Source of the DNA: Microbacterium caowuchunii
GTDB taxonomy: Bacteria > Actinomycetota > Actinomycetes > Actinomycetales > Microbacteriaceae
DNA: 64,000 bases
Direction: 5' to 3'
Assembly (NCBI RefSeq): GCF_008727755.1
Contig: NZ_CP044231.1
Coordinates: 2,542,001-2,606,000 of the forward strand
Translations under genes and position numbers: made by a program
In this document: in pieces, positions 1-64,000 of the stretch
How positions within the stretch are numbered: the first letter of the stretch is position 1
How the letters are laid out: each line of letters begins with the position of its first letter
Notes under the pieces: model-generated
What the model saw: only the letters and a program-made list of their open reading frames with translations
The model's database searches: none
Told to the model about the DNA's origin: nothing

Positions 1-476
1 ATGACGAACAGGTCGACACCGGCAGCGACGACCGTCTCGTAGAGGTCCTGCGTGCGCTGCGGGGTGAGGGCACCTGCCACGGTGACGCCGGCGGCACGGA
101 TCTCCGCCAGCCGGTCCCGGACGAGCTCGGGCTTGATCGGCTCGCTGTAGAGCTGCTGCATCCGCAGCGTCGCCTCGTCATCGGGCAGTCCGGCGATCTC
201 GGCGAGGAGCGGCTCGGGGTCGTCGTACCGGGTCCACAGACCTTCCAGGTCGAGGACGCCGAGGCCGCCGAGCTGGCCGAGCATGATCGCCGTGCGGGGC
301 GACACGACAGAGTCCATGGGTGCGCCGAGGACCGGGATGTCGAAGCTGAACGCGTCGATCGACCAGGCGGTCGACACATCCTCGGGGTTGCGGGTCCGCC
401 GGGAGGGTACGACAGCGATGTCGTCGAACGTGTATGCGCGGCGGGCGCGCTTGGCGCGGCCGATCTCGATCTCCAT
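1..476 (-). CDS. GuaB3-family IMP dehydrogenase-related protein (partial, C-terminus off the window)
   Basis: N-terminal 158 residues of a gene running off the left edge. It starts at ATG (474-476, complement) with a GGAGGGG ribosome site five bases upstream. The segments TFDDIAVVPSRRT and VLGAPMDSVVSPRTA are the opening strands of the IMP dehydrogenase TIM barrel. The visible part runs on without a CBS domain, as in the actinobacterial GuaB3 paralogue that usually sits beside guaB; guaB is about 1.1 kb away on the same strand. Known GuaB3 proteins act in purine-nucleotide interconversion, and their exact reaction in actinobacteria is less settled than that of GuaB. The catalytic loop lies outside the window, so activity cannot be judged. 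Confidence 0.85.
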   Translation of the reverse strand, partial: MEIEIGRAKRARRAYTFDDIAVVPSRRTRNPEDVSTAWSIDAFSFDIPVLGAPMDSVVSPRTAIMLGQLGGLGVLDLEGLWTRYDDPEPLLAEIAGLPDDEATLRMQQLYSEPIKPELVRDRLAEIRAAGVTVAGALTPQRTQDLYETVVAAGVDLFV

Positions 477-525
477 CGTCACCCCTCCAGCCTAGTCGGG
501 GCTCCCTGCGAGCACGCCCGGCGGA

Positions 526-804
526 TCAGACCTGCGCGTATCGGCCCGATCTGACGGCGCGGTCGCGCGCCTTCTCCGCCTCCTCCTCGCGGTTCTTCGG
601 CGGGGCCGTGCTCACGAGGCCCGCCAGCAGGTGCTGCGTGGCGTGGGCGATCTCATGCACGGCACGGTCGAAGACCTCCTGGTTCGCCTTCGACGGCTTC
701 GTGGTCCCCGCGATCTTGCGCACGTACTGCAGCGCGGCGGCGTGGACCTCGGCGTCGGATGCGGCGGGCTCGAAGTTGTGCAGGGTGTGGATGTTGCGGC
801 ACAT
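526..804 (-). CDS. DUF2277 family protein
   Basis: 92-residue soluble protein beginning MCRNIHTLHNFEP, the diagnostic start of DUF2277, with the further conserved stretch AALQYVRKIAGTTKPS. An in-frame ATG 36 bases upstream would overlap the preceding gene. The inner ATG is preferred because the family starts at MCRNI and because a TATCGT hexamer (812-817, complement) lies 7 bases before it, fitting a leaderless transcript. The function of DUF2277 is unknown. It is common as a single small gene in actinobacteria and proteobacteria. The charged C-terminal third (KNREEEAEKARDRA) looks helical. Confidence 0.85.
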   Translation of the reverse strand: MCRNIHTLHNFEPAASDAEVHAAALQYVRKIAGTTKPSKANQEVFDRAVHEIAHATQHLLAGLVSTAPPKNREEEAEKARDRAVRSGRYAQV

Positions 805-829
805 GCCCGGAACGATACGCCGCACGCGC

Positions 830-1477
830 TCAGTCGTCACCGCCCCGCGGTTCGCGGGATATCCCCTCGCCGCGCAGCAGCCTGGTCAGCAGTCCGTCGG
901 CGAACCAGAGCAGGAAGGCGAGGGACCCGACCAGCGGGGAGAGCGCGACCACGACCGCGGCGATGATCAGGGCACTCAGCGCACCCCGTCCGGAGCTGCG
1001 GGCCTCTTCGTCCGTGAGGTCCGGGAGCATGACCGACCGACGGCGAACCGCCCATTCCCATTGCAGCCGGCTGAACAGGATCGCGAAGAAGAACGCGACG
1101 GGCACCGCCATCCGGCCGGCCACGTACGAGGAGTACTCGGTGGTGAGCCCGGTGGCGAACGGGATGAGCACGATGAACAGGAGACGACCGTTGTTCAGCC
1201 ACACCATCGCCGGGTCGACCCGGGCGACGTGTTCGAACTGCTGCACGTGCGTCATCCACAGCAGGCACAACAGGACGAAGCTGAGGGAGAAGTTCAGGAA
1301 CAGCGGCCACATGTGACCGAGGGCCGCCCAGAGCTCGGTGTCGGAGCCGACGTCGCCGACCGTGTGGGACGTGAGGTCGAGGACCAGCAGCGTGGCCGCG
1401 ATGGCGAAGATGCCGTCGGTGAAGGCCTCCAGCCGGGTCGTCGCCAGGTCGGCTGCGGGGTGACGTCGCCGGATCAT
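830..1477 (-). CDS. TMEM175/DUF1211 family membrane protein (putative potassium channel)
   Basis: 215-residue membrane protein with about six hydrophobic segments. The first contains RLEAFTDGIFAIAATLLVLDL-like sequence, the RxxxF(S/T)D signature that lines the pore in bacterial TMEM175 (DUF1211) potassium channels. Those channels form oligomers that conduct K+ without the canonical selectivity filter. The start at 1477 is chosen because TACAGT (1484-1489, complement) sits six bases upstream, the typical leaderless arrangement, and because the further upstream residues are Pro/Arg-rich and unlike the family. It lies 25 bases before the DUF2277 gene on the same strand, so the two may be cotranscribed. 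Confidence 0.8.
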   Translation of the reverse strand: MIRRRHPAADLATTRLEAFTDGIFAIAATLLVLDLTSHTVGDVGSDTELWAALGHMWPLFLNFSLSFVLLCLLWMTHVQQFEHVARVDPAMVWLNNGRLLFIVLIPFATGLTTEYSSYVAGRMAVPVAFFFAILFSRLQWEWAVRRRSVMLPDLTDEEARSSGRGALSALIIAAVVVALSPLVGSLAFLLWFADGLLTRLLRGEGISREPRGGDD

Positions 1478-1489
1478 GGGCACACTGTA
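1475..1489 (-). promoter_or_regulatory. Leaderless -10 element for the TMEM175 gene
   Basis: TACAGT (1484-1489 on the complement) followed by six bases and then ATG at 1477. The same TANNNT-N6-start layout recurs at rarD, at the WXG100 gene and at the methyltransferase gene at 23404, so it looks like a real leaderless promoter class. No clear -35 was identified. Confidence 0.55.
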
Positions 1490-1527
1490 GCGGCGCGCGG
1501 GCCACGGGTGCGGCCCGGCGCGGGCGA

Positions 1528-1566
1528 GCACCGCGAGCGGGGCCGCGGCGGGCCCGCTCGCGGTGC
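1528..1566 (-). terminator. Hairpin terminator downstream of guaB
   Basis: Perfect 14-bp inverted repeat, arms 1528-1541 (GCACCGCGAGCGGG) and 1553-1566, with an 11-base loop, seven bases after the guaB stop. There is no long U-tract, as is common in high-GC actinobacteria. Confidence 0.7.
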
Positions 1567-1572
1567 CTGCGC

Positions 1573-3282
<1,710 letters not shown>

Positions 3283-3334
3283 TCACTGCCGATGGACATG
3301 TCGTCGTACGGTGGCCGAGCCACCTGGAGGATCA

Positions 3335-4654
3335 GTGAGGCCCACGACCACAGCGCAGCGCCCGAGGCGACGCGTCCTGTTCACCGCACTGCTCGGTGCG
3401 GCGATCGCGATGCTGCTCAGCCTCCTCGCTCTGCCCAGTCCCGCCCTGGCCGCAGAAGACGATCCCTACCGGATCAGCGGCAACGTCCAGCTCGACGGGC
3501 AACCGCTCGAAGGAGTCGAGCTCGTCGTCGACGGCCCCGGCGGGGAACAGACCGTGACCACCGACGAGAAGGGCCAATGGCGCGTCGGCGTCCCCGAGCG
3601 CGACACGTACACGGTCACCCTCGACGAGGACACCCTGCCCGAGGGTATCGCGGTCGTCGACGAGGCATCGGACACCCCCAACGAGAAGGAGGTGGATGTC
3701 GGGGCGGGCGGCCGTGTCACGGTCAACTTCTTCATCGGCGAAGGGGAACGCAACGTCACCGGCTTCGCCGACCAGCTCGTCCAGCGCGTCGTCCAGGGCC
3801 TGAGCTTCGGGCTCATGCTGGCCCTCGCCGCCGTCGGGTTGACCCTCGTGTACGGCACGACCGGTATCTCCAACTTCGCGCACGGCGAGATGGTCAGCTT
3901 CGGCGCCATCGTCGCCCTGCTCCTGGTCGGCCCCGCGAGCTTCGCGCTCCCCTGGTGGCTCGGCTATCCGCTGGCCGTGATCCTGAGCGCCGGATTCGGG
4001 TTCGTCCTGGATGCCCTGCTCTGGCGCCCGCTCCGGCGGCGCCGGGTGGGGGTCGTGCAGCTGATGATCGTGAGCATCGGCCTCTCACTCGCGCTGCGCT
4101 ACGTCTACCAGTTCTTCATCGGCGGCGGCACCATCCAGCTCCCCTACGCCTCCGCGCCGAAGTTCAACCTCTTCGGCTCGGTGCAGATGGGGATCATCGA
4201 CATGATCTCGATCGGGATCTCGATCGTCGTCATCGTCGCCTTCGCCCTGTGGCTGACCCGCTCCCGGCTGGGGAAGGCGACCCGGGCGATCTCGGACAAT
4301 TCCTCGCTCGCGGCGGCATCCGGCATCGACGTCGACCACGTCGTGCGGGTGGTCTGGATCGTCGCCGGCGGACTCGCCGGTCTCGCCGGCATCCTTTACG
4401 CCTACTACCGTCCGGGCATCAAGTGGGACATGGGCGCGCAGCTCCTCCTGCTGATGTTCGCCGCCGTCATCCTCGGCGGGCTCGGCACGGCGTACGGTGC
4501 GCTGATCGGCGCGATCATCGTGGGGCTCCTGGTCGAGGTGTCCAGCCTCTGGATCCCGTCCGACCTCAAGTACGCGAGCGCGCTGTTCGTCCTCATCGTC
4601 ATCCTGCTCTTCCGACCACAGGGCATCCTCGGCCGCCGCGAGAGAATAGGTTAG
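3335..4654 (+). CDS. livH: Branched-chain amino-acid ABC transporter permease LivH with an N-terminal exported beta-sandwich domain
   Basis: 439 residues from GTG 3335, preceded by CTGGAGGATCA. Residues about 1-35 form a signal peptide or first membrane segment (VLFTALLGAAIAMLLSLLAL, ending SPALA). Residues about 40-140 resemble a carboxypeptidase-regulatory/Cna-B-type beta-sandwich (ISGNVQLDGQPLEGVELVV; TTDEKGQWRVGVPERDTYTV). The LivH permease follows: LMLALAAVGLTLVYGTTGISNFAHGE is the classic LivH start, and it ends LLFRPQGILGRRERIG. Ordinary LivH proteins are about 290-310 residues, so the exported domain is an addition. First gene of a livHMGF operon taking up Leu/Ile/Val or related substrates. 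The ligand of the extra domain is unknown. Confidence 0.9.
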   Translation: MRPTTTAQRPRRRVLFTALLGAAIAMLLSLLALPSPALAAEDDPYRISGNVQLDGQPLEGVELVVDGPGGEQTVTTDEKGQWRVGVPERDTYTVTLDEDTLPEGIAVVDEASDTPNEKEVDVGAGGRVTVNFFIGEGERNVTGFADQLVQRVVQGLSFGLMLALAAVGLTLVYGTTGISNFAHGEMVSFGAIVALLLVGPASFALPWWLGYPLAVILSAGFGFVLDALLWRPLRRRRVGVVQLMIVSIGLSLALRYVYQFFIGGGTIQLPYASAPKFNLFGSVQMGIIDMISIGISIVVIVAFALWLTRSRLGKATRAISDNSSLAAASGIDVDHVVRVVWIVAGGLAGLAGILYAYYRPGIKWDMGAQLLLLMFAAVILGGLGTAYGALIGAIIVGLLVEVSSLWIPSDLKYASALFVLIVILLFRPQGILGRRERIG

Positions 4655-4663
4655 GGCGAACCC

Positions 4664-5644
4664 ATGGACTGGCTTCAGATCTTCTCCAACACCGCCTCCT
4701 CCATCCTGAGTCCGGCGACCATCGGCTACGCGCTGGCCGCCCTCGGACTCGCGGTGCACTTCGGCTACGCCGGCCTGATCAACATGGGCATCGCCGGCTT
4801 CATGGCGATCGGCGCCTACGGCTACGCGATCTCCATCCTGAGCTTCGGACTCCCCTGGTGGCTCGGTGCCATCATCGGCCTGGTGGCGGCGGCGCTGTTC
4901 GCCCTCATCCTCGGCATCCCGACGCTGCGGTTGCGCGGGGACTACCTCGCCATCGTGACGATCGCGGCCGCCGAGGTCGTGCGCCTGCTCTTCCTCACGA
5001 CGGCCTTCGACGAGGTCACCGGTTCCGCCGACGGGCTGAGCGGCTACCACGGCAGCTTCCGGGCAGCCAACCCGCTGCCGGAAGGGACGTACGGCCTCGG
5101 CCCCTGGACATACAACGAGAACCAGTGGTGGGTGCGCATCATGGGTCTGCTGACCCTCGCGTTCGCCGTCCTCGTCGTCTGGATGCTGATGCGCAGCCCC
5201 TGGGGCCGCGCGCTCAAGGGCATCCGCGAGGACGAGGATGCGGTCCGCTCCCTCGGCAAGAACGTGTACGCGTACAAGATGCAGTCGCTCGTGCTCGGCG
5301 GGGTGCTCGCCGCGGCCGGAGGCATCGTGTACGCCCTGCCATCGGCGGTCAGCCCCGGCGTCTACGTGACGTCGCTGACCTTCTTCGTCTGGACGGCCCT
5401 CCTGCTGGGCGGTGCGGCGACGGTCTTCGGGCCGCTGCTGGGCTCGCTGATCTTCTGGGTGCTGCAGACCTTCCTCTCCAACGTGCTGCCCGCACTGGTG
5501 CAAGCCGGGGTACTCCCCTTCATGTCGCAGATCCAGGCGGGTACGCTGCGGTTCATCCTCGTCGGCGTCGCGCTGATGCTGCTGGTCATCTTCATGCCAC
5601 AGGGTCTGCTCGGCAACAAGAAGGAGCTGACCTTTGTCAAGTGA
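4664..5644 (+). CDS. livM: Branched-chain amino-acid ABC transporter permease LivM
   Basis: 326-residue inner-membrane permease with about eight or nine hydrophobic segments. LivM hallmarks are YALAALGLAVHFGYAGLINMG near the start, LRGDYLAIVTIAAAEVVRLL in the middle, the EAA-like cytoplasmic loop WGRALKGIREDEDAVRSLG, and FMPQGLLGNKKE at the end. It pairs with LivH to form the translocation pore. ATG 4664 follows the livH stop by nine bases, and its end overlaps livG by 11 bases, so translation is probably coupled. Confidence 0.95.
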   Translation: MDWLQIFSNTASSILSPATIGYALAALGLAVHFGYAGLINMGIAGFMAIGAYGYAISILSFGLPWWLGAIIGLVAAALFALILGIPTLRLRGDYLAIVTIAAAEVVRLLFLTTAFDEVTGSADGLSGYHGSFRAANPLPEGTYGLGPWTYNENQWWVRIMGLLTLAFAVLVVWMLMRSPWGRALKGIREDEDAVRSLGKNVYAYKMQSLVLGGVLAAAGGIVYALPSAVSPGVYVTSLTFFVWTALLLGGAATVFGPLLGSLIFWVLQTFLSNVLPALVQAGVLPFMSQIQAGTLRFILVGVALMLLVIFMPQGLLGNKKELTFVK

Positions 5645-6629
5645 GAACCCGGCCGAATCCGTCGTCGTCCCCGCCCCGCGCGAGAAGACCACCGGCCTCC
5701 ACGTCGGCGAGGCGGCGCCCGGCGTCGCCAAGGTCGACCCGATCATCGTCGCCGACGACGTCCGTCGCACGTTCGGCGGCATCAACGCGGTGGACGTCGA
5801 CCACATCGAGATCCCGCGCGGCGCCATCACCGCACTGATCGGCCCCAACGGTGCCGGCAAGACGACCCTGTTCAACCTGCTCACCGGCTTCGACAAGCCC
5901 AACGCCGGAACCTGGAGCTTCGAAGGACGTTCACTCTCGAACATGCCCGCCTACAAGGTGGCGCGTATGGGACTCGTGCGCACGTTCCAGCTCACCAAGG
6001 CGCTGGGCCTGCTGACGGTGCTCGACAACATGAAGCTGGGCGCGACCGGTCAGCGGGGCGAGCGGTTCTGGGCCGGGATGCTCCCGGCGCTCTGGCGCAA
6101 GCAGGACGCCGAGATCGAGGAACGCGCCATGGCGTTGCTGGCCAAGTTCAAGCTCGACACCAAGGCCGCGGATTTCGCGGCCAGCCTGTCGGGCGGCCAG
6201 CGGAAGCTGCTGGAGATGGCCCGCGCCCTCATGACCGAGCCGACGCTCGTCATGCTCGACGAGCCGATGGCGGGGGTGAACCCCGCCCTCACCCAGTCCC
6301 TCCTCGAGAAGATCCTGGATCTGAAGGACGAGGGCATGACGGTCCTGTTCGTCGAACACGACATGCACATGGTGCGCCACATCGCGGACTGGGTGATCGT
6401 GATGGCGGAGGGCCGGATCGTCGCCGAGGGCGACCCGCACACCGTGATGCGGAACCCCGCGGTGATCGACGCCTACCTGGGCGCGCACCAGGAGCTGGAC
6501 CTCGGCGTCGTCACCGGCAGGATCGATGTGGTCGACGCGGACCCCACCACGGATGCGGAGAAGTCCGCCGTCGCCTCCGCGGAAAAGCTGGTGGATGAGG
6601 GCATCGCCGAAGAGGAGACCGAGAAATGA
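5634..6629 (+). CDS. livG: Branched-chain amino-acid ABC transporter ATP-binding protein LivG
   Basis: 331 residues starting at TTG 5634 with AAGGAGCTGACC upstream inside livM. Walker A is GPNGAGKTT, the signature motif is LSGGQRKLLEMARAL, Walker B is LVMLDEPMAG, and the switch His is in VEHDMHMV. About 45 residues precede the ATPase domain, and a roughly 50-residue acidic tail (DADPTTDAEKSAVASAEK) follows the usual LivG end (VIDAYLG); both are longer than in Escherichia coli LivG. It hydrolyses ATP to drive the LivHM pore together with LivF, with which it overlaps by four bases. Confidence 0.95.
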   Translation: MSSENPAESVVVPAPREKTTGLHVGEAAPGVAKVDPIIVADDVRRTFGGINAVDVDHIEIPRGAITALIGPNGAGKTTLFNLLTGFDKPNAGTWSFEGRSLSNMPAYKVARMGLVRTFQLTKALGLLTVLDNMKLGATGQRGERFWAGMLPALWRKQDAEIEERAMALLAKFKLDTKAADFAASLSGGQRKLLEMARALMTEPTLVMLDEPMAGVNPALTQSLLEKILDLKDEGMTVLFVEHDMHMVRHIADWVIVMAEGRIVAEGDPHTVMRNPAVIDAYLGAHQELDLGVVTGRIDVVDADPTTDAEKSAVASAEKLVDEGIAEEETEK

Positions 6630-7366
6630 GCGCTCCCGTGCAGACCGGGACCCCCGTGGTCTTCGTCGACGACGTACACGCCGGGTACCTGCCCGGCGTC
6701 AACATCCTCAACGGATGTTCGCTGGTCGCTCATCAGGGCGAGCTGATCGGCATCATCGGGCCCAACGGTGCCGGTAAGTCGACGCTCCTGCGCGCCATCT
6801 TCGGTCAGGTGAACGTGCGTTCGGGGACGGTGTCGCTCGAGGGCGACGACATCACCGGACAGAAGCCGGACAAGCTCGTCAAACGCGGGGTCGGGTTCAT
6901 CCCGCAGAGCAACAACGTCTTCCCCAGTCTCACGATCGAGGAGAACCTGCAGATGGGGCTGTACCAGCGCCCGTCCGCGTACAAGGAGCGCCTGGAGTTC
7001 GTGACGGGGATCTTCTCCGAGCTGGGCGCGCGGCTCAAGCAGCGTGCGGGCTCGCTCTCCGGCGGCGAACGGCAGATGGTCGCGATGAGCCGCGCCCTGA
7101 TGATGGACCCGAAGGTCCTGCTCCTGGACGAGCCGTCCGCCGGCCTCTCCCCCGTGCGTCAGGACGAGGCCTTCATCCGGGTGTCCGAGATCAACAAGGC
7201 CGGCGTCACCTGCATCATGGTCGAGCAGAACGCCCGCCGTTGCCTGCAGATCTGCGACCGCGGATACGTCCTCGACCAGGGACGGGATGCCTACACCGGC
7301 ACCGGGCGGGAGCTGCTGGGAGATCCCAAGGTCACCGAGCTGTACCTGGGCACCCTCGGTACCTGA
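6626..7366 (+). CDS. livF: Branched-chain amino-acid ABC transporter ATP-binding protein LivF
   Basis: 246 residues, starting in an ATGA overlap with livG. Walker A is GPNGAGKSTLL, the signature is LSGGERQMVAMSRALM, Walker B is VLLLDEPSAGLSP, and the switch His position reads VEQNARR, the Gln form typical of LivF. It ends KVTELYLGTLGT as LivF proteins do. Fourth and last gene of the operon. The substrate-binding protein is encoded about 1.5 kb downstream on the opposite strand. Confidence 0.95.
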   Translation: MSAPVQTGTPVVFVDDVHAGYLPGVNILNGCSLVAHQGELIGIIGPNGAGKSTLLRAIFGQVNVRSGTVSLEGDDITGQKPDKLVKRGVGFIPQSNNVFPSLTIEENLQMGLYQRPSAYKERLEFVTGIFSELGARLKQRAGSLSGGERQMVAMSRALMMDPKVLLLDEPSAGLSPVRQDEAFIRVSEINKAGVTCIMVEQNARRCLQICDRGYVLDQGRDAYTGTGRELLGDPKVTELYLGTLGT

Positions 7367-7533
7367 CCCACTCGCCCGCGGGTGCCGGACGCGGTGTGTG
7401 CCCGGGGCGCGCCGGACCCGGTGTGCGCGCCCGGGGCGCGCGCCGCGGGACGCCCTGGCAGGGCGATGCCTGCTCGGGTTGGCGTGCCGGGTGCCCGGAC
7501 AACCTTCCGGAAGAACCGCACGTTCCGCCCTGC
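7367..7533. other. Convergent intergenic region with imperfect direct repeats
   Basis: Between the livF stop and the DUF559 stop. It contains two imperfect copies of GCCGGACSCGGTGTGYGCSCCCGGGGCGC in tandem (about 7384-7440), overlapping GC-rich inverted repeats (GCGCGCCC/GGGGCGCGC; CGCCCT/AGGGCG) that could terminate livF transcripts, and a TTCCGGAA palindrome near 7514. No coding sequence is supported. Confidence 0.4.
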
Positions 7534-8397
7534 TCAACCCTGTCCGGACCTCCGGCGACGCCGAAGGTCCGGAGTGCTGACCGTCCGCGGCCCGAGGCCG
7601 GCCAGCATCGCGACGACGGCCCGGCCGATGGTCGGCGCATCGGCGAAGATGTCCGCGGCGATCGGGCGGATGCACGCGTAGCCGCGCTCCGCGAGTCGCA
7701 GGTCACGTCGCCGGTCGGCGACCTGCGCCTCCCACCCACCGTGGTGCGCACGGCTGTCGCACTCGATGACGAGCCACCCTTCCACGAGGAAGTCGACGCG
7801 CCCCACGCCGTCGATCCAGACCTGACACTCGAAACGCAGGCCGAGCGAACGCAGGAGCAGCCGGATGAACGTCTCCGACCCCGCCTCCGCCCGGCCGTCG
7901 ACCAGCGGCGCAAGCGCCCGGCGACGCAGCGGGAGCAGGTGGAAGATCTCGTCCACCTCATCCGCCCGCACGAGTCCGAGGTGCAGCGCACTGTCGAGCG
8001 TGGCGATCGCCGCACGTGCCGGCTGACACGACGTCGCCTGCAGGAGCGCGTCGAACACGTCTACGTGCATCGCACGGGGATCGGGCCTGCGGTGGAGCGG
8101 CGCCCAGTGCAGGCGCACCGAGGAGGCCGAACGGAGGCGGGTCGCGTGCACCGGGACCTGCACGTGGACCGGCCCGCGGTCCAGGACGAACACCCCCCGT
8201 TCCGCGAGCAGTGTCGTGCAGCCGACGAGACCGCCGACGTGTGCGGCCAGAGTCGCCGCGGACGAGGAAGCGGGATGCAGGTATACACCCTGGCGCGGCC
8301 GCAGCAGTTCACCCGAGCGTACGAGGTGCGTGATGCGCCGCTGGGACAGTCCCCAGCTCCTCAGGTCGGCGTGCGCGTACACACGGTCGGGATGCAT
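7534..8397 (-). CDS. AbiEi-type N-terminal domain plus DUF559 (Vsr-like) nuclease-fold protein
   Basis: 287 residues. The N-terminal part (YAHADLRSWGLSQRRITHLVRSGELLRPRQGVYLHP) is the winged-helix AbiEi antitoxin-like domain. The C-terminal part (GLRFECQVWIDGVGRVDFLV...VIECDSRAHHG...DRRRDLRLAERGY) is the DUF559/very-short-patch-repair endonuclease fold, with the D-x(n)-E-x-D acidic cluster visible. Many actinobacteria encode several such orphan proteins. No adjacent AbiEii nucleotidyltransferase toxin was found, so a working type IV toxin-antitoxin pair is not supported here. The start at 8397 (MHPDRVYAHADL) is a family-based choice; no strong ribosome site is visible. Confidence 0.75.
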   Translation of the reverse strand: MHPDRVYAHADLRSWGLSQRRITHLVRSGELLRPRQGVYLHPASSSAATLAAHVGGLVGCTTLLAERGVFVLDRGPVHVQVPVHATRLRSASSVRLHWAPLHRRPDPRAMHVDVFDALLQATSCQPARAAIATLDSALHLGLVRADEVDEIFHLLPLRRRALAPLVDGRAEAGSETFIRLLLRSLGLRFECQVWIDGVGRVDFLVEGWLVIECDSRAHHGGWEAQVADRRRDLRLAERGYACIRPIAADIFADAPTIGRAVVAMLAGLGPRTVSTPDLRRRRRSGQG

Positions 8398-8636
8398 GAG
8401 CACCACGGCAGCATCCCGCGGTAGCCTCACCCTCCGACGGCGGCAGGGCTCTGCGGTGGACAGACACCCCGATGGTCCCGCTGTGGAGGCCGGATCCGCG
8501 GTCAGCATTCCGGGACAAAGGACCCGCGCCCGGGCCCGGACGCCGGCGCGTAGCGCTGCGTCGGGGTTGTTCCGGCATATCCGCCGTGACCCCGGCGTAG
8601 GGCCGACTGGGCCCCCGCCCCGGGAGGAGAGGCACC

Positions 8637-8699
8637 ATGACCTCCTACGTGGTCAACACTCCGGAATACCCACGGCCCTCCCCGCGGTGTCCGCCGTGA
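8637..8699 (+). CDS. Possible 20-residue small ORF
   Basis: ATG 8637 preceded by GGGAGGAGAGGCACC encodes MTSYVVNTPEYPRPSPRCPP and stops at 8699. The Shine-Dalgarno match is the only positive evidence. No homologue is recognised and composition gives no help. It could be a leader peptide or chance. Confidence 0.2.
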   Translation: MTSYVVNTPEYPRPSPRCPP

Positions 8700-8783
8700 G
8701 CCGGGCCAACCGGAAGCTATTCCGGAATGTTGTCCGGGACGCACCGCCCCGCACCCCGCACCCACCACCCACCACCTGGGAAC

Positions 8784-8819
8784 GACGACGGCCCCGGTCC
8801 GAGGACCGGGACCGTCGTC
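8784..8819 (-). terminator. Hairpin terminator after livK
   Basis: Inverted repeat GACGACGG-x-CCCGGTC / GACCGGG-x-CCGTCGTC with one internal mismatch and a four-base loop, 17 bases beyond the livK stop on the complement. Confidence 0.7.
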
Positions 8820-8836
8820 TGCTCAGCGGGGAGGGA

Positions 8837-10111
8837 TCAGCCCTCGTACGCGCTGTAGCGGTTGTCTTCGCCGAACTGGTAGATGCCGATCGTCGCCTCG
8901 GTCGGGTCGCCGACCTCGTCGAACGTGATCGGTCCGGAGATGCCGTCGTAATCGGCCGTGCCGCCACCGAGGATGATCTCGGCGCAGTCCGCGTACGTCG
9001 TGCACTTCTCGCCGTCACCCGAGCCGCCGGAGACCTCCTGCAGCTTCGCCGCGATCTCCGCACCCTCCGTCGAGCCGGCAGCGAGGCTCGCCAGCGCGAT
9101 CAGGATAGTGGCGTCGTACGACTCCGCACCGTAGGTGTACTCGGTGAGCTCGTCGTTGCCCTCGCTGACCCAGAACTCGTTCAGGTCGGTCGTGAAGGCG
9201 GCGAGGTCGTCGACGTTCGTGCCCGGGAAGGTCCCCTTCGCGCCGGTGAGCGAACCCGCCGGGAACTCCTCGCCGAACTGCGCGAGGTTGCCGTCGACGA
9301 AGTACAGGTCCTCTGCCGGGAACGCCCCGAACAGAGTCGGCAGGATGGTCTTGACCTCTTCGAACGTGATCAGCGCGATCGCGTCCGGGTCGGCCGCGAG
9401 CAGCTCGCTGATCTGCGCGTCGAACGTGGTGTCACCGGTGTTGTAGGTCGGCGCGGCGACGACCTCGCCGCCGGCGGCCTCGAAGGACTCCGTGATGTAC
9501 TTCGCGAGCCCCGTGCCGTACGAGTCGTTGAGCACCAGCAGCCCCAGGGTCTGGTTGCCGTCCTCGGCGATGAGGTTGCCCAGCACCTCCCCCTGCAGCA
9601 CGTCCGAGGGCGCCGTACGGAAGTACAGGTCGTTGTCCTCGTACGTGGTGAAAGCGTCCGACGTGTTCGCGGGCGAGAACTGGATGACCCCGGCTCCCAC
9701 GACCTGGTCGATGAACTGCAGCGACGTGCCCGAGGATGCTGCGCCGATGATGGCGGAGACGTTCTCGCCGAGCAGACGCGGGATCTCGGTCTCGTACGCC
9801 TTGTTGTCCGTGTCACCGGAGTCGCCGAAGACGACGTCCAGGGTCAGCCCGGTGTCCGCAGAGACATCATTGATCTGCGACTGGGCGAACAGGACGCCCG
9901 CTTCCTCCGGCGGGCCCAGGAACGCGAGGTTGCCCGTCTGCGGCAGCGCGGTGCCGATCTTCAGAGCGAGCTCGCCGCCTGCGTCGGGTGCGTCCGAGGA
10001 GCTTTCGCTTCCGCCTCCGCCCGAGCAACCGGCGAGAAAGAGCGCGCTGACACCGACCACGGCGATACCGCCGAGGATCTTGCCCGAGCGCGAACGATTC
10101 AAGACGTTCAT
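8837..10111 (-). CDS. livK: Branched-chain amino-acid ABC transporter substrate-binding lipoprotein
   Basis: 424 residues. The N-terminus has a Lys/Arg-containing n-region, a hydrophobic stretch (ILGGIAVVGVSALFLAG) and a lipobox LAGC, so it is predicted to be lipid-anchored on the outer face of the membrane. The mature part (LALKIGTALPQTGNLAFLGPPEEAGVLFAQSQIN) is the periplasmic-binding-protein type 1 fold of Leu/Ile/Val receptors. AAGGAGCACT precedes ATG 10111. It probably delivers substrate to LivHMGF encoded upstream on the other strand. Separate transcription would allow more receptor than permease to be made. Confidence 0.92.
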   Translation of the reverse strand: MNVLNRSRSGKILGGIAVVGVSALFLAGCSGGGGSESSSDAPDAGGELALKIGTALPQTGNLAFLGPPEEAGVLFAQSQINDVSADTGLTLDVVFGDSGDTDNKAYETEIPRLLGENVSAIIGAASSGTSLQFIDQVVGAGVIQFSPANTSDAFTTYEDNDLYFRTAPSDVLQGEVLGNLIAEDGNQTLGLLVLNDSYGTGLAKYITESFEAAGGEVVAAPTYNTGDTTFDAQISELLAADPDAIALITFEEVKTILPTLFGAFPAEDLYFVDGNLAQFGEEFPAGSLTGAKGTFPGTNVDDLAAFTTDLNEFWVSEGNDELTEYTYGAESYDATILIALASLAAGSTEGAEIAAKLQEVSGGSGDGEKCTTYADCAEIILGGGTADYDGISGPITFDEVGDPTEATIGIYQFGEDNRYSAYEG

Positions 10112-10159
10112 AGTGCTCCTTGATGTGTGAAACGCGGCCCCGAAGGCCGGGGCCGGACC

Positions 10160-10207
10160 AGTGTGTTCACACTAGTCACACCAAGCGCACCGCATTGTTG
10201 CGGTGCG
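10160..10207 (-). promoter_or_regulatory. Putative operator and hairpin upstream of livK
   Basis: Two dyads lie 49-96 bases before the livK start: AGTGTG-TT-CACACT (10160-10173), a perfect 6+6 palindrome suited to a dimeric repressor, and CGCACCGCA-TTGT-TGCGGTGCG (10186-10207), a perfect 9-bp stem. The regulator is unknown. Confidence 0.45.
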
Positions 10208-10284
10208 TTAACGATGTGATACATCCCGGTCACGGTCCCGTGACGGCTTCCGCGCCGTCCCCGACGAACGCCGCGTGGCGCGCG

Positions 10285-11238
10285 TCAGACCAGGTCCGGG
10301 ACGTCCGGGACGCGGGATGCCTCACGACGCGTCCGCCGGGCGGCTCGGGCGGCGACGACGGAGTCCACGGTCAGGATGACCAGAGCGACCCAGACGATGG
10401 CGAAACCGATCCAGCGGCCGAGCGTCATCTGCTCGCCGAGCAGCCAGACGCCGATGATGAACTGGAGCACCGGCGCGACGAACTGCATGATCCCGAGCGT
10501 CGTGAGCGAGGCCCGGCGGGCCGCCGACGCGAACATCAGCAGCGGAACCGCGGTGGCGACGCCGGCGCAGGCGAGCAGGAGCAGCTTGCCGCCCCCCACC
10601 GAGGTGAACGCCAGGCCGCCGAGCGCTGCCACGACGGCGAGCTGCACGATGGCGACGGGGGCCAACCAGAGCGACTCCAGGGTCAGTCCGCTCACGGCGT
10701 CGACGGACGGCCCGATCTTCTTCTTGACCAGCCCGTAGAAGGCGAACGAGAACGCGAGGCTGAGCGCGATCCAGGGGAACGCGCCGTACCCGACGACGAT
10801 GACCACGACCGCGGCCGCCGCCAGGGAGATCGCGACCCACTGGGCGATGCGCAGTCGCTCGCGCAGCAGCAGCACACCGAGCAGGACGGTCACGATCGGG
10901 TTGATGAAGTACCCGAGGCTCGTCTCGATGACGTGCCCGGTGAGGGCGCCGACGAGGTACACCTGCCAGTTCACGTAGATCAGCAGCCCGGCGAGGACGG
11001 TCAGCCCGACCAGACGGGGCTGACGCAGGATGGCGACCAGCCGGCGCCACGAGCGCGTCACGGCGATGAGGATCGCGCAGAAGACGAGCGAAAGCAGGAT
11101 CCGCCAGGCGACGATCTCGAACGGACCGATCGGCGCCAGCAGGACGAAGTACAGCGGGAGGAAGCCCCAGAGTGCGTACGCGCCGAAGGCGTAGAGGCCG
11201 CCGGCGGTGCGCTGCTCGGCGGGAGGAGTCGGTGTCAC
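10285..11238 (-). CDS. rarD: RarD-type EamA-family transporter
   Basis: 317 residues with about ten membrane segments. The opening GLYAFGAYALWGFLPLYFVLL is characteristic of RarD, a member of the drug/metabolite transporter superfamily with two EamA repeats; the boundary lies near residue 150. RarD was named from a chloramphenicol-sensitivity phenotype in other bacteria and its physiological substrate is unsettled. GTG 11238 is chosen because TAGGCT lies exactly six bases upstream (11245-11250, complement), giving a leaderless transcript. It is separated from groES by a strong terminator. Confidence 0.9.
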   Translation of the reverse strand: MTPTPPAEQRTAGGLYAFGAYALWGFLPLYFVLLAPIGPFEIVAWRILLSLVFCAILIAVTRSWRRLVAILRQPRLVGLTVLAGLLIYVNWQVYLVGALTGHVIETSLGYFINPIVTVLLGVLLLRERLRIAQWVAISLAAAAVVVIVVGYGAFPWIALSLAFSFAFYGLVKKKIGPSVDAVSGLTLESLWLAPVAIVQLAVVAALGGLAFTSVGGGKLLLLACAGVATAVPLLMFASAARRASLTTLGIMQFVAPVLQFIIGVWLLGEQMTLGRWIGFAIVWVALVILTVDSVVAARAARRTRREASRVPDVPDLV

Positions 11239-11250
11239 CGGCCCAGCCTA
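11236..11250 (-). promoter_or_regulatory. Leaderless -10 element for rarD
   Basis: TAGGCT (11245-11250, complement), six bases, then the GTG start at 11238. The same hexamer and spacing occur before the methyltransferase gene at 23404. Confidence 0.55.
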
Positions 11251-11286
11251 GGTCCGGCCGGCGCACGCGCGGGTCGCAGGAACCAC

Positions 11287-11320
11287 GAAGGGCCCGTCCA
11301 CCGGAGTGGACGGGCCCTTC
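11287..11320 (-). terminator. groES terminator
   Basis: Perfect 14-bp stem GAAGGGCCCGTCCA / TGGACGGGCCCTTC with a six-base loop, ten bases beyond the groES stop. It isolates groES from rarD. Confidence 0.8.
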
Positions 11321-11330
11321 GACGAGTTCG

Positions 11331-11627
11331 TCAGCGAACGACGACGGCGAGGACGTCGCGGGCCGAGAGCACGAGGTACTCGTCGGCGCCGAACTTGACC
11401 TCGGTCCCGCCGTACTTGCTGTAGATGACGCGGTCGCCGACGGCGACGTCGAGCGGAACGCGGTTGCCGTTGTCGTCGATGCGGCCGGGGCCGACAGCCA
11501 CGACCTCGCCCTCCTGGGGCTTCTCCTTGGCGGTGTCGGGGATGACCAGGCCACTAGCGGTGGTCTGCTCGGCCTCGACCTGCTGGATGACGATGCGGTC
11601 CTCGAGCGGCTTGATGGAAACCGACAC
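11331..11627 (-). CDS. groES: 10-kDa chaperonin GroES
   Basis: 98 residues, full length. Conserved features are [36 protein letters not shown] (the mobile loop that contacts GroEL) and [33 protein letters not shown]. It caps the GroEL folding chamber in the cytoplasm. No groEL gene follows, so this is a monocistronic groES; groEL is presumably elsewhere, as in many actinobacteria. Transcription is predicted from a sigma-A-type promoter overlapped by HrcA-type operators. Confidence 0.97.
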
Positions 11628-11668
11628 GGTCTACCTCTTCTTTCTCGCTTCGTGAAACGGAAGACTCA

Positions 11669-11695
11669 TTAGCACCCTCACACCGAGAGTGCTAA
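11669..11695. promoter_or_regulatory. CIRCE operator 1 (HrcA site)
   Basis: TTAGCACCC-N9-GAGTGCTAA, the 9-9-9 CIRCE architecture with one mismatch from the consensus TTAGCACTC-N9-GAGTGCTAA. It lies 42 bases before the groES start, downstream of the -10, where bound HrcA would block elongation or initiation. Confidence 0.9.
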
Positions 11696-11699
11696 CGCC

Positions 11700-11728
11700 A
11701 GTGTAGAGGCGTACTGGCACTCGTGCAA
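11700..11728 (-). promoter_or_regulatory. groES promoter
   Basis: On the complement, TTGCAC (11723-11728) and TACACT (11700-11705) are separated by exactly 17 bases, a good sigma-A-type promoter. The -35 lies inside CIRCE site 2, and site 1 lies just downstream of the -10. Confidence 0.75.
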
Positions 11729-11740
11729 CGCGAGTGCCAA
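11714..11740. promoter_or_regulatory. CIRCE-like operator 2
   Basis: CTGGCACTC-N9-GAGTGCCAA, again 9-9-9, overlapping the -35 of the groES promoter. It departs from consensus at a few outer positions, but both half-sites keep GCACTC/GAGTGC. Two HrcA sites bracketing one promoter suggest tight repression. Confidence 0.75.
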
Positions 11741-11905
11741 TGCGGGTCCACCCCGTAATCTCCCCTCCTCCCCCTAACGTCCCGGCGCGGCCGAGCCCGT
11801 CCGACGGAGGACCCGATCGTCCGGCCCCCTAATCTGCGGCGGACGTGTCCCCCAAATGGCCATGCGGTGGTATACAGGCCCTGTACCACTCCTGAGGGGG
11901 CAAAT
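11741..11905 (+). promoter_or_regulatory. Upstream region of the Hsp70-like/IniR-like operon
   Basis: Contains ACCCCGTAAT (11750-11759), CCCCCTAACGT (11770-11780, whose TAACGT could be a -10) and a second CCCCCTAAT (11825-11833). ACCCCGTAAT and CCTAACGTC recur upstream of the IniB-like gene, and CCCCCTAACG recurs upstream of the repeat-protein operon. These are candidate sites for the LuxR-type regulator encoded in this operon. Confidence 0.4.
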
Positions 11906-13696
11906 ATGGGTGAGTACGTTCTCGCCGTCGATGTCGGGACGTCTCGAGTGAGTGCTGCCGTCGCACGCAAGGCGACGACCGGGGAAATCAGCACCACGAG
12001 CGTCGCTCTGGGGCGCGCCCGGGACGCGGCGCCGGCGACCGTCTTCGTCGGCGAATCCGGGCTGCAGTTCGGGGATGCGGCGGACCGGCGCGCGCTCGTC
12101 CAGCCCGACCGGGCGCTGCGGGCCGTGAGCATCCGCATCGGCGACGATGCACCCTTCGTCGTGGGCGACCGCCGATTGATGCCGGCCGACGTCTTCGCCG
12201 CGATCGTCGGCTGGGTCGTCGAGTCCGTGAAGGACCGTGAGTCCGCCGATCCGTCCGCCATCGCGGTCACGGTCCCCGCGACCTGGGGCGACTACCGCAC
12301 CGACCTCGTCCGCGCCGCCCTGGAACGGGCGGGCCTGACCGGGGTGGCGCTGACCACCGGCGCCGAAGCCGCCGCAGCCGAGTACGAGACCGCCACCCCG
12401 CTCCGGCCGGGTCGCGCCCTCGCCGTCTACGATCTCGGCGGCGGCGGATTCGAGGCCGTCGTGCTGCGCAAGGAGCGCGGCTCCGACCGGCTGCGGATCG
12501 TCGGCACACCGCTCGCCGCAGATGACGCCGCCGGGGGGGACGTCGACGACGCGGTCCTCGCCCGGGTGCTCCAGTCGACCGGTCTCACGGCGACATCGCC
12601 CGAGTTCCTCGGCGCACCGCCGCTGGCCGCCGCCGCCCTGCGACGCGAGTGCACCGAGGCCAAGGAAGCCCTCTCCTTCGACTCGGAGACGGTTGTCCCG
12701 GTGATCGTCGGCCAGGGCGGCAGCGTGCGCCTCACCCGTGGCGAGCTCGAGGCGATGATCGAGCCGATCGTCGAGCGCACGATGGAGACTCTGACGCGGG
12801 TGATCGAATCGGCCCGCATCTCCGCCGCGGAGCTCGACGCGGTCCTGCTCGTGGGCGGATCGTCCCGGATTCCGCGGGTGGCGCAGATGCTGTCCGAGCG
12901 CTTCGACCGCCCCGTCGTCGTCGAGATCGATCCGAAGGCCGTGGTGACCGTGGGCGCCGCCCGCTCCCTCGGCGCGGCCACGCTCGACGCGGACACGACG
13001 ATACCCCTCGCCCACACGGCGATCGGGGCCGCGCCCGCGGTCATCGCCCGGCGACGGTCCTGGTTGCGTCGGATCGCTCCGGCGGCGGCGACCGGCACCG
13101 CGGTGCTGGTCCTGGCCGCCGGGATCGTCGTCTCGAGCGGCAGTTCGCTGGCATCGGGATCGACGTCGCTGACGCTCGCGGGCGGGAACAGCATCCTGTC
13201 TCTGAGCGCGCTCGAGGCACGCGCGGACCGGGGGGCGGCGATCGCCGCCCCTGCGTCGCCCGTCGCCGCGGAGGAGCCCGCGGACGACTGGACCACCCCT
13301 CGCACGGCCTCCCCCGACCGCAAGCCTGCAGCGTCCAGGTCCGCAGCGCCCGACACGCGCCGCGAGCCCGATCCCGAGAAACCGACGAGCTCGTCCTCGT
13401 CCAGCGGCACGACGCCCGCGAATCCCCGTACGCCGACCACCGAGCCGAGCGCCACGCCCCAGCCCTCCGCGACGACACCGCCCCCGGCGGTCGCGGAGGA
13501 CTCCGGCCCCGTCACCCCGGCGGATCCGGTCGTGACCCACCCCGATCCCGGACCCGATCCGGACACACCGCCCGCGCATACGCCGGAACCGCAGCCCGCA
13601 GCCGACCCCCCACCCGAACCCGAACCCGAACCGCAGCCCGATCCCAGCTCGTCGACGACGCAGTCGACGGAACCGGCCGAGGAACACGCGCCGTGA
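11906..13696 (+). CDS. Membrane-anchored Hsp70/DnaK-like ATPase without a substrate-binding domain
   Basis: 596 residues from ATG 11906 (GAGGGGGCAAAT upstream). Residues 1-370 form an actin/Hsp70-type nucleotide-binding domain: phosphate-1 motif VDVGTS (8-13), phosphate-2 motif YDLGGGGFE (175-183) and adenosine motif VGGSSRIP (316-323). Instead of the DnaK peptide-binding domain there is a basic stretch, one membrane helix (about 391-411) and a 185-residue Ser/Pro/Thr/Glu-rich tail (TPEPQPAADPPPEPEPEP) predicted to be outside the cell. This layout fits an ATP-driven sensor or wall-contacting protein better than a foldase. First gene of an operon with the IniR-like regulator, 28 bases upstream of it. 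The role is inferred from context only. Confidence 0.8.
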   Translation: MGEYVLAVDVGTSRVSAAVARKATTGEISTTSVALGRARDAAPATVFVGESGLQFGDAADRRALVQPDRALRAVSIRIGDDAPFVVGDRRLMPADVFAAIVGWVVESVKDRESADPSAIAVTVPATWGDYRTDLVRAALERAGLTGVALTTGAEAAAAEYETATPLRPGRALAVYDLGGGGFEAVVLRKERGSDRLRIVGTPLAADDAAGGDVDDAVLARVLQSTGLTATSPEFLGAPPLAAAALRRECTEAKEALSFDSETVVPVIVGQGGSVRLTRGELEAMIEPIVERTMETLTRVIESARISAAELDAVLLVGGSSRIPRVAQMLSERFDRPVVVEIDPKAVVTVGAARSLGAATLDADTTIPLAHTAIGAAPAVIARRRSWLRRIAPAAATGTAVLVLAAGIVVSSGSSLASGSTSLTLAGGNSILSLSALEARADRGAAIAAPASPVAAEEPADDWTTPRTASPDRKPAASRSAAPDTRREPDPEKPTSSSSSSGTTPANPRTPTTEPSATPQPSATTPPPAVAEDSGPVTPADPVVTHPDPGPDPDTPPAHTPEPQPAADPPPEPEPEPQPDPSSSTTQSTEPAEEHAP

Positions 13697-13724
13697 GCTG
13701 ACCGGGAGGCGACCGGAGGTACTC

Positions 13725-16250
13725 ATGACCGCGTCCGCACCTGATACGCAGAGCTCCCCCACCGAACTCGTCTGGACCAGGCTCGCGCATGCGCGGGTCC
13801 GTGAACTGACCGGCGATGCGTCCCGCGCGCCCCGCGCACTCGTGGTGGGCACGGCGGGCTCCGGGAAGTCGCTCGTCCTCCAGCATCTGCGCTCCACCTT
13901 GCGCAGCCGGGGCACGCACGTGGCGCTCGCGTCGTCGAACCCCGACCTCTCCACCCTCCCGCGCGACGCCGTGCTGTTCGTGGACGACGCTCATCTGATG
14001 ACCGAGTCCCAGCTCCTCGCACTGCAATCGCGCCTGGAGGATGACGAGGCGGGCGTCGTGCTGGCATGCCGGCCGTGGCCGCGGAGCGAACAGCTGCGCC
14101 TCATCGCGCGTCAGCTCGAGCAGGGCCGCCCCCCGATCGTGCTCGGCCACCTCGGCGCGGCGGAGTTGCGTTCCCACCTCGCCCGGGAAGGCACCACAGT
14201 GCCGGAGACCTGCCTCTCGGCGCTTCTCGAACTCTGCGGAGCGGTGACCTGGCTGGTGCGGGAGGCGCTCCTGGCCCACGGGACCGGGCCGTGCAACGAT
14301 CCCGAACATCGTGCGGTGCAGACGGCGCTCACCGAGATCGTGGCGGCTCGGCTGCACACGATCGAGCCTGCCGTCGCCGCGCGGGTGCAGAGCGAGTGCC
14401 TCAACGTCGCCGGAACGGCCGACGCGGACGCCGACGAGACCGCCATGGCCGGATACGCCGAGGGCCTGCTCCTGCGCAACGGCCGGCCCGTGCCCATCGT
14501 CCGCACCACGGTGCTGGCCACCATCCCCGTGGACCGTCTCATCGCGCTGCTGTCGGGCGGTAGGTCGCGCCCGAGCAACGAGGTGATGGAGCTGCTCACC
14601 GGACTGACCGACCCGCGCATCGCCAGCGCGCTGGTGGAGCTCGGCGACGCGATGCTGGAGCGCGATCCCGTCCGCGCCGCCGAGCTGTACCGGAACGCCG
14701 CCAGTTCCGGTGCCGACCCGACCGCCATCGCCGTGCGTCTCGCCCGCGCCGCCTGGACGCGCGGAGACCTGGACCGGGCCTGTGCCCTGATCGACAGCGC
14801 GGAAGTGCCGACCGGGCACCCGCTGCACGACGAGGCGGTCGACATCGCCGGATCGGTGTGGGCCGCCCGCGGATTCATGTCCATCAGCACGGACGCGTAC
14901 GCCTCCGGAGACATCTCCGACCCGCGGGTGGCCGCGCACGCCGCGATCGCCGCGCTCGGCTCGGGCGACGGCGACGCCCTGGAGTCCGCGCTGGGGATCG
15001 CCGCCCCTCTCCGCACCTACCCGTCGACCCTCTCCGTCTCCATGCGGCTCCTCGGTCGCGGCTTGCGGGCCGGGGTCACCCCGACGGCGACCGGAGCGCT
15101 GGACGAGATGGTCCGTGCCGCCGAACGGTACACCGAGTCCGGGGCGCACGGCCCGATCCCTGAGCTCCCCGCTGTGCTCGCCGCGCTGACCGCGGTGAAC
15201 ACCGGCGAGCTCGACGTCGCGCACGGCATCCTCACCACCGCCCACCGCGGCGGCCACGGCGGCGCCTGGGCGAAGCCGCGGCTGCTCCTCTGGACGGCCT
15301 GGGTGGCGCTCCGGCGTCAGCATCCCGACGAGACGCTCCTGCGCCTCGAGAACGTGCGTGCCATCCCCGGTGAGCTCAGTGCGCGGGACCGGCTGTTGCG
15401 GGATGCGGTGGTCATCGGGCACACCCGGCGCTACGGCGACCCGGCCACCCTCCCCACCGTGTGGCACCGGGTACGCGACGACGTGATGCACGTGCAGCCC
15501 GACCTGTTCAGCCTGTTCCCGGTGACGGAGTTCGTCACGACGGCGGCGCTCCTGGGCGACGCCGAGCGCTTCGAGAGCGCGTTCGCCGAGGCGCTCCGTC
15601 TCGTCGACCGGCTCGGAAACCCGCCGGCATGGTCCGCCCCCCTGCACTGGGCGGGCTTCCAGAAGGGGGTACTCCTCGGTCGGCCCGATGAGCTGACCCG
15701 GCATGCCCGCGCCCTGGTCACCGCGGCCCAGAGCAACCCGGTCGCGGCCGCGATGTCCCGGGCGGGGAAGGTCTGGACCGAAGCGCTCACGGGGGCCGTG
15801 GACGTCGACGCGATCGAGCACGCCGCCGCGCAACTCGCGAAGGTGGGTCTGGCCTGGGATGGCGCCCGCCTGGCCTCCCACGGCGCGGGCCGCTCGGAGG
15901 AGCGGCGCACGGTCGCGCGGCTCCTCTCCACCGCGCGTCAGTTGCACCCCAACCGCGAGGCGCCGGATGCCGAGCACCCGCAGCCGGCCAGCGCCGGCCG
16001 GGGGCCGAGCATGCTGAGCCCTCGCGAAATGGAGGTCGCCGCCCTCGTGATCAGCGGGAAGACCTACGCCGAGATCGGCGAGACGATCTTCATCTCACCG
16101 AGGACGGCCGAGCACCACATCGCCCGCATCCGCCGGCGTCTCGGGGCGACGTCACGGTCGGACCTCATCGCCCGGCTCCGGGCGATCGTGGAGGACCGCG
16201 ACGGCTCCGGTTCCGACGAGCATGGGGGATCCGCGTGGCGAACCCCGTAA
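13725..16250 (+). CDS. LuxR-family STAND-type ATPase regulator, IniR-like
   Basis: 841 residues. Walker A GTAGSGKS (42-49) and Walker B AVLFVDDAH (82-90) mark an N-terminal AAA/STAND ATPase. A long helical, TPR-like middle region follows, and a C-terminal LuxR/GerE helix-turn-helix begins LSPREMEVAALVISGKTYAEIG and continues ISPRTAEHHIARIRRRLGATSRSDLIA. This matches MalT-type signal-transduction ATPases, including mycobacterial IniR, which controls iniBAC under envelope stress. The adjacent iniBAC-like genes make the same job likely here. The inducer is unknown. ATG 13725 follows GGAGGTACTC. It is cotranscribed with the Hsp70-like gene and ends 112 bases before the IniB-like gene. Confidence 0.85.
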   Translation: MTASAPDTQSSPTELVWTRLAHARVRELTGDASRAPRALVVGTAGSGKSLVLQHLRSTLRSRGTHVALASSNPDLSTLPRDAVLFVDDAHLMTESQLLALQSRLEDDEAGVVLACRPWPRSEQLRLIARQLEQGRPPIVLGHLGAAELRSHLAREGTTVPETCLSALLELCGAVTWLVREALLAHGTGPCNDPEHRAVQTALTEIVAARLHTIEPAVAARVQSECLNVAGTADADADETAMAGYAEGLLLRNGRPVPIVRTTVLATIPVDRLIALLSGGRSRPSNEVMELLTGLTDPRIASALVELGDAMLERDPVRAAELYRNAASSGADPTAIAVRLARAAWTRGDLDRACALIDSAEVPTGHPLHDEAVDIAGSVWAARGFMSISTDAYASGDISDPRVAAHAAIAALGSGDGDALESALGIAAPLRTYPSTLSVSMRLLGRGLRAGVTPTATGALDEMVRAAERYTESGAHGPIPELPAVLAALTAVNTGELDVAHGILTTAHRGGHGGAWAKPRLLLWTAWVALRRQHPDETLLRLENVRAIPGELSARDRLLRDAVVIGHTRRYGDPATLPTVWHRVRDDVMHVQPDLFSLFPVTEFVTTAALLGDAERFESAFAEALRLVDRLGNPPAWSAPLHWAGFQKGVLLGRPDELTRHARALVTAAQSNPVAAAMSRAGKVWTEALTGAVDVDAIEHAAAQLAKVGLAWDGARLASHGAGRSEERRTVARLLSTARQLHPNREAPDAEHPQPASAGRGPSMLSPREMEVAALVISGKTYAEIGETIFISPRTAEHHIARIRRRLGATSRSDLIARLRAIVEDRDGSGSDEHGGSAWRTP

Positions 16251-16362
16251 TACCCAGGGGCACTCCCTAGTCCCCTCCCGGGGACCGGGGGGCTATCCCC
16301 GACGCGGGGCGACCCCGCGAAGTCCTAACGTCAGATGAGGACACCACCCGAAGGAGGCAGGC
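16242..16362 (+). promoter_or_regulatory. Promoter region of the IniB-like gene
   Basis: TAACGT (16326-16331) is a plausible -10 placed 31 bases before ATG 16363, leaving a short leader with GAAGGAGGCAGGC. ACCCCGTAAT (16242-16251, over the regulator's stop codon) and CCTAACGTC (16324-16332) match the region before the Hsp70-like gene. GC-rich dyads (CCCCTCCCGGGGA; GCGGGGCGACCCCGC) lie between. Confidence 0.45.
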
Positions 16363-17097
16363 ATGAGCGTCACTTTGGCAACCATGGCCGATGCGTTGAT
16401 CGAATTCATCCTGAGCCTGTTGCGCGACCCCGACGCCGCTGCCGAGTTCGATGCCGATCCGGGCGGGGCGATGTCGTCGCGCGGCCTGGCGGACGTGCGC
16501 TACGAGGACGTGTGCGCCGTGGCCCCCGTCGTCGTCGATCGGCCCGCCGTCGCACCGCGGCCCGACCCCGCCCCGGCCCCGGCCCCGCAGCCGAGCCCGG
16601 ACCCCGTCATCAACGAGATCCGCAGCATCGTCAACAACTTCGCCTGGATCGATGACCGCGACACGATCGTCGACCAATCGGTCAACCAGAACATCTGGGC
16701 CGAGGGAGACGTGACGCAGAACTTCGACCAGGCCGCCATCGTCGCCTCCGGGGACGACGCGATCGCCGCCGGCGACGACGTCGACATCGACCAGTCGCGC
16801 GACGACTCGACCACGATCACCGCCGGCGGGGATGCGAACGTCGGCAACGAGACGACGTCGAACACGACGAACGGCTCCTACAACGAGAGCACGGATGCGT
16901 CGACGACGACGGACGCTTCGGACACGACCATCGCGGTGGACTCGGGCAACGACTCGTCCACCGACACGACGGCGACCGACTCGTTCGACAGCTCGACGAC
17001 GACCTATACGGACAGCACGAGCGACACGGACTCGACGGTCGTCTTCGACTCGACCGACACCCTGATCGCCGACACCACGGCCGATGACCAATTCTGA
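16363..17097 (+). CDS. IniB N-terminal-domain protein with a repeat-core C-terminal region
   Basis: 244 residues. Residues 1-60 (LIEFILSLLRDPDAAAEFDADPGGAMSSRGLADV...VCAVAPVV) match the IniB N-terminal domain of actinobacterial iniBAC loci. A Pro-rich linker leads to a core containing DTIVDQSVNQNIWAEGDV and IVASGDDAIAAGDDV, shared with the two repeat proteins at 21347 and 22320. A long Asp/Ser/Thr tail follows (DSTSDTDSTVVFDSTDT). There is no signal peptide or membrane helix. In mycobacteria iniB is induced with iniA and iniC by wall-acting drugs; its biochemical role is unknown. It overlaps the next gene by 14 bases. GAAGGAGGCAGGC before the ATG is a strong ribosome site. Confidence 0.8.
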   Translation: MSVTLATMADALIEFILSLLRDPDAAAEFDADPGGAMSSRGLADVRYEDVCAVAPVVVDRPAVAPRPDPAPAPAPQPSPDPVINEIRSIVNNFAWIDDRDTIVDQSVNQNIWAEGDVTQNFDQAAIVASGDDAIAAGDDVDIDQSRDDSTTITAGGDANVGNETTSNTTNGSYNESTDASTTTDASDTTIAVDSGNDSSTDTTATDSFDSSTTTYTDSTSDTDSTVVFDSTDTLIADTTADDQF

Positions 17098-17791
17098 CCA
17101 GAACGACAAGAGCAACACACCGACCGTCGCCCTGGTCGGCAAGCCGGTCACGCTCAGCGCGATCCGCCGGGCCGAGGCCCAGCGGATCGCGGCCGAGCGC
17201 GCGGCCGCCGAGGCCGACGCCAACCGCGAGGCCCCGCCCCGCCCGGGTCTCGTGGACCCCACCGGCGCTCCCGTCGTGGTCGCACTGCCCCCGCCGGTCA
17301 CGGTCCGCTTCAGTCAGTTCTTCTGGATCCTGAGCCTGCTCGCGGGCGCCGTCGGCGTGGTCTACCTCTTCATCATCCGCAAACCCCATCTGGAGGACAT
17401 CGTCGCGATCGTGAAGGAGGTGGATCCGGCCCGAGCCGAGGAGACCTACACGACCGTCGCCGACATCATCTCCTGGTCGCTGTTCGGCGTGCTGGTGGCC
17501 GTCCTGCTCGTGCAGGTCACGGCACTGGTCTCGTACGCGAACCGGCGGCCGGGTATCCGATGGTGGATGCTGGGCGCCCTCGTGGTGCTCGTGGGCGTGT
17601 TCTTCGCCGCCCGCGAACTCGTCGCCTTCGGTGACCGCGGCGCGCCCCTCGCCTACCTCCTCGCGACGCAGATCGGCCTGCTCGTGCTGGGCTTCCTCTT
17701 CGCGCTCCTGCCGCCGGCGCTGCGCTGGACGGCGCGCGGGCATGACGTCGCGCACCGGATCACGGGCGAGAAGATCACCGGGCGCTCGTAG
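17084..17791 (+). CDS. Four-helix membrane protein of the ini-like locus
   Basis: 235 residues, no family recognised. An approximately 75-residue polar N-terminus with an Ala/Glu-rich helix (AIRRAEAQRIAAERAAAEADANRE) precedes about four membrane segments (ILSLLAGAVGVVYLFII; ISWSLFGVLVAVLLVQVTALV; WWMLGALVVLVGVFFAA; LLATQIGLLVLGFLFALLPPAL). Overlap with the IniB-like gene by 14 bases implies coupled translation. It is a candidate membrane anchor for the cytoplasmic IniB-like or dynamin-like proteins; this is inferred from position only. Confidence 0.7.
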   Translation: MTNSDQNDKSNTPTVALVGKPVTLSAIRRAEAQRIAAERAAAEADANREAPPRPGLVDPTGAPVVVALPPPVTVRFSQFFWILSLLAGAVGVVYLFIIRKPHLEDIVAIVKEVDPARAEETYTTVADIISWSLFGVLVAVLLVQVTALVSYANRRPGIRWWMLGALVVLVGVFFAARELVAFGDRGAPLAYLLATQIGLLVLGFLFALLPPALRWTARGHDVAHRITGEKITGRS

Positions 17792-17873
17792 CCGCGCCGG
17801 TCCCCGATACCGCCGCGCGCCGGGGATGAGGACCCGGCCCTGCGTGCCCCGTCCGGCCCCGGGGAAGCACGGT

Positions 17874-19325
17874 TCACGAGGCGGAGGTCAGCACCCCCTC
17901 GGCGCTGCGGACGACCAGCTGATAGACGGCCACAGCGTCCCGCGGCACCAGGGGCGACTCGGAGTACGTGCGCCACCGGCCGACGATCTCTCCCACCCGC
18001 GCCCGCACCTCCGATTCCGAGGCGCTCTCGCTCATGTCGAGCCGACGCGCACGCGTCACACCCTCACCGCCGATGATGCGCACGGCCTCCTGCCATTCGT
18101 CCGCGGCCAGGGGCGAATCCCTCGTCCGCAGGCGCGCGAGGAGGTTCAGCTCGCGCAGCTCGTGCGCATTGGCGGCCGCGCGCTCGATGCCGTGACGGAT
18201 GCGGTCGACGCCCGGACGGGGACGGTCGCGGAGCAGGGATTCCAGTGCTTGCAGGACCCAGCGCGACTTCAGCGCAGCGGCGCGCGAGCGGAACTGGTCG
18301 GCGATGAGCCGTTCGAGTTCACGCAGTCCGCTCTGTGCGACCATCCGGGAGGCGAGTTCCGACGACGTCGACGCGCCGGCCAGCACGAGCGTCGCCCCGA
18401 GCCGGACGCCGAACACCCCGAACCGTTCGAGCAGGGCCCGGCGCTGCGCGGCCGGAGGGACCGGTGCGGGACGGGGCTGGACGAACCGGTCCGCGGAGAT
18501 GAGCAGACGCTCCCGCTCCGCGCGGTCGAGTCCCGCGAGAGCGCGGAACACCGCGAACTCTTCCTCCCGGAGGGTGCGCGCCGCTTCGGCGAGCAGGCCG
18601 GCGACGGGGACGACGGCGAGTGCCAGCCCCTTCAGCACCCCCTCCCGGCGGTACCTCTCGACCACGCGGGCGGCGGACAGCAGCGCCTCGATCCGCCCGG
18701 ACCCGATCTCGTCCGATCGAGACAGCACGGCGATGGCGTTCACGGTGGGCGCGACGCCGGGTTCGGCGCCGCGCAGCGCCTCCAGGAACGCCAGGTCCAC
18801 CGCGTGCAGGTGGCGGAGCAGATAGATCACCGCATCCGCTTCGGACGGGGTGTCCGCCGAGGTGAGGAACCGGCGCGACAGCGCGGAGGTCCCCACCGAG
18901 AGGGAGCCGATGCCCGGAGTGTCGATGAGGACGTGCGATCGGAGTGCCTCCGCCGGCCAGCCGACCTCGATGTGTTCGATGTCCGCCGCGGACAGGGTGC
19001 CGAGGTCGAACTCGATGCGCCCTTCTCTGCGGATGACCGGCATTCGCCGGGTGGACCCGTCGCACAGGAACGCCGTGATGCGTGCGGTGTGGGCGAACCG
19101 GTACCAGATGACCGTGCGCGTGCACTCCCCCGCATCCGTCGGCGCGATCTCCTCACCGATGAGGGCGTTGAGGAGCGTCGATTTCCCCGCTTTCACCATC
19201 CCCGCCACGGCGATGCGTACCGGCTCGCGCAGGCGCGTGTCGATCTCGTCCAGGATGCGGCCGGCGATCGGGTCGTCCGCATAGACCGCACGCACGTCGG
19301 CGAGCAGTTCCGCCGTGACCGTCAC
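17874..19325 (-). CDS. Dynamin-like GTPase, IniC-like
   Basis: 483 residues from GTG 19325, in a GTGA overlap with the preceding GTPase gene. GTPase motifs are G1 GMVKAGKS (42-49), G3 DTPGIG (135-140) and a G4-like SRSDE (202-206). The N-terminal helix region and the helical C-terminal half are typical of bacterial dynamin-like proteins. By length and by position directly after the longer partner it corresponds to mycobacterial IniC. Such proteins remodel membranes using GTP. The G4 motif is SRSD rather than T/NKxD, as in many members of this family. It is convergent with the membrane protein gene, with 82 bases between. Confidence 0.82.
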   Translation of the reverse strand: MTVTAELLADVRAVYADDPIAGRILDEIDTRLREPVRIAVAGMVKAGKSTLLNALIGEEIAPTDAGECTRTVIWYRFAHTARITAFLCDGSTRRMPVIRREGRIEFDLGTLSAADIEHIEVGWPAEALRSHVLIDTPGIGSLSVGTSALSRRFLTSADTPSEADAVIYLLRHLHAVDLAFLEALRGAEPGVAPTVNAIAVLSRSDEIGSGRIEALLSAARVVERYRREGVLKGLALAVVPVAGLLAEAARTLREEEFAVFRALAGLDRAERERLLISADRFVQPRPAPVPPAAQRRALLERFGVFGVRLGATLVLAGASTSSELASRMVAQSGLRELERLIADQFRSRAAALKSRWVLQALESLLRDRPRPGVDRIRHGIERAAANAHELRELNLLARLRTRDSPLAADEWQEAVRIIGGEGVTRARRLDMSESASESEVRARVGEIVGRWRTYSESPLVPRDAVAVYQLVVRSAEGVLTSAS

Positions 19326-21229
19326 GCCCCCTGCCCTCCGTCCCACTGCTCGAGCTGGGGCAGGGACGCCCGCAGCTGACGTGTGCGCTGATGCTGGGCA
19401 CGCAACTGGGCCACGCGGCCCTCCCGGTCGCTCGAGTAGTTCGCCGCTGCCTGCTTGGCGGCCAGCACCGAATCGGACAGGGACCGGTGGAGCTCGTCCG
19501 CGATGGACCCGAAGTGGTCGCGCGCCGTGCGCTGAACGAGCCGCAGCCGGTCCTTGAGCTGCTTCCCGGTCTGGAAGACCACGTCGTCGATGTGCCGACG
19601 CACCAGGTTCTTGGCCTCCGCCTGACGACGGGCCAGCCGCGTGGCCATGTCCTCGCGATAGGCCTTGCGGCCCACGACGACACCCGCGAGCAGCGACAGC
19701 GGGTTGAGCAGGCTGAGCCCGACGACGCTCGTCGCGAGTCCGACCATGAGCACCCCGCCGTACGAGCCACGCACCCCCACGTAGATCTTCTCCGCCGCCG
19801 ATAGCCGCCCCTCGTCCAGGAGCTGCAGCGGCTCCACCGGGTCGAGCACGCCATCCGTCGCCCCCACCTCGATGTAGGGGATCAGCGTGTCGTCGCGCAG
19901 GAACTCGTCCGCCACGCGCTCGGTCAGCCATCGCGCACGCTCAGAGGTCCACACGAAGTTCTCCGCGACCACCGTCGCGACCCGCTCGTCGAGCCACTGG
20001 GCGATCTGGCTCCAGATCGGGCCGGGATCGCCGGCGTCGATCGCCGCCTCGGCCTCCCGCTGCACCTTCCGGAGCCGGTCGCGGAGGTCGTGCTCGGTGT
20101 CCGACATGAGGTCGGCCACGCCGTCACTCAGCGTCACCTGCCAGCGTGCCGACCGTCCCCGGAACTCATCGGCGCGGGCCTTGGCGTCCTCGAGCCGCAG
20201 GATCATGGCGGGTGTGCGCTCGGGATGCAGGAGCGCGTTCAGCTCCGAGTCGATCGTCATCGACAGCTGGTCGAGCACCGAGCCGAGATCGTGCACGGTG
20301 CTGCGCTGGTGCAGCGACTCGGCGTGCCCCAGCACCTCACGGCGCAGATGCGCGACGAGGGCGGGGAACCCGGACTCGTCGTTGAGTTCGCGGTCCTGCT
20401 CCTTCGCCGCCAGCAACCGCAGATCGCTGGACACGGCGAACAGCGGGATCTTGCCCACGTCGCCGAGGTGCGAGCGGTCGATGCGCTCGATCTGCTGCCA
20501 CTGCGGATACACGTCGGTCTTCGAGAGCACAGCCGCCACGTTGGGCGAGATGCGCATCGCGTGGTCGAGGAACTGCATCTCGGATTCGGTGTACTCCTGG
20601 GATGCGTCGGAGACGAGCAGCACCGCGTGGGCCGTCGACAGGGCCGCCAGCGTGGTCAGCGACCGCGTCGACTCCTGTCCGCCGACGCCGGGGGAATCGA
20701 CCAGGCGCAGTCCGCCCTTGAGGATCTCGCGAGGCAGGAACACCTCGGCTCCGACGACATCCCCGTCCAGCTCGGCCGCGCCGTCCGCGGACACGTAGTC
20801 CTCCAGCCGGTCCAGCGGCACCGACACCCGGGTGATGTCCGCGTCCGTGCCGCCGTGCGGGCGCACCATGACCGCCGCGGACGGTTCCTCGCCGTACCCC
20901 ACGGAAGTGGGCACGGTGGTGGCGACGTCGTCGTCCACCAGGCACGCGGGGGCGTTCACGAGCGCGTTCACCAGCTTGCTCTTGCCCTGTTTGAACTGCC
21001 CGACGATCGCCACCCGGACATGCGGATCGAGCAGGCGCGCACGCGCCTGCTCGAGCCGGTTCACGAGATCCCCACGGCCCAGGGCGCCGGACATCGCCTG
21101 TACGCGCGTGATGATCTGGATCAGCTCCGCCCCCGAGTCGGAAGCCGGCCCACCCGGCGGATCCTGCGTCCCTGTTGTTGCCGCACCGGGCGGGTTCTGG
21201 ATCGTCACGTCGTCTCGGCTCGGCACCAT
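19322..21229 (-). CDS. Dynamin-like GTPase, IniA-like
   Basis: 635 residues. G1 is GQFKQGKS (77-84), G3 DSPGVGG (178-184) and G4 SKTD (236-239). Helical segments flank a hydrophobic hairpin (YGGVLMVGLATSVVGLSLL; LSLLAGVVVGRKAY) that would be the membrane-inserting tip. A basic coiled C-terminal region (RLARRQAEAKNLVRR) follows. Mycobacterial IniA is an established bacterial dynamin-like protein that mediates membrane fission. ATG 21229 is used because GGAGGAGGCG lies directly upstream; a GTG five codons earlier is possible. The downstream GTPase overlaps by four bases, so the two are likely made in similar amounts and may form hetero-oligomers. Confidence 0.85.
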   Translation of the reverse strand: MVPSRDDVTIQNPPGAATTGTQDPPGGPASDSGAELIQIITRVQAMSGALGRGDLVNRLEQARARLLDPHVRVAIVGQFKQGKSKLVNALVNAPACLVDDDVATTVPTSVGYGEEPSAAVMVRPHGGTDADITRVSVPLDRLEDYVSADGAAELDGDVVGAEVFLPREILKGGLRLVDSPGVGGQESTRSLTTLAALSTAHAVLLVSDASQEYTESEMQFLDHAMRISPNVAAVLSKTDVYPQWQQIERIDRSHLGDVGKIPLFAVSSDLRLLAAKEQDRELNDESGFPALVAHLRREVLGHAESLHQRSTVHDLGSVLDQLSMTIDSELNALLHPERTPAMILRLEDAKARADEFRGRSARWQVTLSDGVADLMSDTEHDLRDRLRKVQREAEAAIDAGDPGPIWSQIAQWLDERVATVVAENFVWTSERARWLTERVADEFLRDDTLIPYIEVGATDGVLDPVEPLQLLDEGRLSAAEKIYVGVRGSYGGVLMVGLATSVVGLSLLNPLSLLAGVVVGRKAYREDMATRLARRQAEAKNLVRRHIDDVVFQTGKQLKDRLRLVQRTARDHFGSIADELHRSLSDSVLAAKQAAANYSSDREGRVAQLRAQHQRTRQLRASLPQLEQWDGGQGA

Positions 21230-21271
21230 CGCCTCCTCCGGCACCGTCCAGCGGTGCCTCTCGTGTCAGGT

Positions 21272-21309
21272 GCCGATGACCCCGACGGCGGACCGGCGGG
21301 GTCATCGGC
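21272..21309 (-). terminator. Intra-operon hairpin before the dynamin-like genes
   Basis: Perfect 13-bp stem GCCGATGACCCCG / CGGGGTCATCGGC with a 12-base loop, 37 bases after the stop of the 303-residue repeat protein and 42 bases before the IniA-like start. It probably acts as a partial terminator, lowering GTPase expression relative to the repeat proteins. Confidence 0.6.
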
Positions 21310-21346
21310 GCAGGAGTCGCGGAACGACCCCTGCCGGGGATGTGGA

Positions 21347-22258
21347 TCAGGCTGGAGGGAGGTCCACATCCGAGCTGTCGACGATGATCGCCGTGCTGCT
21401 GTCCCAGATCACGTTGGCATCGATGTCCCAGTCGTTCTCGCTGGAGATCGCGATCTCGTCGTTGAACGAGTTCGCGGCCTCGTAGTTGTCGGAGTAGTCG
21501 TTGAACGAGTCGCGGATCTCCCACTCCTGCGAGGCATCCGTCGTCTGCGAGAAGTCCTCCTCGACGTTGTAGGAATCCACCACCATGTCCACGGTCGTGG
21601 TGTTCCCCATGTTGATGTCCCCGCCGCCGATGATGGTGGTCGAGTCGTCGAGCGACTGGCGGATGCTGACGTCGTCGCCGGCGGCGATGGCCCCGTCCCC
21701 GGAGGCCACGACCGCGTTGCTCGCACTGGCCTGGCCGGCCGCGAAGGCATCGATGTTCTGGTTCACCGACTGGTCGACGATCGTCGCACGCCCGTCCAGG
21801 AAGACGTCGCCGCCGCCGCCGGCGCCGCCCACTCCGCCCGCTCCGCCACCGACGTTGATGTTGCCGAAGCCGGTGTTGTAGTCACGGTTGCCGACCTGGA
21901 TGGAGTGATCGTCGGTGGAGGTCCAGCTGAACGAGTTGCCCGAATCGTTCGTCGACGCGTCGGTCCACTGGTTGTAGGAGTCCCGCACCGAGGTGTCGGA
22001 AGCATCCACGACCGAGTTGTCCTCGGACGTGTTGTACGAGTCCTCGATGCGCGTCTCGGTCTCGGTGACGACGTCGTTGGAGTCGAACGTGGCGGAGTTG
22101 TCCACGTCGAACACGGCGTTACCGCTGTCGTTCTGGGAGTTGTCCGTGTTCCCGACGTTGTCGAGCCCGACGTTGAGGTTGGCGTTGTTGGTGGTGGAGG
22201 TGTTGAAGGAGTCCCGTGCCCGGGAGTTGAAGGAGTCCTCGAAGTCGTCGAATGCCAT
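21347..22258 (-). CDS. DS[FY]N-repeat acidic protein 1 (shares the IniB-like core)
   Basis: 303 residues, family not recognised. Composition is dominated by Asp, Asn, Ser and Thr, with seven copies of [DN]S[FY]N (opening FDDFEDSFN, then RDSFN, EDSYN, RDSYN, DSYN, RDSFN, NSFN). A Gly-rich hinge (VGGGAGGVGGAGGGGD) near the middle is followed by the core ATIVDQSVNQNI and AVVASGDGAIAAGDDV, also present in the IniB-like protein and in repeat protein 2. No signal peptide or membrane segment is seen. It may form a beta-solenoid or fibrous assembly, inferred from the regular polar repeats. It follows repeat protein 2 after a hairpin. Confidence 0.75.
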   Translation of the reverse strand: MAFDDFEDSFNSRARDSFNTSTTNNANLNVGLDNVGNTDNSQNDSGNAVFDVDNSATFDSNDVVTETETRIEDSYNTSEDNSVVDASDTSVRDSYNQWTDASTNDSGNSFSWTSTDDHSIQVGNRDYNTGFGNINVGGGAGGVGGAGGGGDVFLDGRATIVDQSVNQNIDAFAAGQASASNAVVASGDGAIAAGDDVSIRQSLDDSTTIIGGGDINMGNTTTVDMVVDSYNVEEDFSQTTDASQEWEIRDSFNDYSDNYEAANSFNDEIAISSENDWDIDANVIWDSSTAIIVDSSDVDLPPA

Positions 22259-22287
22259 GATCCTGTTCGCTTTCTCTGCGCTGGAGT

Positions 22288-22313
22288 GGCCCGGCCGTGG
22301 CGGCGGCCGGGCC
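22288..22313 (-). terminator. Hairpin between the two repeat-protein genes
   Basis: Perfect 10-bp stem GGCCCGGCCG / CGGCCGGGCC with a six-base loop, seven bases beyond the stop of repeat protein 2 and 30 bases before the start of repeat protein 1. Likely a partial terminator or mRNA-stabilising stem. Confidence 0.55.
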
Positions 22314-22319
22314 GAGGTA

Positions 22320-23213
22320 TCAGAAGGAGTCGTCCACCACTGCGGCGCCGAAGCTGTCCACGATGGCGTTCACGTCGATGTCGACGACCGTGCTCTCGGC
22401 GTAGTCGACGGTGTCGTTGAACGAGTCCACCGCCGAGTAGTTGTCCGAGAAGTCGTTGTACGAACCGCGGATGTCGATGTCCATCGACTCGTCCGTGTAG
22501 GTCGACTCGTCGGTGTAGGTGTTGTAGGAACCGACCGTCGTGTTGATGGTCGTCTCGTTGCCGAGGTTCACATCGCCGCCGAGCGAGACGATCGTCGTCG
22601 AGGAGTCGAGGTTCGTCTCGATCCGCACGTCGTCGCCCGCCGCGACCGCGTCGTCACCCGAGGCGACCACGGCGTTGCTGGCAGAGGACTGGAAGACGAC
22701 GCCGGCGTCGATGTTCTGGTTGACCGACTGGTCGACGATGGTGGCCCGTGCGTCCAGGAACAGGTCGCCGCCGCCGCCCGCCGCCGCAGCCCCGCCGCCG
22801 CCGACGGTCACGTCGCCGAAGCCGGTGTTGTAGTCGCGGTTGCCGACCTGGATGGAGCGGTCGTCGGCGGAGGTCAGCGTCCAGGTGTTCCCGGAGTTGT
22901 TCGTGCTGTTGTCGGTCAGCTCGTTGTAGGAGTCGTCGATCCGGGTGTCCGAGTAGTCGCGGATGGAGTTGTCGACGACGTCGTTGTAGGAGTCCTCGAT
23001 GTCGGTCTCGGTCCGGGTGTAAGTGTCGTTCGAGTCGACCGTCAGCGTGTCGTCGATGTCCACGCCCAGGTTGTTGCTGTTGTTCGTCGAGCTGTCCGTG
23101 TTGCCGGAGTTCTCGATGCCGAAGTCGGTGGTCAGCGTGTTGTCGTTGACGGTGTTGAACGAGTCGATCGCGGTCGCGTTGAACGAATCACGGTAGTCGT
23201 CGAAGAGTGGCAT
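22320..23213 (-). CDS. DS[FY]N-repeat acidic protein 2 (shares the IniB-like core)
   Basis: 297 residues from ATG 23213 (MPLFDDYRDSFN), aligned with the start of its paralogue; an ATG nine codons upstream also has a ribosome site (GAGAAGGGGC) and cannot be excluded. Seven [DG]S[FY]N units occur, with a Gly/Ala hinge (GGGGAAAAGGGG), then ATIVDQSVNQNI, AVVASGDDAVAAGDDV and GGDVNLGNETTIN. Length, repeat count and order match repeat protein 1 throughout, so the pair arose by tandem duplication. First gene of the minus-strand unit that continues to the dynamin-like genes. It has no predicted export signal. Confidence 0.75.
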   Translation of the reverse strand: MPLFDDYRDSFNATAIDSFNTVNDNTLTTDFGIENSGNTDSSTNNSNNLGVDIDDTLTVDSNDTYTRTETDIEDSYNDVVDNSIRDYSDTRIDDSYNELTDNSTNNSGNTWTLTSADDRSIQVGNRDYNTGFGDVTVGGGGAAAAGGGGDLFLDARATIVDQSVNQNIDAGVVFQSSASNAVVASGDDAVAAGDDVRIETNLDSSTTIVSLGGDVNLGNETTINTTVGSYNTYTDESTYTDESMDIDIRGSYNDFSDNYSAVDSFNDTVDYAESTVVDIDVNAIVDSFGAAVVDDSF

Positions 23214-23336
23214 GATCGCTTTCCCTCTTTCCGGGGCCATGCCCCTTCTCTACGGTTGTGGGGTTCACGGTACGAGCGCCGCCGGTCACGCACATCGGGG
23301 ACGTCTCCCTGGCCTCACCCCCTCGGGTGCGGGTAA

Positions 23337-23355
23337 CCCCCTAACGCGATAGGGG
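23337..23355. promoter_or_regulatory. Candidate operator before the repeat-protein operon
   Basis: CCCCCTAACG (23337-23346), part of an inverted repeat CCCCTA-N6-TAGGGG (23338-23355), 124 bases upstream of the ATG at 23213. CCCCCTAA also appears twice before the Hsp70-like gene. It also lies upstream of the divergent methyltransferase gene. Confidence 0.4.
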
Positions 23356-23391
23356 CCCGATGGGCGTTCAGGGGGCACGGCGGCCGGACCG

Positions 23392-23406
23392 TAGGCTGGC
23401 GGGATG
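23392..23406 (+). promoter_or_regulatory. Leaderless -10 element for the methyltransferase
   Basis: TAGGCT (23392-23397), six bases, then ATG 23404, identical in hexamer and spacing to the rarD promoter. Confidence 0.55.
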
Positions 23407-24594
23407 GAGATGGCCGAGTTGCGCGCACTGCTCACCGCCGAGGGACTGCGGCTGCTCGACGAGGTCGGAACGATCGAATCCACCGGTGACGCGGCGTCGG
23501 CGGTGAGCCGGCTCCGGGCGGCGGGGCATCCGCCGGAGCTCGTCTCCGCCGTCGTCACACAGGCGCGGCTGCGCACCCGCGCGCGCGCGAAGTTCGGCGA
23601 CTTCGCCACGCGGATGCTGTTCACCCGCGCCGGGCTCGAGCAGGCGACCCGCCTCGGGGTCGCGGCGCGCCATGCGGGGCGGTTCCGTGACGCCGGATGC
23701 ACCCACGTCGCCGACCTCGGCTGCGGCATCGGCGGCGATTCGCTCGGGTTGGCCGCGCTGGGACTGCACGTCACGGCCGTCGACGCGGATGAGGTGACCG
23801 CCGCGGTCGCCGCCTACAACCTGGCCCCCTTCGGCGCCGACGTGCGGGTGCGGCAGGGCCTGGCGGAGCAGACCCCGCTGGAGGGCGTGGACGCGGTGTG
23901 GCTGGATCCCGCACGCCGCTCGTCCGGGCACGGGGAGACGGTCCGCCTGCGCGCCGCCGACTACACCCCGCCGCTCGACTGGGCGTTCGAGCTCGCCACC
24001 CGCATCCCGTCCGGCATCAAGCTCGGTCCTGCGTTCGAGCGCGCGGACATCCCCGCGGACGCGGAGGCCCAGTGGATCAGCGTGGACGGCTCGACGGTGG
24101 AGCTCGTGCTGTGGTCGGGGACCCTCGCCCGCGCTGGCGTGCGACGCGCGGCCCTGGTGATCCGCGGCGATGAAACGCATGAGCTGACCGCGGGCGCGGA
24201 TGCCGAGGACGCTCCGACCCGTGAGCTGGGCGAGTTCCTGCACGAACCGGAGGGCGCCGTCATCCGCGCCCGGCTGATCGGCGACGTCGCCCGGTCGCTC
24301 GAGGCGGGGATGCTCGATCCGAAGATCGCCTACCTGACCTCGGACACCGCGGTGACGAGCCCGTTCGTGCAGTCGTTCCGCATCCGGGAGGAGGTGCCGT
24401 TCGACGTCAAGAAGCTCGCCCGCGCGCTCCGGGAACGCGGTATCGGCCGCCTCGAGATCAAGAAGCGCGGCGTCGACGTGGACCCCGCAGCGCTGCGCAC
24501 CCGGCTGAAGCTCGCCGGGGACGGCGCGGCCACGCTCGTTCTCACCCGGGTCGCCGGCCGGCACCGGGCCCTGCTGGCGGACCGGGTCGGCTGA
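23404..24594 (+). CDS. Class I SAM-dependent methyltransferase with C-terminal THUMP-like domain
   Basis: 396 residues. An N-terminal helical region (residues 1-95) is followed by the SAM-binding motif VADLGCGIGGDSLGLAALG and the acidic motif II AVDADE. The post-motif DAVWLDPARRSSG has the DPxR form seen in nucleic-acid methyltransferases. The C-terminal part (VPFDVKKLARALRERGIGRLEIKKRGVDVDPAALR) matches the THUMP-like domain found in this actinobacterial family. RNA is the likely substrate by analogy, but no substrate is established. The start is supported by the leaderless -10. It converges with the DUF2510 gene 12 bases away. Confidence 0.85.
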   Translation: MEMAELRALLTAEGLRLLDEVGTIESTGDAASAVSRLRAAGHPPELVSAVVTQARLRTRARAKFGDFATRMLFTRAGLEQATRLGVAARHAGRFRDAGCTHVADLGCGIGGDSLGLAALGLHVTAVDADEVTAAVAAYNLAPFGADVRVRQGLAEQTPLEGVDAVWLDPARRSSGHGETVRLRAADYTPPLDWAFELATRIPSGIKLGPAFERADIPADAEAQWISVDGSTVELVLWSGTLARAGVRRAALVIRGDETHELTAGADAEDAPTRELGEFLHEPEGAVIRARLIGDVARSLEAGMLDPKIAYLTSDTAVTSPFVQSFRIREEVPFDVKKLARALRERGIGRLEIKKRGVDVDPAALRTRLKLAGDGAATLVLTRVAGRHRALLADRVG

Positions 24595-24606
24595 CCGCCG
24601 CTACCC

Positions 24607-24996
24607 TCACCCCGGCGGCGTCTCGCGCCGCCGCCGGAATGCCGCCGCGGCGTTGAGGAAGGCGACGACCGCGAGTGCGGTGAGGGCCAGGCAGGCCACG
24701 ACGGACCCGAACACCAGCACCGGGTTCCCGGCGAGGGCGAACAGACCGATCACCGCGGCGCCCGGGATGAGCAGGCAGGCGAAGACGCCGGCGATGATGC
24801 TCGCCTCCGGTGCGCCCTGCCCCCAGCCGGGGCGCACCGGCTGCGCGGGCTCGGCGGGCGGCCCTGCGACCGCGGGCGTTGCGGCAGGCCGCTGCCGGTC
24901 GGTCCACGCGGTGCCGTCCCACCAGCGTTGCCAGCCCGGCACGCCGGCGTCGTACCAGCCGGCGGGGGCGGAGGGCTGAGGATCACTCATGCTCAT
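24607..24996 (-). CDS. DUF2510 small membrane protein
   Basis: 129 residues. N-terminal DUF2510 motif PAGWYDAGVPGWQRWWDGTAWTD, a Pro/Ala linker, then two membrane helices (IIAGVFACLLIPGAAVIGLFAL; VFGSVVACLALTALAVVAFL) and a basic end. DUF2510 is an actinobacterial module often attached to membrane or ESX-associated proteins; its role is unknown. GGAGG lies five bases before ATG 24996. Last gene of the ESX-substrate-like cluster. Confidence 0.8.
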   Translation of the reverse strand: MSMSDPQPSAPAGWYDAGVPGWQRWWDGTAWTDRQRPAATPAVAGPPAEPAQPVRPGWGQGAPEASIIAGVFACLLIPGAAVIGLFALAGNPVLVFGSVVACLALTALAVVAFLNAAAAFRRRRETPPG

Positions 24997-25006
24997 GCGG
25001 TCCTCC

Positions 25007-25771
25007 TCACCGGGCGAAAGCGGACGTCGTCCACTCGAGATCGGGCGAAGCGGAGAGCGTGCGGGCGAGACCGGCGTTGCGGCTGGAGGAGTTCGTGAAG
25101 GCCATCACGACGCTCCCCAGGCTGATGAGGATGCCGACGACGGTGACCACGATGCCGATGATCGCCCCGACCCCGAGGGTCGGAGCGGCGGTGGCGATCG
25201 CGATGCCGAGTCCCGCGACACCGACCACCAGGCCGAGGTAGGCGTACTGCAGTTCCGCGAAGAAAGACTCCAGCGATTCCGCCATGCTGTCCAGGGTCGT
25301 GGCCAGAGCGCGGCCGTTCTCGGGGATGCGGTCGACGCATCGCACCTGCTCGCTGAAGGCCGTGTCGTACGAGTCGGCCGCCGGGGAGTCCCAGGCCTCG
25401 TCGTCCCGCGCGGCGAGCGCGGAGGGCTGCATCGCCTCGCCGAGAGACGTGCCGCCCTGCTCGACGGCGGTGCGGAGGATCTCCGCGGTCGCGCGAAGCA
25501 GCGAGGGACGTCCGACCGAGCGTGCGAGGAGCCGGAACATCTCGATCGCCTCGTAGATCCGCTCCGCCGCCTCGTCGACCGCCGCCATCAGCAGCTTGCG
25601 GATGCCGTCCTTGGCGAACCCCGGCAGCGGGACGGAGACCGGCCACCCCACGCGGACGGCATCCAGAGCGGCGTCGATCACGGCCGGCGCCCCGGCCACG
25701 GTCGCCCGGACGAGCTGTTCGGTCTTGTCGCAGCCCGTCAGGATGAGCTCTGCGATCGCTTCGGGATGCAT
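25007..25771 (-). CDS. Hypothetical protein of the ESX-like cluster with a C-terminal membrane hairpin
   Basis: 254 residues, no named family recognised. The first 165 residues are mostly helical and soluble. A short WDSPAADSYDTAF motif (residues about 125-138) recalls the WxG turn region of WXG100-type proteins. Then come two hydrophobic segments (AYLGLVVGVAGLGIAIATAAPT; VGAIIGIVVTVVGILISLGSVVMAF) and a short polar tail. Position after the two WXG100/EspC-like genes suggests a large ESX-type substrate or associated protein. GAAAGGTAGCCG precedes ATG 25771. Confidence 0.6.
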   Translation of the reverse strand: MHPEAIAELILTGCDKTEQLVRATVAGAPAVIDAALDAVRVGWPVSVPLPGFAKDGIRKLLMAAVDEAAERIYEAIEMFRLLARSVGRPSLLRATAEILRTAVEQGGTSLGEAMQPSALAARDDEAWDSPAADSYDTAFSEQVRCVDRIPENGRALATTLDSMAESLESFFAELQYAYLGLVVGVAGLGIAIATAAPTLGVGAIIGIVVTVVGILISLGSVVMAFTNSSSRNAGLARTLSASPDLEWTTSAFAR

Positions 25772-25774
25772 CGG

Positions 25775-26098
25775 CTACCTTTCGCTCACCGTACGGATAT
25801 CTGCGAGATTCTGCTCTTCGGCGGCGGCGTACTGGGCGGCCGCCCACGCGAGCTTGCCGGAGATGCCCTCGAACTGGTTCGTGCCCTTCGCGACGGCGGC
25901 GCGCAGGGTCGAGGCAGCGGCGGCGTACGCGTCGCGCACCTCCCCGGCTCCGGGCAGGATCGAGAACGCGAGCGGGTCCAGCCCCGCGCCCACCTCGGGG
26001 ATGCTCTCCCCGAGGGTGCTCAGGCGGGACGCCCAGTCGGACCACACCTGCGCGTCGGATTCGAGAACCCCGGGTCGTACCCGGAATGCGTCGACCAT
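25775..26098 (-). CDS. EspC-like type VII secretion target protein
   Basis: 107 residues from ATG 26098 (MVDAFRVRPGVLESDAQVWSDWASRL). Length, all-helical pattern and the SGKLAWAAAQYAAAEEQNLADI end resemble the EspC/ESX-1 secretion-associated family, small helical-hairpin proteins related to WXG100. It sits one base after the upstream gene's stop codon and three bases before the next gene, so it is in a tight operon. No ESX membrane machinery gene is in the window. Confidence 0.65.
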   Translation of the reverse strand: MVDAFRVRPGVLESDAQVWSDWASRLSTLGESIPEVGAGLDPLAFSILPGAGEVRDAYAAAASTLRAAVAKGTNQFEGISGKLAWAAAQYAAAEEQNLADIRTVSER

Positions 26099-26099
26099 G

Positions 26100-26609
26100 T
26101 CAGTCCTCCCCTGCGCTCTGCGCCGCCACGGATCGCTCCCAGACTTCTGCCGCCCACGCGAGCACATCCGTCTCGATCGTGAGCTCGCTGCTCGCGCCGA
26201 GCCAATCCCGGTCCACGCGGACGTCCTGGATGACGCCCCACACGGCACTCATGCCGACGGTGCGACGGTCGTTCCAGACGAGTTCGGGCTGGGGCGCCGC
26301 CGCGGCGGCCTCGGCGCCGGAGAAGATCCGATCCAGGAGGCCGGCGACATCCAGTCCCGGATCGGGACGGGGCGGGACGGGAGCATCCCGTTCGCCGTAG
26401 GCGTGGGCGATGGCGAGATGGAGCTCGTACGCGAGCTGCTCGTCGGTGAGATCCTTCCGGGCCTCGCGGTCGATCGTGAGCCGGGTCAGCCGCCCCTCCG
26501 GATCGACGGCCGCCGTGACGGCGGTCGCCTCCGGGAGCGTCGCGAGCGCGGAGATCTCGCTCTGCAGCTCCTCCAGCCGCAACACGGACTGCTCAGCCCG
26601 TCGTTGCAT
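26100..26609 (-). CDS. YbaB/EbfC-like protein of the ESX cluster (start codon uncertain)
   Basis: 169 residues from ATG 26609. The N-terminal half (LQSEISALATLPEATAVTAAVDPEGRLTRLTID) has the YbaB/EbfC-type helix-strand pattern used by actinobacterial proteins found beside WXG100 genes. However, the reading frame stays open upstream with plausible helix sequence (EDLLERIT). An excellent AAGGAG lies seven bases before an in-frame ATC at 26673-26675 (complement), while no ATG, GTG or TTG occurs in that stretch. The true start may be this non-standard ATC, giving 191 residues; see findings. Function unknown; members bind DNA or act as ESX-linked adaptors. Confidence 0.65.
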   Translation of the reverse strand: MQRRAEQSVLRLEELQSEISALATLPEATAVTAAVDPEGRLTRLTIDREARKDLTDEQLAYELHLAIAHAYGERDAPVPPRPDPGLDVAGLLDRIFSGAEAAAAAPQPELVWNDRRTVGMSAVWGVIQDVRVDRDWLGASSELTIETDVLAWAAEVWERSVAAQSAGED

Positions 26610-26691
26610 GGCCGTGATGCGTTCGAGCAGGTCTTCCGCGCCCCCGGGCGCATCGCTGTCAGGTGCGTCGACGATCGGTCTGCTCCTTCGT

Positions 26692-26982
26692 TCAGGAGCA
26701 CCGTGCGATGACGGTGCTCTCGGTCTCGGTGTACCGCGCAGAAATCCCGCTCAGAACGCCGGCCATGGCACCGAGCCAGCTCCGCAGCTCCTCGAGGCTC
26801 CCGTTCCATCCGGTCTGGGCGGTGAGGTACGCCTGCGCCGCGTCACCGGACCAGGAGCCCATGAGCCAGGTCAGCTCGCCGTCCAGCCCCTGAAGCTGCA
26901 GGTCGATCGCGGAGACCGACGCGGTGAGCGAGTCGACCAGAGTCTGCAGCGCGTCGGGGTCTGCTTCGATGGTGTCGGCCAC
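26692..26982 (-). CDS. WXG100 family (ESAT-6-like) protein
   Basis: 96 residues with a central W-S-G turn (MGSWSGDAAQAYLTAQTGW) between two helices, the diagnostic WXG100 hairpin. Such proteins dimerise and are exported by ESX/type VII systems. The start is GTG 26982; TAGCGT lies six bases upstream (26989-26994, complement), so the transcript is probably leaderless. First gene of a five-gene unit running to the DUF2510 gene. Confidence 0.85.
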   Translation of the reverse strand: MADTIEADPDALQTLVDSLTASVSAIDLQLQGLDGELTWLMGSWSGDAAQAYLTAQTGWNGSLEELRSWLGAMAGVLSGISARYTETESTVIARCS

Positions 26983-26994
26983 GGTTGCACGCTA
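26980..26994 (-). promoter_or_regulatory. Leaderless -10 element for the WXG100 operon
   Basis: TAGCGT (26989-26994, complement), six bases, GTG start at 26982. Confidence 0.5.
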
Positions 26995-27062
26995 GCAAAG
27001 GCCCCCGCCCGGGGAGCCGGGACTTTCCACAGGCTCGCGGGATCGTGTATGGAGGCCGCCGG

Positions 27063-27635
27063 TCAGGCGAACCAGCCGGACCGGTACGCCGCCCACAGCA
27101 ACCAGCCCGCGCTGTAGAGCACCGAGACGACGCCCAGCACGATCGCCCAGCGCGCGACCGCCCTCGATTCGAAGGCGCGTCGCATCGACAGCGCACCGAG
27201 GACGATCGCGGTGACCCCGATCGGGAAGGCGACCCCGACCACCATCGACGCGATCAGGGCCACGATCGCGAAGCCGAGCGCGGTGGCGGCGAAGTTCGCC
27301 GGACGCAGCGGCGGCGGCGTGGCGACCGCGCCGGTGACCGGGACGAACTCGATCTGCTCGATCGTGATGCCGATCGGCGCGGTGGGTGGCCGGGTGAAGC
27401 CACCGCGGTGCGCTCCCGGCAGGGACGCCTCGGGAGTCGGCGCTGCCACATCCGAGGACGCGGGCTCGAGGTGAGGGCGGATCTGCGGCGGGCCGGTCGG
27501 ATCCGCTGCCGGGGACGCGGGCCCGGCGACCGGTTGGGCCTGCGCGGCGGGCATCGGAGAGCGGCGGACGGCAGGCGGGCGCGCCTCCGCATCGGGATCC
27601 GGCTGCGGCTGCGGCTGCGGCTGCGGCTCCGTCAT
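27063..27635 (-). CDS. DUF4190-like membrane protein with a Pro/Gln-rich N-terminus
   Basis: 190 residues. The start is ATG 27635, in an ATGA overlap with tsaD. The first 110 residues are disordered and begin [15 protein letters not shown], encoded by four tandem GCAGCC hexamers; their copy number could vary without changing the frame. The C-terminal third has two or three membrane helices ([57 protein letters not shown]), the arrangement of DUF4190 proteins. Function unknown. It is the last gene of the alr-tsaD unit. Confidence 0.7.
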
Positions 27636-28702
27636 GCCGGGACCCCGGCTTCCGCCTCGGCGATCTGGATCTCGGTGACGGGCAGCGTGGAGTCCGCCCC
27701 GAATGAGAGCGTCGAGGGCCGCCGCCCGGACATGATGAGCTCCGACGCGAGAGCGGCGATCATCGCGCCGTTGTCGGTGCACAGGCTCAGCGGCGGGATC
27801 CGCACCGTGACACCGGCGGCGGCGCCGCGTTCGAGCGCGACCTCCCGCAGGCGCCGGTTGGCGATGACGCCACCGCCGAGCAGGAGCCGGGGAACGCCGT
27901 ACCGGGCGCACGCGTCGAGGGCCTTCGTCACGAGCACGTCCACGACCGACTCGCGGAAGGAGGCGGCCACGTCGGGCACCGACGCATCCGGGGTCTGCTC
28001 GACGTATCGCGCGACCGCGGTCTTCAGGCCGGAGAAGGAGAAGTCGTAGCGGTGCCGGTCCATGTCGGACGCGCGGGAGAGCCCGCGCGGGAAGCGGATG
28101 GCGGCGGGATCGCCGGATGCGGCGGCGGCATCGATCTGCGGGCCGCCCGGGTAGGGCAGGCCGAGGATCCGGGCGACCTTGTCGAAGGCCTCCCCCGCGG
28201 CGTCGTCGACGGTCTCGCCCAGCAGTTCCACGTCGGTCGTGAGATCGCGCACGAGCAGGAGAGAGGTGTGCCCGCCGCTCACCAGCAGCGCGACGGTCGG
28301 GTACTCCAGGGGTTCGGCGCCCTCGTCGAGGATGTCGGCGGCGATGTGTCCGACCAGGTGATTGACCGCGTAGAGAGGAGTACCGAGACCGACCGCGAGG
28401 GCCTTCGCCGCGCCGACGCCCACCATCAGCGCCCCGGCGAGGCCGGGACCGGAGGTCACCGCGACCGCGTCGAGGTCGGCGAGGGTCACGCCGGACTCGG
28501 CGAGGGCCGCCTCGATGGAGGGTTGCAGCGCCTCCAAGTGGGCGCGTGCCGCCACCTCGGGGACGACGCCGCCGAAGCGGGCGTGCTCGTCCATGGAGCT
28601 GGCGATCGTGTTGGACAGGAGCGTACGGCCGCGGACGATGCCGATGCCGGTCTCGTCGCAGCTCGTCTCGATGCCGAGCACAAGGGGTTCGGACGCGGTC
28701 AT
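27632..28702 (-). CDS. tsaD: tRNA N6-adenosine threonylcarbamoyltransferase TsaD
   Basis: 356 residues. [17 protein letters not shown] at the start and the metal-binding [10 protein letters not shown] (HxxxH) are diagnostic, followed by [11 protein letters not shown] and [14 protein letters not shown] of the ASKHA fold. TsaD transfers the threonylcarbamoyl group to A37 of ANN-decoding tRNAs, with TsaB and TsaE encoded in the same cluster. ATG 28702 is preferred over an ATG three codons earlier because AGGAGG ends nine bases before it. It overlaps the rimI stop by four bases. Confidence 0.96.
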
Positions 28703-29283
28703 GTGCACCATCCTCCTGCGGGATGTTCGCAGGTCTGAGCGGAGTTCGCAGATTCTTCGCCGGATGCTGCGGGGTTCGCGCGATCCTGCGACGTCGGGGT
28801 CGGGGATGCGGCGGACTCGGCGCCGCGCGCGGCCGCCCAGCCGGCCACGTCCAGCGTCATCACGATCGCATCCACGTCGTCGGGCTGGTAGTACCGCGGG
28901 CGGCGACCCGTCTCCGCGAACCCCTCCGAGCGGTAGAGCTCCTGGGCGACGGGGTTGTCCGCGCGCACCTCGAGGAAGAGATCGCGCACCCCCCGTTCGT
29001 GGGCGGCGGCGATGAGGGTGCGCAGCAGCATCCGGCCCTGCCCCCGGCCGCGGGCGGACTCGGCGATCGCGATCGTCTGGACGTCACCGTCGCGGGCACC
29101 GGCGACGGCACGCAATCCCGCGTAGCCGATGATGCCGGCCGCCTCCTCCCACACGACGTAACGGCTGTGCGGGGAACGCAGTTCCTCCCGCATCATCGCC
29201 TCGCTCCAGGCGTCGCTCGGGAACGAGGCCCGCTCGAGGCGCATGATCGCGTCGAGGTCGCCGATCGTCGCGGGACGGATCAT
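28699..29283 (-). CDS. rimI: Ribosomal-protein-alanine N-acetyltransferase RimI
   Basis: 194 residues; GNAT fold with the acetyl-CoA loop [18 protein letters not shown] and C-terminal [21 protein letters not shown], the RimI signature. The family acetylates the N-terminal alanine of ribosomal protein S18 and probably other proteins. The start is set at ATG 29283 (TGATG overlap with tsaB); a GTG one codon earlier is equally possible. About 45 residues after the GNAT domain are Ala/Ser/Glu-rich and not conserved. Confidence 0.88.
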
Positions 29284-29960
29284 CACGAGACCCGCTTGGG
29301 GGCGTGCCCGACCGTGACGTCCGGGGAGCGCAGGTACAGGGGTTCCGCGGTGGCCAGGGCGCGTCCGGCCGCCAGGGCCCGTGCGGCGGCGAGGGCGAGG
29401 AACGGGGCCGACACGCTCGTCGCCTCCACCCGCGCGGCGCCCAGTTCCGCGAGGCGCTCGTCCAGGTCGTCGCGCGGCACGAGCGCGGGTTCCGTCACCC
29501 GCACAGGGAGTCCGTCCTCGTCGAGGCCCGCGTAGACGGTGTACGCGAACTCGCGGCGGCGGGCGTCTGTCACGACCGCGAAGCGCATGTCGTCCTGGCC
29601 TTCCATCGCGGCTGCGGTGAGGATCGCGAGGGCGACGGCGTCGTGGCTGGGGACCGGGACGACCGGGATGCCGCGAGCGAGGGCGAAGGCGCGTGCTGCC
29701 GCGATGCCGATGCGCAGGCCCGTGAAGGGACCGGGCCCCATCCCCGCTGCGACGTGGGTGATCTCGTCCCGACCGGATGCGGGCAGGCCGCTGCCGTGCG
29801 CGGCGGTGGCCGCCGCTGCATCCGTCGCCTGCCTGAGCAGGTCGCCGATGACCTCCGCGTGTCCGAGCGGGTTGTCGCTGCCGATGTCGGCGCGCACGAC
29901 GCCGTCCGGGTCGATCACGGCGACGGCCGTGCCCAGGGAGGTGTCGATGCCGAGGATCAC
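29283..29960 (-). CDS. tsaB: tRNA threonylcarbamoyladenosine biosynthesis protein TsaB
   Basis: 225 residues from GTG 29960 (TGGAAGG upstream). VILGIDTSLGTAVAVID is the ASKHA-type start, and GMGPGPFTGLRIGIAAARAFALARGIPVVPV is the TsaB signature. TsaB is a catalytically inactive paralogue of TsaD that scaffolds the TsaBDE complex. Sequence upstream of the GTG is the palindromic element at 29987-30061 and is not coding. Confidence 0.93.
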   Translation of the reverse strand: MILGIDTSLGTAVAVIDPDGVVRADIGSDNPLGHAEVIGDLLRQATDAAAATAAHGSGLPASGRDEITHVAAGMGPGPFTGLRIGIAAARAFALARGIPVVPVPSHDAVALAILTAAAMEGQDDMRFAVVTDARRREFAYTVYAGLDEDGLPVRVTEPALVPRDDLDERLAELGAARVEATSVSAPFLALAAARALAAGRALATAEPLYLRSPDVTVGHAPKRVS

Positions 29961-29986
29961 CCTTCCAGGGTATCCGCGGTTCTTTT

Positions 29987-30061
29987 CCCGCGAGACTGCA
30001 TCCGGGGCACGAGACGGACCGTGGCCCGCGCTGTCTCGTGCCCCGGATGCAGTCTCGCGGG
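29987..30061. repeat. 75-nt palindromic element, copy A
   Basis: Left arm 29987-30015 and right arm 30033-30061 are perfect 29-nt inverted repeats around a 17-nt centre (GGACCGTGGCCCGCGCT). Ends are CCCGCGAGACTGCA and TGCAGTCTCGCGGG, and inner arm ends are CACGAGAC and GTCTCGTG. It lies between tsaE and tsaB, where the transcript would form a very stable hairpin. One of five copies with identical 29-17-29 geometry. Confidence 0.9.
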
Positions 30062-30087
30062 GAACCGGCCGCACCGGCGAGCTCGGA

Positions 30088-30591
30088 TCAGGGGTGGCGC
30101 GTGATGGTGACCAGGCGCGGCGTGTCCGCGTCGAGGTCGAGGGTGGCCCGGGAGTACGTGCCGCAGGCGGTGTCGACGCCGCGCCCGTGCCACTCGCGGT
30201 CCAGCTCGATCTCCCACCACGAGTCGACGAGGCCGTCCACCATCCCCTTGCCCCACTCGACCACCACGACCGAACCCGGCAGGTCGATGTCGAGGTCCTC
30301 CAGCTCGGCCGCGGATCCGAGCCGGTAGGCGTCGACGTGCACGAGCGGGGCGCCGCCGACCCGGGAGGGATGCGTCCGCGCGATGACGAACGTGGGGCTC
30401 TGCACCGGGCCCCGCACCCCGAGACCCTCGCCGATGCCGCGGGTGAGGGTGGTCTTCCCCGCCCCGAGCGGACCCGTCAGCACGACGAGATCGCCCGGCT
30501 GGAGTGCGGCGCCGAGCCGGCGGCCGAGCTCCTCCATGGCTTCCGGCGAGTCGATCTCGCGGCGGCCCAGCAGGTCATCGGGAACACTCAT
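30088..30591 (-). CDS. tsaE: tRNA threonylcarbamoyladenosine biosynthesis ATPase TsaE
   Basis: 167 residues. P-loop GPLGAGKTTLTRGIGEGLG and SPTFVIARTHPS are the family signature; DAYRLGSAAELEDLDID and VVVVEWGKGMVD follow as in TsaE. It is the ATPase that resets the TsaBD complex. ATG 30591 is used because GGGGAGG lies nine bases upstream; an ATG three codons earlier abuts that site. It ends 26 bases before palindromic copy A. Confidence 0.92.
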   Translation of the reverse strand: MSVPDDLLGRREIDSPEAMEELGRRLGAALQPGDLVVLTGPLGAGKTTLTRGIGEGLGVRGPVQSPTFVIARTHPSRVGGAPLVHVDAYRLGSAAELEDLDIDLPGSVVVVEWGKGMVDGLVDSWWEIELDREWHGRGVDTACGTYSRATLDLDADTPRLVTITRHP

Positions 30592-30676
30592 GCGTTCCAT
30601 CCTCCCCTCTCCGGGACGGTTCGTGCCGGGTCTCGCCGCACGTCCCCGCACGGCGGAGCGCACCGGACTCGCACGC

Positions 30677-31801
30677 TCATGCCGCCGTCTGACGACGCGG
30701 GACCCGGGCACCGATCCGGGTGACGACCTCGTAGTTGATGGTGCCGGCCGCATCCGCCCATTCCGTCACGGACGGCGCACCCAGCGTCGGATCGCCGAAG
30801 AGCACCGCCTCGTCGCCCACCGCCACGGGGGCGTCCCCCACGTCGACGACGAACTGGTCCATGGCGATCCGTCCCGCGACGCGGTACCGCCGCCCGCCGA
30901 TCACGACGGGACCCGCCCCGGACGCCTGGCGCGGGACCCCGTCCGCGTAGCCGAGCGGGACGAGCGCGAGGGTCGTCTCCCGGGCGGTGCGGTGGGTGTA
31001 CCCGTAGGAGACACCCTGACCGGCGGGAACCCGGCGCACGGCGGCGACGGCCGCCCGTAGGGTCATCGCCGGACGCAGCCCCAGATCCGCGGACGAGCGG
31101 TCCGCGAAGGGCGACAGTCCGTAGATGCCGAGGCCCAGCCGCACGCAGTTCAGGCGGGTCTCGGGCAGGTCGATCGCGGCGTCCGTGGCGGCGATGTGGC
31201 GCAGGCGCGGAGCGAGACCGGCGGATGCGGCTGCCAGCACGCCCTCCTCGAAACGGGCCAGGGCGGCGAGGTCATCGGCGGCGGAGGTGTTGGACAGGTG
31301 GCTGAACATGCCGAGCACACGGATGCGGCCGAGGCGTTCGAGCCGTGCCGCCTCCGCGAAGACGATCCTGGCCTCCTCGGGCGCGAGACCGTTCCGCCCG
31401 AGTCCCGTCTCCAGCTTCAGGTGCACGACCGCCGGCCGGTCGGCCGTCGACGCCGCCGCGGCGGCGTTCAGCTGATCGAGGTGGGAGATCCCGAGCTCCA
31501 CACCCTGCTCGACGGCCTCGCCGAAGTGCGCGTGGGGGGCGTGCAGCCAGGCGAGGATCGGGGCGTCGATCCCGGCGCGACGGAGCGCCAGGGCCTCGTC
31601 GATGTCGGCGACCCCCAGACGCGTCGCGCCTCCGGCGAGCGCGGCGGCCGCCGAGCGGGCGGCGCCGTGGCCGTAGCCCTCCGCCTTCACGACCGCGAGG
31701 ACCTCGACGCCGACGAGGCGTCGGAGGTGGCGGACGTTGTCCTCGATGGCGCCGACATCGATCGTCGCCTCGCGCGTCACGCCTGCCGGGAACCCGCTCA
31801 T
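30677..31801 (-). CDS. alr: Alanine racemase
   Basis: 374 residues. The PLP lysine is in LAVVKAEGYGHGA, the second catalytic region is GVSYGYTHRTARETTLALVPLGYADG, and the C-terminal beta domain contains GRIAMDQFVVDVGD. It interconverts L- and D-alanine, supplying D-Ala for peptidoglycan. ATG 31801 overlaps the acpS stop by four bases. The gene for NAD(P)HX epimerase/dehydratase (nnrD), often beside alr in actinobacteria, is absent from this cluster. Confidence 0.96.
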   Translation of the reverse strand: MSGFPAGVTREATIDVGAIEDNVRHLRRLVGVEVLAVVKAEGYGHGAARSAAAALAGGATRLGVADIDEALALRRAGIDAPILAWLHAPHAHFGEAVEQGVELGISHLDQLNAAAAASTADRPAVVHLKLETGLGRNGLAPEEARIVFAEAARLERLGRIRVLGMFSHLSNTSAADDLAALARFEEGVLAAASAGLAPRLRHIAATDAAIDLPETRLNCVRLGLGIYGLSPFADRSSADLGLRPAMTLRAAVAAVRRVPAGQGVSYGYTHRTARETTLALVPLGYADGVPRQASGAGPVVIGGRRYRVAGRIAMDQFVVDVGDAPVAVGDEAVLFGDPTLGAPSVTEWADAAGTINYEVVTRIGARVPRRQTAA

Positions 31802-32196
31802 GCCTCTTCTTCCTCTTCGTGTGCCGTGTCCGCACCCGGGGCGCCCGCCGCCTCCGCCACGACATAGGCGGTGGCCAGACCTGCGTCATGGCTCATCGAC
31901 AGGTGCAGCGTCGTGATGCCACGCGCGGCGACGACCTCCGCGGTCGAACCGGTGAGGGTGAACCACGGCCGTCCCGAGGCTTCCGGGGTGATCTCGATCT
32001 CGGTCCAGTGCACGCCGTCCGAGCCGCCGAGTGCTTTGATCAGCGCTTCCTTCGCGGCGTAGCGCGCGGCGAGGGAGCGCGGCTTGAGCAGTTGCTCACT
32101 CGGTGAGAACAGCCGCTCGCGCAGCCGGGGCGTACGCGCCAGCGTCTGCTCGAAGCGGGGGATGTCGACGAGGTCGATCCCGATCCCCACGATCAT
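31798..32196 (-). CDS. acpS: Holo-[acyl-carrier-protein] synthase
   Basis: 132 residues. IVGIGIDLVDIPRFEQTL contains the first metal-binding Asp, and ARYAAKEALIKALG is the F/YxxKExxxKA motif of 4'-phosphopantetheinyl transferases. It converts apo-ACP to holo-ACP with coenzyme A. The short Glu-rich C-terminal tail is not conserved. It overlaps alr by four bases and is separated from glmS by palindromic copy B. Confidence 0.93.
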   Translation of the reverse strand: MIVGIGIDLVDIPRFEQTLARTPRLRERLFSPSEQLLKPRSLAARYAAKEALIKALGGSDGVHWTEIEITPEASGRPWFTLTGSTAEVVAARGITTLHLSMSHDAGLATAYVVAEAAGAPGADTAHEEEEEA

Positions 32197-32280
32197 GTGT
32201 GTCCTTCCGGATGCCGCGGCGTGGCCGCATCCGCAACCCTACGCCCGGTGGTTCCGCCACCCTGTCCGGGCTTTCTCTCT

Positions 32281-32355
32281 CCCGCGAGACTGCATGGTGC
32301 GCACGAGACTGCGCGTGACGACGTCTGTCTCGTGGCGCGGATGCAGTCTCGCGGG
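32281..32355. repeat. 75-nt palindromic element, copy B
   Basis: Arms 32281-32309 and 32327-32355, centre TGCGCGTGACGACGTCT (17 nt). Outer 14 bases and inner CACGAGAC/GTCTCGTG are perfect; the middle of the arms is partly mismatched. Its centre reads in the opposite orientation to copies A, C and E. Located between glmS (stop 32388) and acpS (start 32196). Confidence 0.9.
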
Positions 32356-32387
32356 AGGAGGACCGACCGGAGGCGGCGTGTCGCGGT

Positions 32388-34238
32388 CTACTCGACCGTG
32401 ACGGACTTGGCCAGGTTGCGCGGCTGGTCGACGTCCAGACCCTTGGCCGTGGCGAGACCCATCGCGAAGATGTGCAGCGGCACGACCGCGAGCAGCGGCT
32501 CGAAGAGCGCTCCGGCCAGCGGGATGCGCAGCACCTCGTCCGAGAACGGGAGCACCGAGGCATCCCCCTCTTCGGCGATCACGATGACGCGGGCGCCGCG
32601 GGCGCGGATCTCCTGGATGTTGGAGACGACCTTGTCGTGCAGCACGGTGGAGTCGCGCGGCGAGGGCACGATCACGAACACCGGCTGGCCGGGCTCGATC
32701 AGCGCGATCGGTCCGTGCTTGAGCTCGCCGGCGGCGAACCCCTCGGCGTGGATGTACGAGATCTCCTTGAGCTTCAGCGCGCCCTCGAGCGCGATCGGGA
32801 AGCCCACGTGGCGGCCGAGGAACAGCACGGACCGGGTGTCCGCCATCCATCCGGCGAGCTGCGTGATGCGCTCCTGCTCCCGCTCCAGGATGGTGCTGAT
32901 CTTCTCCGGCACGGCCTCGAGCTCCTGCGTCTCGCGGGCGATCTGCTCGGCCGTCATCGACCCGCGCACGCGGGCGACGTGCAGCGCCAGCAGGTAGAGC
33001 GCGGTGATCTGCGCGACGAAGGCCTTGGTGGAGGCGACGGCGACCTCGGGACCGGCGTGCGTGTAGACGACCGCGTCGGACTCCCGCGGGATCGTCGCGC
33101 CCTGCGTGTTGCAGATCGACAGCGTGCGGGCCCCCTGCTCGCGGGCGTACTTGACCGCCATCAGCGTGTCCATCGTCTCGCCGGACTGGCTGATGGAGAC
33201 CACGAGCGTGTCGGGTCCGATCACCGGGTCGCGGTAGCGGAACTCGTGGGCGAGTTCGACGTCGACGGGGATGCGTGCCCACTGCTCGATCGCGTACTTG
33301 CCGACCTGGCCGGCGTACGCGGCGGTGCCGCAGGCGATGACGACGACGCGGGAGATCCCGGCGAAGAGCTCGTCGAGACCGTCCAGTTCGGGGATGACGA
33401 CGGCGCCGTCGCGGACGCGGCCGAGCACGGTCTTGGCGACCGCCTCGGGCTCCTCGGACACCTCCTTGGCCATGAACGACGACCATCCGCCCTTGTCGGC
33501 GGCGGACGCGTCCCAGGTCACCTCGAACGGCTCGACCTCGACGACCTCGCCGTCGAAGTTCGTCACCTCGACGAGCGACGGCGTGATCGCGACGATCTCG
33601 TCCTGACCGATCGCGAGCGCGTTGCGGGTGTGCTCGACGAAGGCGGCGACGTCGGACCCGAGGAAGTTCTCCCCGACGCCGAGGCCGATCACGAGCGGCG
33701 AGTTGCGCCGCGCGGCGACGACCAGACCGGGGTGGTCCTGGTGCATCGCCAGCAGGGTGTAGGCCCCGTCGAAGCGGGAGACGGTGGAGCGGAACGCCTC
33801 GACGAGATCCCCGGACCGGGCGTACGCGCGTCCGATCAGGATCGCGGCGACCTCGGTGTCGGTCTCGCTGCGGAACTCGTAGCCCTCGTCGGCGAGCTCC
33901 GCCTTCAGGGTCGCGAAGTTCTCGATGATGCCGTTGTGGATGACGGCGAGCTTGTCGTCGTCGGCGAGGTGCGGGTGCGCGTTGGCGTCCGTCGGGCCGC
34001 CGTGCGTGGCCCAGCGGGTGTGCCCGATGCCGGTCGTGCCGTCGGGGATCGGGTCGATGATGAGGTCATCGCGCAGCACCTGCAGCTTTCCGGCGCGCTT
34101 GCGCATGCCGAGGTGCCCGTCGCCGTCGATGACGGCGATGCCCGCGGAGTCGTACCCGCGGTATTCCAGGCGGGCGAGCCCGGAGATCAGGATGTCCTGG
34201 CTGGGCCGAGGGCCGACATATCCGACGATTCCACACAT
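32388..34238 (-). CDS. glmS: Glutamine-fructose-6-phosphate aminotransferase (isomerising)
   Basis: 616 residues. The mature N-terminus starts at the catalytic Cys2 (MCGIVGYVG), so the start must be ATG 34238 rather than the in-frame ATG three codons earlier; TAGCAT seven bases upstream (34246-34251, complement) supports a leaderless transcript from this ATG. A glutaminase domain (1-240) is followed by two SIS domains (for example VSISQSGETMDTLMAV) and the terminal LAKSVTVE. It makes glucosamine-6-phosphate, the entry to UDP-GlcNAc for peptidoglycan and the polysaccharides encoded next door. Confidence 0.97.
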   Translation of the reverse strand: MCGIVGYVGPRPSQDILISGLARLEYRGYDSAGIAVIDGDGHLGMRKRAGKLQVLRDDLIIDPIPDGTTGIGHTRWATHGGPTDANAHPHLADDDKLAVIHNGIIENFATLKAELADEGYEFRSETDTEVAAILIGRAYARSGDLVEAFRSTVSRFDGAYTLLAMHQDHPGLVVAARRNSPLVIGLGVGENFLGSDVAAFVEHTRNALAIGQDEIVAITPSLVEVTNFDGEVVEVEPFEVTWDASAADKGGWSSFMAKEVSEEPEAVAKTVLGRVRDGAVVIPELDGLDELFAGISRVVVIACGTAAYAGQVGKYAIEQWARIPVDVELAHEFRYRDPVIGPDTLVVSISQSGETMDTLMAVKYAREQGARTLSICNTQGATIPRESDAVVYTHAGPEVAVASTKAFVAQITALYLLALHVARVRGSMTAEQIARETQELEAVPEKISTILEREQERITQLAGWMADTRSVLFLGRHVGFPIALEGALKLKEISYIHAEGFAAGELKHGPIALIEPGQPVFVIVPSPRDSTVLHDKVVSNIQEIRARGARVIVIAEEGDASVLPFSDEVLRIPLAGALFEPLLAVVPLHIFAMGLATAKGLDVDQPRNLAKSVTVE

Positions 34239-34251
34239 GGTGTCCATGCTA
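34236..34251 (-). promoter_or_regulatory. Leaderless -10 element for glmS
   Basis: TAGCAT (34246-34251, complement), seven bases, then the ATG encoding MCGIVG. Confidence 0.45.
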
Positions 34252-34356
34252 GATGGCCCCGGCTGACAGCCGGCCCCGCCACGCACCGCGTCCGTCGCGC
34301 GTCAGCCACGGCGTTCCTCGCGGCTCGCGCCGAGGGTGGTCGCCCGCGCGCCTCCT

Positions 34357-34431
34357 CCCGCGAGACTGCAGGCAAACCACGAGACGGATGCCGCCACGCG
34401 CAGTCTGGTGGCGCCTGTGCAGTCTCCCGGG
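34357..34431. repeat. 75-nt palindromic element, copy C
   Basis: Arms 34357-34385 and 34403-34431, centre GGATGCCGCCACGCGCA (17 nt). It has diverged in the right arm (GTCTGGTG, AGTCTCCCGGG), so this copy is the most decayed of the five. It lies upstream of glmS, at the left edge of the polysaccharide island. Confidence 0.85.
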
Positions 34432-34440
34432 GAAAAGGAC

Positions 34441-34488
34441 GGACCCTCTCGAGATTCCCAGTGGGGACTGGAGAACTGGAGAGGGTCC
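34441..34488 (-). terminator. Inverted repeat downstream of the DUF4012 gene
   Basis: GGACCCTCTC (34441-34450) pairs with GAGAGGGTCC (34479-34488). An inner CCAGT/ACTGG hairpin fills the loop. About 180 bases past the DUF4012 stop, so it is a possible distal terminator. Confidence 0.4.
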
Positions 34489-34667
34489 GCGAACCGTCCC
34501 GGCGTCGCACGGCCGCACGTTTTGGGGACGTGAGCGACCGAAAGCTGCTGGGGGCAGCCCTGACGCCCAGAGTGGACGGCACCGCGAGCCTAGCGGATCT
34601 TCCACTCCCGAATACAGCACCGGATTCGGTACGCCGTCGGTGCGCGTCGACCCCGCACCCGGCCGGT

Positions 34668-36416
34668 TCAGCTCGCGGCGCAGATCGCCGTCGCCGGAAG
34701 CCCGGTCGGATCCACCAGCAGGGGCGTGTGGAGCAGCGACGGCTCCACCTCCGCACGGTCCGGTGCGATGAAGCGGAAGGACAGCGTGCGGGTGTCGCCG
34801 GGATGGATGTCGGTGCGCCGGGTCGAGGCGGGCTGCCCGTCGTCCTCGCCCACGGTGTGCACGACCGCTCCCCCGTCCAGCCACACGCCACCCGGGAACC
34901 ATCCCGCCGGCGCCACCACGCTGACGGTCGGGGCGATGTCGCCCACGGCCGCGCCCCAGATGCCCCCGCCGGTGACGCTGACGGGCAGCGTCTCGGCGGC
35001 GCCCACCGGAAGCGCGTTGCCGAGCTCCACCGTGACGACGACCTCCTGTCGCCCGTCCGCACGGCACACCATCGCACCCACCCCGAGCCCGATCTGCAGG
35101 TACGGGGTCAGCTTCCCCCCCGTCGCGTCGTTCAGGTACACGGCGAATGCGCCCGGGCCCGCCTGCCGATGACGCAGGAGGGGGCCGGCGAGCGCCGTTC
35201 CGGCGATCACCCTCTGCTCCTCCTCGTGCGCACTCCACACCGAGATCCGGCCCTCCTCGACGGGCGTGCGAAGGGCCGAGGCGAGCTCGAGCGGATGCCC
35301 CCGCTCGAGCACCGCGCCGAGGGCGGCCGCTGCGACATCGGCGAAGGCGGCGCTCTGCTCCTGCGGGCTCAGCGTGGCGTAGGCCTGCACGAGCAGACGA
35401 TCGACCACGTCCTCCGCCGCCAGCGGGCCGGACGCGGTATCCACGGGCCCCGTAACGGCGAGCATCGCCCGCAGGACGATCGGGTCGACGGAGACGACCG
35501 CATCCGGGGTCACCCCGGTCGCGCCCTGCCACCAGACCGAGGCCAGTCCCGCGCTCAGGGTGAAGTCCGCGGTCATCGACGCGTTCTGCACGAACCGTCC
35601 GATGCCGTCGCCCAGCGCGCGCTGTTCGCCGGCGCGAAGCGGGAGGAGCGGTTCGGCCGCCGGCGCGAAGTCGCTCGAGTCGCGCATCCCGGCGAGAGTC
35701 ACCCTGCCGTCGTCGATGTCGAGCTGCAGGAAAGTGCCGGTGATCCCACCGCCCGTGCGCAGCTCCGCCGTGTTCTGCAGCATGACGAGGATCGTGCGCG
35801 GCCCGTCCGCGCCCAGGACGGCGGGCAGGATGCGGCTCGCCTCGGCCGTCGGCACGGTCACCTCCGCGACCTCCGTGAGCATCCTGTCGAGCAGACCGAG
35901 ACCGTCCGCGATCTCGTCGACCAGCCCCGATCGATCGATGCCGGAGAGCGCGGCCTGCACCTCAGCCCGGGCACGCTCCGCGCGCTCCAGCTCGGGGGCG
36001 GCGGCGCGCACCTGAGCAGGCAGGTCCGCCAGGTCGACATCCGCCATGTCGCGTGCGGCCGCCAGGAGCGGCGAAGCGACATCGGCGCCGATCCTGGCGA
36101 GACCGGATGCGACCGCCCGGACTGCCGCCAGTTGCGCGCCCGCGCCGGGCAGCCGCTCCGCCGCCCACCAGAGAGCGTCGTCCCCCGGATCCGCCGCCTC
36201 GGCGTGCGCGACCAGCGCGTCGATGGCTGACGCGGCCGACCCGGCGTCACCGACGGTGAGCGCCGTCATCGCCCGTTCGGCGGCGGCGGATGCGGCGGCG
36301 AGCTCATCCCGCGCCCCGACCGCACGCCATCCCACGTACACCGCCGCGCCGCCCAGCCCGACAAGGAGAACGAGGGACGTGAGGACAATGAGCCGGCGCG
36401 AAAGGCGCCCGGTCAC
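34668..36416 (-). CDS. DUF4012 domain-containing membrane-anchored protein
   Basis: 582 residues from GTG 36416, in a GTGA overlap with the upstream gene. One N-terminal membrane helix (LIVLTSLVLLVGLGGAAVYVGW), a helical region (40-190), then the DUF4012 core containing ILVMLQNTAELRTGGGITGTFLQLDIDDGRV. The rest is predicted to lie outside the membrane. DUF4012 proteins are often encoded beside surface-polysaccharide genes and contain an LCP/LytR-like GGxxG segment, but no activity is established. The position next to the exopolysaccharide locus fits polymer attachment or control (inferred). Confidence 0.8.
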   Translation of the reverse strand: MTGRLSRRLIVLTSLVLLVGLGGAAVYVGWRAVGARDELAAASAAAERAMTALTVGDAGSAASAIDALVAHAEAADPGDDALWWAAERLPGAGAQLAAVRAVASGLARIGADVASPLLAAARDMADVDLADLPAQVRAAAPELERAERARAEVQAALSGIDRSGLVDEIADGLGLLDRMLTEVAEVTVPTAEASRILPAVLGADGPRTILVMLQNTAELRTGGGITGTFLQLDIDDGRVTLAGMRDSSDFAPAAEPLLPLRAGEQRALGDGIGRFVQNASMTADFTLSAGLASVWWQGATGVTPDAVVSVDPIVLRAMLAVTGPVDTASGPLAAEDVVDRLLVQAYATLSPQEQSAAFADVAAAALGAVLERGHPLELASALRTPVEEGRISVWSAHEEEQRVIAGTALAGPLLRHRQAGPGAFAVYLNDATGGKLTPYLQIGLGVGAMVCRADGRQEVVVTVELGNALPVGAAETLPVSVTGGGIWGAAVGDIAPTVSVVAPAGWFPGGVWLDGGAVVHTVGEDDGQPASTRRTDIHPGDTRTLSFRFIAPDRAEVEPSLLHTPLLVDPTGLPATAICAAS

Positions 36417-36985
36417 CCGCGGTGCCCGGACCGCGCGCGGCGCGCGGTCAGCAGGACGGCGCCCGCACCGGCCACCACGGCGAACCCGCCAGCGGCGACC
36501 ACGGCGATCGGGATCACCGATCCGGTCTCCGGCAGCGCGGTCGCGAGCGCCGAGGACCCCGGGCCGGTGGCCTCTGCGTCCGCGCATCCCGGCGACGCCG
36601 CGGGCATCGCCAGCGGCACCGCCAGTTCCGCGTCGCCGGAGCGCACCACCGCACGGATGTCGCCGCGCGTCCACTCCGCATCCGGCCACGGCACCTCGCC
36701 GACCAGCCGTCCCCCGGTCATTTCGCCGAGGCGCACCTCCACCGCCGACTCCCCGTCGGTCATCCGGAGGGACGCCGGCAGCGGATCACCGTCGCCTTCC
36801 CTCATCAGGTCGAATGCGATCCACGTGTCACCGAGCCGGCACATCGCCTCGACCGTGGAACCGGCGAGTCCGGAATCCCTTGGCGTGACGGGTGTGTACG
36901 GATCAGCTACGGCATATGCCGCAGATGGCATGGCACACACCAGCGCCACACAGACAAGCGTCGACCGAAGAACAGTCCCCCACAT
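36413..36985 (-). CDS. Secreted protein with LPETG sortase-anchoring tail
   Basis: 190 residues from ATG 36985 (TTGGGGAGGCTGAT upstream). Signal peptide TLVCVALVCAMPSAAYA, a beta-rich body of about 110 residues, a short Ala/Gly/Ser linker, then LPETG (151-155), a hydrophobic helix (SVIPIAVVAAGGFAVVAGAG) and a basic end, the classic sortase sorting signal. It should be covalently attached to peptidoglycan by a class A/D-type sortase; no sortase gene lies in the window. Co-translated with the DUF4012 gene. Confidence 0.8.
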   Translation of the reverse strand: MWGTVLRSTLVCVALVCAMPSAAYAVADPYTPVTPRDSGLAGSTVEAMCRLGDTWIAFDLMREGDGDPLPASLRMTDGESAVEVRLGEMTGGRLVGEVPWPDAEWTRGDIRAVVRSGDAELAVPLAMPAASPGCADAEATGPGSSALATALPETGSVIPIAVVAAGGFAVVAGAGAVLLTARRARSGHRG

Positions 36986-37608
36986 ATCAGCCTCCCCAAA
37001 GGCTGTCACCGGACGCATCCTCCCCAGGATCGCGTCCGTCGTTTCTCAGTTCTGCTGCGTCACGTTACCCCACATTCGCGGTATGCATTCGAACAAAATT
37101 CTGTCCCCCGTTCGGGTGACACGAATCGGTGGATTCGTGGCACGAATTGCGCCGTCGGAACCTCTAGGCGGGCCTGTTCTTTTCGGGTAGCGTCACCGAT
37201 GCCGCAGCTCGGGACGCTTTGGGGAGCCCCCGGGGATCTGCGGCGAAGTGGATGGCGTGTCCGGGGATCTGGGGGATCTCCTCACGTACGTCAGGGCCCT
37301 TTGTGCGTTGCGCTTCTCGAAGCGACAGGCACAGAGGGCCCGACTCGTTTCCGGGGGCGCAAAAGGAGTCCGGATCGGCCCTTGTGCATGCGACGCCGAT
37401 GTGAATAGAGTCAGCCCCACGTCAGCCGCGAAGAGCGGATCCGGAGCACCGAGGGGTCGGTATCCGGAGGCATCCCCGATGTGGGAATCGGGATCATGCG
37501 TGACGTGGGCGGTGGGGTTTCCACCGCTCGGCACTGGGGAACGCGGATCTCATCCGCACTGGGGAGGGACGGGCTTCGGTCCGTTCCTGAATCTGGGGAA
37601 AGACGTTC
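36986..37608 (+). promoter_or_regulatory. Long structured 5' region of the sugar-transferase operon
   Basis: 623 bases without a gene. A possible -10 TAGCGT lies at 37188-37193. Downstream are an attenuator-like stem (37294-37341), small consecutive hairpins (CCCGAT/ATCGGG; GGTGG/CCACC; GCGGAT/ATCCGC) and CTGGGGA repeats at 37534-37540, 37559-37565 and 37593-37599, ending at a short ORF. No known riboswitch was recognised. Confidence 0.45.
37294..37341 (+). terminator. Attenuator-like hairpin in the leader
   Basis: GGGCCCTTTGTGC (37294-37306) pairs with GCACAGAGGGCCC (37329-37341) over 13 positions with one G-T wobble. An inner CGCTTC/GAAGCG stem fills the loop. It lies 356 bases before the sugar-transferase start, inside its predicted leader. 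Confidence 0.5.
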
Positions 37609-37701
37609 ATGGGGACGGAACGTGGCATACGTGCGCATTCGGTGCGCCGCGATGACCGGGGACGAACAGGTCGGCACGACGTCGACGGGTCACCGTCATG
37701 A
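37609..37701 (+). CDS. Putative 30-codon leader ORF coupled to the sugar transferase
   Basis: ATG 37609 with TCTGGGGAAAGACGTTC upstream; encodes MGTERGIRAHSVRRDDRGRT and ten more residues, then stops at TGA 37699-37701 inside the ATGATG that starts the next gene (ATGA overlap). Arg-rich, no family. The coupling geometry and the CTGGGGAA...ATGGGGA start context, also found at 56.6 and 59.5 kb, are the evidence; chance is not excluded. Confidence 0.35.
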   Translation: MGTERGIRAHSVRRDDRGRTGRHDVDGSPS

Positions 37702-39170
37702 TGCCGACGGTGGGCAGCCCGACTCTCGAGTCCGTGGTGACGCCGCGGCCGACGCCCGAGTTGCTGCGCAGACTGCGCGATCACAGGCGACATGCGGCGC
37801 GGCTCGCCGCGAGCGATGCGCTCGCCGTGGGCCTGAGCATGGTCGCCGTCACCGTAGCGATCGGGGCGTCGGCCGTGCCGCTGGGAGAATCCGGGCGGAC
37901 GGTGCTGCCGGCGGTCGCCGCGGGCGGGCTGGTGCTCTGGATGTCGGCGCTCGCGCTGGTGCACAGCAGGGAACCGGGGATGCCGTCCGGCTGGGAGTAC
38001 CGGCGGGTGGCCCGTGCTGCCGCGCTGGTGCTTGCCGTCGCAGCGGTGGGACTGCTGTTCCTGCCGTCCGCACCGGTGCGGCTGCAGGCGCTTCTCGGGG
38101 TGCCGACCGCTCTGGCGGTCCTCCTCGCCAATCGTTGGTACTGGCGGCGGTGGGCTCCCCCTCGTCACCGGCAGTCCGCGCCGCGGGCGCTCCTGGTCGG
38201 CTCACGCCATGACCTGGACGCCCTGGTGCAGACGTTCCAACGCGACGGTCGGCTCGGCTTCCACGTCGTGGGGACGACGTTGGTGGGCCCTCGCGCCCCC
38301 GAGCCGGCCGTTGGCACCGACGGAGCACCTGTCCTGGGAGCGGTCGCCGCGGCGGCCCAGGCCGCCCGGGAGCTGGGCGCGGACACCGTGATCGTCAGCG
38401 GGACTCCCGACGACCCGGACTTCATCCGCCGGCTCAGCTGGCAACTCGAAGGAACGGCCACCGATCTCATCCTCGCCTCGACCTTGACGGACGTCGCGAG
38501 CGGACGGATGTCGCTGCGCACGACGACCGGTCTCGCCCTGGTGAACGTGCGGATCCCGACCTATGCGGGCAGGCCGCACCGGGTCAAGCGCCTGATGGAC
38601 GTGGGGACGGCGACCTGCGCGCTCGTGGCGATCGCACTGGTGACGCCGCTCATCGCCCTCCTCATCCGGCTCGACTCGCCGGGCCCGGTGTTCTTCCGGC
38701 AACGCCGGGTCGGACGCGACGGGCGCGAGTTCGACATCGTGAAGTTCCGCACCATGCGCGTGGGGGCGGAGAGCGAACTGGAGGGCCTGCTAGCGGTGAA
38801 TGAGGGCGCCGGCGCGCTGTTCAAAGTGCGTCAGGACCCGCGGATCACCCGGGTCGGTGCCGTGCTGCGGAAGTACTCGATCGATGAGCTCCCGCAATTC
38901 TGGAACGTCCTGCGCGGCGACATGAGCGTCGTGGGACCGCGCCCTCCGCTCCCGAGCGAGGTACAGGCGTACGACGATCCGGTGTTCCGGCGGTTGTACA
39001 TCCGTCCCGGGATCACCGGGCCGTGGCAGATCGGCGGGCGCAGCGATCTGAGCTGGGAACAGAGCGTGCGGCTGGATCTGCACTACGTGGAGAACTGGTC
39101 GGTCGCGAGCGACATCGGGATCATGCTGCGCACGGCCGGGGTCGTGCTGCGGGCGAAGGGGGCGTACTGA
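37698..39170 (+). CDS. Polyprenyl glycosylphosphotransferase initiating exopolysaccharide synthesis
   Basis: 490 residues. About four membrane helices in the N-terminal 150 residues, a soluble Rossmann-like middle (RALLVGSRHDLDALVQTFQ), a further membrane helix (TATCALVAIALVTPLIALLI), and the C-terminal bacterial sugar-transferase domain with KFRTMRVGAE, DELPQFWNVLRGDMSVVGPR and RPGITGPWQIGGRS. It transfers a sugar phosphate from a nucleotide sugar to undecaprenyl phosphate at the inner leaflet, starting repeat-unit assembly. ATG 37698 overlaps the small upstream ORF. The following gene begins in a TGATG overlap. Confidence 0.92.
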   Translation: MMPTVGSPTLESVVTPRPTPELLRRLRDHRRHAARLAASDALAVGLSMVAVTVAIGASAVPLGESGRTVLPAVAAGGLVLWMSALALVHSREPGMPSGWEYRRVARAAALVLAVAAVGLLFLPSAPVRLQALLGVPTALAVLLANRWYWRRWAPPRHRQSAPRALLVGSRHDLDALVQTFQRDGRLGFHVVGTTLVGPRAPEPAVGTDGAPVLGAVAAAAQAARELGADTVIVSGTPDDPDFIRRLSWQLEGTATDLILASTLTDVASGRMSLRTTTGLALVNVRIPTYAGRPHRVKRLMDVGTATCALVAIALVTPLIALLIRLDSPGPVFFRQRRVGRDGREFDIVKFRTMRVGAESELEGLLAVNEGAGALFKVRQDPRITRVGAVLRKYSIDELPQFWNVLRGDMSVVGPRPPLPSEVQAYDDPVFRRLYIRPGITGPWQIGGRSDLSWEQSVRLDLHYVENWSVASDIGIMLRTAGVVLRAKGAY

Positions 39171-40021
39171 TGGCCATGCGCGTGGCGACGACGCCGATCC
39201 GACTGCGGCACCGTTCCGCTCCGGTCCGACCGCCGGTCGCACCCGGGATGACGTCCCTCGGTATCCCCGCGGTCACGATCGCCGGGACGACCGTGCATCT
39301 CACCGACTCGATCGGCGCACGGGAGGCGGTGGAGGAGGCGGTCCGCACCCGGAGCGGCGCTCCGCTGGCGGTCGCATCCGTCAACCTCGACCACATCCAT
39401 CATCTCGATGCGTTGCAGCAGGATCCGCTCGGCGGGAGTCCTCGGTGGCTCAATCTCATCGACGGCGCGCCGATCGCCGCGCAGACCCGGCGGATGACGG
39501 GCACGGCATGGCCGCGGCTGGCCGGCAGCGATCTGATCACCGGCATCCTCGACGACGCGGCGGCAGGTGGGGCCTGCGTCGCCGTGGTCGGCGGGTCGCC
39601 CGACGTGAGCCAGGCCCTGGCTCGGCGATTCGCGGCCGATTGGCCGTCCCTGCGATTCGCAGGACATTGGACTCCGGCACGCGAGGAGATCTCCTCGCCT
39701 GAATCATCGCTCGCTGTGGCGGCGCAGATTCGCGCGGCGAGGGCGGACATCGTCATCGTGTGCCTGGGAAAGCCCCGGCAGGAGAAGTGGATCGACGGAT
39801 ACGGGGAGGCGACGGGCGCGGGCGCCCTGCTCGCCTTCGGCGCGGTCGTCGACTTCCTGGCCGGTCGGGTCTCGCGGGCACCCCGGTGGGTGTCCGACGC
39901 GGGACTCGAATGGATGTGGCGACTCATGCTCGAGCCAAGACGCCTCGCAAGGCGGTACCTCATCGAGGGACCCCCGGCTTACGTAGCCGTGCGCCGGTCG
40001 TCGCTCCCCCACAGGGCATGA
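39170..40021 (+). CDS. WecB/TagA/CpsF family glycosyltransferase
   Basis: 283 residues. VASVNLDHIHHLD, NLIDGAPIAAQTRRM (the catalytic-base region of the family), CLGKPRQEKWI, and the C-terminal RAPRWVSDAGLEWMWRLMLEPRRLARRY match GT26 enzymes. Such enzymes add the second sugar, often N-acetylmannosamine(uronic acid) or glucose, to the lipid-linked first sugar, which fits its position after the initiating transferase. About 30 extra N-terminal residues are Arg/Pro-rich. Confidence 0.9.
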   Translation: MAMRVATTPIRLRHRSAPVRPPVAPGMTSLGIPAVTIAGTTVHLTDSIGAREAVEEAVRTRSGAPLAVASVNLDHIHHLDALQQDPLGGSPRWLNLIDGAPIAAQTRRMTGTAWPRLAGSDLITGILDDAAAGGACVAVVGGSPDVSQALARRFAADWPSLRFAGHWTPAREEISSPESSLAVAAQIRAARADIVIVCLGKPRQEKWIDGYGEATGAGALLAFGAVVDFLAGRVSRAPRWVSDAGLEWMWRLMLEPRRLARRYLIEGPPAYVAVRRSSLPHRA

Positions 40022-40303
40022 GGCGTCACCCGCGCGCGGGCACGGTCGGACGCTCCCCCCGTCCGGCCGTGTCCGCCCTGTGGCGCGAGGATAGCCGGTG
40101 ACCTGGGGCATGCGTTCCCGGTGCGCCTCGCCCGTCCAGGTCGGGTCGGCGAATCGCCTCGTCCTGGTGTCTTCGCCGGGTATGGCGCGCCAGGACGCAC
40201 CAGGCCAGGAGCGCATACGCCGCCAGAGCGATCAGCATCCACCGTCGCTCGCGCATCAGGTCGCTGTGACAGACGCACGCCGCCACGGCGAGAGGAAGGA
40301 CGG
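40022..40303. other. 282-base intergenic region
   Basis: No gene on the plus strand. On the complement, a short frame (about 40256 to 40026) begins MRERRWMLIALAAYALLAWC, one membrane helix followed by polar sequence, with no clear ribosome site; it is too weak to call. The GT2 gene's ribosome site GGAAGGACGG is at the right end. Confidence 0.3.
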
Positions 40304-41275
40304 ATGATGCGCCACGATCCTCGTTTCGTGACGGAGGGGCCCGCCGACGTGGCCGTGATCATCGTGACCTTCGACAGCGCCGACGATCTCGGGACTCTGC
40401 TCGGATCGCTCCGGGTCGAGGCCGCCCGGAACCGCCTGCGCGTCGTGGTCGCCGACAACGACTCCACGGACGACACGCTACGCGTTGCGCGGAAGCACGA
40501 GGATGTCATCGTCGTGGAGACGGGCGGGAACCTCGGTTACGCGGGCGCGATCAACGCCGCGGTGCGGCTCGCCGGCGACGTCGAGGCTCTCCTGATCCTC
40601 AATCCGGATCTCGAGGTACTGCCCGGATGCGTGACCGCGTTGCGGGACCGCCAACGCACGACCGGTGCCGGAGTCGTCGTCCCCGGGGTCCTCGATTCGG
40701 ACGACAACCTGACGTGCTCTCTGAGGTCCGAGCCCTCGTTGCTCGCAGCCCTCGGCGACGCCGCCTTCGGAGAGCGCTTCCGGTGGCGCTCGAAGGCACT
40801 CAGCGAGACCGTCTATGCCCCGACGATGTACGCGTACGCGCATCCCATCGACTGGGCGACCGGCGCCGCGCTGCTGATCGGCATGTCCACGGCGCAAGCC
40901 GTCGGAGCGTGGGACGAGCGATTCTTCCTCTACTCGGAGGAGACGGACTACTTCCGCCGGGTCCGCGACGCCGGGTACGTGGCCTGGTACGAGCCCAAGG
41001 CCGTGGTCCGCCACGCGCAGGGCGGGTCGGGATCGTCGCCCGCCCTCGATCAGCTCCTCGCCGTGAACCGCATCCGTTACGCACGCAAGCACCGCACCGC
41101 ACCCGGCGCCGCCATGTATCACGCAGTCGTGATCCTGCACGCGCTGGTGCGCGCCGGAAAACGGCGTTACCGGGGCATCCTACGGACGGTGGCACGGGAA
41201 TCGGGTTGGCGGGCACTGCCGCACGCCTCCGGCGGCGGACCGACCCGCACCGTCGCCGCGGAGGTCTCGTCGTGA
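40304..41275 (+). CDS. Family 2 glycosyltransferase (rhamnosyltransferase-like)
   Basis: 323 residues from ATG 40304 (GGAAGGACGG upstream). GT-A fold motifs are VAVIIVTFDSADDLGTLLGSL, VVVADNDSTDD, ETGGNLGYAGAINAAV, LILNPDLEV (the DxD-like site reads NPD, as in WbbL-type enzymes) and FFLYSEETDYFRRV (the ED base region). This subgroup commonly transfers rhamnose or a related deoxy-sugar in the cytoplasm. It overlaps the next gene by four bases. Confidence 0.88.
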   Translation: MMRHDPRFVTEGPADVAVIIVTFDSADDLGTLLGSLRVEAARNRLRVVVADNDSTDDTLRVARKHEDVIVVETGGNLGYAGAINAAVRLAGDVEALLILNPDLEVLPGCVTALRDRQRTTGAGVVVPGVLDSDDNLTCSLRSEPSLLAALGDAAFGERFRWRSKALSETVYAPTMYAYAHPIDWATGAALLIGMSTAQAVGAWDERFFLYSEETDYFRRVRDAGYVAWYEPKAVVRHAQGGSGSSPALDQLLAVNRIRYARKHRTAPGAAMYHAVVILHALVRAGKRRYRGILRTVARESGWRALPHASGGGPTRTVAAEVSS

Positions 41276-42270
41276 ACGTGTCCGACCGGGACGTGTCCCT
41301 GGTGACGGTGAGCTATCGGGGGGACCTCGAGCTCGCCCAGTCCCTCTGCAGGAGCGTCGATGCCTACCTGGACGATGACGTGGAACACATCCTCATCGTC
41401 TCGCGAGCCGATGCGGGGCTGTTCGAGCCGCTCTGCTCCGAGCGGCGACGGATCGTGCTCGTCGAGGACGTCCTCCCCTCCGGGTATGTCCGGATCCCCG
41501 CACCCCAGGAGCTCCGGATCGGCGGATTCCGCCGGCGCGTCAGGGAGCTGTGGAAGACGCCACGGGGAGTCGCGCGCGGCTGGATCATCCAGCAGATCGT
41601 CAAGCTCTCGGCGCCGTCCTACTCGGAACGGGACACCATCGTCTTCGCCGACAGCGACATCGAGCTGCTGCGCGCCCTCCCCGCGTCACGTCTGCTCGTC
41701 GGCGGCCGCACTCGCCTCTACCGGGTACCCGGGGCGACCACGGACAGCCCGGACCACGTCCGCTGGCACCGCTCCGCGGAGCGGTTGCTGGGCATGCCGG
41801 ACGCCGGGCACCTGGGCTCGGACTACATCGGGAACCTCATCACCTGGCGCACGGATGTCCTCCGAGCCCTGCAGGCGCGACTGACCGAGGTCGCGCATCG
41901 GCGATGGGACGTCGCGATCGCCGGCCAGAAGGCCTTCTCGGAGTACGTCCTGTACGGGGCGTTCGCCGAGCACGTCCTCGGAGAGGAGGCCTCCGGTCAT
42001 ACGTTCACCGACGAGGACCTCATCCACGCGGGGTGGTTCTACGACCTCACCGCACCGGAGGGCATCGATGCTTTCCGTTCGGGGATGCTTCCTCAGCACG
42101 TCGGGGTCGCGATCCAGTCGACCGAGGGTTTCACGCTGGAGGGCCGCCGCGAACTCATCGACAGCATCCGTGAGAAGGGCCTCACCGTTCCTGATCCAGC
42201 ACGTGCCGGAGCGGAGCGAGCGCCTCGACCTGGACCGGGAACCCCCCTCCTTCGACCACCCACCGGGTGA
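41272..42270 (+). CDS. DUF6492 family protein (glycosyltransferase-like)
   Basis: 332 residues from GTG 41272, with GGAGGTCTCGTC upstream inside the preceding gene. VSLVTVSYRGDLELAQSLCRS and DTIVFADSDIELLRALP (an acidic DSD site) suggest a GT-A-like fold; GWIIQQIVKLSAPSY and GQKAFSEYVLYGAFAEHV match the DUF6492 family found in capsule loci. The sugar is unknown. The last 30 codons (Pro/Arg/Gly-rich, not conserved) overlap the convergent glycosyltransferase gene by 89 bases. Confidence 0.8.
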   Translation: MNVSDRDVSLVTVSYRGDLELAQSLCRSVDAYLDDDVEHILIVSRADAGLFEPLCSERRRIVLVEDVLPSGYVRIPAPQELRIGGFRRRVRELWKTPRGVARGWIIQQIVKLSAPSYSERDTIVFADSDIELLRALPASRLLVGGRTRLYRVPGATTDSPDHVRWHRSAERLLGMPDAGHLGSDYIGNLITWRTDVLRALQARLTEVAHRRWDVAIAGQKAFSEYVLYGAFAEHVLGEEASGHTFTDEDLIHAGWFYDLTAPEGIDAFRSGMLPQHVGVAIQSTEGFTLEGRRELIDSIREKGLTVPDPARAGAERAPRPGPGTPLLRPPTG

Positions 42271-43327
42271 CGAGCAGCATCCTGGCGGCGTAGTCCTGCT
42301 CCGTCAGGCCGGCGTCGCGCAGGAACTGCGCCCCCGACCCCGTTCGCGCGCGAGGCGTCCGTGCCGCAGCAGCGATGACCGCTGCCAGCGAGGTCGCGTC
42401 CCCGGCCTCATAGAGGTGCACACCGCCATCCAGGTAGGAGCGGATGCCGCCCACGTCCGTCGTGACCAGCGGGACGTCGAAGGCCTGGGCCTCGACCGCC
42501 ACCGTGCAGCCGGACGCGTGCAGGTTCGGCTTCAGCGGGAGGACGACGAGATCCGCACGGGCGTACATCCGGTAGGACTCCTCGAGCGACCCCGCCGGGG
42601 TCACGGCGAGATTGGGCGGAAGGTCCGAGGGGAAGCGGCGGCTGAGCGTGGCGACGCGGAACCGGAGATCCGGGAGGAGCCGGGCCGCCGCGACGAGAGT
42701 CTCCCAATCCCGGTCGCGATCACTCCCGATCGCCAGCACGTACGTCTCGGCCCCGTCGACCGGGTCCTCCCGGATTCGTGCTGCGACGGATTCGTTGATG
42801 GCTGCACCGAACGGCAGGAAGTACACCTCCTGCGTCCCGCGCACCTCCCGGGCATGATCGCGGTTGTACTCGCTCAGGGTGATCTCCACCGCCGCTCGAT
42901 CGAGCAGTCGCAGGTGCGCCCGACGCCGGGCGCTCGACCGGGACCCCCAGTCGTCCCACAGCCAGACGGACTGCGCGATGACGCGCGTCCGGCGATTGCG
43001 CAGGAGCTGAAGCAGCGCGAGCGCTGCCAGCGCTTCGTTCTCGGTGTGCGTCCAGACCACGTCCGCCTCGTTCAGCGCCGCTCTGTTGCGCCACGCGTGA
43101 ACGAGGTCGAACCCGAGCAGGCGGTACACCGCGCGGCGCAGGCGGCGCCCGATGCCGGACTCATCGCGGTCGGTGGACCACGACATCCGGACGGCATCGG
43201 ATGCGGCGGCGTATCCGTATGGCGACGGGGAGTTGCGGGTCGACCGGCCACCCGCCCAGGACTCGAGGGAGAGCCCTTGCTCCAGGAAGACGAAGACCGC
43301 GACCACGCGGGTGCCCTGCATCGTCAT
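42182..43327 (-). CDS. Glycosyltransferase (GT-B type)
   Basis: 381 residues from ATG 43327, ATGA overlap with the O-antigen ligase-like gene. The central SDRDRDWETLVAAARLLPDL and the C-terminal half (VTPAGSLEESYRMYARADLVVLPLKPN; ASGCTVAVEAQAFDVPLVTTDVGGIRSYL) carry the GT4-type donor-binding region with the E-x7-E spacing. The N-terminal domain includes NEADVVWTHTENEALAAL. Last gene of the 13-gene minus-strand operon; donor and acceptor unknown. Confidence 0.8.
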   Translation of the reverse strand: MTMQGTRVVAVFVFLEQGLSLESWAGGRSTRNSPSPYGYAAASDAVRMSWSTDRDESGIGRRLRRAVYRLLGFDLVHAWRNRAALNEADVVWTHTENEALAALALLQLLRNRRTRVIAQSVWLWDDWGSRSSARRRAHLRLLDRAAVEITLSEYNRDHAREVRGTQEVYFLPFGAAINESVAARIREDPVDGAETYVLAIGSDRDRDWETLVAAARLLPDLRFRVATLSRRFPSDLPPNLAVTPAGSLEESYRMYARADLVVLPLKPNLHASGCTVAVEAQAFDVPLVTTDVGGIRSYLDGGVHLYEAGDATSLAAVIAAAARTPRARTGSGAQFLRDAGLTEQDYAARMLLVTRWVVEGGGFPVQVEALAPLRHVLDQER

Positions 43328-44697
43328 CGGCGTTCCCGTCCGACCAGGCGCCGGCTCTCGGCCAGAGCCATGTCCGAGACGACGATGCGGCGCAGGGCCG
43401 CCGACAGACCGATCAGCAGGAAGAACACGCCCGCCGCGATCGGAAAGCTGATCCCGTCGAAGAGGAACAGCACCACGGCCATCGCGACCAGGCCGGATGC
43501 CACCGCCCCTGAGAGGATCCGGGTGTCGGCGAAGGGGGTGCCCTGCCCTGCACTGACGGCGCTCCACACGGCGCTCACGATCAGGCCGAGAAGCGCCAGC
43601 ACGCCGGCCACTCCTATCTCGATCAGCAGTCCCGCCCACTGGTTGTCGAATACGTAGTACCTCGACGTGAAGGTTCCCCATCCCTGCCCGATCAGCGGCG
43701 AGGAGGCCAGGAAGTCCGGGATCCGCTCGAGTGCCCCGGTCCGGGACTGCGTGCTCGAGTCCTCCGCGACGCCGACGAAAAGCGTCACCGTGGCACTCCA
43801 CATACCCGGCACGAGAGCGACGACGGCGACGGCCGCGCCGACAGCGCCCACAGCCCCCACCGCGCGGTAGCCCCGCGGCATCCACGGCAGGAACATCGCC
43901 ATCGCCACGACGACGCCGATGATGGCCGACCGTGAGACCGAGATCAGGCAGACGAACAGCATCAGGATCACGATGCCCCACCAGAGCCACGGCTTCGAGT
44001 GATGCCGCGTCAGCCCGCCGGTGATCGCCACGGCGAGAGCGACCGGCAGCACAGTCACCAGCGCGGCGACGAACTCGAGCGGATGCGTCGCCGTCCCGGC
44101 CGCCCGGATGAATTGCCCTCGACTGTCGATACCGCCCCAGTCATACGACAGACCTGGAACAGAACCCACCCATTCGAGCAGGCTCGATCCCATAAGGAAC
44201 TGAGCGACTCCGAGGACTGCCATGCACCCCGTGGCGATCACCAGCACGCGGACGATCCGCACGACGTCGTTGTGCGTGCGGACTCCATCCATGGTCACCA
44301 GGACCACCCCGCACCACGACCCGAACCGGATGATCGCGGTCAGTGCGGGACTGACCTGCTCCGCCGGCTGTCCACGCAGCAGCGCCGCGGCGAAGCTGAG
44401 CAGGACGATGACGGCGAGCGCTCCAAGCGCCCACCGGACCGGCTGCATCGGCGGCGGGACATCCTCCCCCTGGCGCTGCAGGTGGCTGAGCACCCACCAG
44501 ACCAGGAGCATGAGCGCCCAGAGCATCGCCGGGCGGCCGAGCCCGCCCATCCCGGCGATGGCGATGTTGGACGGAACGGCGAACAGCAGCACCACGTAGA
44601 CGATCAACAGCGCGGGCGCGGTGAACCGGCGCGGCCGGCCCAGCCCACGGTGCTCCTGGGCGGCGACCGGCGCCGTGCCGGCGTCAGGGGCGATCAT
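43324..44697 (-). CDS. O-antigen ligase/Wzy-type polymerase family membrane protein
   Basis: 457 residues with about ten to twelve membrane segments and a long outside loop (RGQFIRAAGTATHPLEFVAALVTVLPVAL) that matches the O-antigen ligase (Wzy_C) domain; SVSRSAIIGVVVAMAMF and IPDFLASSPLIGQGWGTF are typical of the family. In a Wzx/Wzy-type locus this is the likely polymerase joining flipped repeat units outside the membrane. Its start overlaps the end of the Wzz-like gene by 14 bases. Confidence 0.85.
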   Translation of the reverse strand: MIAPDAGTAPVAAQEHRGLGRPRRFTAPALLIVYVVLLFAVPSNIAIAGMGGLGRPAMLWALMLLVWWVLSHLQRQGEDVPPPMQPVRWALGALAVIVLLSFAAALLRGQPAEQVSPALTAIIRFGSWCGVVLVTMDGVRTHNDVVRIVRVLVIATGCMAVLGVAQFLMGSSLLEWVGSVPGLSYDWGGIDSRGQFIRAAGTATHPLEFVAALVTVLPVALAVAITGGLTRHHSKPWLWWGIVILMLFVCLISVSRSAIIGVVVAMAMFLPWMPRGYRAVGAVGAVGAAVAVVALVPGMWSATVTLFVGVAEDSSTQSRTGALERIPDFLASSPLIGQGWGTFTSRYYVFDNQWAGLLIEIGVAGVLALLGLIVSAVWSAVSAGQGTPFADTRILSGAVASGLVAMAVVLFLFDGISFPIAAGVFFLLIGLSAALRRIVVSDMALAESRRLVGRERR

Positions 44698-45523
44698 CGA
44701 CGCGCCCCGCCGGTTCCGGGACGCGCTGACGCGTCGTGGCCTCCGACGACCGGGAGTCGGGGCGTGGGCGCTCGTGACGGTCCTCGTCCGCCCACATCGG
44801 CGCCCACTCGTCGCCGCGTTCATCGCCGAGCAGCCGCGGATCGTCGTCGTCACCGTCCGCGTCCTGGTCCGGATCGTCCTCCGGTGCCAAAGTTCCGGAG
44901 GGCTCCTCCCCCTTTCCACGACGGGGCCGACGGCGACGGATGAGGACGCCGTCGATCACGCTCGCCAGGATCAGTGTGACCAGGGCGACGCCGAGTCCTA
45001 TCGTCCCGGTCGCCACGAGTCGGGAGCGTTGCAGGATCTCACTCTCCTGAGCCACCGCGATGGTGGTCATGGTCACCCGGTCCGCGGGGCGGACGCCCTG
45101 CTCCGCCTGCAACTGGTCCAGCGTGACCACGGCCTGCTCCGCCACGGCATCGAGGATGTCCACGGCCGCGCGCTCGCTCGTGGCACGGACCGTGACGACC
45201 ATCAGCGGACCTGTCCCGGACGCATCGCGCGCGATGTCGATCTCGGCGCCGTCCTCGCGGTAGGCCTGCACCAGCCCCTCACCGCCCACCGCCCGGGTGA
45301 CGACGTCGGCCACCGGGCCGAGCCCTCCCATATAGAGGTACTGATTCGTGGCTCCTTCCGGCAGCACCCCCTGGCCCGGCAGCAGGAGCAGGGAGGCGGA
45401 CCGCTCATAGTCCGGCGGCGTGTCGATCCACACGAAGATGCTCGCGGCAGCGGCGAGCACGAGGCCCGGCACGACGATGTACCACCGGCGGATCAGTCCG
45501 CGCAGCGCATCCAGAAGGTTCAC
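44684..45523 (-). CDS. Wzz-like chain-length protein 1 with acidic cytoplasmic tail
   Basis: 279 residues. Membrane helix near residues 13-33 (WYIVVPGLVLAAAASIFVWI), an extracytoplasmic alpha/beta domain (34-165), a second helix (LVATGTIGLGVALVTLILASVIDGVLI) and a 70-residue acidic tail (PEDDPDQDADGDDDDPRLL). This is the two-helix topology of polysaccharide co-polymerases; there is no fused tyrosine kinase. It would control chain length with the Wzy-like protein. The upstream Wzz-like gene ends four bases into it. Confidence 0.8.
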   Translation of the reverse strand: MNLLDALRGLIRRWYIVVPGLVLAAAASIFVWIDTPPDYERSASLLLLPGQGVLPEGATNQYLYMGGLGPVADVVTRAVGGEGLVQAYREDGAEIDIARDASGTGPLMVVTVRATSERAAVDILDAVAEQAVVTLDQLQAEQGVRPADRVTMTTIAVAQESEILQRSRLVATGTIGLGVALVTLILASVIDGVLIRRRRPRRGKGEEPSGTLAPEDDPDQDADGDDDDPRLLGDERGDEWAPMWADEDRHERPRPDSRSSEATTRQRVPEPAGRVDDRP

Positions 45524-46218
45524 GATGTCCTACTTCCTGCTTCGATGTCTTCGGTCGGTGCGTGCACGACCCGGCGGGTCGGCGGACGGCGCCGGTCGAG
45601 CGCCCACGCGGCCGCTCCTGCTGTCAGCACACCCGCGATCGCCATGGCGAGGATGGCGGCGAGGCCGGCCGTGCGTGAGGGGCTGACGTACTCGATGGCC
45701 GTGGTCAGCGGTTCGACGTGCGCGTCTATCCGGTCGCCCTCCGGAACGCCGGCGGCGGCCTGCTCCGAGGCGGTTATCCCGATGATCTTGGTCACCAGGT
45801 CGTCCTGACGCTCCCGCACCCACTGCTCCGTGCGACCGACGATCTGCACCTCGATCACGGCCGACTCGATCCGCGAGCTCCACTGACTCCCGTCGCTGCG
45901 CACCGCGACGACGACCGCCTCGCGCAATCCCGCCCCGTAGAGCGGCGCGTCGGCGTGCGAGTAGTACCGACCGATGGCGCGTCCACCCGACGCCTGCGTC
46001 GCGATCGTCTGCGCGAAGGTGATCACGCTCCACGAGTCGCTCCCGTTGTAGGGGGTGACGGTGCCTGCCCCTGGCATGGTGAACATCACGATGGTCCTCG
46101 AGTGGTGGATCCCGCCGTCGCGCGCCAGGCCCACCGTCGCCGCACCGGTCAGGGCCAGGATCAGAACGACCACGTACCAACGGCGCCGGAGCATCCGCAG
46201 CACATCCCGGAGGGTCAT
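45520..46218 (-). CDS. Wzz-like chain-length protein 2
   Basis: 232 residues from ATG 46218 (GGGGAGGCGGACGAG upstream). Same topology as its neighbour: helix at about 11-28 (WYVVVLILALTGAATVGLA), extracytoplasmic domain, second helix (LAAILAMAIAGVLTAGAAAWAL), short basic tail. The shared opening (LRDVLRMLRRRWYVVV versus LLDALRGLIRRWYIVV) indicates duplication. Two unequal co-polymerases in series may set chain-length distribution jointly. Confidence 0.8.
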   Translation of the reverse strand: MTLRDVLRMLRRRWYVVVLILALTGAATVGLARDGGIHHSRTIVMFTMPGAGTVTPYNGSDSWSVITFAQTIATQASGGRAIGRYYSHADAPLYGAGLREAVVVAVRSDGSQWSSRIESAVIEVQIVGRTEQWVRERQDDLVTKIIGITASEQAAAGVPEGDRIDAHVEPLTTAIEYVSPSRTAGLAAILAMAIAGVLTAGAAAWALDRRRPPTRRVVHAPTEDIEAGSRTS

Positions 46219-46252
46219 CTCGTCCGCCTCCCCGGCGGCACCGGCACGGCGC

Positions 46253-47293
46253 TCATGGGATGAGCCGTCCGTAGACCGCGGCGAGATCCTCGCGCAGTCC
46301 GGCGAGGGTGTATCGGGACCGCACCGCGGCGGAGGCGCGCAGGCCGGCCTCGGCGAGCTCGTGCGCCGGGGTGGAGACCGCTCTTTCGAGCTCGGAGACC
46401 AGCTCGATCGTCGAGGAGACCGGTGAGCAGTAGTCGGGGTCGAAGAACTCCCTGCCCCCACCGCCGTGGTACCCGACGACGTATGCCCCGCAGGCCATCG
46501 CCTCCGCCGGGGGGAGCCCGAATCCGTCCCGGTCGCTGAGGCTCAGGAACACCGCCGCGCTCCGCAGCTCATCGGCCATCTGGACCTCGGAGAGCCCGAT
46601 GAGGGGACGGAGCTCCCCCGCGAGTCCGCGGGACCGCAAGACGTGCAGCAGCTGATGACGCTCCGCTGGGCGCCGGGTCGGTACGTAGGCGATCCCGTGC
46701 CGCTTCTGCCCGGCACCCGGGTGGAACACGGTGGCGTCTATCACCGGTCGGGCGATGGCGATGGGCGCCTCCGGGAAGGAGAGGGCGAGCAGCTCCGCGC
46801 TGTCTTCGGAGACCGTCATGATCCCCTCGAAGCGCGCGAGGTCGCGGTACGGAGAGCCGCTTCGCGATCCGCCGTAGTCGAGGGCGTCGAAGGTGATGTA
46901 CCCGCCCTGGTTGAACACGAGGACCCGGACGCCGGGATTCACATCCCTCATGGCGGGGCCGTAGACCTCCGGGACGACGAGGATGTCGTTCTCGCGGAAA
47001 CGGAGCGTGCGCGTGGACTCCACGCGGGTCGAGCTGCCGAACCAGTCCGGGTGGAAGCCGTCGCGGGCGTGCAGCACGGCCGCGGAGACGCCCAGCCCGT
47101 TCAGCTGGTCGACGTGCCGGTACGCCATCCGCACCCCGCCATGGGGTTTGGCGGCGTGCGGCACGAGATAGTGGACCGTGGGTGATCCGGCCGCCGGCAG
47201 CACGTGGATATCAGGCAGCCGGCGCCACCGCCGGTCCACCCGTGCCCGGTACCGCTGCGCGCCGGCGTGGAGGATTCGGGTGACCGCGCTCAT
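46253..47293 (-). CDS. Glycosyltransferase (GT4 type)
   Basis: 346 residues from ATG 47293. HYLVPHAAKPHGGVRMAYRHVDQLNGLG is a GT-B acceptor-domain start, and AVFLSLSDRDGFGLPPAEAMACGAYVVGYHGGGG is the donor-site E-x7-E region of GT4 enzymes. It overlaps the upstream glycosyltransferase by four bases. Sugar specificity cannot be read from sequence. Confidence 0.85.
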   Translation of the reverse strand: MSAVTRILHAGAQRYRARVDRRWRRLPDIHVLPAAGSPTVHYLVPHAAKPHGGVRMAYRHVDQLNGLGVSAAVLHARDGFHPDWFGSSTRVESTRTLRFRENDILVVPEVYGPAMRDVNPGVRVLVFNQGGYITFDALDYGGSRSGSPYRDLARFEGIMTVSEDSAELLALSFPEAPIAIARPVIDATVFHPGAGQKRHGIAYVPTRRPAERHQLLHVLRSRGLAGELRPLIGLSEVQMADELRSAAVFLSLSDRDGFGLPPAEAMACGAYVVGYHGGGGREFFDPDYCSPVSSTIELVSELERAVSTPAHELAEAGLRASAAVRSRYTLAGLREDLAAVYGRLIP

Positions 47294-48504
47294 CGCCCCG
47301 CCCCTCGGCTCGGCACGGGTGCGGCGGCGACCTCCGTGGGCGACCCCAGTGCGCCGAGGATCCGCGCCGCCACGTGACGCCAGGTCTCCTCTTCCGCGGC
47401 CGCGGAAGCGAGTGCGCCCCGGCGAGCGGCCTCGGCGGGCTCGGCCAACGCGGTCATCGCACGGAGGATGGCGACCTCGTCCGTCGGCGCGACGGCGATC
47501 GCCGCTTCGCCCAGGAGCTCCCCGGCTCCGCCCGCTGTCGTCGCGATCACCGGCATCCCGGCCGAGGCGGCCTCCAGGTAGGCGATCGGCGACGGGTCGA
47601 ATCTGCTCGGCAGCACGAACACCGTGGCACGCGCGAGCAGGTCGTCGAGGACGCGTTGGGCTTGCGGATCGTCGCGGGCCAGCAGCCCGTGATCCACCAC
47701 TCCGGGCCGGTCGACCCGGCTGTGCCGGCCCACCAGGTGGAGCGTCGCTTGTGGGACGTCCTCGCGCAGGCGGGAGAACGCGCGCAGCACCGCGTCGCCG
47801 TTCTTGCGTTCCCAGTCGATACCGACGAACAGGTATGTCGGCGTGGACCAGTCCCGTTCCCGATGGACGGCGGGCCGGCGCGGCCGATGCCCCATCCCCA
47901 CCACAGCGATCCGCTCCGGCGGGACGCCGTAGTCTCCGGTGAAGGCACGGCCGGCCCACGCCGTGCTCACACAGCAGACGGTGGCTGCCCGGCTCGACTC
48001 ACGCTGCGTGGCGATCCACCGGCGCACGTGCTCGGGGCGGAACCCTGCACGGCTGGTATCGGAGTCGGGATGCGCCCACATCGCCGCCAAGGTCGCATCG
48101 TCGTAGGTGGCGACCGGCGCGGGGAGACGCAACCGGTCCAGCCGGTAGCAGTCGGTTCCGACGGCGACGATCGCATCCACCGGCCCGAGCCGGTCGAGCT
48201 GCCGCTGGAAGGAGCTGCGTCGCAGTTCCATCTTCAGCGCGCTGCGCTCGGCCGCCGTGATGGAGGACGTCGCGAGCATGGACAGAAGGTGGGCGGTTCT
48301 GCGGACGAGGCCGTTCACCCCGTAGCCCACCTCGTGGACCTCCGCGCCGAGTTCCCGCAGCCCGGTGATGAGCCCGAGCGGTGTCCCCGACCAGTCGCGT
48401 GCGGTTATGGGGCCGCGCGAAGGATGCAGGAGGACCACACGAGGGGCCCGTGCCGCTTCCCCGACCCCGGGAGCAACGCCCTCGCGCCGGTATCGACCGC
48501 TCAT
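47290..48504 (-). CDS. Glycosyltransferase (GT4 type)
   Basis: 404 residues from ATG 48504. PTYLFVGIDWERKNGDAVLRAF, ATLHLVGRHSRVDRPGVV and VFVLPSRFDPSPIAYLEAASAGMPVIATTAGGAGELL are the GT4 donor-domain motifs. The N-terminal half has a Rossmann-like start (PRVVLLHPSRGPITARDWSGTPLGLI). ATGA overlap with the Wzx-like gene. Confidence 0.85.
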   Translation of the reverse strand: MSGRYRREGVAPGVGEAARAPRVVLLHPSRGPITARDWSGTPLGLITGLRELGAEVHEVGYGVNGLVRRTAHLLSMLATSSITAAERSALKMELRRSSFQRQLDRLGPVDAIVAVGTDCYRLDRLRLPAPVATYDDATLAAMWAHPDSDTSRAGFRPEHVRRWIATQRESSRAATVCCVSTAWAGRAFTGDYGVPPERIAVVGMGHRPRRPAVHRERDWSTPTYLFVGIDWERKNGDAVLRAFSRLREDVPQATLHLVGRHSRVDRPGVVDHGLLARDDPQAQRVLDDLLARATVFVLPSRFDPSPIAYLEAASAGMPVIATTAGGAGELLGEAAIAVAPTDEVAILRAMTALAEPAEAARRGALASAAAEEETWRHVAARILGALGSPTEVAAAPVPSRGAGR

Positions 48505-49997
48505 CCCTGGCCCTCCCGTCGTGCAGCCGACCTGCGCAGCAGGCCGACCGTCAGCGCGATGATCTCCCGGTAGAGGGCCGGCTGGGTCAGACGCACCAGC
48601 GCCACATACGCCCCGAGGAGCACGATTCCGGTCACGGCGATCTGGATCGCCTCGGGCAGGGCCGCGCAGATCAGGAAGGCGGCGACCGCCACCGCCGACG
48701 CGAACGCTCCGGCGGGAAGGCTCCGCAGGACGGGGGCGGCGATCCGCCGCACCGGCGTCCGGGTGAGACGCGCGACCAGGACCCATCTGGTCGCCGTCGC
48801 GACGCAGCAGACGATCACGAAGCCGACCGTGACGGCGACCAGGCCGAACTGCACGGCGACCAGCGTCGCGAGCACCGTCAGCAGGTCGATGACCAGCGCA
48901 TAGGCGAGCCACCGGCCGGGCTTGCCCGCGCCGATGAACAGTCCCTGGTCGAGCAGGGCGCTCACCGTGAGGATGCCCGCCACCGCGAGGATCTGTGCCG
49001 GCACGACGCTCGTCTCCCACCCCGGACCGAAGACGAACGGGACGAGGGCGGGCGCCGCCACGGCGATGAAGGCCATGACCGGCATCACCACGGCGAAGCT
49101 GACCGACTGGGATCGCACGTAACCGGAGCGGAGCCGTTCCGGTTCGGCGCGTACCTTGGCGAACACGACGGTCGAGACGGGGGTGATGGCCGCAGCCGAC
49201 AGGTCTTGGCTCACCTGGATCAGGCGCTGCGCGATGTTGAGATACCCGAGCCCGGTCGCTCCCAGGGTGATCGTGATCAGCCACACCTCGATCCAGCTGC
49301 GCACGATGGCGACCAGGTCCACCCCGACGACCTTGATCCCGAACCCCGCCATGGCGCCCAGATCGCGCAGCGAGAAACGAAGACCGGGCACCCAGCGTCC
49401 CCACGCCCAGGCCAGGAGCGCCGCGACGAGCTGTGAGACGAGCAACTGCGCGACGAGCGCGTAGACGCCCCAGCCCACGAAGGCGCCCACGATCGCGACG
49501 ATCTGAGCGAGCAGCCCCGCTGCGGTCGCCTGCACGGACAGGAGGCGGAAGCGCATGTTCCTTCTCAGCAGCGCGATGGGGACCGAGGCGAGACCCGCGA
49601 TGAAGGCGGCCGGAGCCACCGCGGCGAGCACGGTGGCCGCCTCGGGCGTCCTGAGCACAGCCGCCACGAGCGGAGCCGACGCGACCATCGCCCCGGTCAG
49701 TACCAGACCGGCTCCGCTGGAGTACCAGAAAGCCGTGCTGAGCTTGCGCTGGTCCAGGTCGTCCGCCTGCACGATGTAGGACACGAAGCCGAAATCGGAG
49801 ATGAGATAGAGGAACGGGATGACGGTCATAGCGATCGCGACGAGTCCGAAGTCCTCGGGCGTCAGCATCCGCGCCAGGATCGCGACCGTCGCGAAGCCTC
49901 CGATGCGGACGACCCATTTCTGCGCCGACGTCCACATCACCGCGCGTGCGGACTGCGTCGCGAGCCCCGGCGGAGGGGAGCCTCCTGCGTCGCTCAT
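48501..49997 (-). CDS. Wzx-like polysaccharide flippase
   Basis: 498 residues with 12-14 membrane segments. SARAVMWTSAQKWVVRIGGFATVAILARMLTPEDFGLVAIA and VSYIVQADDLDQRKLSTAFWYS are typical of the lipopolysaccharide-translocase (Wzx/MOP superfamily) group. It would flip undecaprenyl-linked repeat units outward. The ATG at 49997 is used. A TTG six codons upstream (50015) has a stronger ribosome site (AGGAGG, five bases away, inside the preceding gene) and may be the true start. Confidence 0.88.
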   Translation of the reverse strand: MSDAGGSPPPGLATQSARAVMWTSAQKWVVRIGGFATVAILARMLTPEDFGLVAIAMTVIPFLYLISDFGFVSYIVQADDLDQRKLSTAFWYSSGAGLVLTGAMVASAPLVAAVLRTPEAATVLAAVAPAAFIAGLASVPIALLRRNMRFRLLSVQATAAGLLAQIVAIVGAFVGWGVYALVAQLLVSQLVAALLAWAWGRWVPGLRFSLRDLGAMAGFGIKVVGVDLVAIVRSWIEVWLITITLGATGLGYLNIAQRLIQVSQDLSAAAITPVSTVVFAKVRAEPERLRSGYVRSQSVSFAVVMPVMAFIAVAAPALVPFVFGPGWETSVVPAQILAVAGILTVSALLDQGLFIGAGKPGRWLAYALVIDLLTVLATLVAVQFGLVAVTVGFVIVCCVATATRWVLVARLTRTPVRRIAAPVLRSLPAGAFASAVAVAAFLICAALPEAIQIAVTGIVLLGAYVALVRLTQPALYREIIALTVGLLRRSAARREGQG

Positions 49998-50007
49998 CGT
50001 GGCCTTC

Positions 50008-51348
50008 TCAGACAAGAGCGCCTCCTGAGGACGATCCCGGAGCGGACCTGCGTGCTTCCCCGTCCCGGGCAGCGCGGCGCCGTCGCAGAGACGACGGAGA
50101 GAAACGGTACTCACCTCGAGGCACGGCGTCGGCTCGTCGCGGTCCGACGCCCTCCCATCGGGACCACGCCGCCCGCACCTCGAGATCGGCGTCGCGCAGC
50201 CAGTGGCGTAGGCGGTAGTCGGCACGGGCGTCCCGATATATCGCCGCGACCCGCGCCGCCATCGCGGTGAGGCCGAAGCTCTCCTCGGCGAACCGCCGAC
50301 CGAATCGTCCCGACGACTCCCGCAGAGCGGAACCGGCCAAGAGCGGTTCGAGCTCCCGGGCGAGGCGCTCCGCGCCCTCGGCGACCTGCGCGGCGCTCCA
50401 GAAACTGTCACGGAACAGATCGGCGGCACCGGCCTCATCGAACCTGCGCGACCACCCTGCCTCTCCGACGACCACGAGCGGGGAGCCGAACGCGAGAGCA
50501 CGTGCAGCGGATGACCCCATCCCGACGCTGACGTCAGCAGCCGCGTAGGCGGCACGGGGATCCGCCATCGACCCGGCGAAGCGTACGGCCCACCGACCGA
50601 GCTGCGCATTCACGCGGTCACCGCGCTGCATCAGGTGTGCCTCGGCGTCCCCTCCCCCGACGATCGCGACGACGACGTCGGGGTGTCGAAGCAGAGGCAT
50701 CGCATCGATGAGGCATTCCACCGCCGGCGACTTCATCGTGGAGCTCAGCCTGCCGACCCAGACCACCAGGAGATCGGTCGCGCGGATGCCCAACCGGGCG
50801 CGGAAGGAGGCGCCGTCCGCGCCGGCCGGCGAGTCACGGTCGATGTCCACCGGCGGGCTGACCAGATGAGTCCGGCCGCTTCGGTGCGCGAGGTCATCGG
50901 CCAGTTGCCGTGTCCCGACGATCAACGGCGGGGCGGTGAGGAACACGTCCGGGACGCTCATTTCGTACGTGGTGATCACCAGCGGGCGGCGCGCGAACCG
51001 GCACGGTCCGAGATAGGCGCCACGCAGCGCCGTCTGACTGTACACATGCACCAGGTCGGCGCCGACCCGGTCCGCGAGCGAGGACCAGAGCGCGGCTGCG
51101 CGGCGGGTGGTCGCGGGACGTTCCACGGCATGCAGCTCCACCTGGTACTCCGCCGCTACGTCATGGAGCGACGGGCCCTCCGCGGGGAGGGTGTCCGCGG
51201 GCCCGAAGAGCACCGAATCGTAGCCGTGTGCGCGAAGCTCGGCGGCGAACTGCACCGCGCTGATCTCAGTCCCCCGCAGCCCCAGTTCGTTCAGCTGAAC
51301 GAGGACCTTCTGCCGGCTGCCGCCCTCGAGCGCGCTGGGGATCGTCAT
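50008..51348 (-). CDS. Glycosyltransferase (GT4 type)
   Basis: 446 residues from ATG 51348 (TGATG overlap with the aminotransferase gene). VLVQLNELGLRGTEISAVQFAAELRAHGYDSVLFG is the acceptor-domain start. DLLVVWVGRLSSTMKSPAVECLIDAMPLL, VVVAIVGGGDAEAHL and AAADVSVGMGSSAARALAFGSPLVVVG form the donor domain; the usual E-x7-E is altered to S-x7-G. About 60 residues after the catalytic fold are Arg/Trp-rich. Confidence 0.8.
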   Translation of the reverse strand: MTIPSALEGGSRQKVLVQLNELGLRGTEISAVQFAAELRAHGYDSVLFGPADTLPAEGPSLHDVAAEYQVELHAVERPATTRRAAALWSSLADRVGADLVHVYSQTALRGAYLGPCRFARRPLVITTYEMSVPDVFLTAPPLIVGTRQLADDLAHRSGRTHLVSPPVDIDRDSPAGADGASFRARLGIRATDLLVVWVGRLSSTMKSPAVECLIDAMPLLRHPDVVVAIVGGGDAEAHLMQRGDRVNAQLGRWAVRFAGSMADPRAAYAAADVSVGMGSSAARALAFGSPLVVVGEAGWSRRFDEAGAADLFRDSFWSAAQVAEGAERLARELEPLLAGSALRESSGRFGRRFAEESFGLTAMAARVAAIYRDARADYRLRHWLRDADLEVRAAWSRWEGVGPRRADAVPRGEYRFSPSSLRRRRAARDGEARRSAPGSSSGGALV

Positions 51349-52478
51349 CAGTCGCCCCTCACCGCGACGCGGAGCGCGTCCGCGACGCGTTCCTGCTGCT
51401 GGACGCTCAGGTGCGGGAACATCGGGAGGGAGAGGATGCGGTCGGCGGCCGCCTCCGCCACGGGGAACTGGCCTCGCCGGTATCCGGCATCCGCGTAGGC
51501 CGGGGTCAGGTGGAGTGGTGTCGGGTAGTGGATGCCCGCCCCGATCCCGGCGTCGCCGAGCGCGGACATGACCTCCGCACGGGCATCGACGCGGACGACG
51601 TAGAGATGCCACACGTCCGCATTCCCGGGACGGACAGCCGGCAGGCGGACCCCGTCGACCTCTCCGAGGAGCGCCCCGTAGCGTTCGGCCGCCGACCGCC
51701 GCGCGGCGTTCCAGCCGTCCAGCCGGCGCAGTTTCGCCCGCAGCACGGTGGCCTGCACCGCATCCAGCCGGGCGTTCACCCCGATCACGTCGTGCACGTA
51801 CTTGGCCGAGCTGCCGTGTGCGCCGAGCGTCCGCACCCGTGCCGCCACGCCGACGTCGTCGGTCATCACCGCACCCGCATCCCCGGCCGCCCCGAGGTTC
51901 TTGCCCGGATAGAAGCTCGTCGCGGCGACGTGGCCGAGGGCACCCGCCCGCCCGGCGGCGCCCCCCGCCCCTTGCGCCTGCGCGGCATCCTCGACGACCC
52001 ACAGGTCGTGGCGCCCGGCGAGCGCGGAGATCAGCCCCATCGGCGCGGTCTGCCCGAACAGGTGCACGGGCGCGATGGCCCGCGTGCGCGGGGTGATCGC
52101 GGCCTCGACAGCGGCCGGGTCGATCAGCAGGTGCTCGTCGTCCACGTCCACGAACACCGGGACGGCGCCGATCCGGGACGCCGCCTCCGCCGTCGCGATG
52201 AAGGTGTTGACGGGCATGATGATCTCGTCACCGGGACGGATGCCGACGGCGCGGTAGGCGAGCTCGAGCGCGTCGGTGCCGTTCGAGACCCCGACGACAT
52301 GGCCGACACCGATGTACTCGGCGTACTCGTCCTCGAAGGCGGCGATCTCAGGACCGCCGACGAAGGATGCCGAAGCGAGCTGCCGCTCCCAGACCGGCAG
52401 CACCTCCGCGGCGATCTCGGCCTGTTGCGCTGCCAGGTCCAGGAACGGCACCGCGTCCGTCATCGTCGTCGTGCTCAT
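51348..52478 (-). CDS. DegT/DnrJ/EryC1 PLP-dependent sugar aminotransferase 1
   Basis: 376 residues. VPFLDLAAQQAEIAAEV start, GVSNGTDALELAYRAVGI, VEDAAQAQGA, and the PLP lysine in TSFYPGKNLGAAGDAGA. The family aminates keto-sugars linked to UDP or dTDP. The FLDL-type start and the SFYPGKNLG motif are common in enzymes making 3-amino-3-deoxy sugars. GGGGGGAAACCG precedes ATG 52478. It shares an operon with an acyltransferase and an oxidoreductase consistent with N-acylated amino-sugar synthesis. Confidence 0.9.
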   Translation of the reverse strand: MSTTTMTDAVPFLDLAAQQAEIAAEVLPVWERQLASASFVGGPEIAAFEDEYAEYIGVGHVVGVSNGTDALELAYRAVGIRPGDEIIMPVNTFIATAEAASRIGAVPVFVDVDDEHLLIDPAAVEAAITPRTRAIAPVHLFGQTAPMGLISALAGRHDLWVVEDAAQAQGAGGAAGRAGALGHVAATSFYPGKNLGAAGDAGAVMTDDVGVAARVRTLGAHGSSAKYVHDVIGVNARLDAVQATVLRAKLRRLDGWNAARRSAAERYGALLGEVDGVRLPAVRPGNADVWHLYVVRVDARAEVMSALGDAGIGAGIHYPTPLHLTPAYADAGYRRGQFPVAEAAADRILSLPMFPHLSVQQQERVADALRVAVRGD

Positions 52479-53101
52479 CGGTTTCCCCCCAGTCGCCGTG
52501 CCGGTATGCCGGCCCATATCTCTCCGTCCGGCACGTCGCCGAGGACGACCGCGCCCATGCCGACGGTCGCCCCGTCCCCGATCGCTGCGCCCGGCCGGAC
52601 CGAGCTGTTCATGCCGAGGTAGGTGGCCTCCCCGATCCGGACGGCTCCTCCCAGGGCGACGCCGGCGGCGAGCGTCGCGAAGTCGCCGATCACGTCGTCG
52701 TGCGTGATGACGCACGACGGCATCACGACCACGTGCCGGCCGATCGTGGCATGCGCGGTGACGACCACGCCGTCGAGCACGATGGATCCCGGGGCGATGC
52801 CACTCGTCGACCCGATCCTGGCCGAGCGGGCGACGAAGGTGGCGAAGCGGTCCTCGGGCACCCCGGCGTCGCGTATCCTCCTCACCACGGCCCGGCGGCT
52901 CTCGCTCGGTCCGATGCACACGAGCAGCTGCTCCGCGCGGCCGGCGGCGGAGGCAACCGGGCCGAGGACCGGGATGCCGTCGATCTCGTTCCCGTGCAGC
53001 GCCGCGTCGTCGTCCAGGATGCCGACGACCCCCGTGATGTCGGCGGCGACGACCTCCCTCGCCAGCCCGCTCGCCCCCACGAGCAGTACCCCGGCCGTCA
53101 C
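52475..53101 (-). CDS. NeuD/PglD-type sugar N-acyltransferase
   Basis: 208 residues from GTG 53101 (GTGA overlap). The N-terminal Rossmann-like part (GVLLVGASGLAREVVAADI) and C-terminal left-handed beta-helix hexapeptide repeats (IGDFATLAAGVALGGAVRIGEATYLGMNSSV) define the NeuD/PglD family, which acetylates UDP-linked amino sugars using a His in the repeat region (VITHDDVIGDF). The adjacent aminotransferase is the natural supplier of its substrate. Confidence 0.87.
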   Translation of the reverse strand: MTAGVLLVGASGLAREVVAADITGVVGILDDDAALHGNEIDGIPVLGPVASAAGRAEQLLVCIGPSESRRAVVRRIRDAGVPEDRFATFVARSARIGSTSGIAPGSIVLDGVVVTAHATIGRHVVVMPSCVITHDDVIGDFATLAAGVALGGAVRIGEATYLGMNSSVRPGAAIGDGATVGMGAVVLGDVPDGEIWAGIPARRLGGNR

Positions 53102-54288
53102 GCCGGCACCCCGCCGACGTCCCGCAGCACCGCGATGACGCGATCCTGGTCGTCGAGACTCATCGCGTGGTACACGGGGAGGATCAGAGTCCGGTCGGTG
53201 ACGCGCTCCGTCCCGGGGAGCCCGCCCGCGGGCGACAGGTGCCGGTACGGTCGCTGACGGTGGGCGGCCATGATGCCGCGCCGCGCGGAGATGTCCGCCT
53301 CGGCGAGCGCCTGCAGCAGTTCCTCCCGGTCGACCGGGTACCCGTCCAGCACCTCGACCCAGAAGGACTGCATGTTGCCGGCTCCGTAGGCCGGATCGGC
53401 GACCGCCCGGAGTCCTGGCACGTCCCGGAGGGCTGCCCGGTAGCGCTCGGCCAGCTCCCGCCGCCGCCGGACGATCGCCGGGAGACGGCCCAGCTGCACG
53501 ATCCCCATCGCCGCCTGCACATCGGTCATCCGGAAGTTGAAACCGATCTCGGGGTACTCCTCCGCGGGCGGCAGCACCGCGGAGTGCCGGTCGGCGGCGG
53601 AGACGCTCATGGCGTGCTCGCGCAGGTGCTTCGCGCGCATGGCCCAATCGCCGTGCAGGGTCGTGATCATCCCGCCCTCACCGGTCGTCAGGACCTTCCG
53701 AGGATGGAAGGACCACGCGACGATCTCGGCGCCCGCCCCGACCGGACGTCCCTGATAGGTCGATCCCGCCCCGCACGCGGCGTCCTCGATCACGACGATG
53801 CCGCGCGGATCGGTCACCGCGCGGATGTCGTCGAGATCCACCGGCAGCCCGCCCTGGTCCACGGCGATGACGGCCGCGGTCGCGGGGGTGAGTGCCCGGC
53901 GCACCGTGGCTCCCGTCACGTTGCCGGTGATCGGGTCCACGTCCGCGAACACCGGGTTCGCGCCGACATAGGTGACCACGTTGGTCGTGGCGATGAAGGA
54001 CAGCGAGGGGATGACGACGTCGTCGCCCGGCCCCACGCCCGCCACGATCAGGGCGAGGTGGAGCGCCGTGGTGCAACTCGACGTCGCCACGGCATACGGG
54101 GCGCCCACCGCGGCCGCGTACTCCTGCTCGAAGCGGGCCACCCGCGGACCCTGCGCGACCCATCCGCTCGCGATCACCTCAGCGACCGCATCGGCCTCCT
54201 CCGTGCCGAGCCACGGCACCATGACATTGATGCGGGTCCGCCCGCCTTCCGCGGGCGCGGTGGCCACCGTGTGGGACGACTCAGGCAC
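53098..54288 (-). CDS. DegT/DnrJ/EryC1 PLP-dependent sugar aminotransferase 2
   Basis: 396 residues from GTG 54288 (AGGAAGG eight bases upstream, overlapping the epimerase gene by eight bases). INVMVPWLGTEEADAVAEVIASGWVAQGPRV is the ArnB/PseC-like start, VATSSCTTALHLALIVAGV the cofactor pocket, and SFHPRKVLTTGEGGM holds the PLP lysine. It is a different subfamily from aminotransferase 1, so the locus probably makes two distinct amino positions or two amino sugars. Confidence 0.9.
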   Translation of the reverse strand: MPESSHTVATAPAEGGRTRINVMVPWLGTEEADAVAEVIASGWVAQGPRVARFEQEYAAAVGAPYAVATSSCTTALHLALIVAGVGPGDDVVIPSLSFIATTNVVTYVGANPVFADVDPITGNVTGATVRRALTPATAAVIAVDQGGLPVDLDDIRAVTDPRGIVVIEDAACGAGSTYQGRPVGAGAEIVAWSFHPRKVLTTGEGGMITTLHGDWAMRAKHLREHAMSVSAADRHSAVLPPAEEYPEIGFNFRMTDVQAAMGIVQLGRLPAIVRRRRELAERYRAALRDVPGLRAVADPAYGAGNMQSFWVEVLDGYPVDREELLQALAEADISARRGIMAAHRQRPYRHLSPAGGLPGTERVTDRTLILPVYHAMSLDDQDRVIAVLRDVGGVPA

Positions 54289-55309
54289 GGGGCACGCCTT
54301 CCTGCACCCAGTTGCGCTCCTCGACCTGGGCGAGCATCGCCTCGGGCGGGAGCCCACCATCCCGCATCCCCTCGAACAGCTCTCGCACGCCGTCCGCGAA
54401 GGCCACCCGCGGGGAGAACCCGGTCAGCCGCCGCATCGCGGTCGAGTCCGCCAGCAGCCGTCGCACGTCGCCCGGACGCGGTTCCAGGTGGATGGGGCTC
54501 AGACCCGTCGCGCCGGCCACCGAGAGGACGATGCGCGCCAGGTCGTTGATGGTGACGTCCGCCCCCGATCCCACGTTCAGCGTTCGCCCGATTGCGTCGT
54601 CCGACTCGGCCACCGCGATGATCCCCCGGGCGGTGTCGGTCACGTGCGTGAAGTCGCGGGACTGCTCGCCGTCCCCGTAGATGAGGGGCGGTTCACCGGC
54701 GAGCACGCGCACGATCGTGCGGGGCAGCACCTCACCGCTGTCCCCTTCGAAGTGGCTTCGCAGTCCGTATGCGTTGAAGGGCCGCACGACCGATACGGGG
54801 AACCCGTGCGTGCGGAACGCGGCACGGGCGTACGCCTCGCCGGCGAGCTTCGCGGCGCCGTACACCGTCTCGGGGAAGGTCGGGTGACCCTCATCCATCG
54901 GGGCGTACTGCGCCGACCCGTACACCTCGCTCGAACTCACGTGCACGAACCGCCGGATGCCGGCGCGCCGGGCGCTCTCCAGGAGCTCCAGCGTCATCGT
55001 CGCGTTCACCTCGTGGTTCTCGCGGGGGTCGTGCAGACTGTGCCGCACGCCGAGGCAGGCGAGATGGAAGACGACGTCGGTCGCGCCGAGGAGGTCGTCC
55101 ATGACGTCGAGGTCACGGGCATCCCGCTCGACGAGCCGGACCCGCGGGTCCCGGAGCGCCCCGGCGAGGTTCTCCCGGCTCCCGGTCGCGAGATCGTCCA
55201 CCACCACCACGTCCGCGGGCCCCTGCTGGAGCAGCGCGTCGACGAGGTGACTCCCGATGAAGCCCGCGCCGCCGGTGACGAGGACGCGGGTCCCCTCCAG
55301 CCGCGTCAT
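54281..55309 (-). CDS. NAD-dependent SDR-family nucleotide-sugar epimerase/dehydratase
   Basis: 342 residues. The Rossmann motif TRVLVTGGAGFIGSHLVDAL, Ser/Tyr/Lys active-site residues in VHVSSSEVYGSA and ETVYGAAKLAGEAYA, and C-terminal substrate-binding RPGDVRRLLADSTAMRRLTGFSP match extended SDRs acting on UDP- or dTDP-sugars (epimerases and 4,6-dehydratases). Which of these it is cannot be settled by eye. ATGA overlap with the Gfo/Idh gene. Confidence 0.9.
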   Translation of the reverse strand: MTRLEGTRVLVTGGAGFIGSHLVDALLQQGPADVVVVDDLATGSRENLAGALRDPRVRLVERDARDLDVMDDLLGATDVVFHLACLGVRHSLHDPRENHEVNATMTLELLESARRAGIRRFVHVSSSEVYGSAQYAPMDEGHPTFPETVYGAAKLAGEAYARAAFRTHGFPVSVVRPFNAYGLRSHFEGDSGEVLPRTIVRVLAGEPPLIYGDGEQSRDFTHVTDTARGIIAVAESDDAIGRTLNVGSGADVTINDLARIVLSVAGATGLSPIHLEPRPGDVRRLLADSTAMRRLTGFSPRVAFADGVRELFEGMRDGGLPPEAMLAQVEERNWVQEGVPRA

Positions 55310-56373
55310 GCCGCCACCTCCTGGGCGGCGACGCCGGCGGTGACGACCTGCGGTGCGCCGCCGGCCAGAAGGCTGGCCTGCGCCGCACCGAGCACGGACA
55401 GGACCCGCAGCCCCGCCGCTCCGCTCGTCCGGGCGGGACGCCGCTCGTGGACCGCCGAGGCGAACTCTGCCACGACCCCGCCCAGGGCCTCCCGCTCCGG
55501 GAGTGCCGGAGACCAGGTGTCGCCGAGCCGATACGAGACGTTCGCGGCTCGGGTGTCCGCCGTCGATCCCTTCGACACGGCCTCGATGTCGACGCCGCGG
55601 TCGTAGACGCTGAGCCGCTGCTGCGGATTGAGGTCGTCCCACACGAGCGTCCGCCTGGTGCCGGCGATGACCATCTGGCGGATCTTCGTCGGGCTCAGCC
55701 AGTTGACGTGCACGTGGGCCATCGCACCGCTCTCCAAGGGCATGGCGAGGTACCCCACGCACGACTTCCCGGTGCGGAGCGGGTCGGAGCCGTGCGCGGA
55801 GACGGAGGTGACGGCGAGCCCGCCGGGCAGGACGAAATCCATGATGGACAGGTCGTGGGGGGCGAGATCCCAGAACACGTCGACGTCCGGCTGGATCAGG
55901 CCCAGGTTGATGCGCACGCTGTCCACGAACAGGATGTCGCCGAGCGCGCCCTCGGCGATGAGCTCCCTCATCTTGAGGACCGCGGGCGTGTAGCAATAGG
56001 TGTGATCGGCCATGAGGACGAGGCCGCGCGCTGCGGCGGCCCGCACCATCTCGTCTCCCCGCTCATGCGTGTCGGCGAGCGGCTTCTCGACCATCACGTG
56101 CTTTCCCGCGGCGAGCGCCGCGAGCACGATCGCGTGATGCGTGCGCGCCGGCGTGGCGATGGCGACCGCGTCCACGAGCGGATCGGCGAGCACCGCGGCC
56201 AGATCCGACATCACGGGCACGCCGCCCACCCCCTCCGCGACCCGACGTGCGCGCTCGACGTCCAGGTCGCAGATCGCGACGAGGTTCCAGTCCGCGCTGG
56301 CCCGGAAGTTCCGTGCGAGGTTCGGTCCCCAGTACCCGGCGCCGATGACGGCGACGTTCAAATGATCGTTCAC
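55306..56373 (-). CDS. Gfo/Idh/MocA-family oxidoreductase (WlbA-like)
   Basis: 355 residues from GTG 56373. NVAVIGAGYWGPNLARNFR is the NAD-binding start, VMVEKPLADTHERGDEMV contains the EKP motif with the catalytic Lys, and the C-terminal half has the family's open beta-sheet. In WlbA-type enzymes the 3-hydroxyl of a UDP-GlcNAc-derived uronate is oxidised before transamination by a DegT enzyme and acetylation by a beta-helix acyltransferase; all three activities are encoded here. First gene of the 13-gene operon; the conserved leader lies upstream. Confidence 0.87.
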   Translation of the reverse strand: MNDHLNVAVIGAGYWGPNLARNFRASADWNLVAICDLDVERARRVAEGVGGVPVMSDLAAVLADPLVDAVAIATPARTHHAIVLAALAAGKHVMVEKPLADTHERGDEMVRAAAARGLVLMADHTYCYTPAVLKMRELIAEGALGDILFVDSVRINLGLIQPDVDVFWDLAPHDLSIMDFVLPGGLAVTSVSAHGSDPLRTGKSCVGYLAMPLESGAMAHVHVNWLSPTKIRQMVIAGTRRTLVWDDLNPQQRLSVYDRGVDIEAVSKGSTADTRAANVSYRLGDTWSPALPEREALGGVVAEFASAVHERRPARTSGAAGLRVLSVLGAAQASLLAGGAPQVVTAGVAAQEVAA

Positions 56374-56815
56374 GGATCCCCAAATCCCCAGTGTGTGTTC
56401 CCCAGAAGCGCGGACGCGCCGCTAGCCGGATACGGCGAGACGGACGCCTGCCCGGACGTCGTGTCGTGAGCGGTGACGCGGCGCACGAAGCCCCGCTGCC
56501 GCGCCGCGGGCGAGGCAGGACGGCGCACGCCGTGGCGTCGCCGACGGGTGCCGCCGTGGCGGCTGAGACGCCGCCGATACGACGGCGGAGATCCCCGGAT
56601 TCCCCATGCTCTTCCCCAGACGCGCGCACCCCGAGCAGGTGATGCGAGCCATAGACCGGTCCCGCCGACGATCCCACTCGCCGACGTCGCGCTCCGCCTC
56701 CCCGAGACGGGCACAACCGGTGTCCCCGCGGCCACTATAACCACAGCCCGTCCCCGTACACCAGGAAATCCCGCAAGTCCGTCGGCGGTGCGCATCGGCG
56801 TCGACCGCGCGGACC
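56374..56815 (-). promoter_or_regulatory. Promoter and long leader of the 13-gene polysaccharide operon
   Basis: 442 bases. On the complement a -10 TATAGT (56734-56739) with TGGTGT 18 bases upstream starts a leader of about 350 bases. Its first 140 bases match the leader at 59.5-59.63 kb (shared GGGGACACCGGT, GGCGAGTGGGATCG, CTGGGGAAGA). It contains a possible 61-codon ORF (56607 to 56422, starting MGNPGISAVVSAAS, similar to the MGTLGTVVASSAA start of the glycosyltransferase at 59502), and GGGG runs at 56593, 56602, 56614, 56629 and again at 56378-56403. Confidence 0.5.
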
Positions 56816-58483
56816 TCACCGATGCGCGTCCTCGACCGGCCCGTTCGTCCGGCGCGTGGCCAGGTGATGCGCCAGCCGTACCGCCAGCGCCGCGGCGAAG
56901 AACGTGGGATTCGCCTCCGCCGAGGTGGGCAGCACGCTGCTCGAGGCGACGTACAGGTTCGCGACACCGTGCACCCGGCAGTCCGCGTCGACCACCCCCC
57001 TCTCCGGATCGGCGCTCATCCGGGTCGTGCCGATGCTGTGGAAGCCGTCCGTGGTCTGCTCCCATGCGGACGCCCGTACCGCCGCGGCATCCGGATGGTG
57101 ATACTCCAGCCACCCGATCCCGGCTCGCCGCAGGTCCGCGTCGAGGAGCTCGTGGCAGCGCAGGACCGAGTCGACGTCGGCCTCCAGGAAGCGGAAGTCG
57201 ACGCGCAGCACCTCGGATCCGTCCGCACCCACCTCGAGGGTGATCCGGCTCTCCGGGTTCGGGAGCTGCTCCGCGTGATAGTGCAGGGCGTAGCGCCCCG
57301 CGTCGTTGCGCAGGATGAACCCGGGCTTGCGTACCCGGGACAGATAGCGTCGTCTCAGGATGTCGCCGAGGTCGGCGACCGCGCGCCACGGGCCGCGCAG
57401 CACGTTCCCGATGTGCGCGCCGATGTGCCACGGCCGCGGACCGACGTGCCGGAGCCGGATCCCCTCCGCGAGGATCGCCCTCCCCACCCACGGGATCAAG
57501 ATCCCCAGGAACACCCCGGAGAGGGTGGGGTTGCGGTGCCGGTGCTCGTGGAAGGCCGGGTTGTCGAGGTAGAAGCTCGTGCTCAGCACGCGGTGGTGCC
57601 GGACGGCCTCGGCGCCCAGGGTGAACCGTCGGCGGACGTAGGTGTCACTCCCGTCGCGGTGGAAGTCGAGGTCCGCCGCGCGGGCGGGGTCCTGCAGCAC
57701 GATGTCCGCGATGCATCCGGTCGCGTGCCCCATGTAGTACCGGCCGAGCGCACCCTCCCTCCCCCCGAATGCGGCGGGACGGACCGCCTGCAGCCCGAGC
57801 AGGAACCGGGTCGTCTCGAGACCGCCGAGGGCGAGGACGTACGACGCCGCGACGAGTCGGGTACGCGCGGTCCCCCGGACGACCACGACCGCCGCGACGC
57901 TGCCGTCGGCGGCGAAGTCGACGTCCGCGAGCCGTGCCCCGACGAGCACCGTGATGCCCGGGTGGGCGAGGACGCGGGCGCCCAGACGCGGTCCGAGCTT
58001 CGGCTGGCGCGACCAGCGTTCGAGATTCGACATCGTCACGTCCGTGAGACCCGTCCAGTCCGGTTCGGCCGAGCGGAACACCGGCTCGCCGCAGTCGAGT
58101 CGGCGAGCAGCCGCCGCGTAGAACGGTGCCACGTCCTCGTACCGGATCGGCCAGCCGCTCAGCGGCACGTGATCGCGGGCCTCGAAGTCCTCCGGCTCGA
58201 ACGCGACGCACCGGCCGCCCCAGAGCCAGGAGGTACCGCCGATGCCCCGGCGGCTGGTGAGCATGGGCGGCGCGTGACGGGCGGGATCCACGATGACGGT
58301 GGTCTGCCGGGTGCGCGGCACGATGTCCCGCTTCCCCGAGCGCCGGTCGCCCTCCTCGACGAGCAGCACCCGCAGCCCCGACTCGGCGGCTTCCATCGCG
58401 AGGACGAGGCCGATCGGGCCCGCCCCCACCACGCAGCAGTCGTACTCTCCGGCGGGCCATTCCCCGGGGGCGAGCAGGCTCAT
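56816..58483 (-). CDS. GMC-family FAD-dependent oxidoreductase
   Basis: 555 residues from ATG 58483 (GGTGGAGGAG upstream, ATGA overlap). The FAD Rossmann motif CCVVGAGPIGLVLAMEAAESGLRVLLVEEG, the flavin-loop region SRRGIGGTSWLWGGRC, and the C-terminal VDADCRVHGVANLYVASSSVLPTSAEANPTF match GMC oxidoreductases. The active-site base region is FHSIGTTRM. Possible roles are oxidation of a sugar alcohol in the polysaccharide pathway or of an external carbohydrate; there is no export signal. Cotranscribed with the glycosyltransferase upstream. Confidence 0.87.
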   Translation of the reverse strand: MSLLAPGEWPAGEYDCCVVGAGPIGLVLAMEAAESGLRVLLVEEGDRRSGKRDIVPRTRQTTVIVDPARHAPPMLTSRRGIGGTSWLWGGRCVAFEPEDFEARDHVPLSGWPIRYEDVAPFYAAAARRLDCGEPVFRSAEPDWTGLTDVTMSNLERWSRQPKLGPRLGARVLAHPGITVLVGARLADVDFAADGSVAAVVVVRGTARTRLVAASYVLALGGLETTRFLLGLQAVRPAAFGGREGALGRYYMGHATGCIADIVLQDPARAADLDFHRDGSDTYVRRRFTLGAEAVRHHRVLSTSFYLDNPAFHEHRHRNPTLSGVFLGILIPWVGRAILAEGIRLRHVGPRPWHIGAHIGNVLRGPWRAVADLGDILRRRYLSRVRKPGFILRNDAGRYALHYHAEQLPNPESRITLEVGADGSEVLRVDFRFLEADVDSVLRCHELLDADLRRAGIGWLEYHHPDAAAVRASAWEQTTDGFHSIGTTRMSADPERGVVDADCRVHGVANLYVASSSVLPTSAEANPTFFAAALAVRLAHHLATRRTNGPVEDAHR

Positions 58484-59502
58484 CTCCTCCACCCGCCGTC
58501 CACCGGGCCACCGGCCCGGCTCGACGTGTCCCGCTCCCAGCCGCCGGCTCCGCCGCGACGCGTCACCGCGCGTGCCCGATGACGTGAGATCAGCGTGAGG
58601 GCGACGTACCAGGCGACGTCGCATGCGCTGCGCGGACCGCGGATGGAGCGGACGAGCGCCCGCCCGCGCGTGTGAGCCGTGGACTCCAGACCGAGTTCCC
58701 GGTATCCCCGGCGCTGCCGGGTGAGCACCGCCAGGAGCGCGGCGGTGTCCCGGGGCGTCCGGACCCGCGTGGGCGCGGTGTCGACGATCCGCTTCTCCTC
58801 GGGGGCGAACTGCTCGTCGAACCACGAGTCGTCCGCCGTCACCTGCGCGAACTGGCCGAACCGCCGGTGGCCGGCCTCGTTCGCCGCGTAGCCGCCCGCT
58901 CCCCACATCCGCAGCGGCACCGGGATGCGGCTGCGCGCCCGGTAGTAGGCGCGCACCGGCAGGGTCGCCGCCGAGATGTCATAGACGTAGCGCGGCCGGG
59001 CCGCGTACACCCCGGGTTGGGCGAGCGTCTCGAAGACCGCGAGCACCGATGCGGGTTCGATCTCGATGTCGGCGTCCAGGTACAGCCGCGGCCACGCCGT
59101 CGCGACGCTGTCCCCCAGGTTCAGCCCCACCGGCTTCGACCCACGATCCGTCTCGACCACGTGCACTCCCGCGAACCCGCGGGCGATGTCGGCGGTGTCG
59201 TCGACGCATCCGTTGCAGGCGACAATCACCTCTACCCCGGCGAGGGAGGTCAGCGGAGCGAGCGAGCGCAGGGTGCGTCCGATGACCGCGGACTCGTCGT
59301 GGGCCGGGATGATGACCGCGCCGCGGGCATCGAGGGGAAGGGCCCCCGCGGATGCCGGGGCCGGCTCGGTCTCCTGGACCGCGCCGTCCGCCGGCAGCGC
59401 CGGCGTGTCCGGTTCGCGCCGCAGGTCCGCGCGCGCGGCGAGCCGCATCCATCGCGATCCGAGAGCCGCCGACGAGGCGACAACCGTCCCCAGAGTCCCC
59501 AT
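58480..59502 (-). CDS. Family 2 glycosyltransferase
   Basis: 340 residues from ATG 59502, which sits inside the motif CTGGGGAAGAAA-ATG-GGGAC. GAVIIPAHDESAVIGRTLRSLAPL, VEVIVACNGCVDDTADIA and LYLDADIEI (the DxD site) are GT-A motifs; QVTADDSWFDEQFAPEEKR resembles the acceptor loop. The N-terminal 60 residues are non-conserved. Sugar unknown. First gene of a two-gene unit with the GMC oxidoreductase. Confidence 0.85.
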   Translation of the reverse strand: MGTLGTVVASSAALGSRWMRLAARADLRREPDTPALPADGAVQETEPAPASAGALPLDARGAVIIPAHDESAVIGRTLRSLAPLTSLAGVEVIVACNGCVDDTADIARGFAGVHVVETDRGSKPVGLNLGDSVATAWPRLYLDADIEIEPASVLAVFETLAQPGVYAARPRYVYDISAATLPVRAYYRARSRIPVPLRMWGAGGYAANEAGHRRFGQFAQVTADDSWFDEQFAPEEKRIVDTAPTRVRTPRDTAALLAVLTRQRRGYRELGLESTAHTRGRALVRSIRGPRSACDVAWYVALTLISRHRARAVTRRGGAGGWERDTSSRAGGPVDGGWRR

Positions 59503-59720
59503 TTTCTTCCCCAGATGCCCGCGCCCCGGTGAAGCGGCGCCGACGTAGCCCGGTCCGGTCGGCGATCCCACTCGCCGCCGTCGTGACCACGTCTCCCCAG
59601 ACGCACACGACCGGTGTCCCCGCGGGCAGTGTATCCACGGGCGCGGACGGGGCACAATACAATCCGACGCACGGCGGCCCGCCGGCATCCGCATCCGCGC
59701 TTTGAGCGAGAGGTCCCGCC
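59503..59720. promoter_or_regulatory. Divergent promoter region with conserved leader
   Basis: Minus-strand promoter TTGTGC (59652-59657) and TACACT (59628-59633), 18-base spacer, gives a leader of about 120 bases for the glycosyltransferase. The plus-strand -10 TACAAT (59658-59663) for the acyltransferase adjoins the minus -35, so the two promoters face each other and may compete. The minus leader matches that at 56.6-56.74 kb. Confidence 0.55.
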
Positions 59721-60323
59721 ATGACCCGCACCGCCCCCTTCGTCCACGCCTCCGCCGACCTCGACGACGACGTGGAACTCGGCGCGGGGACCCGGGTGTG
59801 GCATCTGGCACAGGTACGGGCGGGGGCGCGGGTCGGCGCCGACTGCAACATCGGCCGGGGCGCGTACATCGGGCCGGGCGTCGTGCTCGGCGATGCCTGC
59901 AAGGTGCAGAACTATGCGCTGGTCTACGAACCCGCCGTCGTCGGCGACGGGGTGTTCATCGGTCCCGCGGTGGTCTTCACGAACGACGAGTTCCCCCGCG
60001 CAGCGAACCCGGACGGGTCGCTCAAGAGCGCAGACGACTGGCACGCCGTGGGGGTGACGGTGGACCGGGGCGCCTCGATCGGCGCACGTGCGGTGTGCAT
60101 CGCCCCGGTGCGGATCGGCGCGTGGGCGCTGGTCGCCGCGGGTGCGGTGGTGACCAAGGACGTGCCCGCGCACGCGCTCGTCGCGGGTGTACCGGCCAAG
60201 CGGATCGGCTGGGTCGGCCGTGTCGGCCGCCCGTTGTCCCCCGCCGGCGCCGGCGAGTGGGTGTGCCCCGAGACGGGCGAGCGCTACGCCGAGGACGGCG
60301 ACACCCTGCGTCCCCTCCCCTGA
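59721..60323 (+). CDS. WlbB/WbbJ-like acyltransferase (left-handed beta-helix)
   Basis: 200 residues. Hexapeptide repeats (VELGAGTRVWHLAQVRAGARVGADCNIGRGAYIGPGV) and the insertion VVFTNDEFPRA with the acetyltransferase-type asparagine match WlbB-like UDP-2-acetamido-3-amino-hexuronate N-acetyltransferases. The C-terminal 30 residues (EWVCPETGERYAEDGDTLRPL) form a small extra segment typical of this group. GAGAGGTCCCGCC precedes ATG 59721. With the Gfo/Idh and DegT enzymes it completes the inferred di-N-acetyl hexuronate route. Confidence 0.87.
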   Translation: MTRTAPFVHASADLDDDVELGAGTRVWHLAQVRAGARVGADCNIGRGAYIGPGVVLGDACKVQNYALVYEPAVVGDGVFIGPAVVFTNDEFPRAANPDGSLKSADDWHAVGVTVDRGASIGARAVCIAPVRIGAWALVAAGAVVTKDVPAHALVAGVPAKRIGWVGRVGRPLSPAGAGEWVCPETGERYAEDGDTLRPLP

Positions 60324-60336
60324 CCCGCCCCCTTTT

Positions 60337-60411
60337 CCCGCGAGACTGCATAGCCACCACGAGACAGCGGCTGGTTACGTCCGTCTCGTGGTGAGCGTGC
60401 AGTCTCGCGGG
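60337..60411. repeat. 75-nt palindromic element, copy D
   Basis: Arms 60337-60365 and 60383-60411, centre AGCGGCTGGTTACGTCC (17 nt), the reverse complement of the copy E centre apart from one base. Between the convergent acyltransferase and S8 peptidase genes; its right end overlaps the peptidase terminator. Confidence 0.9.
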
Positions 60412-60439
60412 AGGGGGCGGGACGACCCGCCCCCTCCCG
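60408..60439 (-). terminator. S8 peptidase terminator
   Basis: Perfect 14-bp stem CGGGAGGGGGCGGG / CCCGCCCCCTCCCG with a four-base loop, nine bases past the stop. The arm shares four bases with palindromic copy D. Confidence 0.75.
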
Positions 60440-60448
60440 CGGATCGGC

Positions 60449-63148
60449 TCAGCGCGAGGCGCGGCGGAGACGACGACCGGACAGGGCGACGAGCCCGGCG
60501 CCGATGAGGAGGGCGAGTGCCCCGAACGCCGTCGCGGGGGCGAGATCGGCCCCGAAACCCGTGCGAGCGAGCACGGCTGCCGCCGGCACCGCGGCGGGCG
60601 CCGTCACGTCCAGCGCGACCCAGCCGAGGAGCGTTCCGTCCGCGGCAGCGACAGCGAGCCGATGTGCGCCGGCGGGGACTGCGGCGGGCACGCTCAGGGT
60701 CGCCGCACCGGATGACCCGGTCCAGGCCCACCCGAGCGCGGTCGGCTCGGAGAACAGCCATCCGTAGACCCACGTGCGCGGAGGCAGCCCGGTCACCGTG
60801 ACGGTCCCGCCCGCCTGAACGTGGGAGGGCGTGGCCACGAGTCCCGGCGTGGGTTCCGGTGTGAGGCCGGCCGCCGACGGAGTGGCGGGCGTCCCGGCGG
60901 GCTCAGCCGGGCGCAGCGTGGTGACCTCGACCGTCACCGCGGGGCCGGTCACGGTCGCGCCGATGACGGAGAGGCGCACCGTGTAGGCGGTCTCGGACTC
61001 CAGGCCGGTCACGGTCGTGGCGGTGGTCGCCGCATCCGTGTCGATGCTGGTCACCGGCGCTCCCCCGGCGAGCACCTCGATCCGGTATCCGGTCGCGCCG
61101 GCGGTGGCATCCCATTCGACGGCGATGCTCGACTCGGACAGCGCGGTGGCGCCGAGCCCGGTCGCCGCATGCGGCGGCAGTTCCCCAAGCAGGGCGTTCG
61201 CGTCGATCAGCCCCGCGCCGAAGTACTCCTCGTCCGAAAGGGATGAGGCGAGGGGATTGTCCATCGCCGCTGCCGTCGCGAACGCCGCCTGCGTGATGTC
61301 ATCCGCACTCGTGTCCGGGGCGTACTCGAGGGCGAGTGCGTGAACGGCGGCGGCATTCGGTGCGGCGGCCGAGGTGCCGAAGAAGAAGTGCTGCGTCTCA
61401 CCGTCGATCACCTCGGTTCCCCCGAAGAAGCTCGTGCGGTTGCCATCGACCGCGGCGATCTGCGGCCCCGGGACGGTGAGCGGTTGCGGGTAGGCCGGCG
61501 ACGGGACGGGCAGCGCGTCGGGCCCGAACGCGACGGGCTCGAAGTAGATGTCTCCCGCGCCGGGCGAGGTGAACCGCTCGGGCTGATCCGGTGTGCGCCA
61601 ATTTGCGGCGGCCACCGCGATCGCCGAACCGTCGGACGAGTGCCCGGTCGCACGCATACCGACACGGTCAGTCCCCACGGACGTGTCGTGCTCGCGGGCG
61701 GCCAGATCCGCGGTCCCCCCCCAGAAGGCGGTCCACACGGCGGGTGAACTCGGTGCCGCGCCTGGGTCCCTACCGCGCAACACGACGAGCTCGACGTCTC
61801 CTTCGACCGTCGGGTGCGCAGGGTTGAGGCCGGCCACCACGACGGGGTTCTGGGGAATGGCGGAGATCGGCTGGGATGCCAGTTCGTAGCCGGTTCCCTG
61901 GTCGACGTACAGCTGCGGGATCAGGATGCTCTCCGCGCCGTACACCGGCTCGGCCCAGGACACCGTGGGCTGCGGGCTGGTCGGGTCGTCGAAGAACAGG
62001 GTGTCGGTGGGATCTCCCGCGCCATTCGGGTCGAAGTCCAGACAGTCCCACGTCACACCGGGTGCAGGGACGGACACCACCCAGGACGGGCAGGCCGTGC
62101 CACGGAACGCGCTCGTCTCCCAGGCCCCGATCGCCAGGCCGGCAGAAGACCCCTCGCGACCGATGACGTTCTGGTTACCCGCGGAGGTGTAGTACGCCAC
62201 CCCCATCTCCTGCACGTGGGAGATCGCGGCGGAGATCACGCTCTGCTGGAAGTGCGGTTCGTTGAAGTAGCCGATGTCGTCGACGATGACGTCGGCGCCC
62301 GCCTCCGCGAGCGCGACGATCCCTTCGGCCATCCCCTCCATACCGGTGTAGCCGGTGTAGAACATGATCTCCGCCGCGGGGGCGATACCGTGCACGAGCT
62401 GCGCCATGCCGCGACCCTCGTCGGTGCCCGCTCCGGAGAGATCCGCCAATACCGCCACCGGGGTCTCGTAGCCGCACGGATTCCCGGGCCCGGGCAGCAC
62501 GCCCGCCGCGACATCGGCGGCCGGGCCTGCCGGGTTCGCGCTCGCGTACGAGTCCGAGAGGATGCCGACGGTCACACCGGTGCCATCGACACCGAACGTG
62601 TCCCGGGCGAGGTCGACACCGAGTGGACCGACCGCGTCGCTCGGGAACGCGCGGCAGTCGGTTGCGGGACCGGATGCGGTGGGCAGGATGCCGGTGGCCG
62701 CGCCGGCGGTTTTCGCCCCCGAGCCGACCGTCGGGGCCAGCACCGGCGTGACGGACAGGACGCCGGGGAGGTCCGCGAGGTCGTCGAGCAGCTCCGGGGC
62801 CACCGTCACGGCGGCCGCCGGGGTGAACCGGTACACCGTGCCGACGGTGGCGAGCGCCCGGACGGCGGCGAGGTCCGCGTCCGACGGGCGTCCGGTGAAG
62901 GTGACCGTGGCGGCGACGTCTCCGTCGGCATCCACGCGGAGACTCCCCGGACCGGCATCCGGCAAGCCCACGGCGTCCGCGAGTTCCGCCGCGCCCGCAG
63001 CCCCGTCATCCGCCGCCTCTGCGAGCGCATCGGCGAGGGACGGGATGATCTCCCCGGGTTCATCGACCGCGGATGCCGCAGTCCCCCCGAACACGACGCC
63101 CGCGCCGATCATCGCACACACCACAACAGCAGACAAACTTCGCTTCAC
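60449..63148 (-). CDS. Secreted S8-like subtilase with Glu at the His position, fibronectin-type domain and LARTG tail
   Basis: 899 residues from GTG 63148 (GGGGGGAAACGCA upstream). Signal peptide SAVVVCAMIGAGVVFGG...ASA, a propeptide-like region (30-140), and a subtilase fold with Asp199 (VGILSDSY) and Ser593 (FFFGTSAAAPNAAA). The region normally HGTxVAG reads DEGRGMAQLVHGIAP, with Glu244 where the catalytic His is expected; a related group of bacterial subtilases shares this DEGR form. A fibronectin type III domain (about 668-752) and a second beta domain follow. The end carries LARTG (860-864), a membrane helix and RRLRRASR, an LAxTG signal typical of class E sortase substrates. Confidence 0.82.
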   Translation of the reverse strand: MKRSLSAVVVCAMIGAGVVFGGTAASAVDEPGEIIPSLADALAEAADDGAAGAAELADAVGLPDAGPGSLRVDADGDVAATVTFTGRPSDADLAAVRALATVGTVYRFTPAAAVTVAPELLDDLADLPGVLSVTPVLAPTVGSGAKTAGAATGILPTASGPATDCRAFPSDAVGPLGVDLARDTFGVDGTGVTVGILSDSYASANPAGPAADVAAGVLPGPGNPCGYETPVAVLADLSGAGTDEGRGMAQLVHGIAPAAEIMFYTGYTGMEGMAEGIVALAEAGADVIVDDIGYFNEPHFQQSVISAAISHVQEMGVAYYTSAGNQNVIGREGSSAGLAIGAWETSAFRGTACPSWVVSVPAPGVTWDCLDFDPNGAGDPTDTLFFDDPTSPQPTVSWAEPVYGAESILIPQLYVDQGTGYELASQPISAIPQNPVVVAGLNPAHPTVEGDVELVVLRGRDPGAAPSSPAVWTAFWGGTADLAAREHDTSVGTDRVGMRATGHSSDGSAIAVAAANWRTPDQPERFTSPGAGDIYFEPVAFGPDALPVPSPAYPQPLTVPGPQIAAVDGNRTSFFGGTEVIDGETQHFFFGTSAAAPNAAAVHALALEYAPDTSADDITQAAFATAAAMDNPLASSLSDEEYFGAGLIDANALLGELPPHAATGLGATALSESSIAVEWDATAGATGYRIEVLAGGAPVTSIDTDAATTATTVTGLESETAYTVRLSVIGATVTGPAVTVEVTTLRPAEPAGTPATPSAAGLTPEPTPGLVATPSHVQAGGTVTVTGLPPRTWVYGWLFSEPTALGWAWTGSSGAATLSVPAAVPAGAHRLAVAAADGTLLGWVALDVTAPAAVPAAAVLARTGFGADLAPATAFGALALLIGAGLVALSGRRLRRASR

Positions 63149-63311
63149 TGCGTTTCCCCCCGGAGAAGAGCCGAAGTTCTCAATCTAGGGGCATTCCCCC
63201 CACCGCTCCATCACCCGCCCCCTCACCCCGGCCGCCATCTCCCTACGCCTTCCGCCTCCCCCGAGCCCGTCCCGAGCCCGTCCCGCCATCCCGTCCCGCG
63301 GGCTCTTTCCG

Positions 63312-63386
63312 CCCGCGAGACTGCATCCACAGCACGAGACGGACGTAACCAGCCGCAGTCTCGTGCCGCGCGTGCAGTCTCGCGGG
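63312..63386. repeat. 75-nt palindromic element, copy E
   Basis: Arms 63312-63340 and 63358-63386, centre GGACGTAACCAGCCGCA (17 nt). Between the S8 peptidase start and the coaA stop, at the right edge of the polysaccharide island. Confidence 0.9.
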
Positions 63387-63409
63387 AAAAAGCCGGAAGG
63401 CGGCGGGGG

Positions 63410-64000
63410 CTACAGCTTGCGGAGGAGGACACGCTCGACCGCGTGGGAGGCGCCCTTCTGCAGCACGAGCGAGGCGCGGTGCTTCGTCGGCAGCACGTTC
63501 TCGACGAGGTTCGGCAGGTTGATCTCGTTCCAGAAGTAGCCGGCCCGCTCGATGGCCTCCTCGTCCGAGATGTCGGCGAAGACCTGGAAGAACGAGTTCG
63601 GGTTGCTGAACGCGGAGCGCCGCAGCGCGAGGAATCGATCGGTGTACCACTGCTGGATGTGGGCGGGATCCGCATCCACGTAGATGGAGAAGTCGAACAG
63701 GTCGCTCACGGCCACGTCATTGGGAGTGGGCGGGGGCTGGAGCACGTTCAACCCCTCGACGATGACCACGTCGGGACGCCGGACGGTCGTGTGCGCATCG
63801 GCGACGATGTCGTAACGCATGTGCGAGTAGTAGGGCGCGCGGACCTCGGACTCCCCCGACTTCACGGCGGTGAGGAACTCCACGAGCGCCCGCCGGTCGT
63901 AGGACTCCGGGAAGCCCTTCCGGTCCATCAGCCCCCGCCGCTCGAGCTCCTCATTCGGATAGAGGAACCCGTCCGTCGTGACGAGCTCGACGCGCGGGGT
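63410..64000 (-). CDS. coaA: Pantothenate kinase CoaA (partial, N-terminus off the window)
   Basis: C-terminal 196 residues of type I pantothenate kinase, which phosphorylates pantothenate in the first step of coenzyme A synthesis. [72 protein letters not shown] and [13 protein letters not shown] are unmistakable. The P-loop lies outside the window. The gene enters from the right edge and stops 24 bases before palindromic copy E. Confidence 0.96.

Follow-up and report, generated by a model that had tools for sequence, protein, structure and literature searches.

In the well-known mycobacterial drug response, we know of no route by which damage to the cell wall reaches the regulator IniR (Rv0339c). 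A locus in Microbacterium caowuchunii raises the question of which genes make up an iniBAC-type system and how such a system could be switched. The locus was studied in a window of 64,000 nucleotides (the whole stretch of contig NZ_CP044231.1 that was analysed, positions 2,542,001 to 2,606,000) and was compared with loci from related genomes. It appears to be an iniBAC-type system from outside the mycobacteria, and its relatives suggest that an Hsp70-like membrane protein and a common DNA switch belong to it.

Gene content and boundaries of the locus

Eight genes occupy positions 11906-23213 of the window, in the order and with the extent given by a first-pass annotation, which had read them as one iniBAC-like system (Table 1). 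The iniB-like gene lies together with the membrane-protein gene on the strand opposite to the dynamins, and the DSN genes precede iniA. The locus is flanked on one side by groES (PF00166, E 8e-37), divergent from the Hsp70-like gene, and on the other by a gene for a THUMP-like methyltransferase. These two flanking genes were directly adjacent in all 12 examined genomes of the same genus without the locus, which thus carry an empty site; the IniB domain was found in 44 of 149 same-genus genomes.

Table 1. Features of the locus and its candidate control sites (positions in the window)
Feature	Position	Strand	Remarks
CIRCE-like site	11669-11695		between groES and Hsp70-like gene
CIRCE-like site	11714-11740		between groES and Hsp70-like gene
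Three CCCC[CG]TAA[CT] boxes upstream of Hsp70-like gene	11751..11833	+	starts 11751, 11770, 11825
Hsp70-like protein	11906..13696	+	NBD, one hydrophobic membrane segment, Pro-rich C-terminal tail, degenerate catalytic residues
IniR-like regulator	13725..16250	+	P-loop NTPase, middle part, LuxR-type HTH
Candidate operator of iniB-like gene	16243..16304	+	CCCCGTAAT at 16243 (overlaps iniR end), CCCTAG at 16265, CCCCGACG at 16297
IniB N-terminal-domain protein	16363..17097	+	carries VDQSVNQNI...GGDVN core domain
Membrane protein	17084..17791	+	gene overlaps iniB-like gene; hydrophobic helices
IniC-like dynamin GTPase	17874..19328	-	
IniA-like dynamin GTPase	19322..21244	-	G1 motif and GRKAY loop
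DSN1, D/S/N-rich repeat protein	21347..22258	-	has IniB core domain; IniB N-terminal domain unmatched
DSN2, paralogue of DSN1	22320..23213	-	59-60% identical to DSN1
Candidate operator of DSN-IniA-IniC unit	23293..23355	-	CCCCTA minus 23355-23350, CCCCCTAAC plus 23337-23345, CCCCGATG minus 23300-23293

Conservation of the gene neighbourhood

The conserved neighbourhood on which the reading as one system had been made to depend beforehand was found in a sample based on the IniB domain: all 20 regions with both dynamins (from 19 genomes, G231 contributing two) had an Hsp70-like gene, 19 had IniR and 17 had IniB by profile. The DSN and membrane-protein genes are lineage parts and not core, since a DSN match was absent from 18 of these 20 regions and a membrane-protein match from 13. 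All six families (Hsp70-like, IniR, IniB, membrane protein, IniC and IniA) were present in 56 of 75 loci. In every one of the 57 full arrangements (named loci and the window), the Hsp70-like gene immediately preceded iniR and shared its strand; the succession IniB, IniA, IniC on a single strand was seen in 11 of them, and in the window iniB, iniA and iniC do not form one operon. One locus (L035) carried Hsp, IniR, IniB and membrane-protein genes, with no dynamin in the following 9 kb. Most counts leave out fragments (L001-L009, L033, L070, L085-L092), with L004, the genome's own DnaK, kept as reference. L125 and L126, assumed to derive from the genomes of L068 and L048, are included in the family, arrangement, catalytic-residue and core-domain counts and left out of the counts of boxes and CIRCE-like sites in upstream regions, the direct-repeat surveys and the dynamin motif counts below.

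Dynamin-like GTPases

The assignment of two dynamins was upheld by Dynamin_N matches (E 2e-16 in the IniA-like and E 1e-12 in the IniC-like protein) and by alignment of the IniA-like protein, over residues 41-623, with IniA of M. smegmatis (PDB 6j72, E 7.4e-126). The G1 motif was present in 87 of 87 IniA-like and 87 of 87 IniC-like frames, and a GR[KR]AY loop in at least 54 of the 87 IniA-like frames. In the window the stretch aligned to the LI-loop reads GRKAY, an equivalence that assumes a two-residue offset in numbering; in IniA, lipid binding requires R488 and K489 of this loop (PMC6715688). A profile built from relatives of the window's IniC-like protein gave scores of 483-497 bits for the genes in the iniC position of L129, L131, L133, L134, L135, L137 and L138. 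The IniC-like gene lies downstream of the IniA-like gene and overlaps its end; its start is most likely the GTG near 19328, within this overlap, rather than the first ATG of the long frame.

A STAND-type sensor with dynamin effectors could also make up an anti-phage defence locus. The pairing of a STAND-like NTPase with dynamins and the patchy distribution in the genus noted above would fit such a role, as would PADLOC matches of the IniA-like protein to LeoBC (E 2e-20) and LeoA (E 4e-14), those of the IniC-like protein being weaker. We regard it as highly unlikely: the PADLOC matches fall far below the match to IniA, the sole other one was a CARF-protein model lying over the HTH of the IniR-like protein, and the immediate neighbours are groES and the THUMP-like methyltransferase gene.

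IniB, DSN and membrane proteins

The IniB domain of the window was recognised by NF038175 at 71 bits (cut-off 40). The two DSN proteins had been singled out for their DS[FY]N repeats, and this description stands, with six and five copies against a mean of 0.05 in shuffled sequences; the IniB-domain protein of the window has no exact DS[FY]N. A core domain, VDQSVNQNI...GGDVN, is common to DSN1, DSN2 and the window's IniB; none of the 17 mycobacterial-family IniB frames has it. The DSN alignment comprised 47 of 76 DSN frames, L075 being left out for its masked stretch. A structure model predicts the membrane protein to be a bundle of long helices with an additional N-terminal helix.

The Hsp70-like protein

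Pfam HSP70 (PF00012) matched residues 101-365 of the 609-amino-acid open frame (E 1.9e-35, 122.6 bits, cut-off 20.6). The match ends at profile position 369 of 599 and is followed by a hydrophobic segment (approximately residues 403-429 of the printed frame) and a Pro-rich tail. Scans of 11 proteins gave no match to a substrate-binding domain, the HSP70 match stopping near positions 370-380 of the 599 in the profile, and a hydrophobic helix followed the NBD in 43 of 44 Hsp70-like frames. The window residues aligned with the catalytic residues K70, E171, T199 and D201 of DnaK are S, G, G and E, so that the label 'ATPase' given at first is unwarranted for this protein. Loss of DnaK-type catalytic residues recurs among the relatives (86 aligned frames, L089 included, 18 of them truncated so that at least one of the four residues is missing). 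Proteins with at least two of the four residues changed, mild substitutions such as K→R or D→E counted, were classed as degenerate, and comparisons of degenerate with intact proteins used the 64 of 87 IniA rows with a clear label.

The Hsp70-like partner had also been presented as new. This has to be withdrawn, as a dnaK-like gene adjoining iniR in M. smegmatis is already in print (Boot et al., 2017; PMC5760070) and every dynamin-pair region sampled through the IniB domain has an Hsp70-like gene.

It is possible, if rather improbable, that the Hsp70-like protein acts on the effector side, its actin-like fold assembling or disassembling IniB/DSN polymers or a dynamin coat at the membrane instead of regulating IniR. 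Its retention with both dynamins in the IniB-based sample would agree with this, and dynamin-pair loci keep it even where it stands apart from IniR (L139, L140, L142, L144-L146); L133 has a second copy after iniC, and the single copy found in L137 also lies there. Such a role sits poorly with the unmatched substrate-binding domain, the repeated loss of catalytic residues and the invariant position directly before iniR in the full arrangements.

The genome encodes HrcA, and two CIRCE-like sites precede the Hsp70-like gene (Table 1). CIRCE is the usual operator of groES, and both are most simply explained as sites of groES. For the Hsp70-like gene they are at most candidate heat-shock sites: groES is its divergent neighbour, and such a site is missing from 25 of the 31 regions upstream of Hsp genes (6 of 31 have one).

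The IniR-like regulator

The regulator matched NCBIfam NF038181 (E 2.3e-95) at 320.6 bits, below the equivalog cut-off of 750, and is accordingly a homologue and not an equivalog; the IniR frame of L133 reached 1277.6 bits. Of its earlier description as an IniR-like STAND/LuxR regulator, the LuxR part (GerE HTH, E 1.9e-13) and the homology to IniR stand, and the STAND part corresponds to a weak nSTAND match below the cut-off. In M. tuberculosis, ChIP places IniR binding immediately upstream of iniBAC, and M. marinum IniR resembles domain III of MalT in structure (PMC5760070). As a side observation, the IniR P-loop pattern was missing from 16 of 41 loci with an intact and 2 of 24 with a degenerate Hsp70-like protein; this is a lead only, more than half of the 16 being Arthrobacter-type loci, with a duplicate genome (L126) among the loci compared and frames read from stop to stop.

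Candidate operators

CCCCTA boxes, paired with GGGGnnnCCCCGA or as direct repeats, occur at the IniB and DSN-IniA-IniC promoters. Upstream regions were used only where a start codon was found by a motif rule (64 IniB, 50 DSN operons, 31 Hsp); near-identical regions were removed for counts against shuffles and kept for spacing and direct-repeat counts. Upstream of IniB, CCCCTA was found in 39 of 55 regions (shuffles: mean 7.1, maximum 14) and CCCCGA[CT]G in 33 of 55 (mean 5.2, maximum 11). The corresponding figures upstream of the DSN operons were 15 of 39 (mean 4.8, maximum 11) and 26 of 39 (mean 4.0, maximum 9). CCCCTA also occurred in 11 of 27 Hsp upstream regions (mean 2.9, maximum 9), some of which are regions common to a divergent IniB gene. 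Of the three transcription units first proposed to be coregulated, the IniB and DSN-dynamin units have boxes in common; coregulation of all three is weakened by the Hsp-IniR unit, where 16 of 27 regions were without CCCCTA and boxes are present in the window and in some lineages.

The boxes upstream of IniB were spaced 30-34 bp apart in 34 of 43 pairs (64 regions, not de-duplicated, overlapping A-box starts counted apart), and in many loci one box lies approximately 66 bp before the iniB start codon. A strict two-part pattern gave 26 hits in the 149 genomes of the genus, of which 21 lay directly upstream of IniB (18) or DSN (3). The total of 26 is not clearly above the 21 hits of a reversed control, so only the placement is special, and the 18 hits upstream of IniB compare with 44 genomes carrying the IniB domain. 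Direct-repeat clusters were placed still more narrowly: 50 of 51 lay in the 350 bp that precede IniB (42), Hsp (6) or DSN (2) genes, upstream intervals that make up 4.7% of the sequence, and shuffling of these intervals gave 0.27 on average. They occurred in only 33 of 102 loci, and these loci were fetched around ini genes, which places the rest of the genomes outside what the clusters test. The window's own genome (G000) had no hit of the strict pattern and the window no direct-repeat cluster; its boxes (Table 1) are looser forms, found by looking at the window first.

We consider the CCCCTA boxes to be candidate IniR sites. That they are instead promoter elements, or sites of another regulator, seems unlikely, although the recurrent position near 66 bp before iniB would suit a promoter element and a second regulator, HpoR, binds the M. 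bovis BCG iniBAC promoter at CAGAC-N7-TGTCTG (PMC13413693). The direct repeats are unlike the HpoR palindrome, and IniB genes standing alone outside the main locus also carry tandem boxes (L130, L132, L136), which points to a regulator dedicated to the system. In the literature searched, which left most subscription journals out of reach, we found no published IniR box, no such system outside mycobacteria and no prior report of CCCCTA boxes at IniB and DSN-IniA-IniC promoters.

Proposed mechanism and implications

On balance, and with modest confidence, we favour an envelope-stress module of two dynamins switched by IniR through CCCCTA boxes, with an IniB/DSN scaffold and the Hsp70-like protein as a gate on IniR. 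IniR would be the dedicated switch, and the working parts would be the IniA-type and IniC-type GTPases, binding and remodelling the cell membrane. The Hsp70-like protein is predicted to be a membrane-anchored, actin-fold nucleotide-binding protein devoid of a substrate-binding domain, and may keep IniR inactive at the membrane by putative contact. Wall damage reaching the Pro-rich tail, if this tail is placed to receive such a signal, would free IniR, which would activate two units, IniB-membrane protein and DSN-IniA-IniC, through presumed binding to the CCCCTA-type promoter boxes. The low-complexity IniB and DSN proteins, with their one common core domain, could then provide the dynamins with a scaffold or coat. 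A model for the gate is found in E. coli, where MalK holds MalT inactive.

Retained together with IniR and the dynamins, the Hsp70-like protein with its predicted membrane anchor offers a candidate link from wall damage to IniR, and the comparison also supplies a candidate operator of the CCCCTA type. Since Microbacteriaceae are not, to our knowledge, known to make mycolic acids, the locus suggests that the iniBAC-type system is independent of them. More speculatively, mycobacterial iniBAC might be one branch of an actinobacterial system for membrane repair that spans the phylum, a proposal we advance only tentatively. Its core would be the Hsp70-like protein, IniR, IniA and IniC with CCCCTA operators; the Hsp70-like protein would be a membrane-tethered nucleotide sensor gating IniR, several times turned pseudoenzyme, and the IniB/DSN proteins with the VDQSVNQNI...GGDVN core an inducible low-complexity scaffold placing the dynamins on damaged membrane.

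Comparison with known systems

The locus resembles mycobacterial iniBAC with IniR in bringing together IniR-, IniB-domain-, IniA- and IniC-type genes, in the CCCCTA repeats found upstream of IniB-type genes in loci with a mycobacterial-type IniR and in its Hsp70-like gene, matched by the dnaK-like gene of M. smegmatis. It differs in that IniB stands apart from the dynamins, with the membrane-protein gene, and carries the core domain not seen in the mycobacterial-family frames, and in that two DSN proteins lie upstream of IniA, where IniB stands in mycobacteria. The IniA-like protein is like IniA of M. smegmatis (PDB 6j72/6j73) over the aligned residues, with the same G1 motif and the GRKAY loop, whereas its printed frame has approximately 37 extra N-terminal residues. 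LeoABC of enterotoxigenic E. coli likewise comprises paired bacterial dynamins. With the Hsp70 chaperones DnaK and HscA, the Hsp70-like protein has the nucleotide-binding domain in common; unlike them, it has no matched substrate-binding domain, a hydrophobic helix with a Pro-rich tail, and degenerate catalytic residues. As in MalT/MalK of E. coli, a membrane-associated nucleotide-binding protein is encoded with the regulator; MalK, however, is an ABC ATPase, whereas the partner in the window has an Hsp70 fold and its contact with IniR is putative.

Gene content and conserved neighbourhood

All eight genes of the iniBAC-type locus were present, with the content stated in the first-pass annotation, and included DSN1 and DSN2, two paralogous D/S/N-rich repeat proteins.

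Features of the iniBAC-type locus and its flanks (window positions)
Feature	Position	Strand	Remarks
groES	11331-11627	-	PF00166; left neighbour of the locus
CIRCE-type inverted repeats	11669-11740		Two, at a spacing of 45 bp, in the groES/Hsp70-like intergenic region
Eight-gene locus	11906-23213
Hsp70-like, IniR-like, IniB-domain protein, membrane protein		+	First four genes, in this order
IniC-like, IniA-like, DSN1, DSN2		-	Last four genes, in this order
THUMP-like methyltransferase			Right neighbour of the locus
Small protein	24607-24996	-	DUF2510 match; adjoins the methyltransferase gene

The first-pass annotation had proposed conservation of the neighbourhood as a check, and two samples supported it. 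The first comprised 75 loci from the best 80 of 145 DSN2 matches and, being selected on DSN2 similarity, was not neutral for IniB and DSN. Among its 68 loci with both dynamins, genes for IniR (65), IniB (65), the membrane protein (64) and the Hsp70-like protein (56) recurred; many loci are truncated at contig or fetch limits. In the commonest order (43 of 57 arrangements, window included), Hsp-IniR-IniB-Mem faced DSN-IniA-IniC, where Mem is the membrane protein. An exception was L035, with Hsp70-like, IniR, IniB and membrane-protein genes (11135-20345) and no dynamin in the 9 kb downstream of the last. Microbacterium-type loci also occurred in records titled Planococcus sp. (L040) and Mycobacterium sp. 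MAG (L052), for which mislabelling or contamination is possible.

Of the 28 regions reached via the IniB domain, 20 contained both dynamins; these carried the Hsp70-like gene in all 20 cases, IniR in 19, IniB in 17, the membrane protein in 7 and DSN in 2. The other eight were a contig-end locus (L128), lone IniB genes (L130, L132, L136) and weak matches (L127, L141, L143, L147). The L128-L138 family appears to be mycobacterial, judging by the 1277.6 bits that L133 scores on the IniR equivalog model.

Genomic site and distribution

Twelve same-genus genomes were chosen from among those lacking an IniB-domain match, and in all 12 groES adjoined the methyltransferase gene, closely in 11 and with a gap of ~1.2 kb in L189. 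The locus lay between these two genes in the window, L051 and L120. A THUMP-like frame was present in 35 of the 75 DSN2-search loci; in seven of the 35 (L037, L039, L049, L073, L076, L077, L082) groES accompanied it on the DSN side, so that the locus lies beyond groES there. The locus therefore occupies at least two different positions beside groES. An IniB-domain match was obtained in 44 of 149 genomes from the genus, in 9 of 149 from the order and in 18 of 396 from the phylum, where 11 exceeded the cut-off.

The Hsp70-like protein

In the Hsp70-like protein of the window, the nucleotide-binding domain is followed by a hydrophobic helix and then by a tail in which 41 of 179 residues are Pro. 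Across 86 aligned Hsp70-like frames, including the genome's own DnaK and 18 frames cut at one or more of the four catalytic positions, K, E, T and D were retained in 40; the window protein has S, G, G and E. On the IniA tree (64 rows; single positions unsure from some long branches), the 24 degenerate and 40 intact Hsp70 labels require six state changes, at least four of them forced by well supported branches. Retention of the gene while its active site decays argues for a binding or structural role. The two CIRCE-type repeats might also affect the promoter of the Hsp70-like gene. L133, L134 and L135 have a second Hsp70-like gene, which follows iniC in L133 and lies beyond iniR in the other two; CCCCTA repeats stand upstream of it in L134, and one repeat is nearby in L135.

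IniB, DSN proteins, dynamins and IniR

With a profile of the DSN2 core, this domain was recognised in 159 frames (IniB, DSN1 and DSN2 types), some of them in L139, L140 and L142, from a different class of the phylum; the profile search found it in none of 17 mycobacterial-family IniB frames. Neither DSN1 nor DSN2 matched a Pfam or NCBIfam model. A protein search gave 185 relatives; among the 120 listed, DSN-like entries with readable names were hypothetical proteins, and other entries were IniB N-terminal domain proteins. The DSN structure model was poor except at about residues 150-200 (pLDDT 63-77), which is consistent with disorder or a shallow alignment.

IniA is reported to bind lipid via its 480-492 loop, chiefly R488 and K489, to hydrolyse GTP slowly and to cut membranes (PMC6715688). 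The IniA-like protein of the window aligned with M. smegmatis IniA over residues 41-623, the stretch matching the lipid-binding loop being GRKAYREDM. IniR-like frames of ten Arthrobacter-type loci (L044, L048, L055, L059, L062, L069, L072, L079, L121, L122) lacked the P-loop pattern.

A candidate IniR operator

Two boxes recurred upstream of IniB, aACCCC(C)TA and GGGGnnnCCCCGA[CT]GC, usually 30-34 bp apart; the second was also found in 26 of 39 regions upstream of the DSN operon. The strict two-part pattern gave 26 matches in 149 same-genus genomes, against 21 for a reversed control compared by count only. Twenty-one of the 26 were directly upstream of IniB (18) or DSN (3) and five elsewhere; G603 and G552 had it at both promoters of one locus.

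In the putatively mycobacterial family, a CCCCTA triple repeat (spacings 17-18 and 15 bp) preceded the first IniB-type gene in L129, L131, L133, L134 and L135, and two boxes did so in L137, L138 and L128. A tandem 8 bp apart preceded the second IniB-type gene in L129, L131, L133, L134, L135 and L137, and also lone IniB-type genes that lie outside the main locus (L130 9225, L132 9008, L136 9435). The distant L139, L140, L142 and L146 had repeats 11-12 bp apart, and L144 and L145 a single box each. CCCCTA clusters occurred in 33 of 102 loci, and 50 of the 51 clusters were located upstream of a gene of the IniB, DSN or Hsp type. Because IniB regions served to define the box and ini genes to retrieve the loci, this result describes placement inside the loci rather than across genomes. 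The 51st was ~215 bp before the second Hsp70-like frame of L134.

The boxes of the window were looser forms. CCCCBTAAY occurred six times in 64 kb, five times within the three upstream regions, with 0.47 expected; as the pattern was derived from these regions, the count is descriptive of them. The distance from first to second box was 54 bp in front of the iniB-like gene and 55 bp in front of DSN2.

Comparison with mycobacterial iniBAC

The Hsp70-like partner, which the first-pass annotation took to be new, is not new as such, because a dnaK-like gene adjoining iniR in M. smegmatis is reported in Boot et al. (2017; PMC5760070). The phylum-wide spread and repeated decay of the Hsp70-like gene, the DSN family and the CCCCTA box pattern were not found in the literature searched. 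According to the same study, IniR controls iniBAC, binds upstream of it and responds to trehalose, and the locus is syntenic across several mycobacteria. The classical, mycobacterial-type iniBAC order is contained in the second arrangement seen here, Hsp-IniR-IniB-IniA-IniC facing Mem, which accounted for 11 of the 57.
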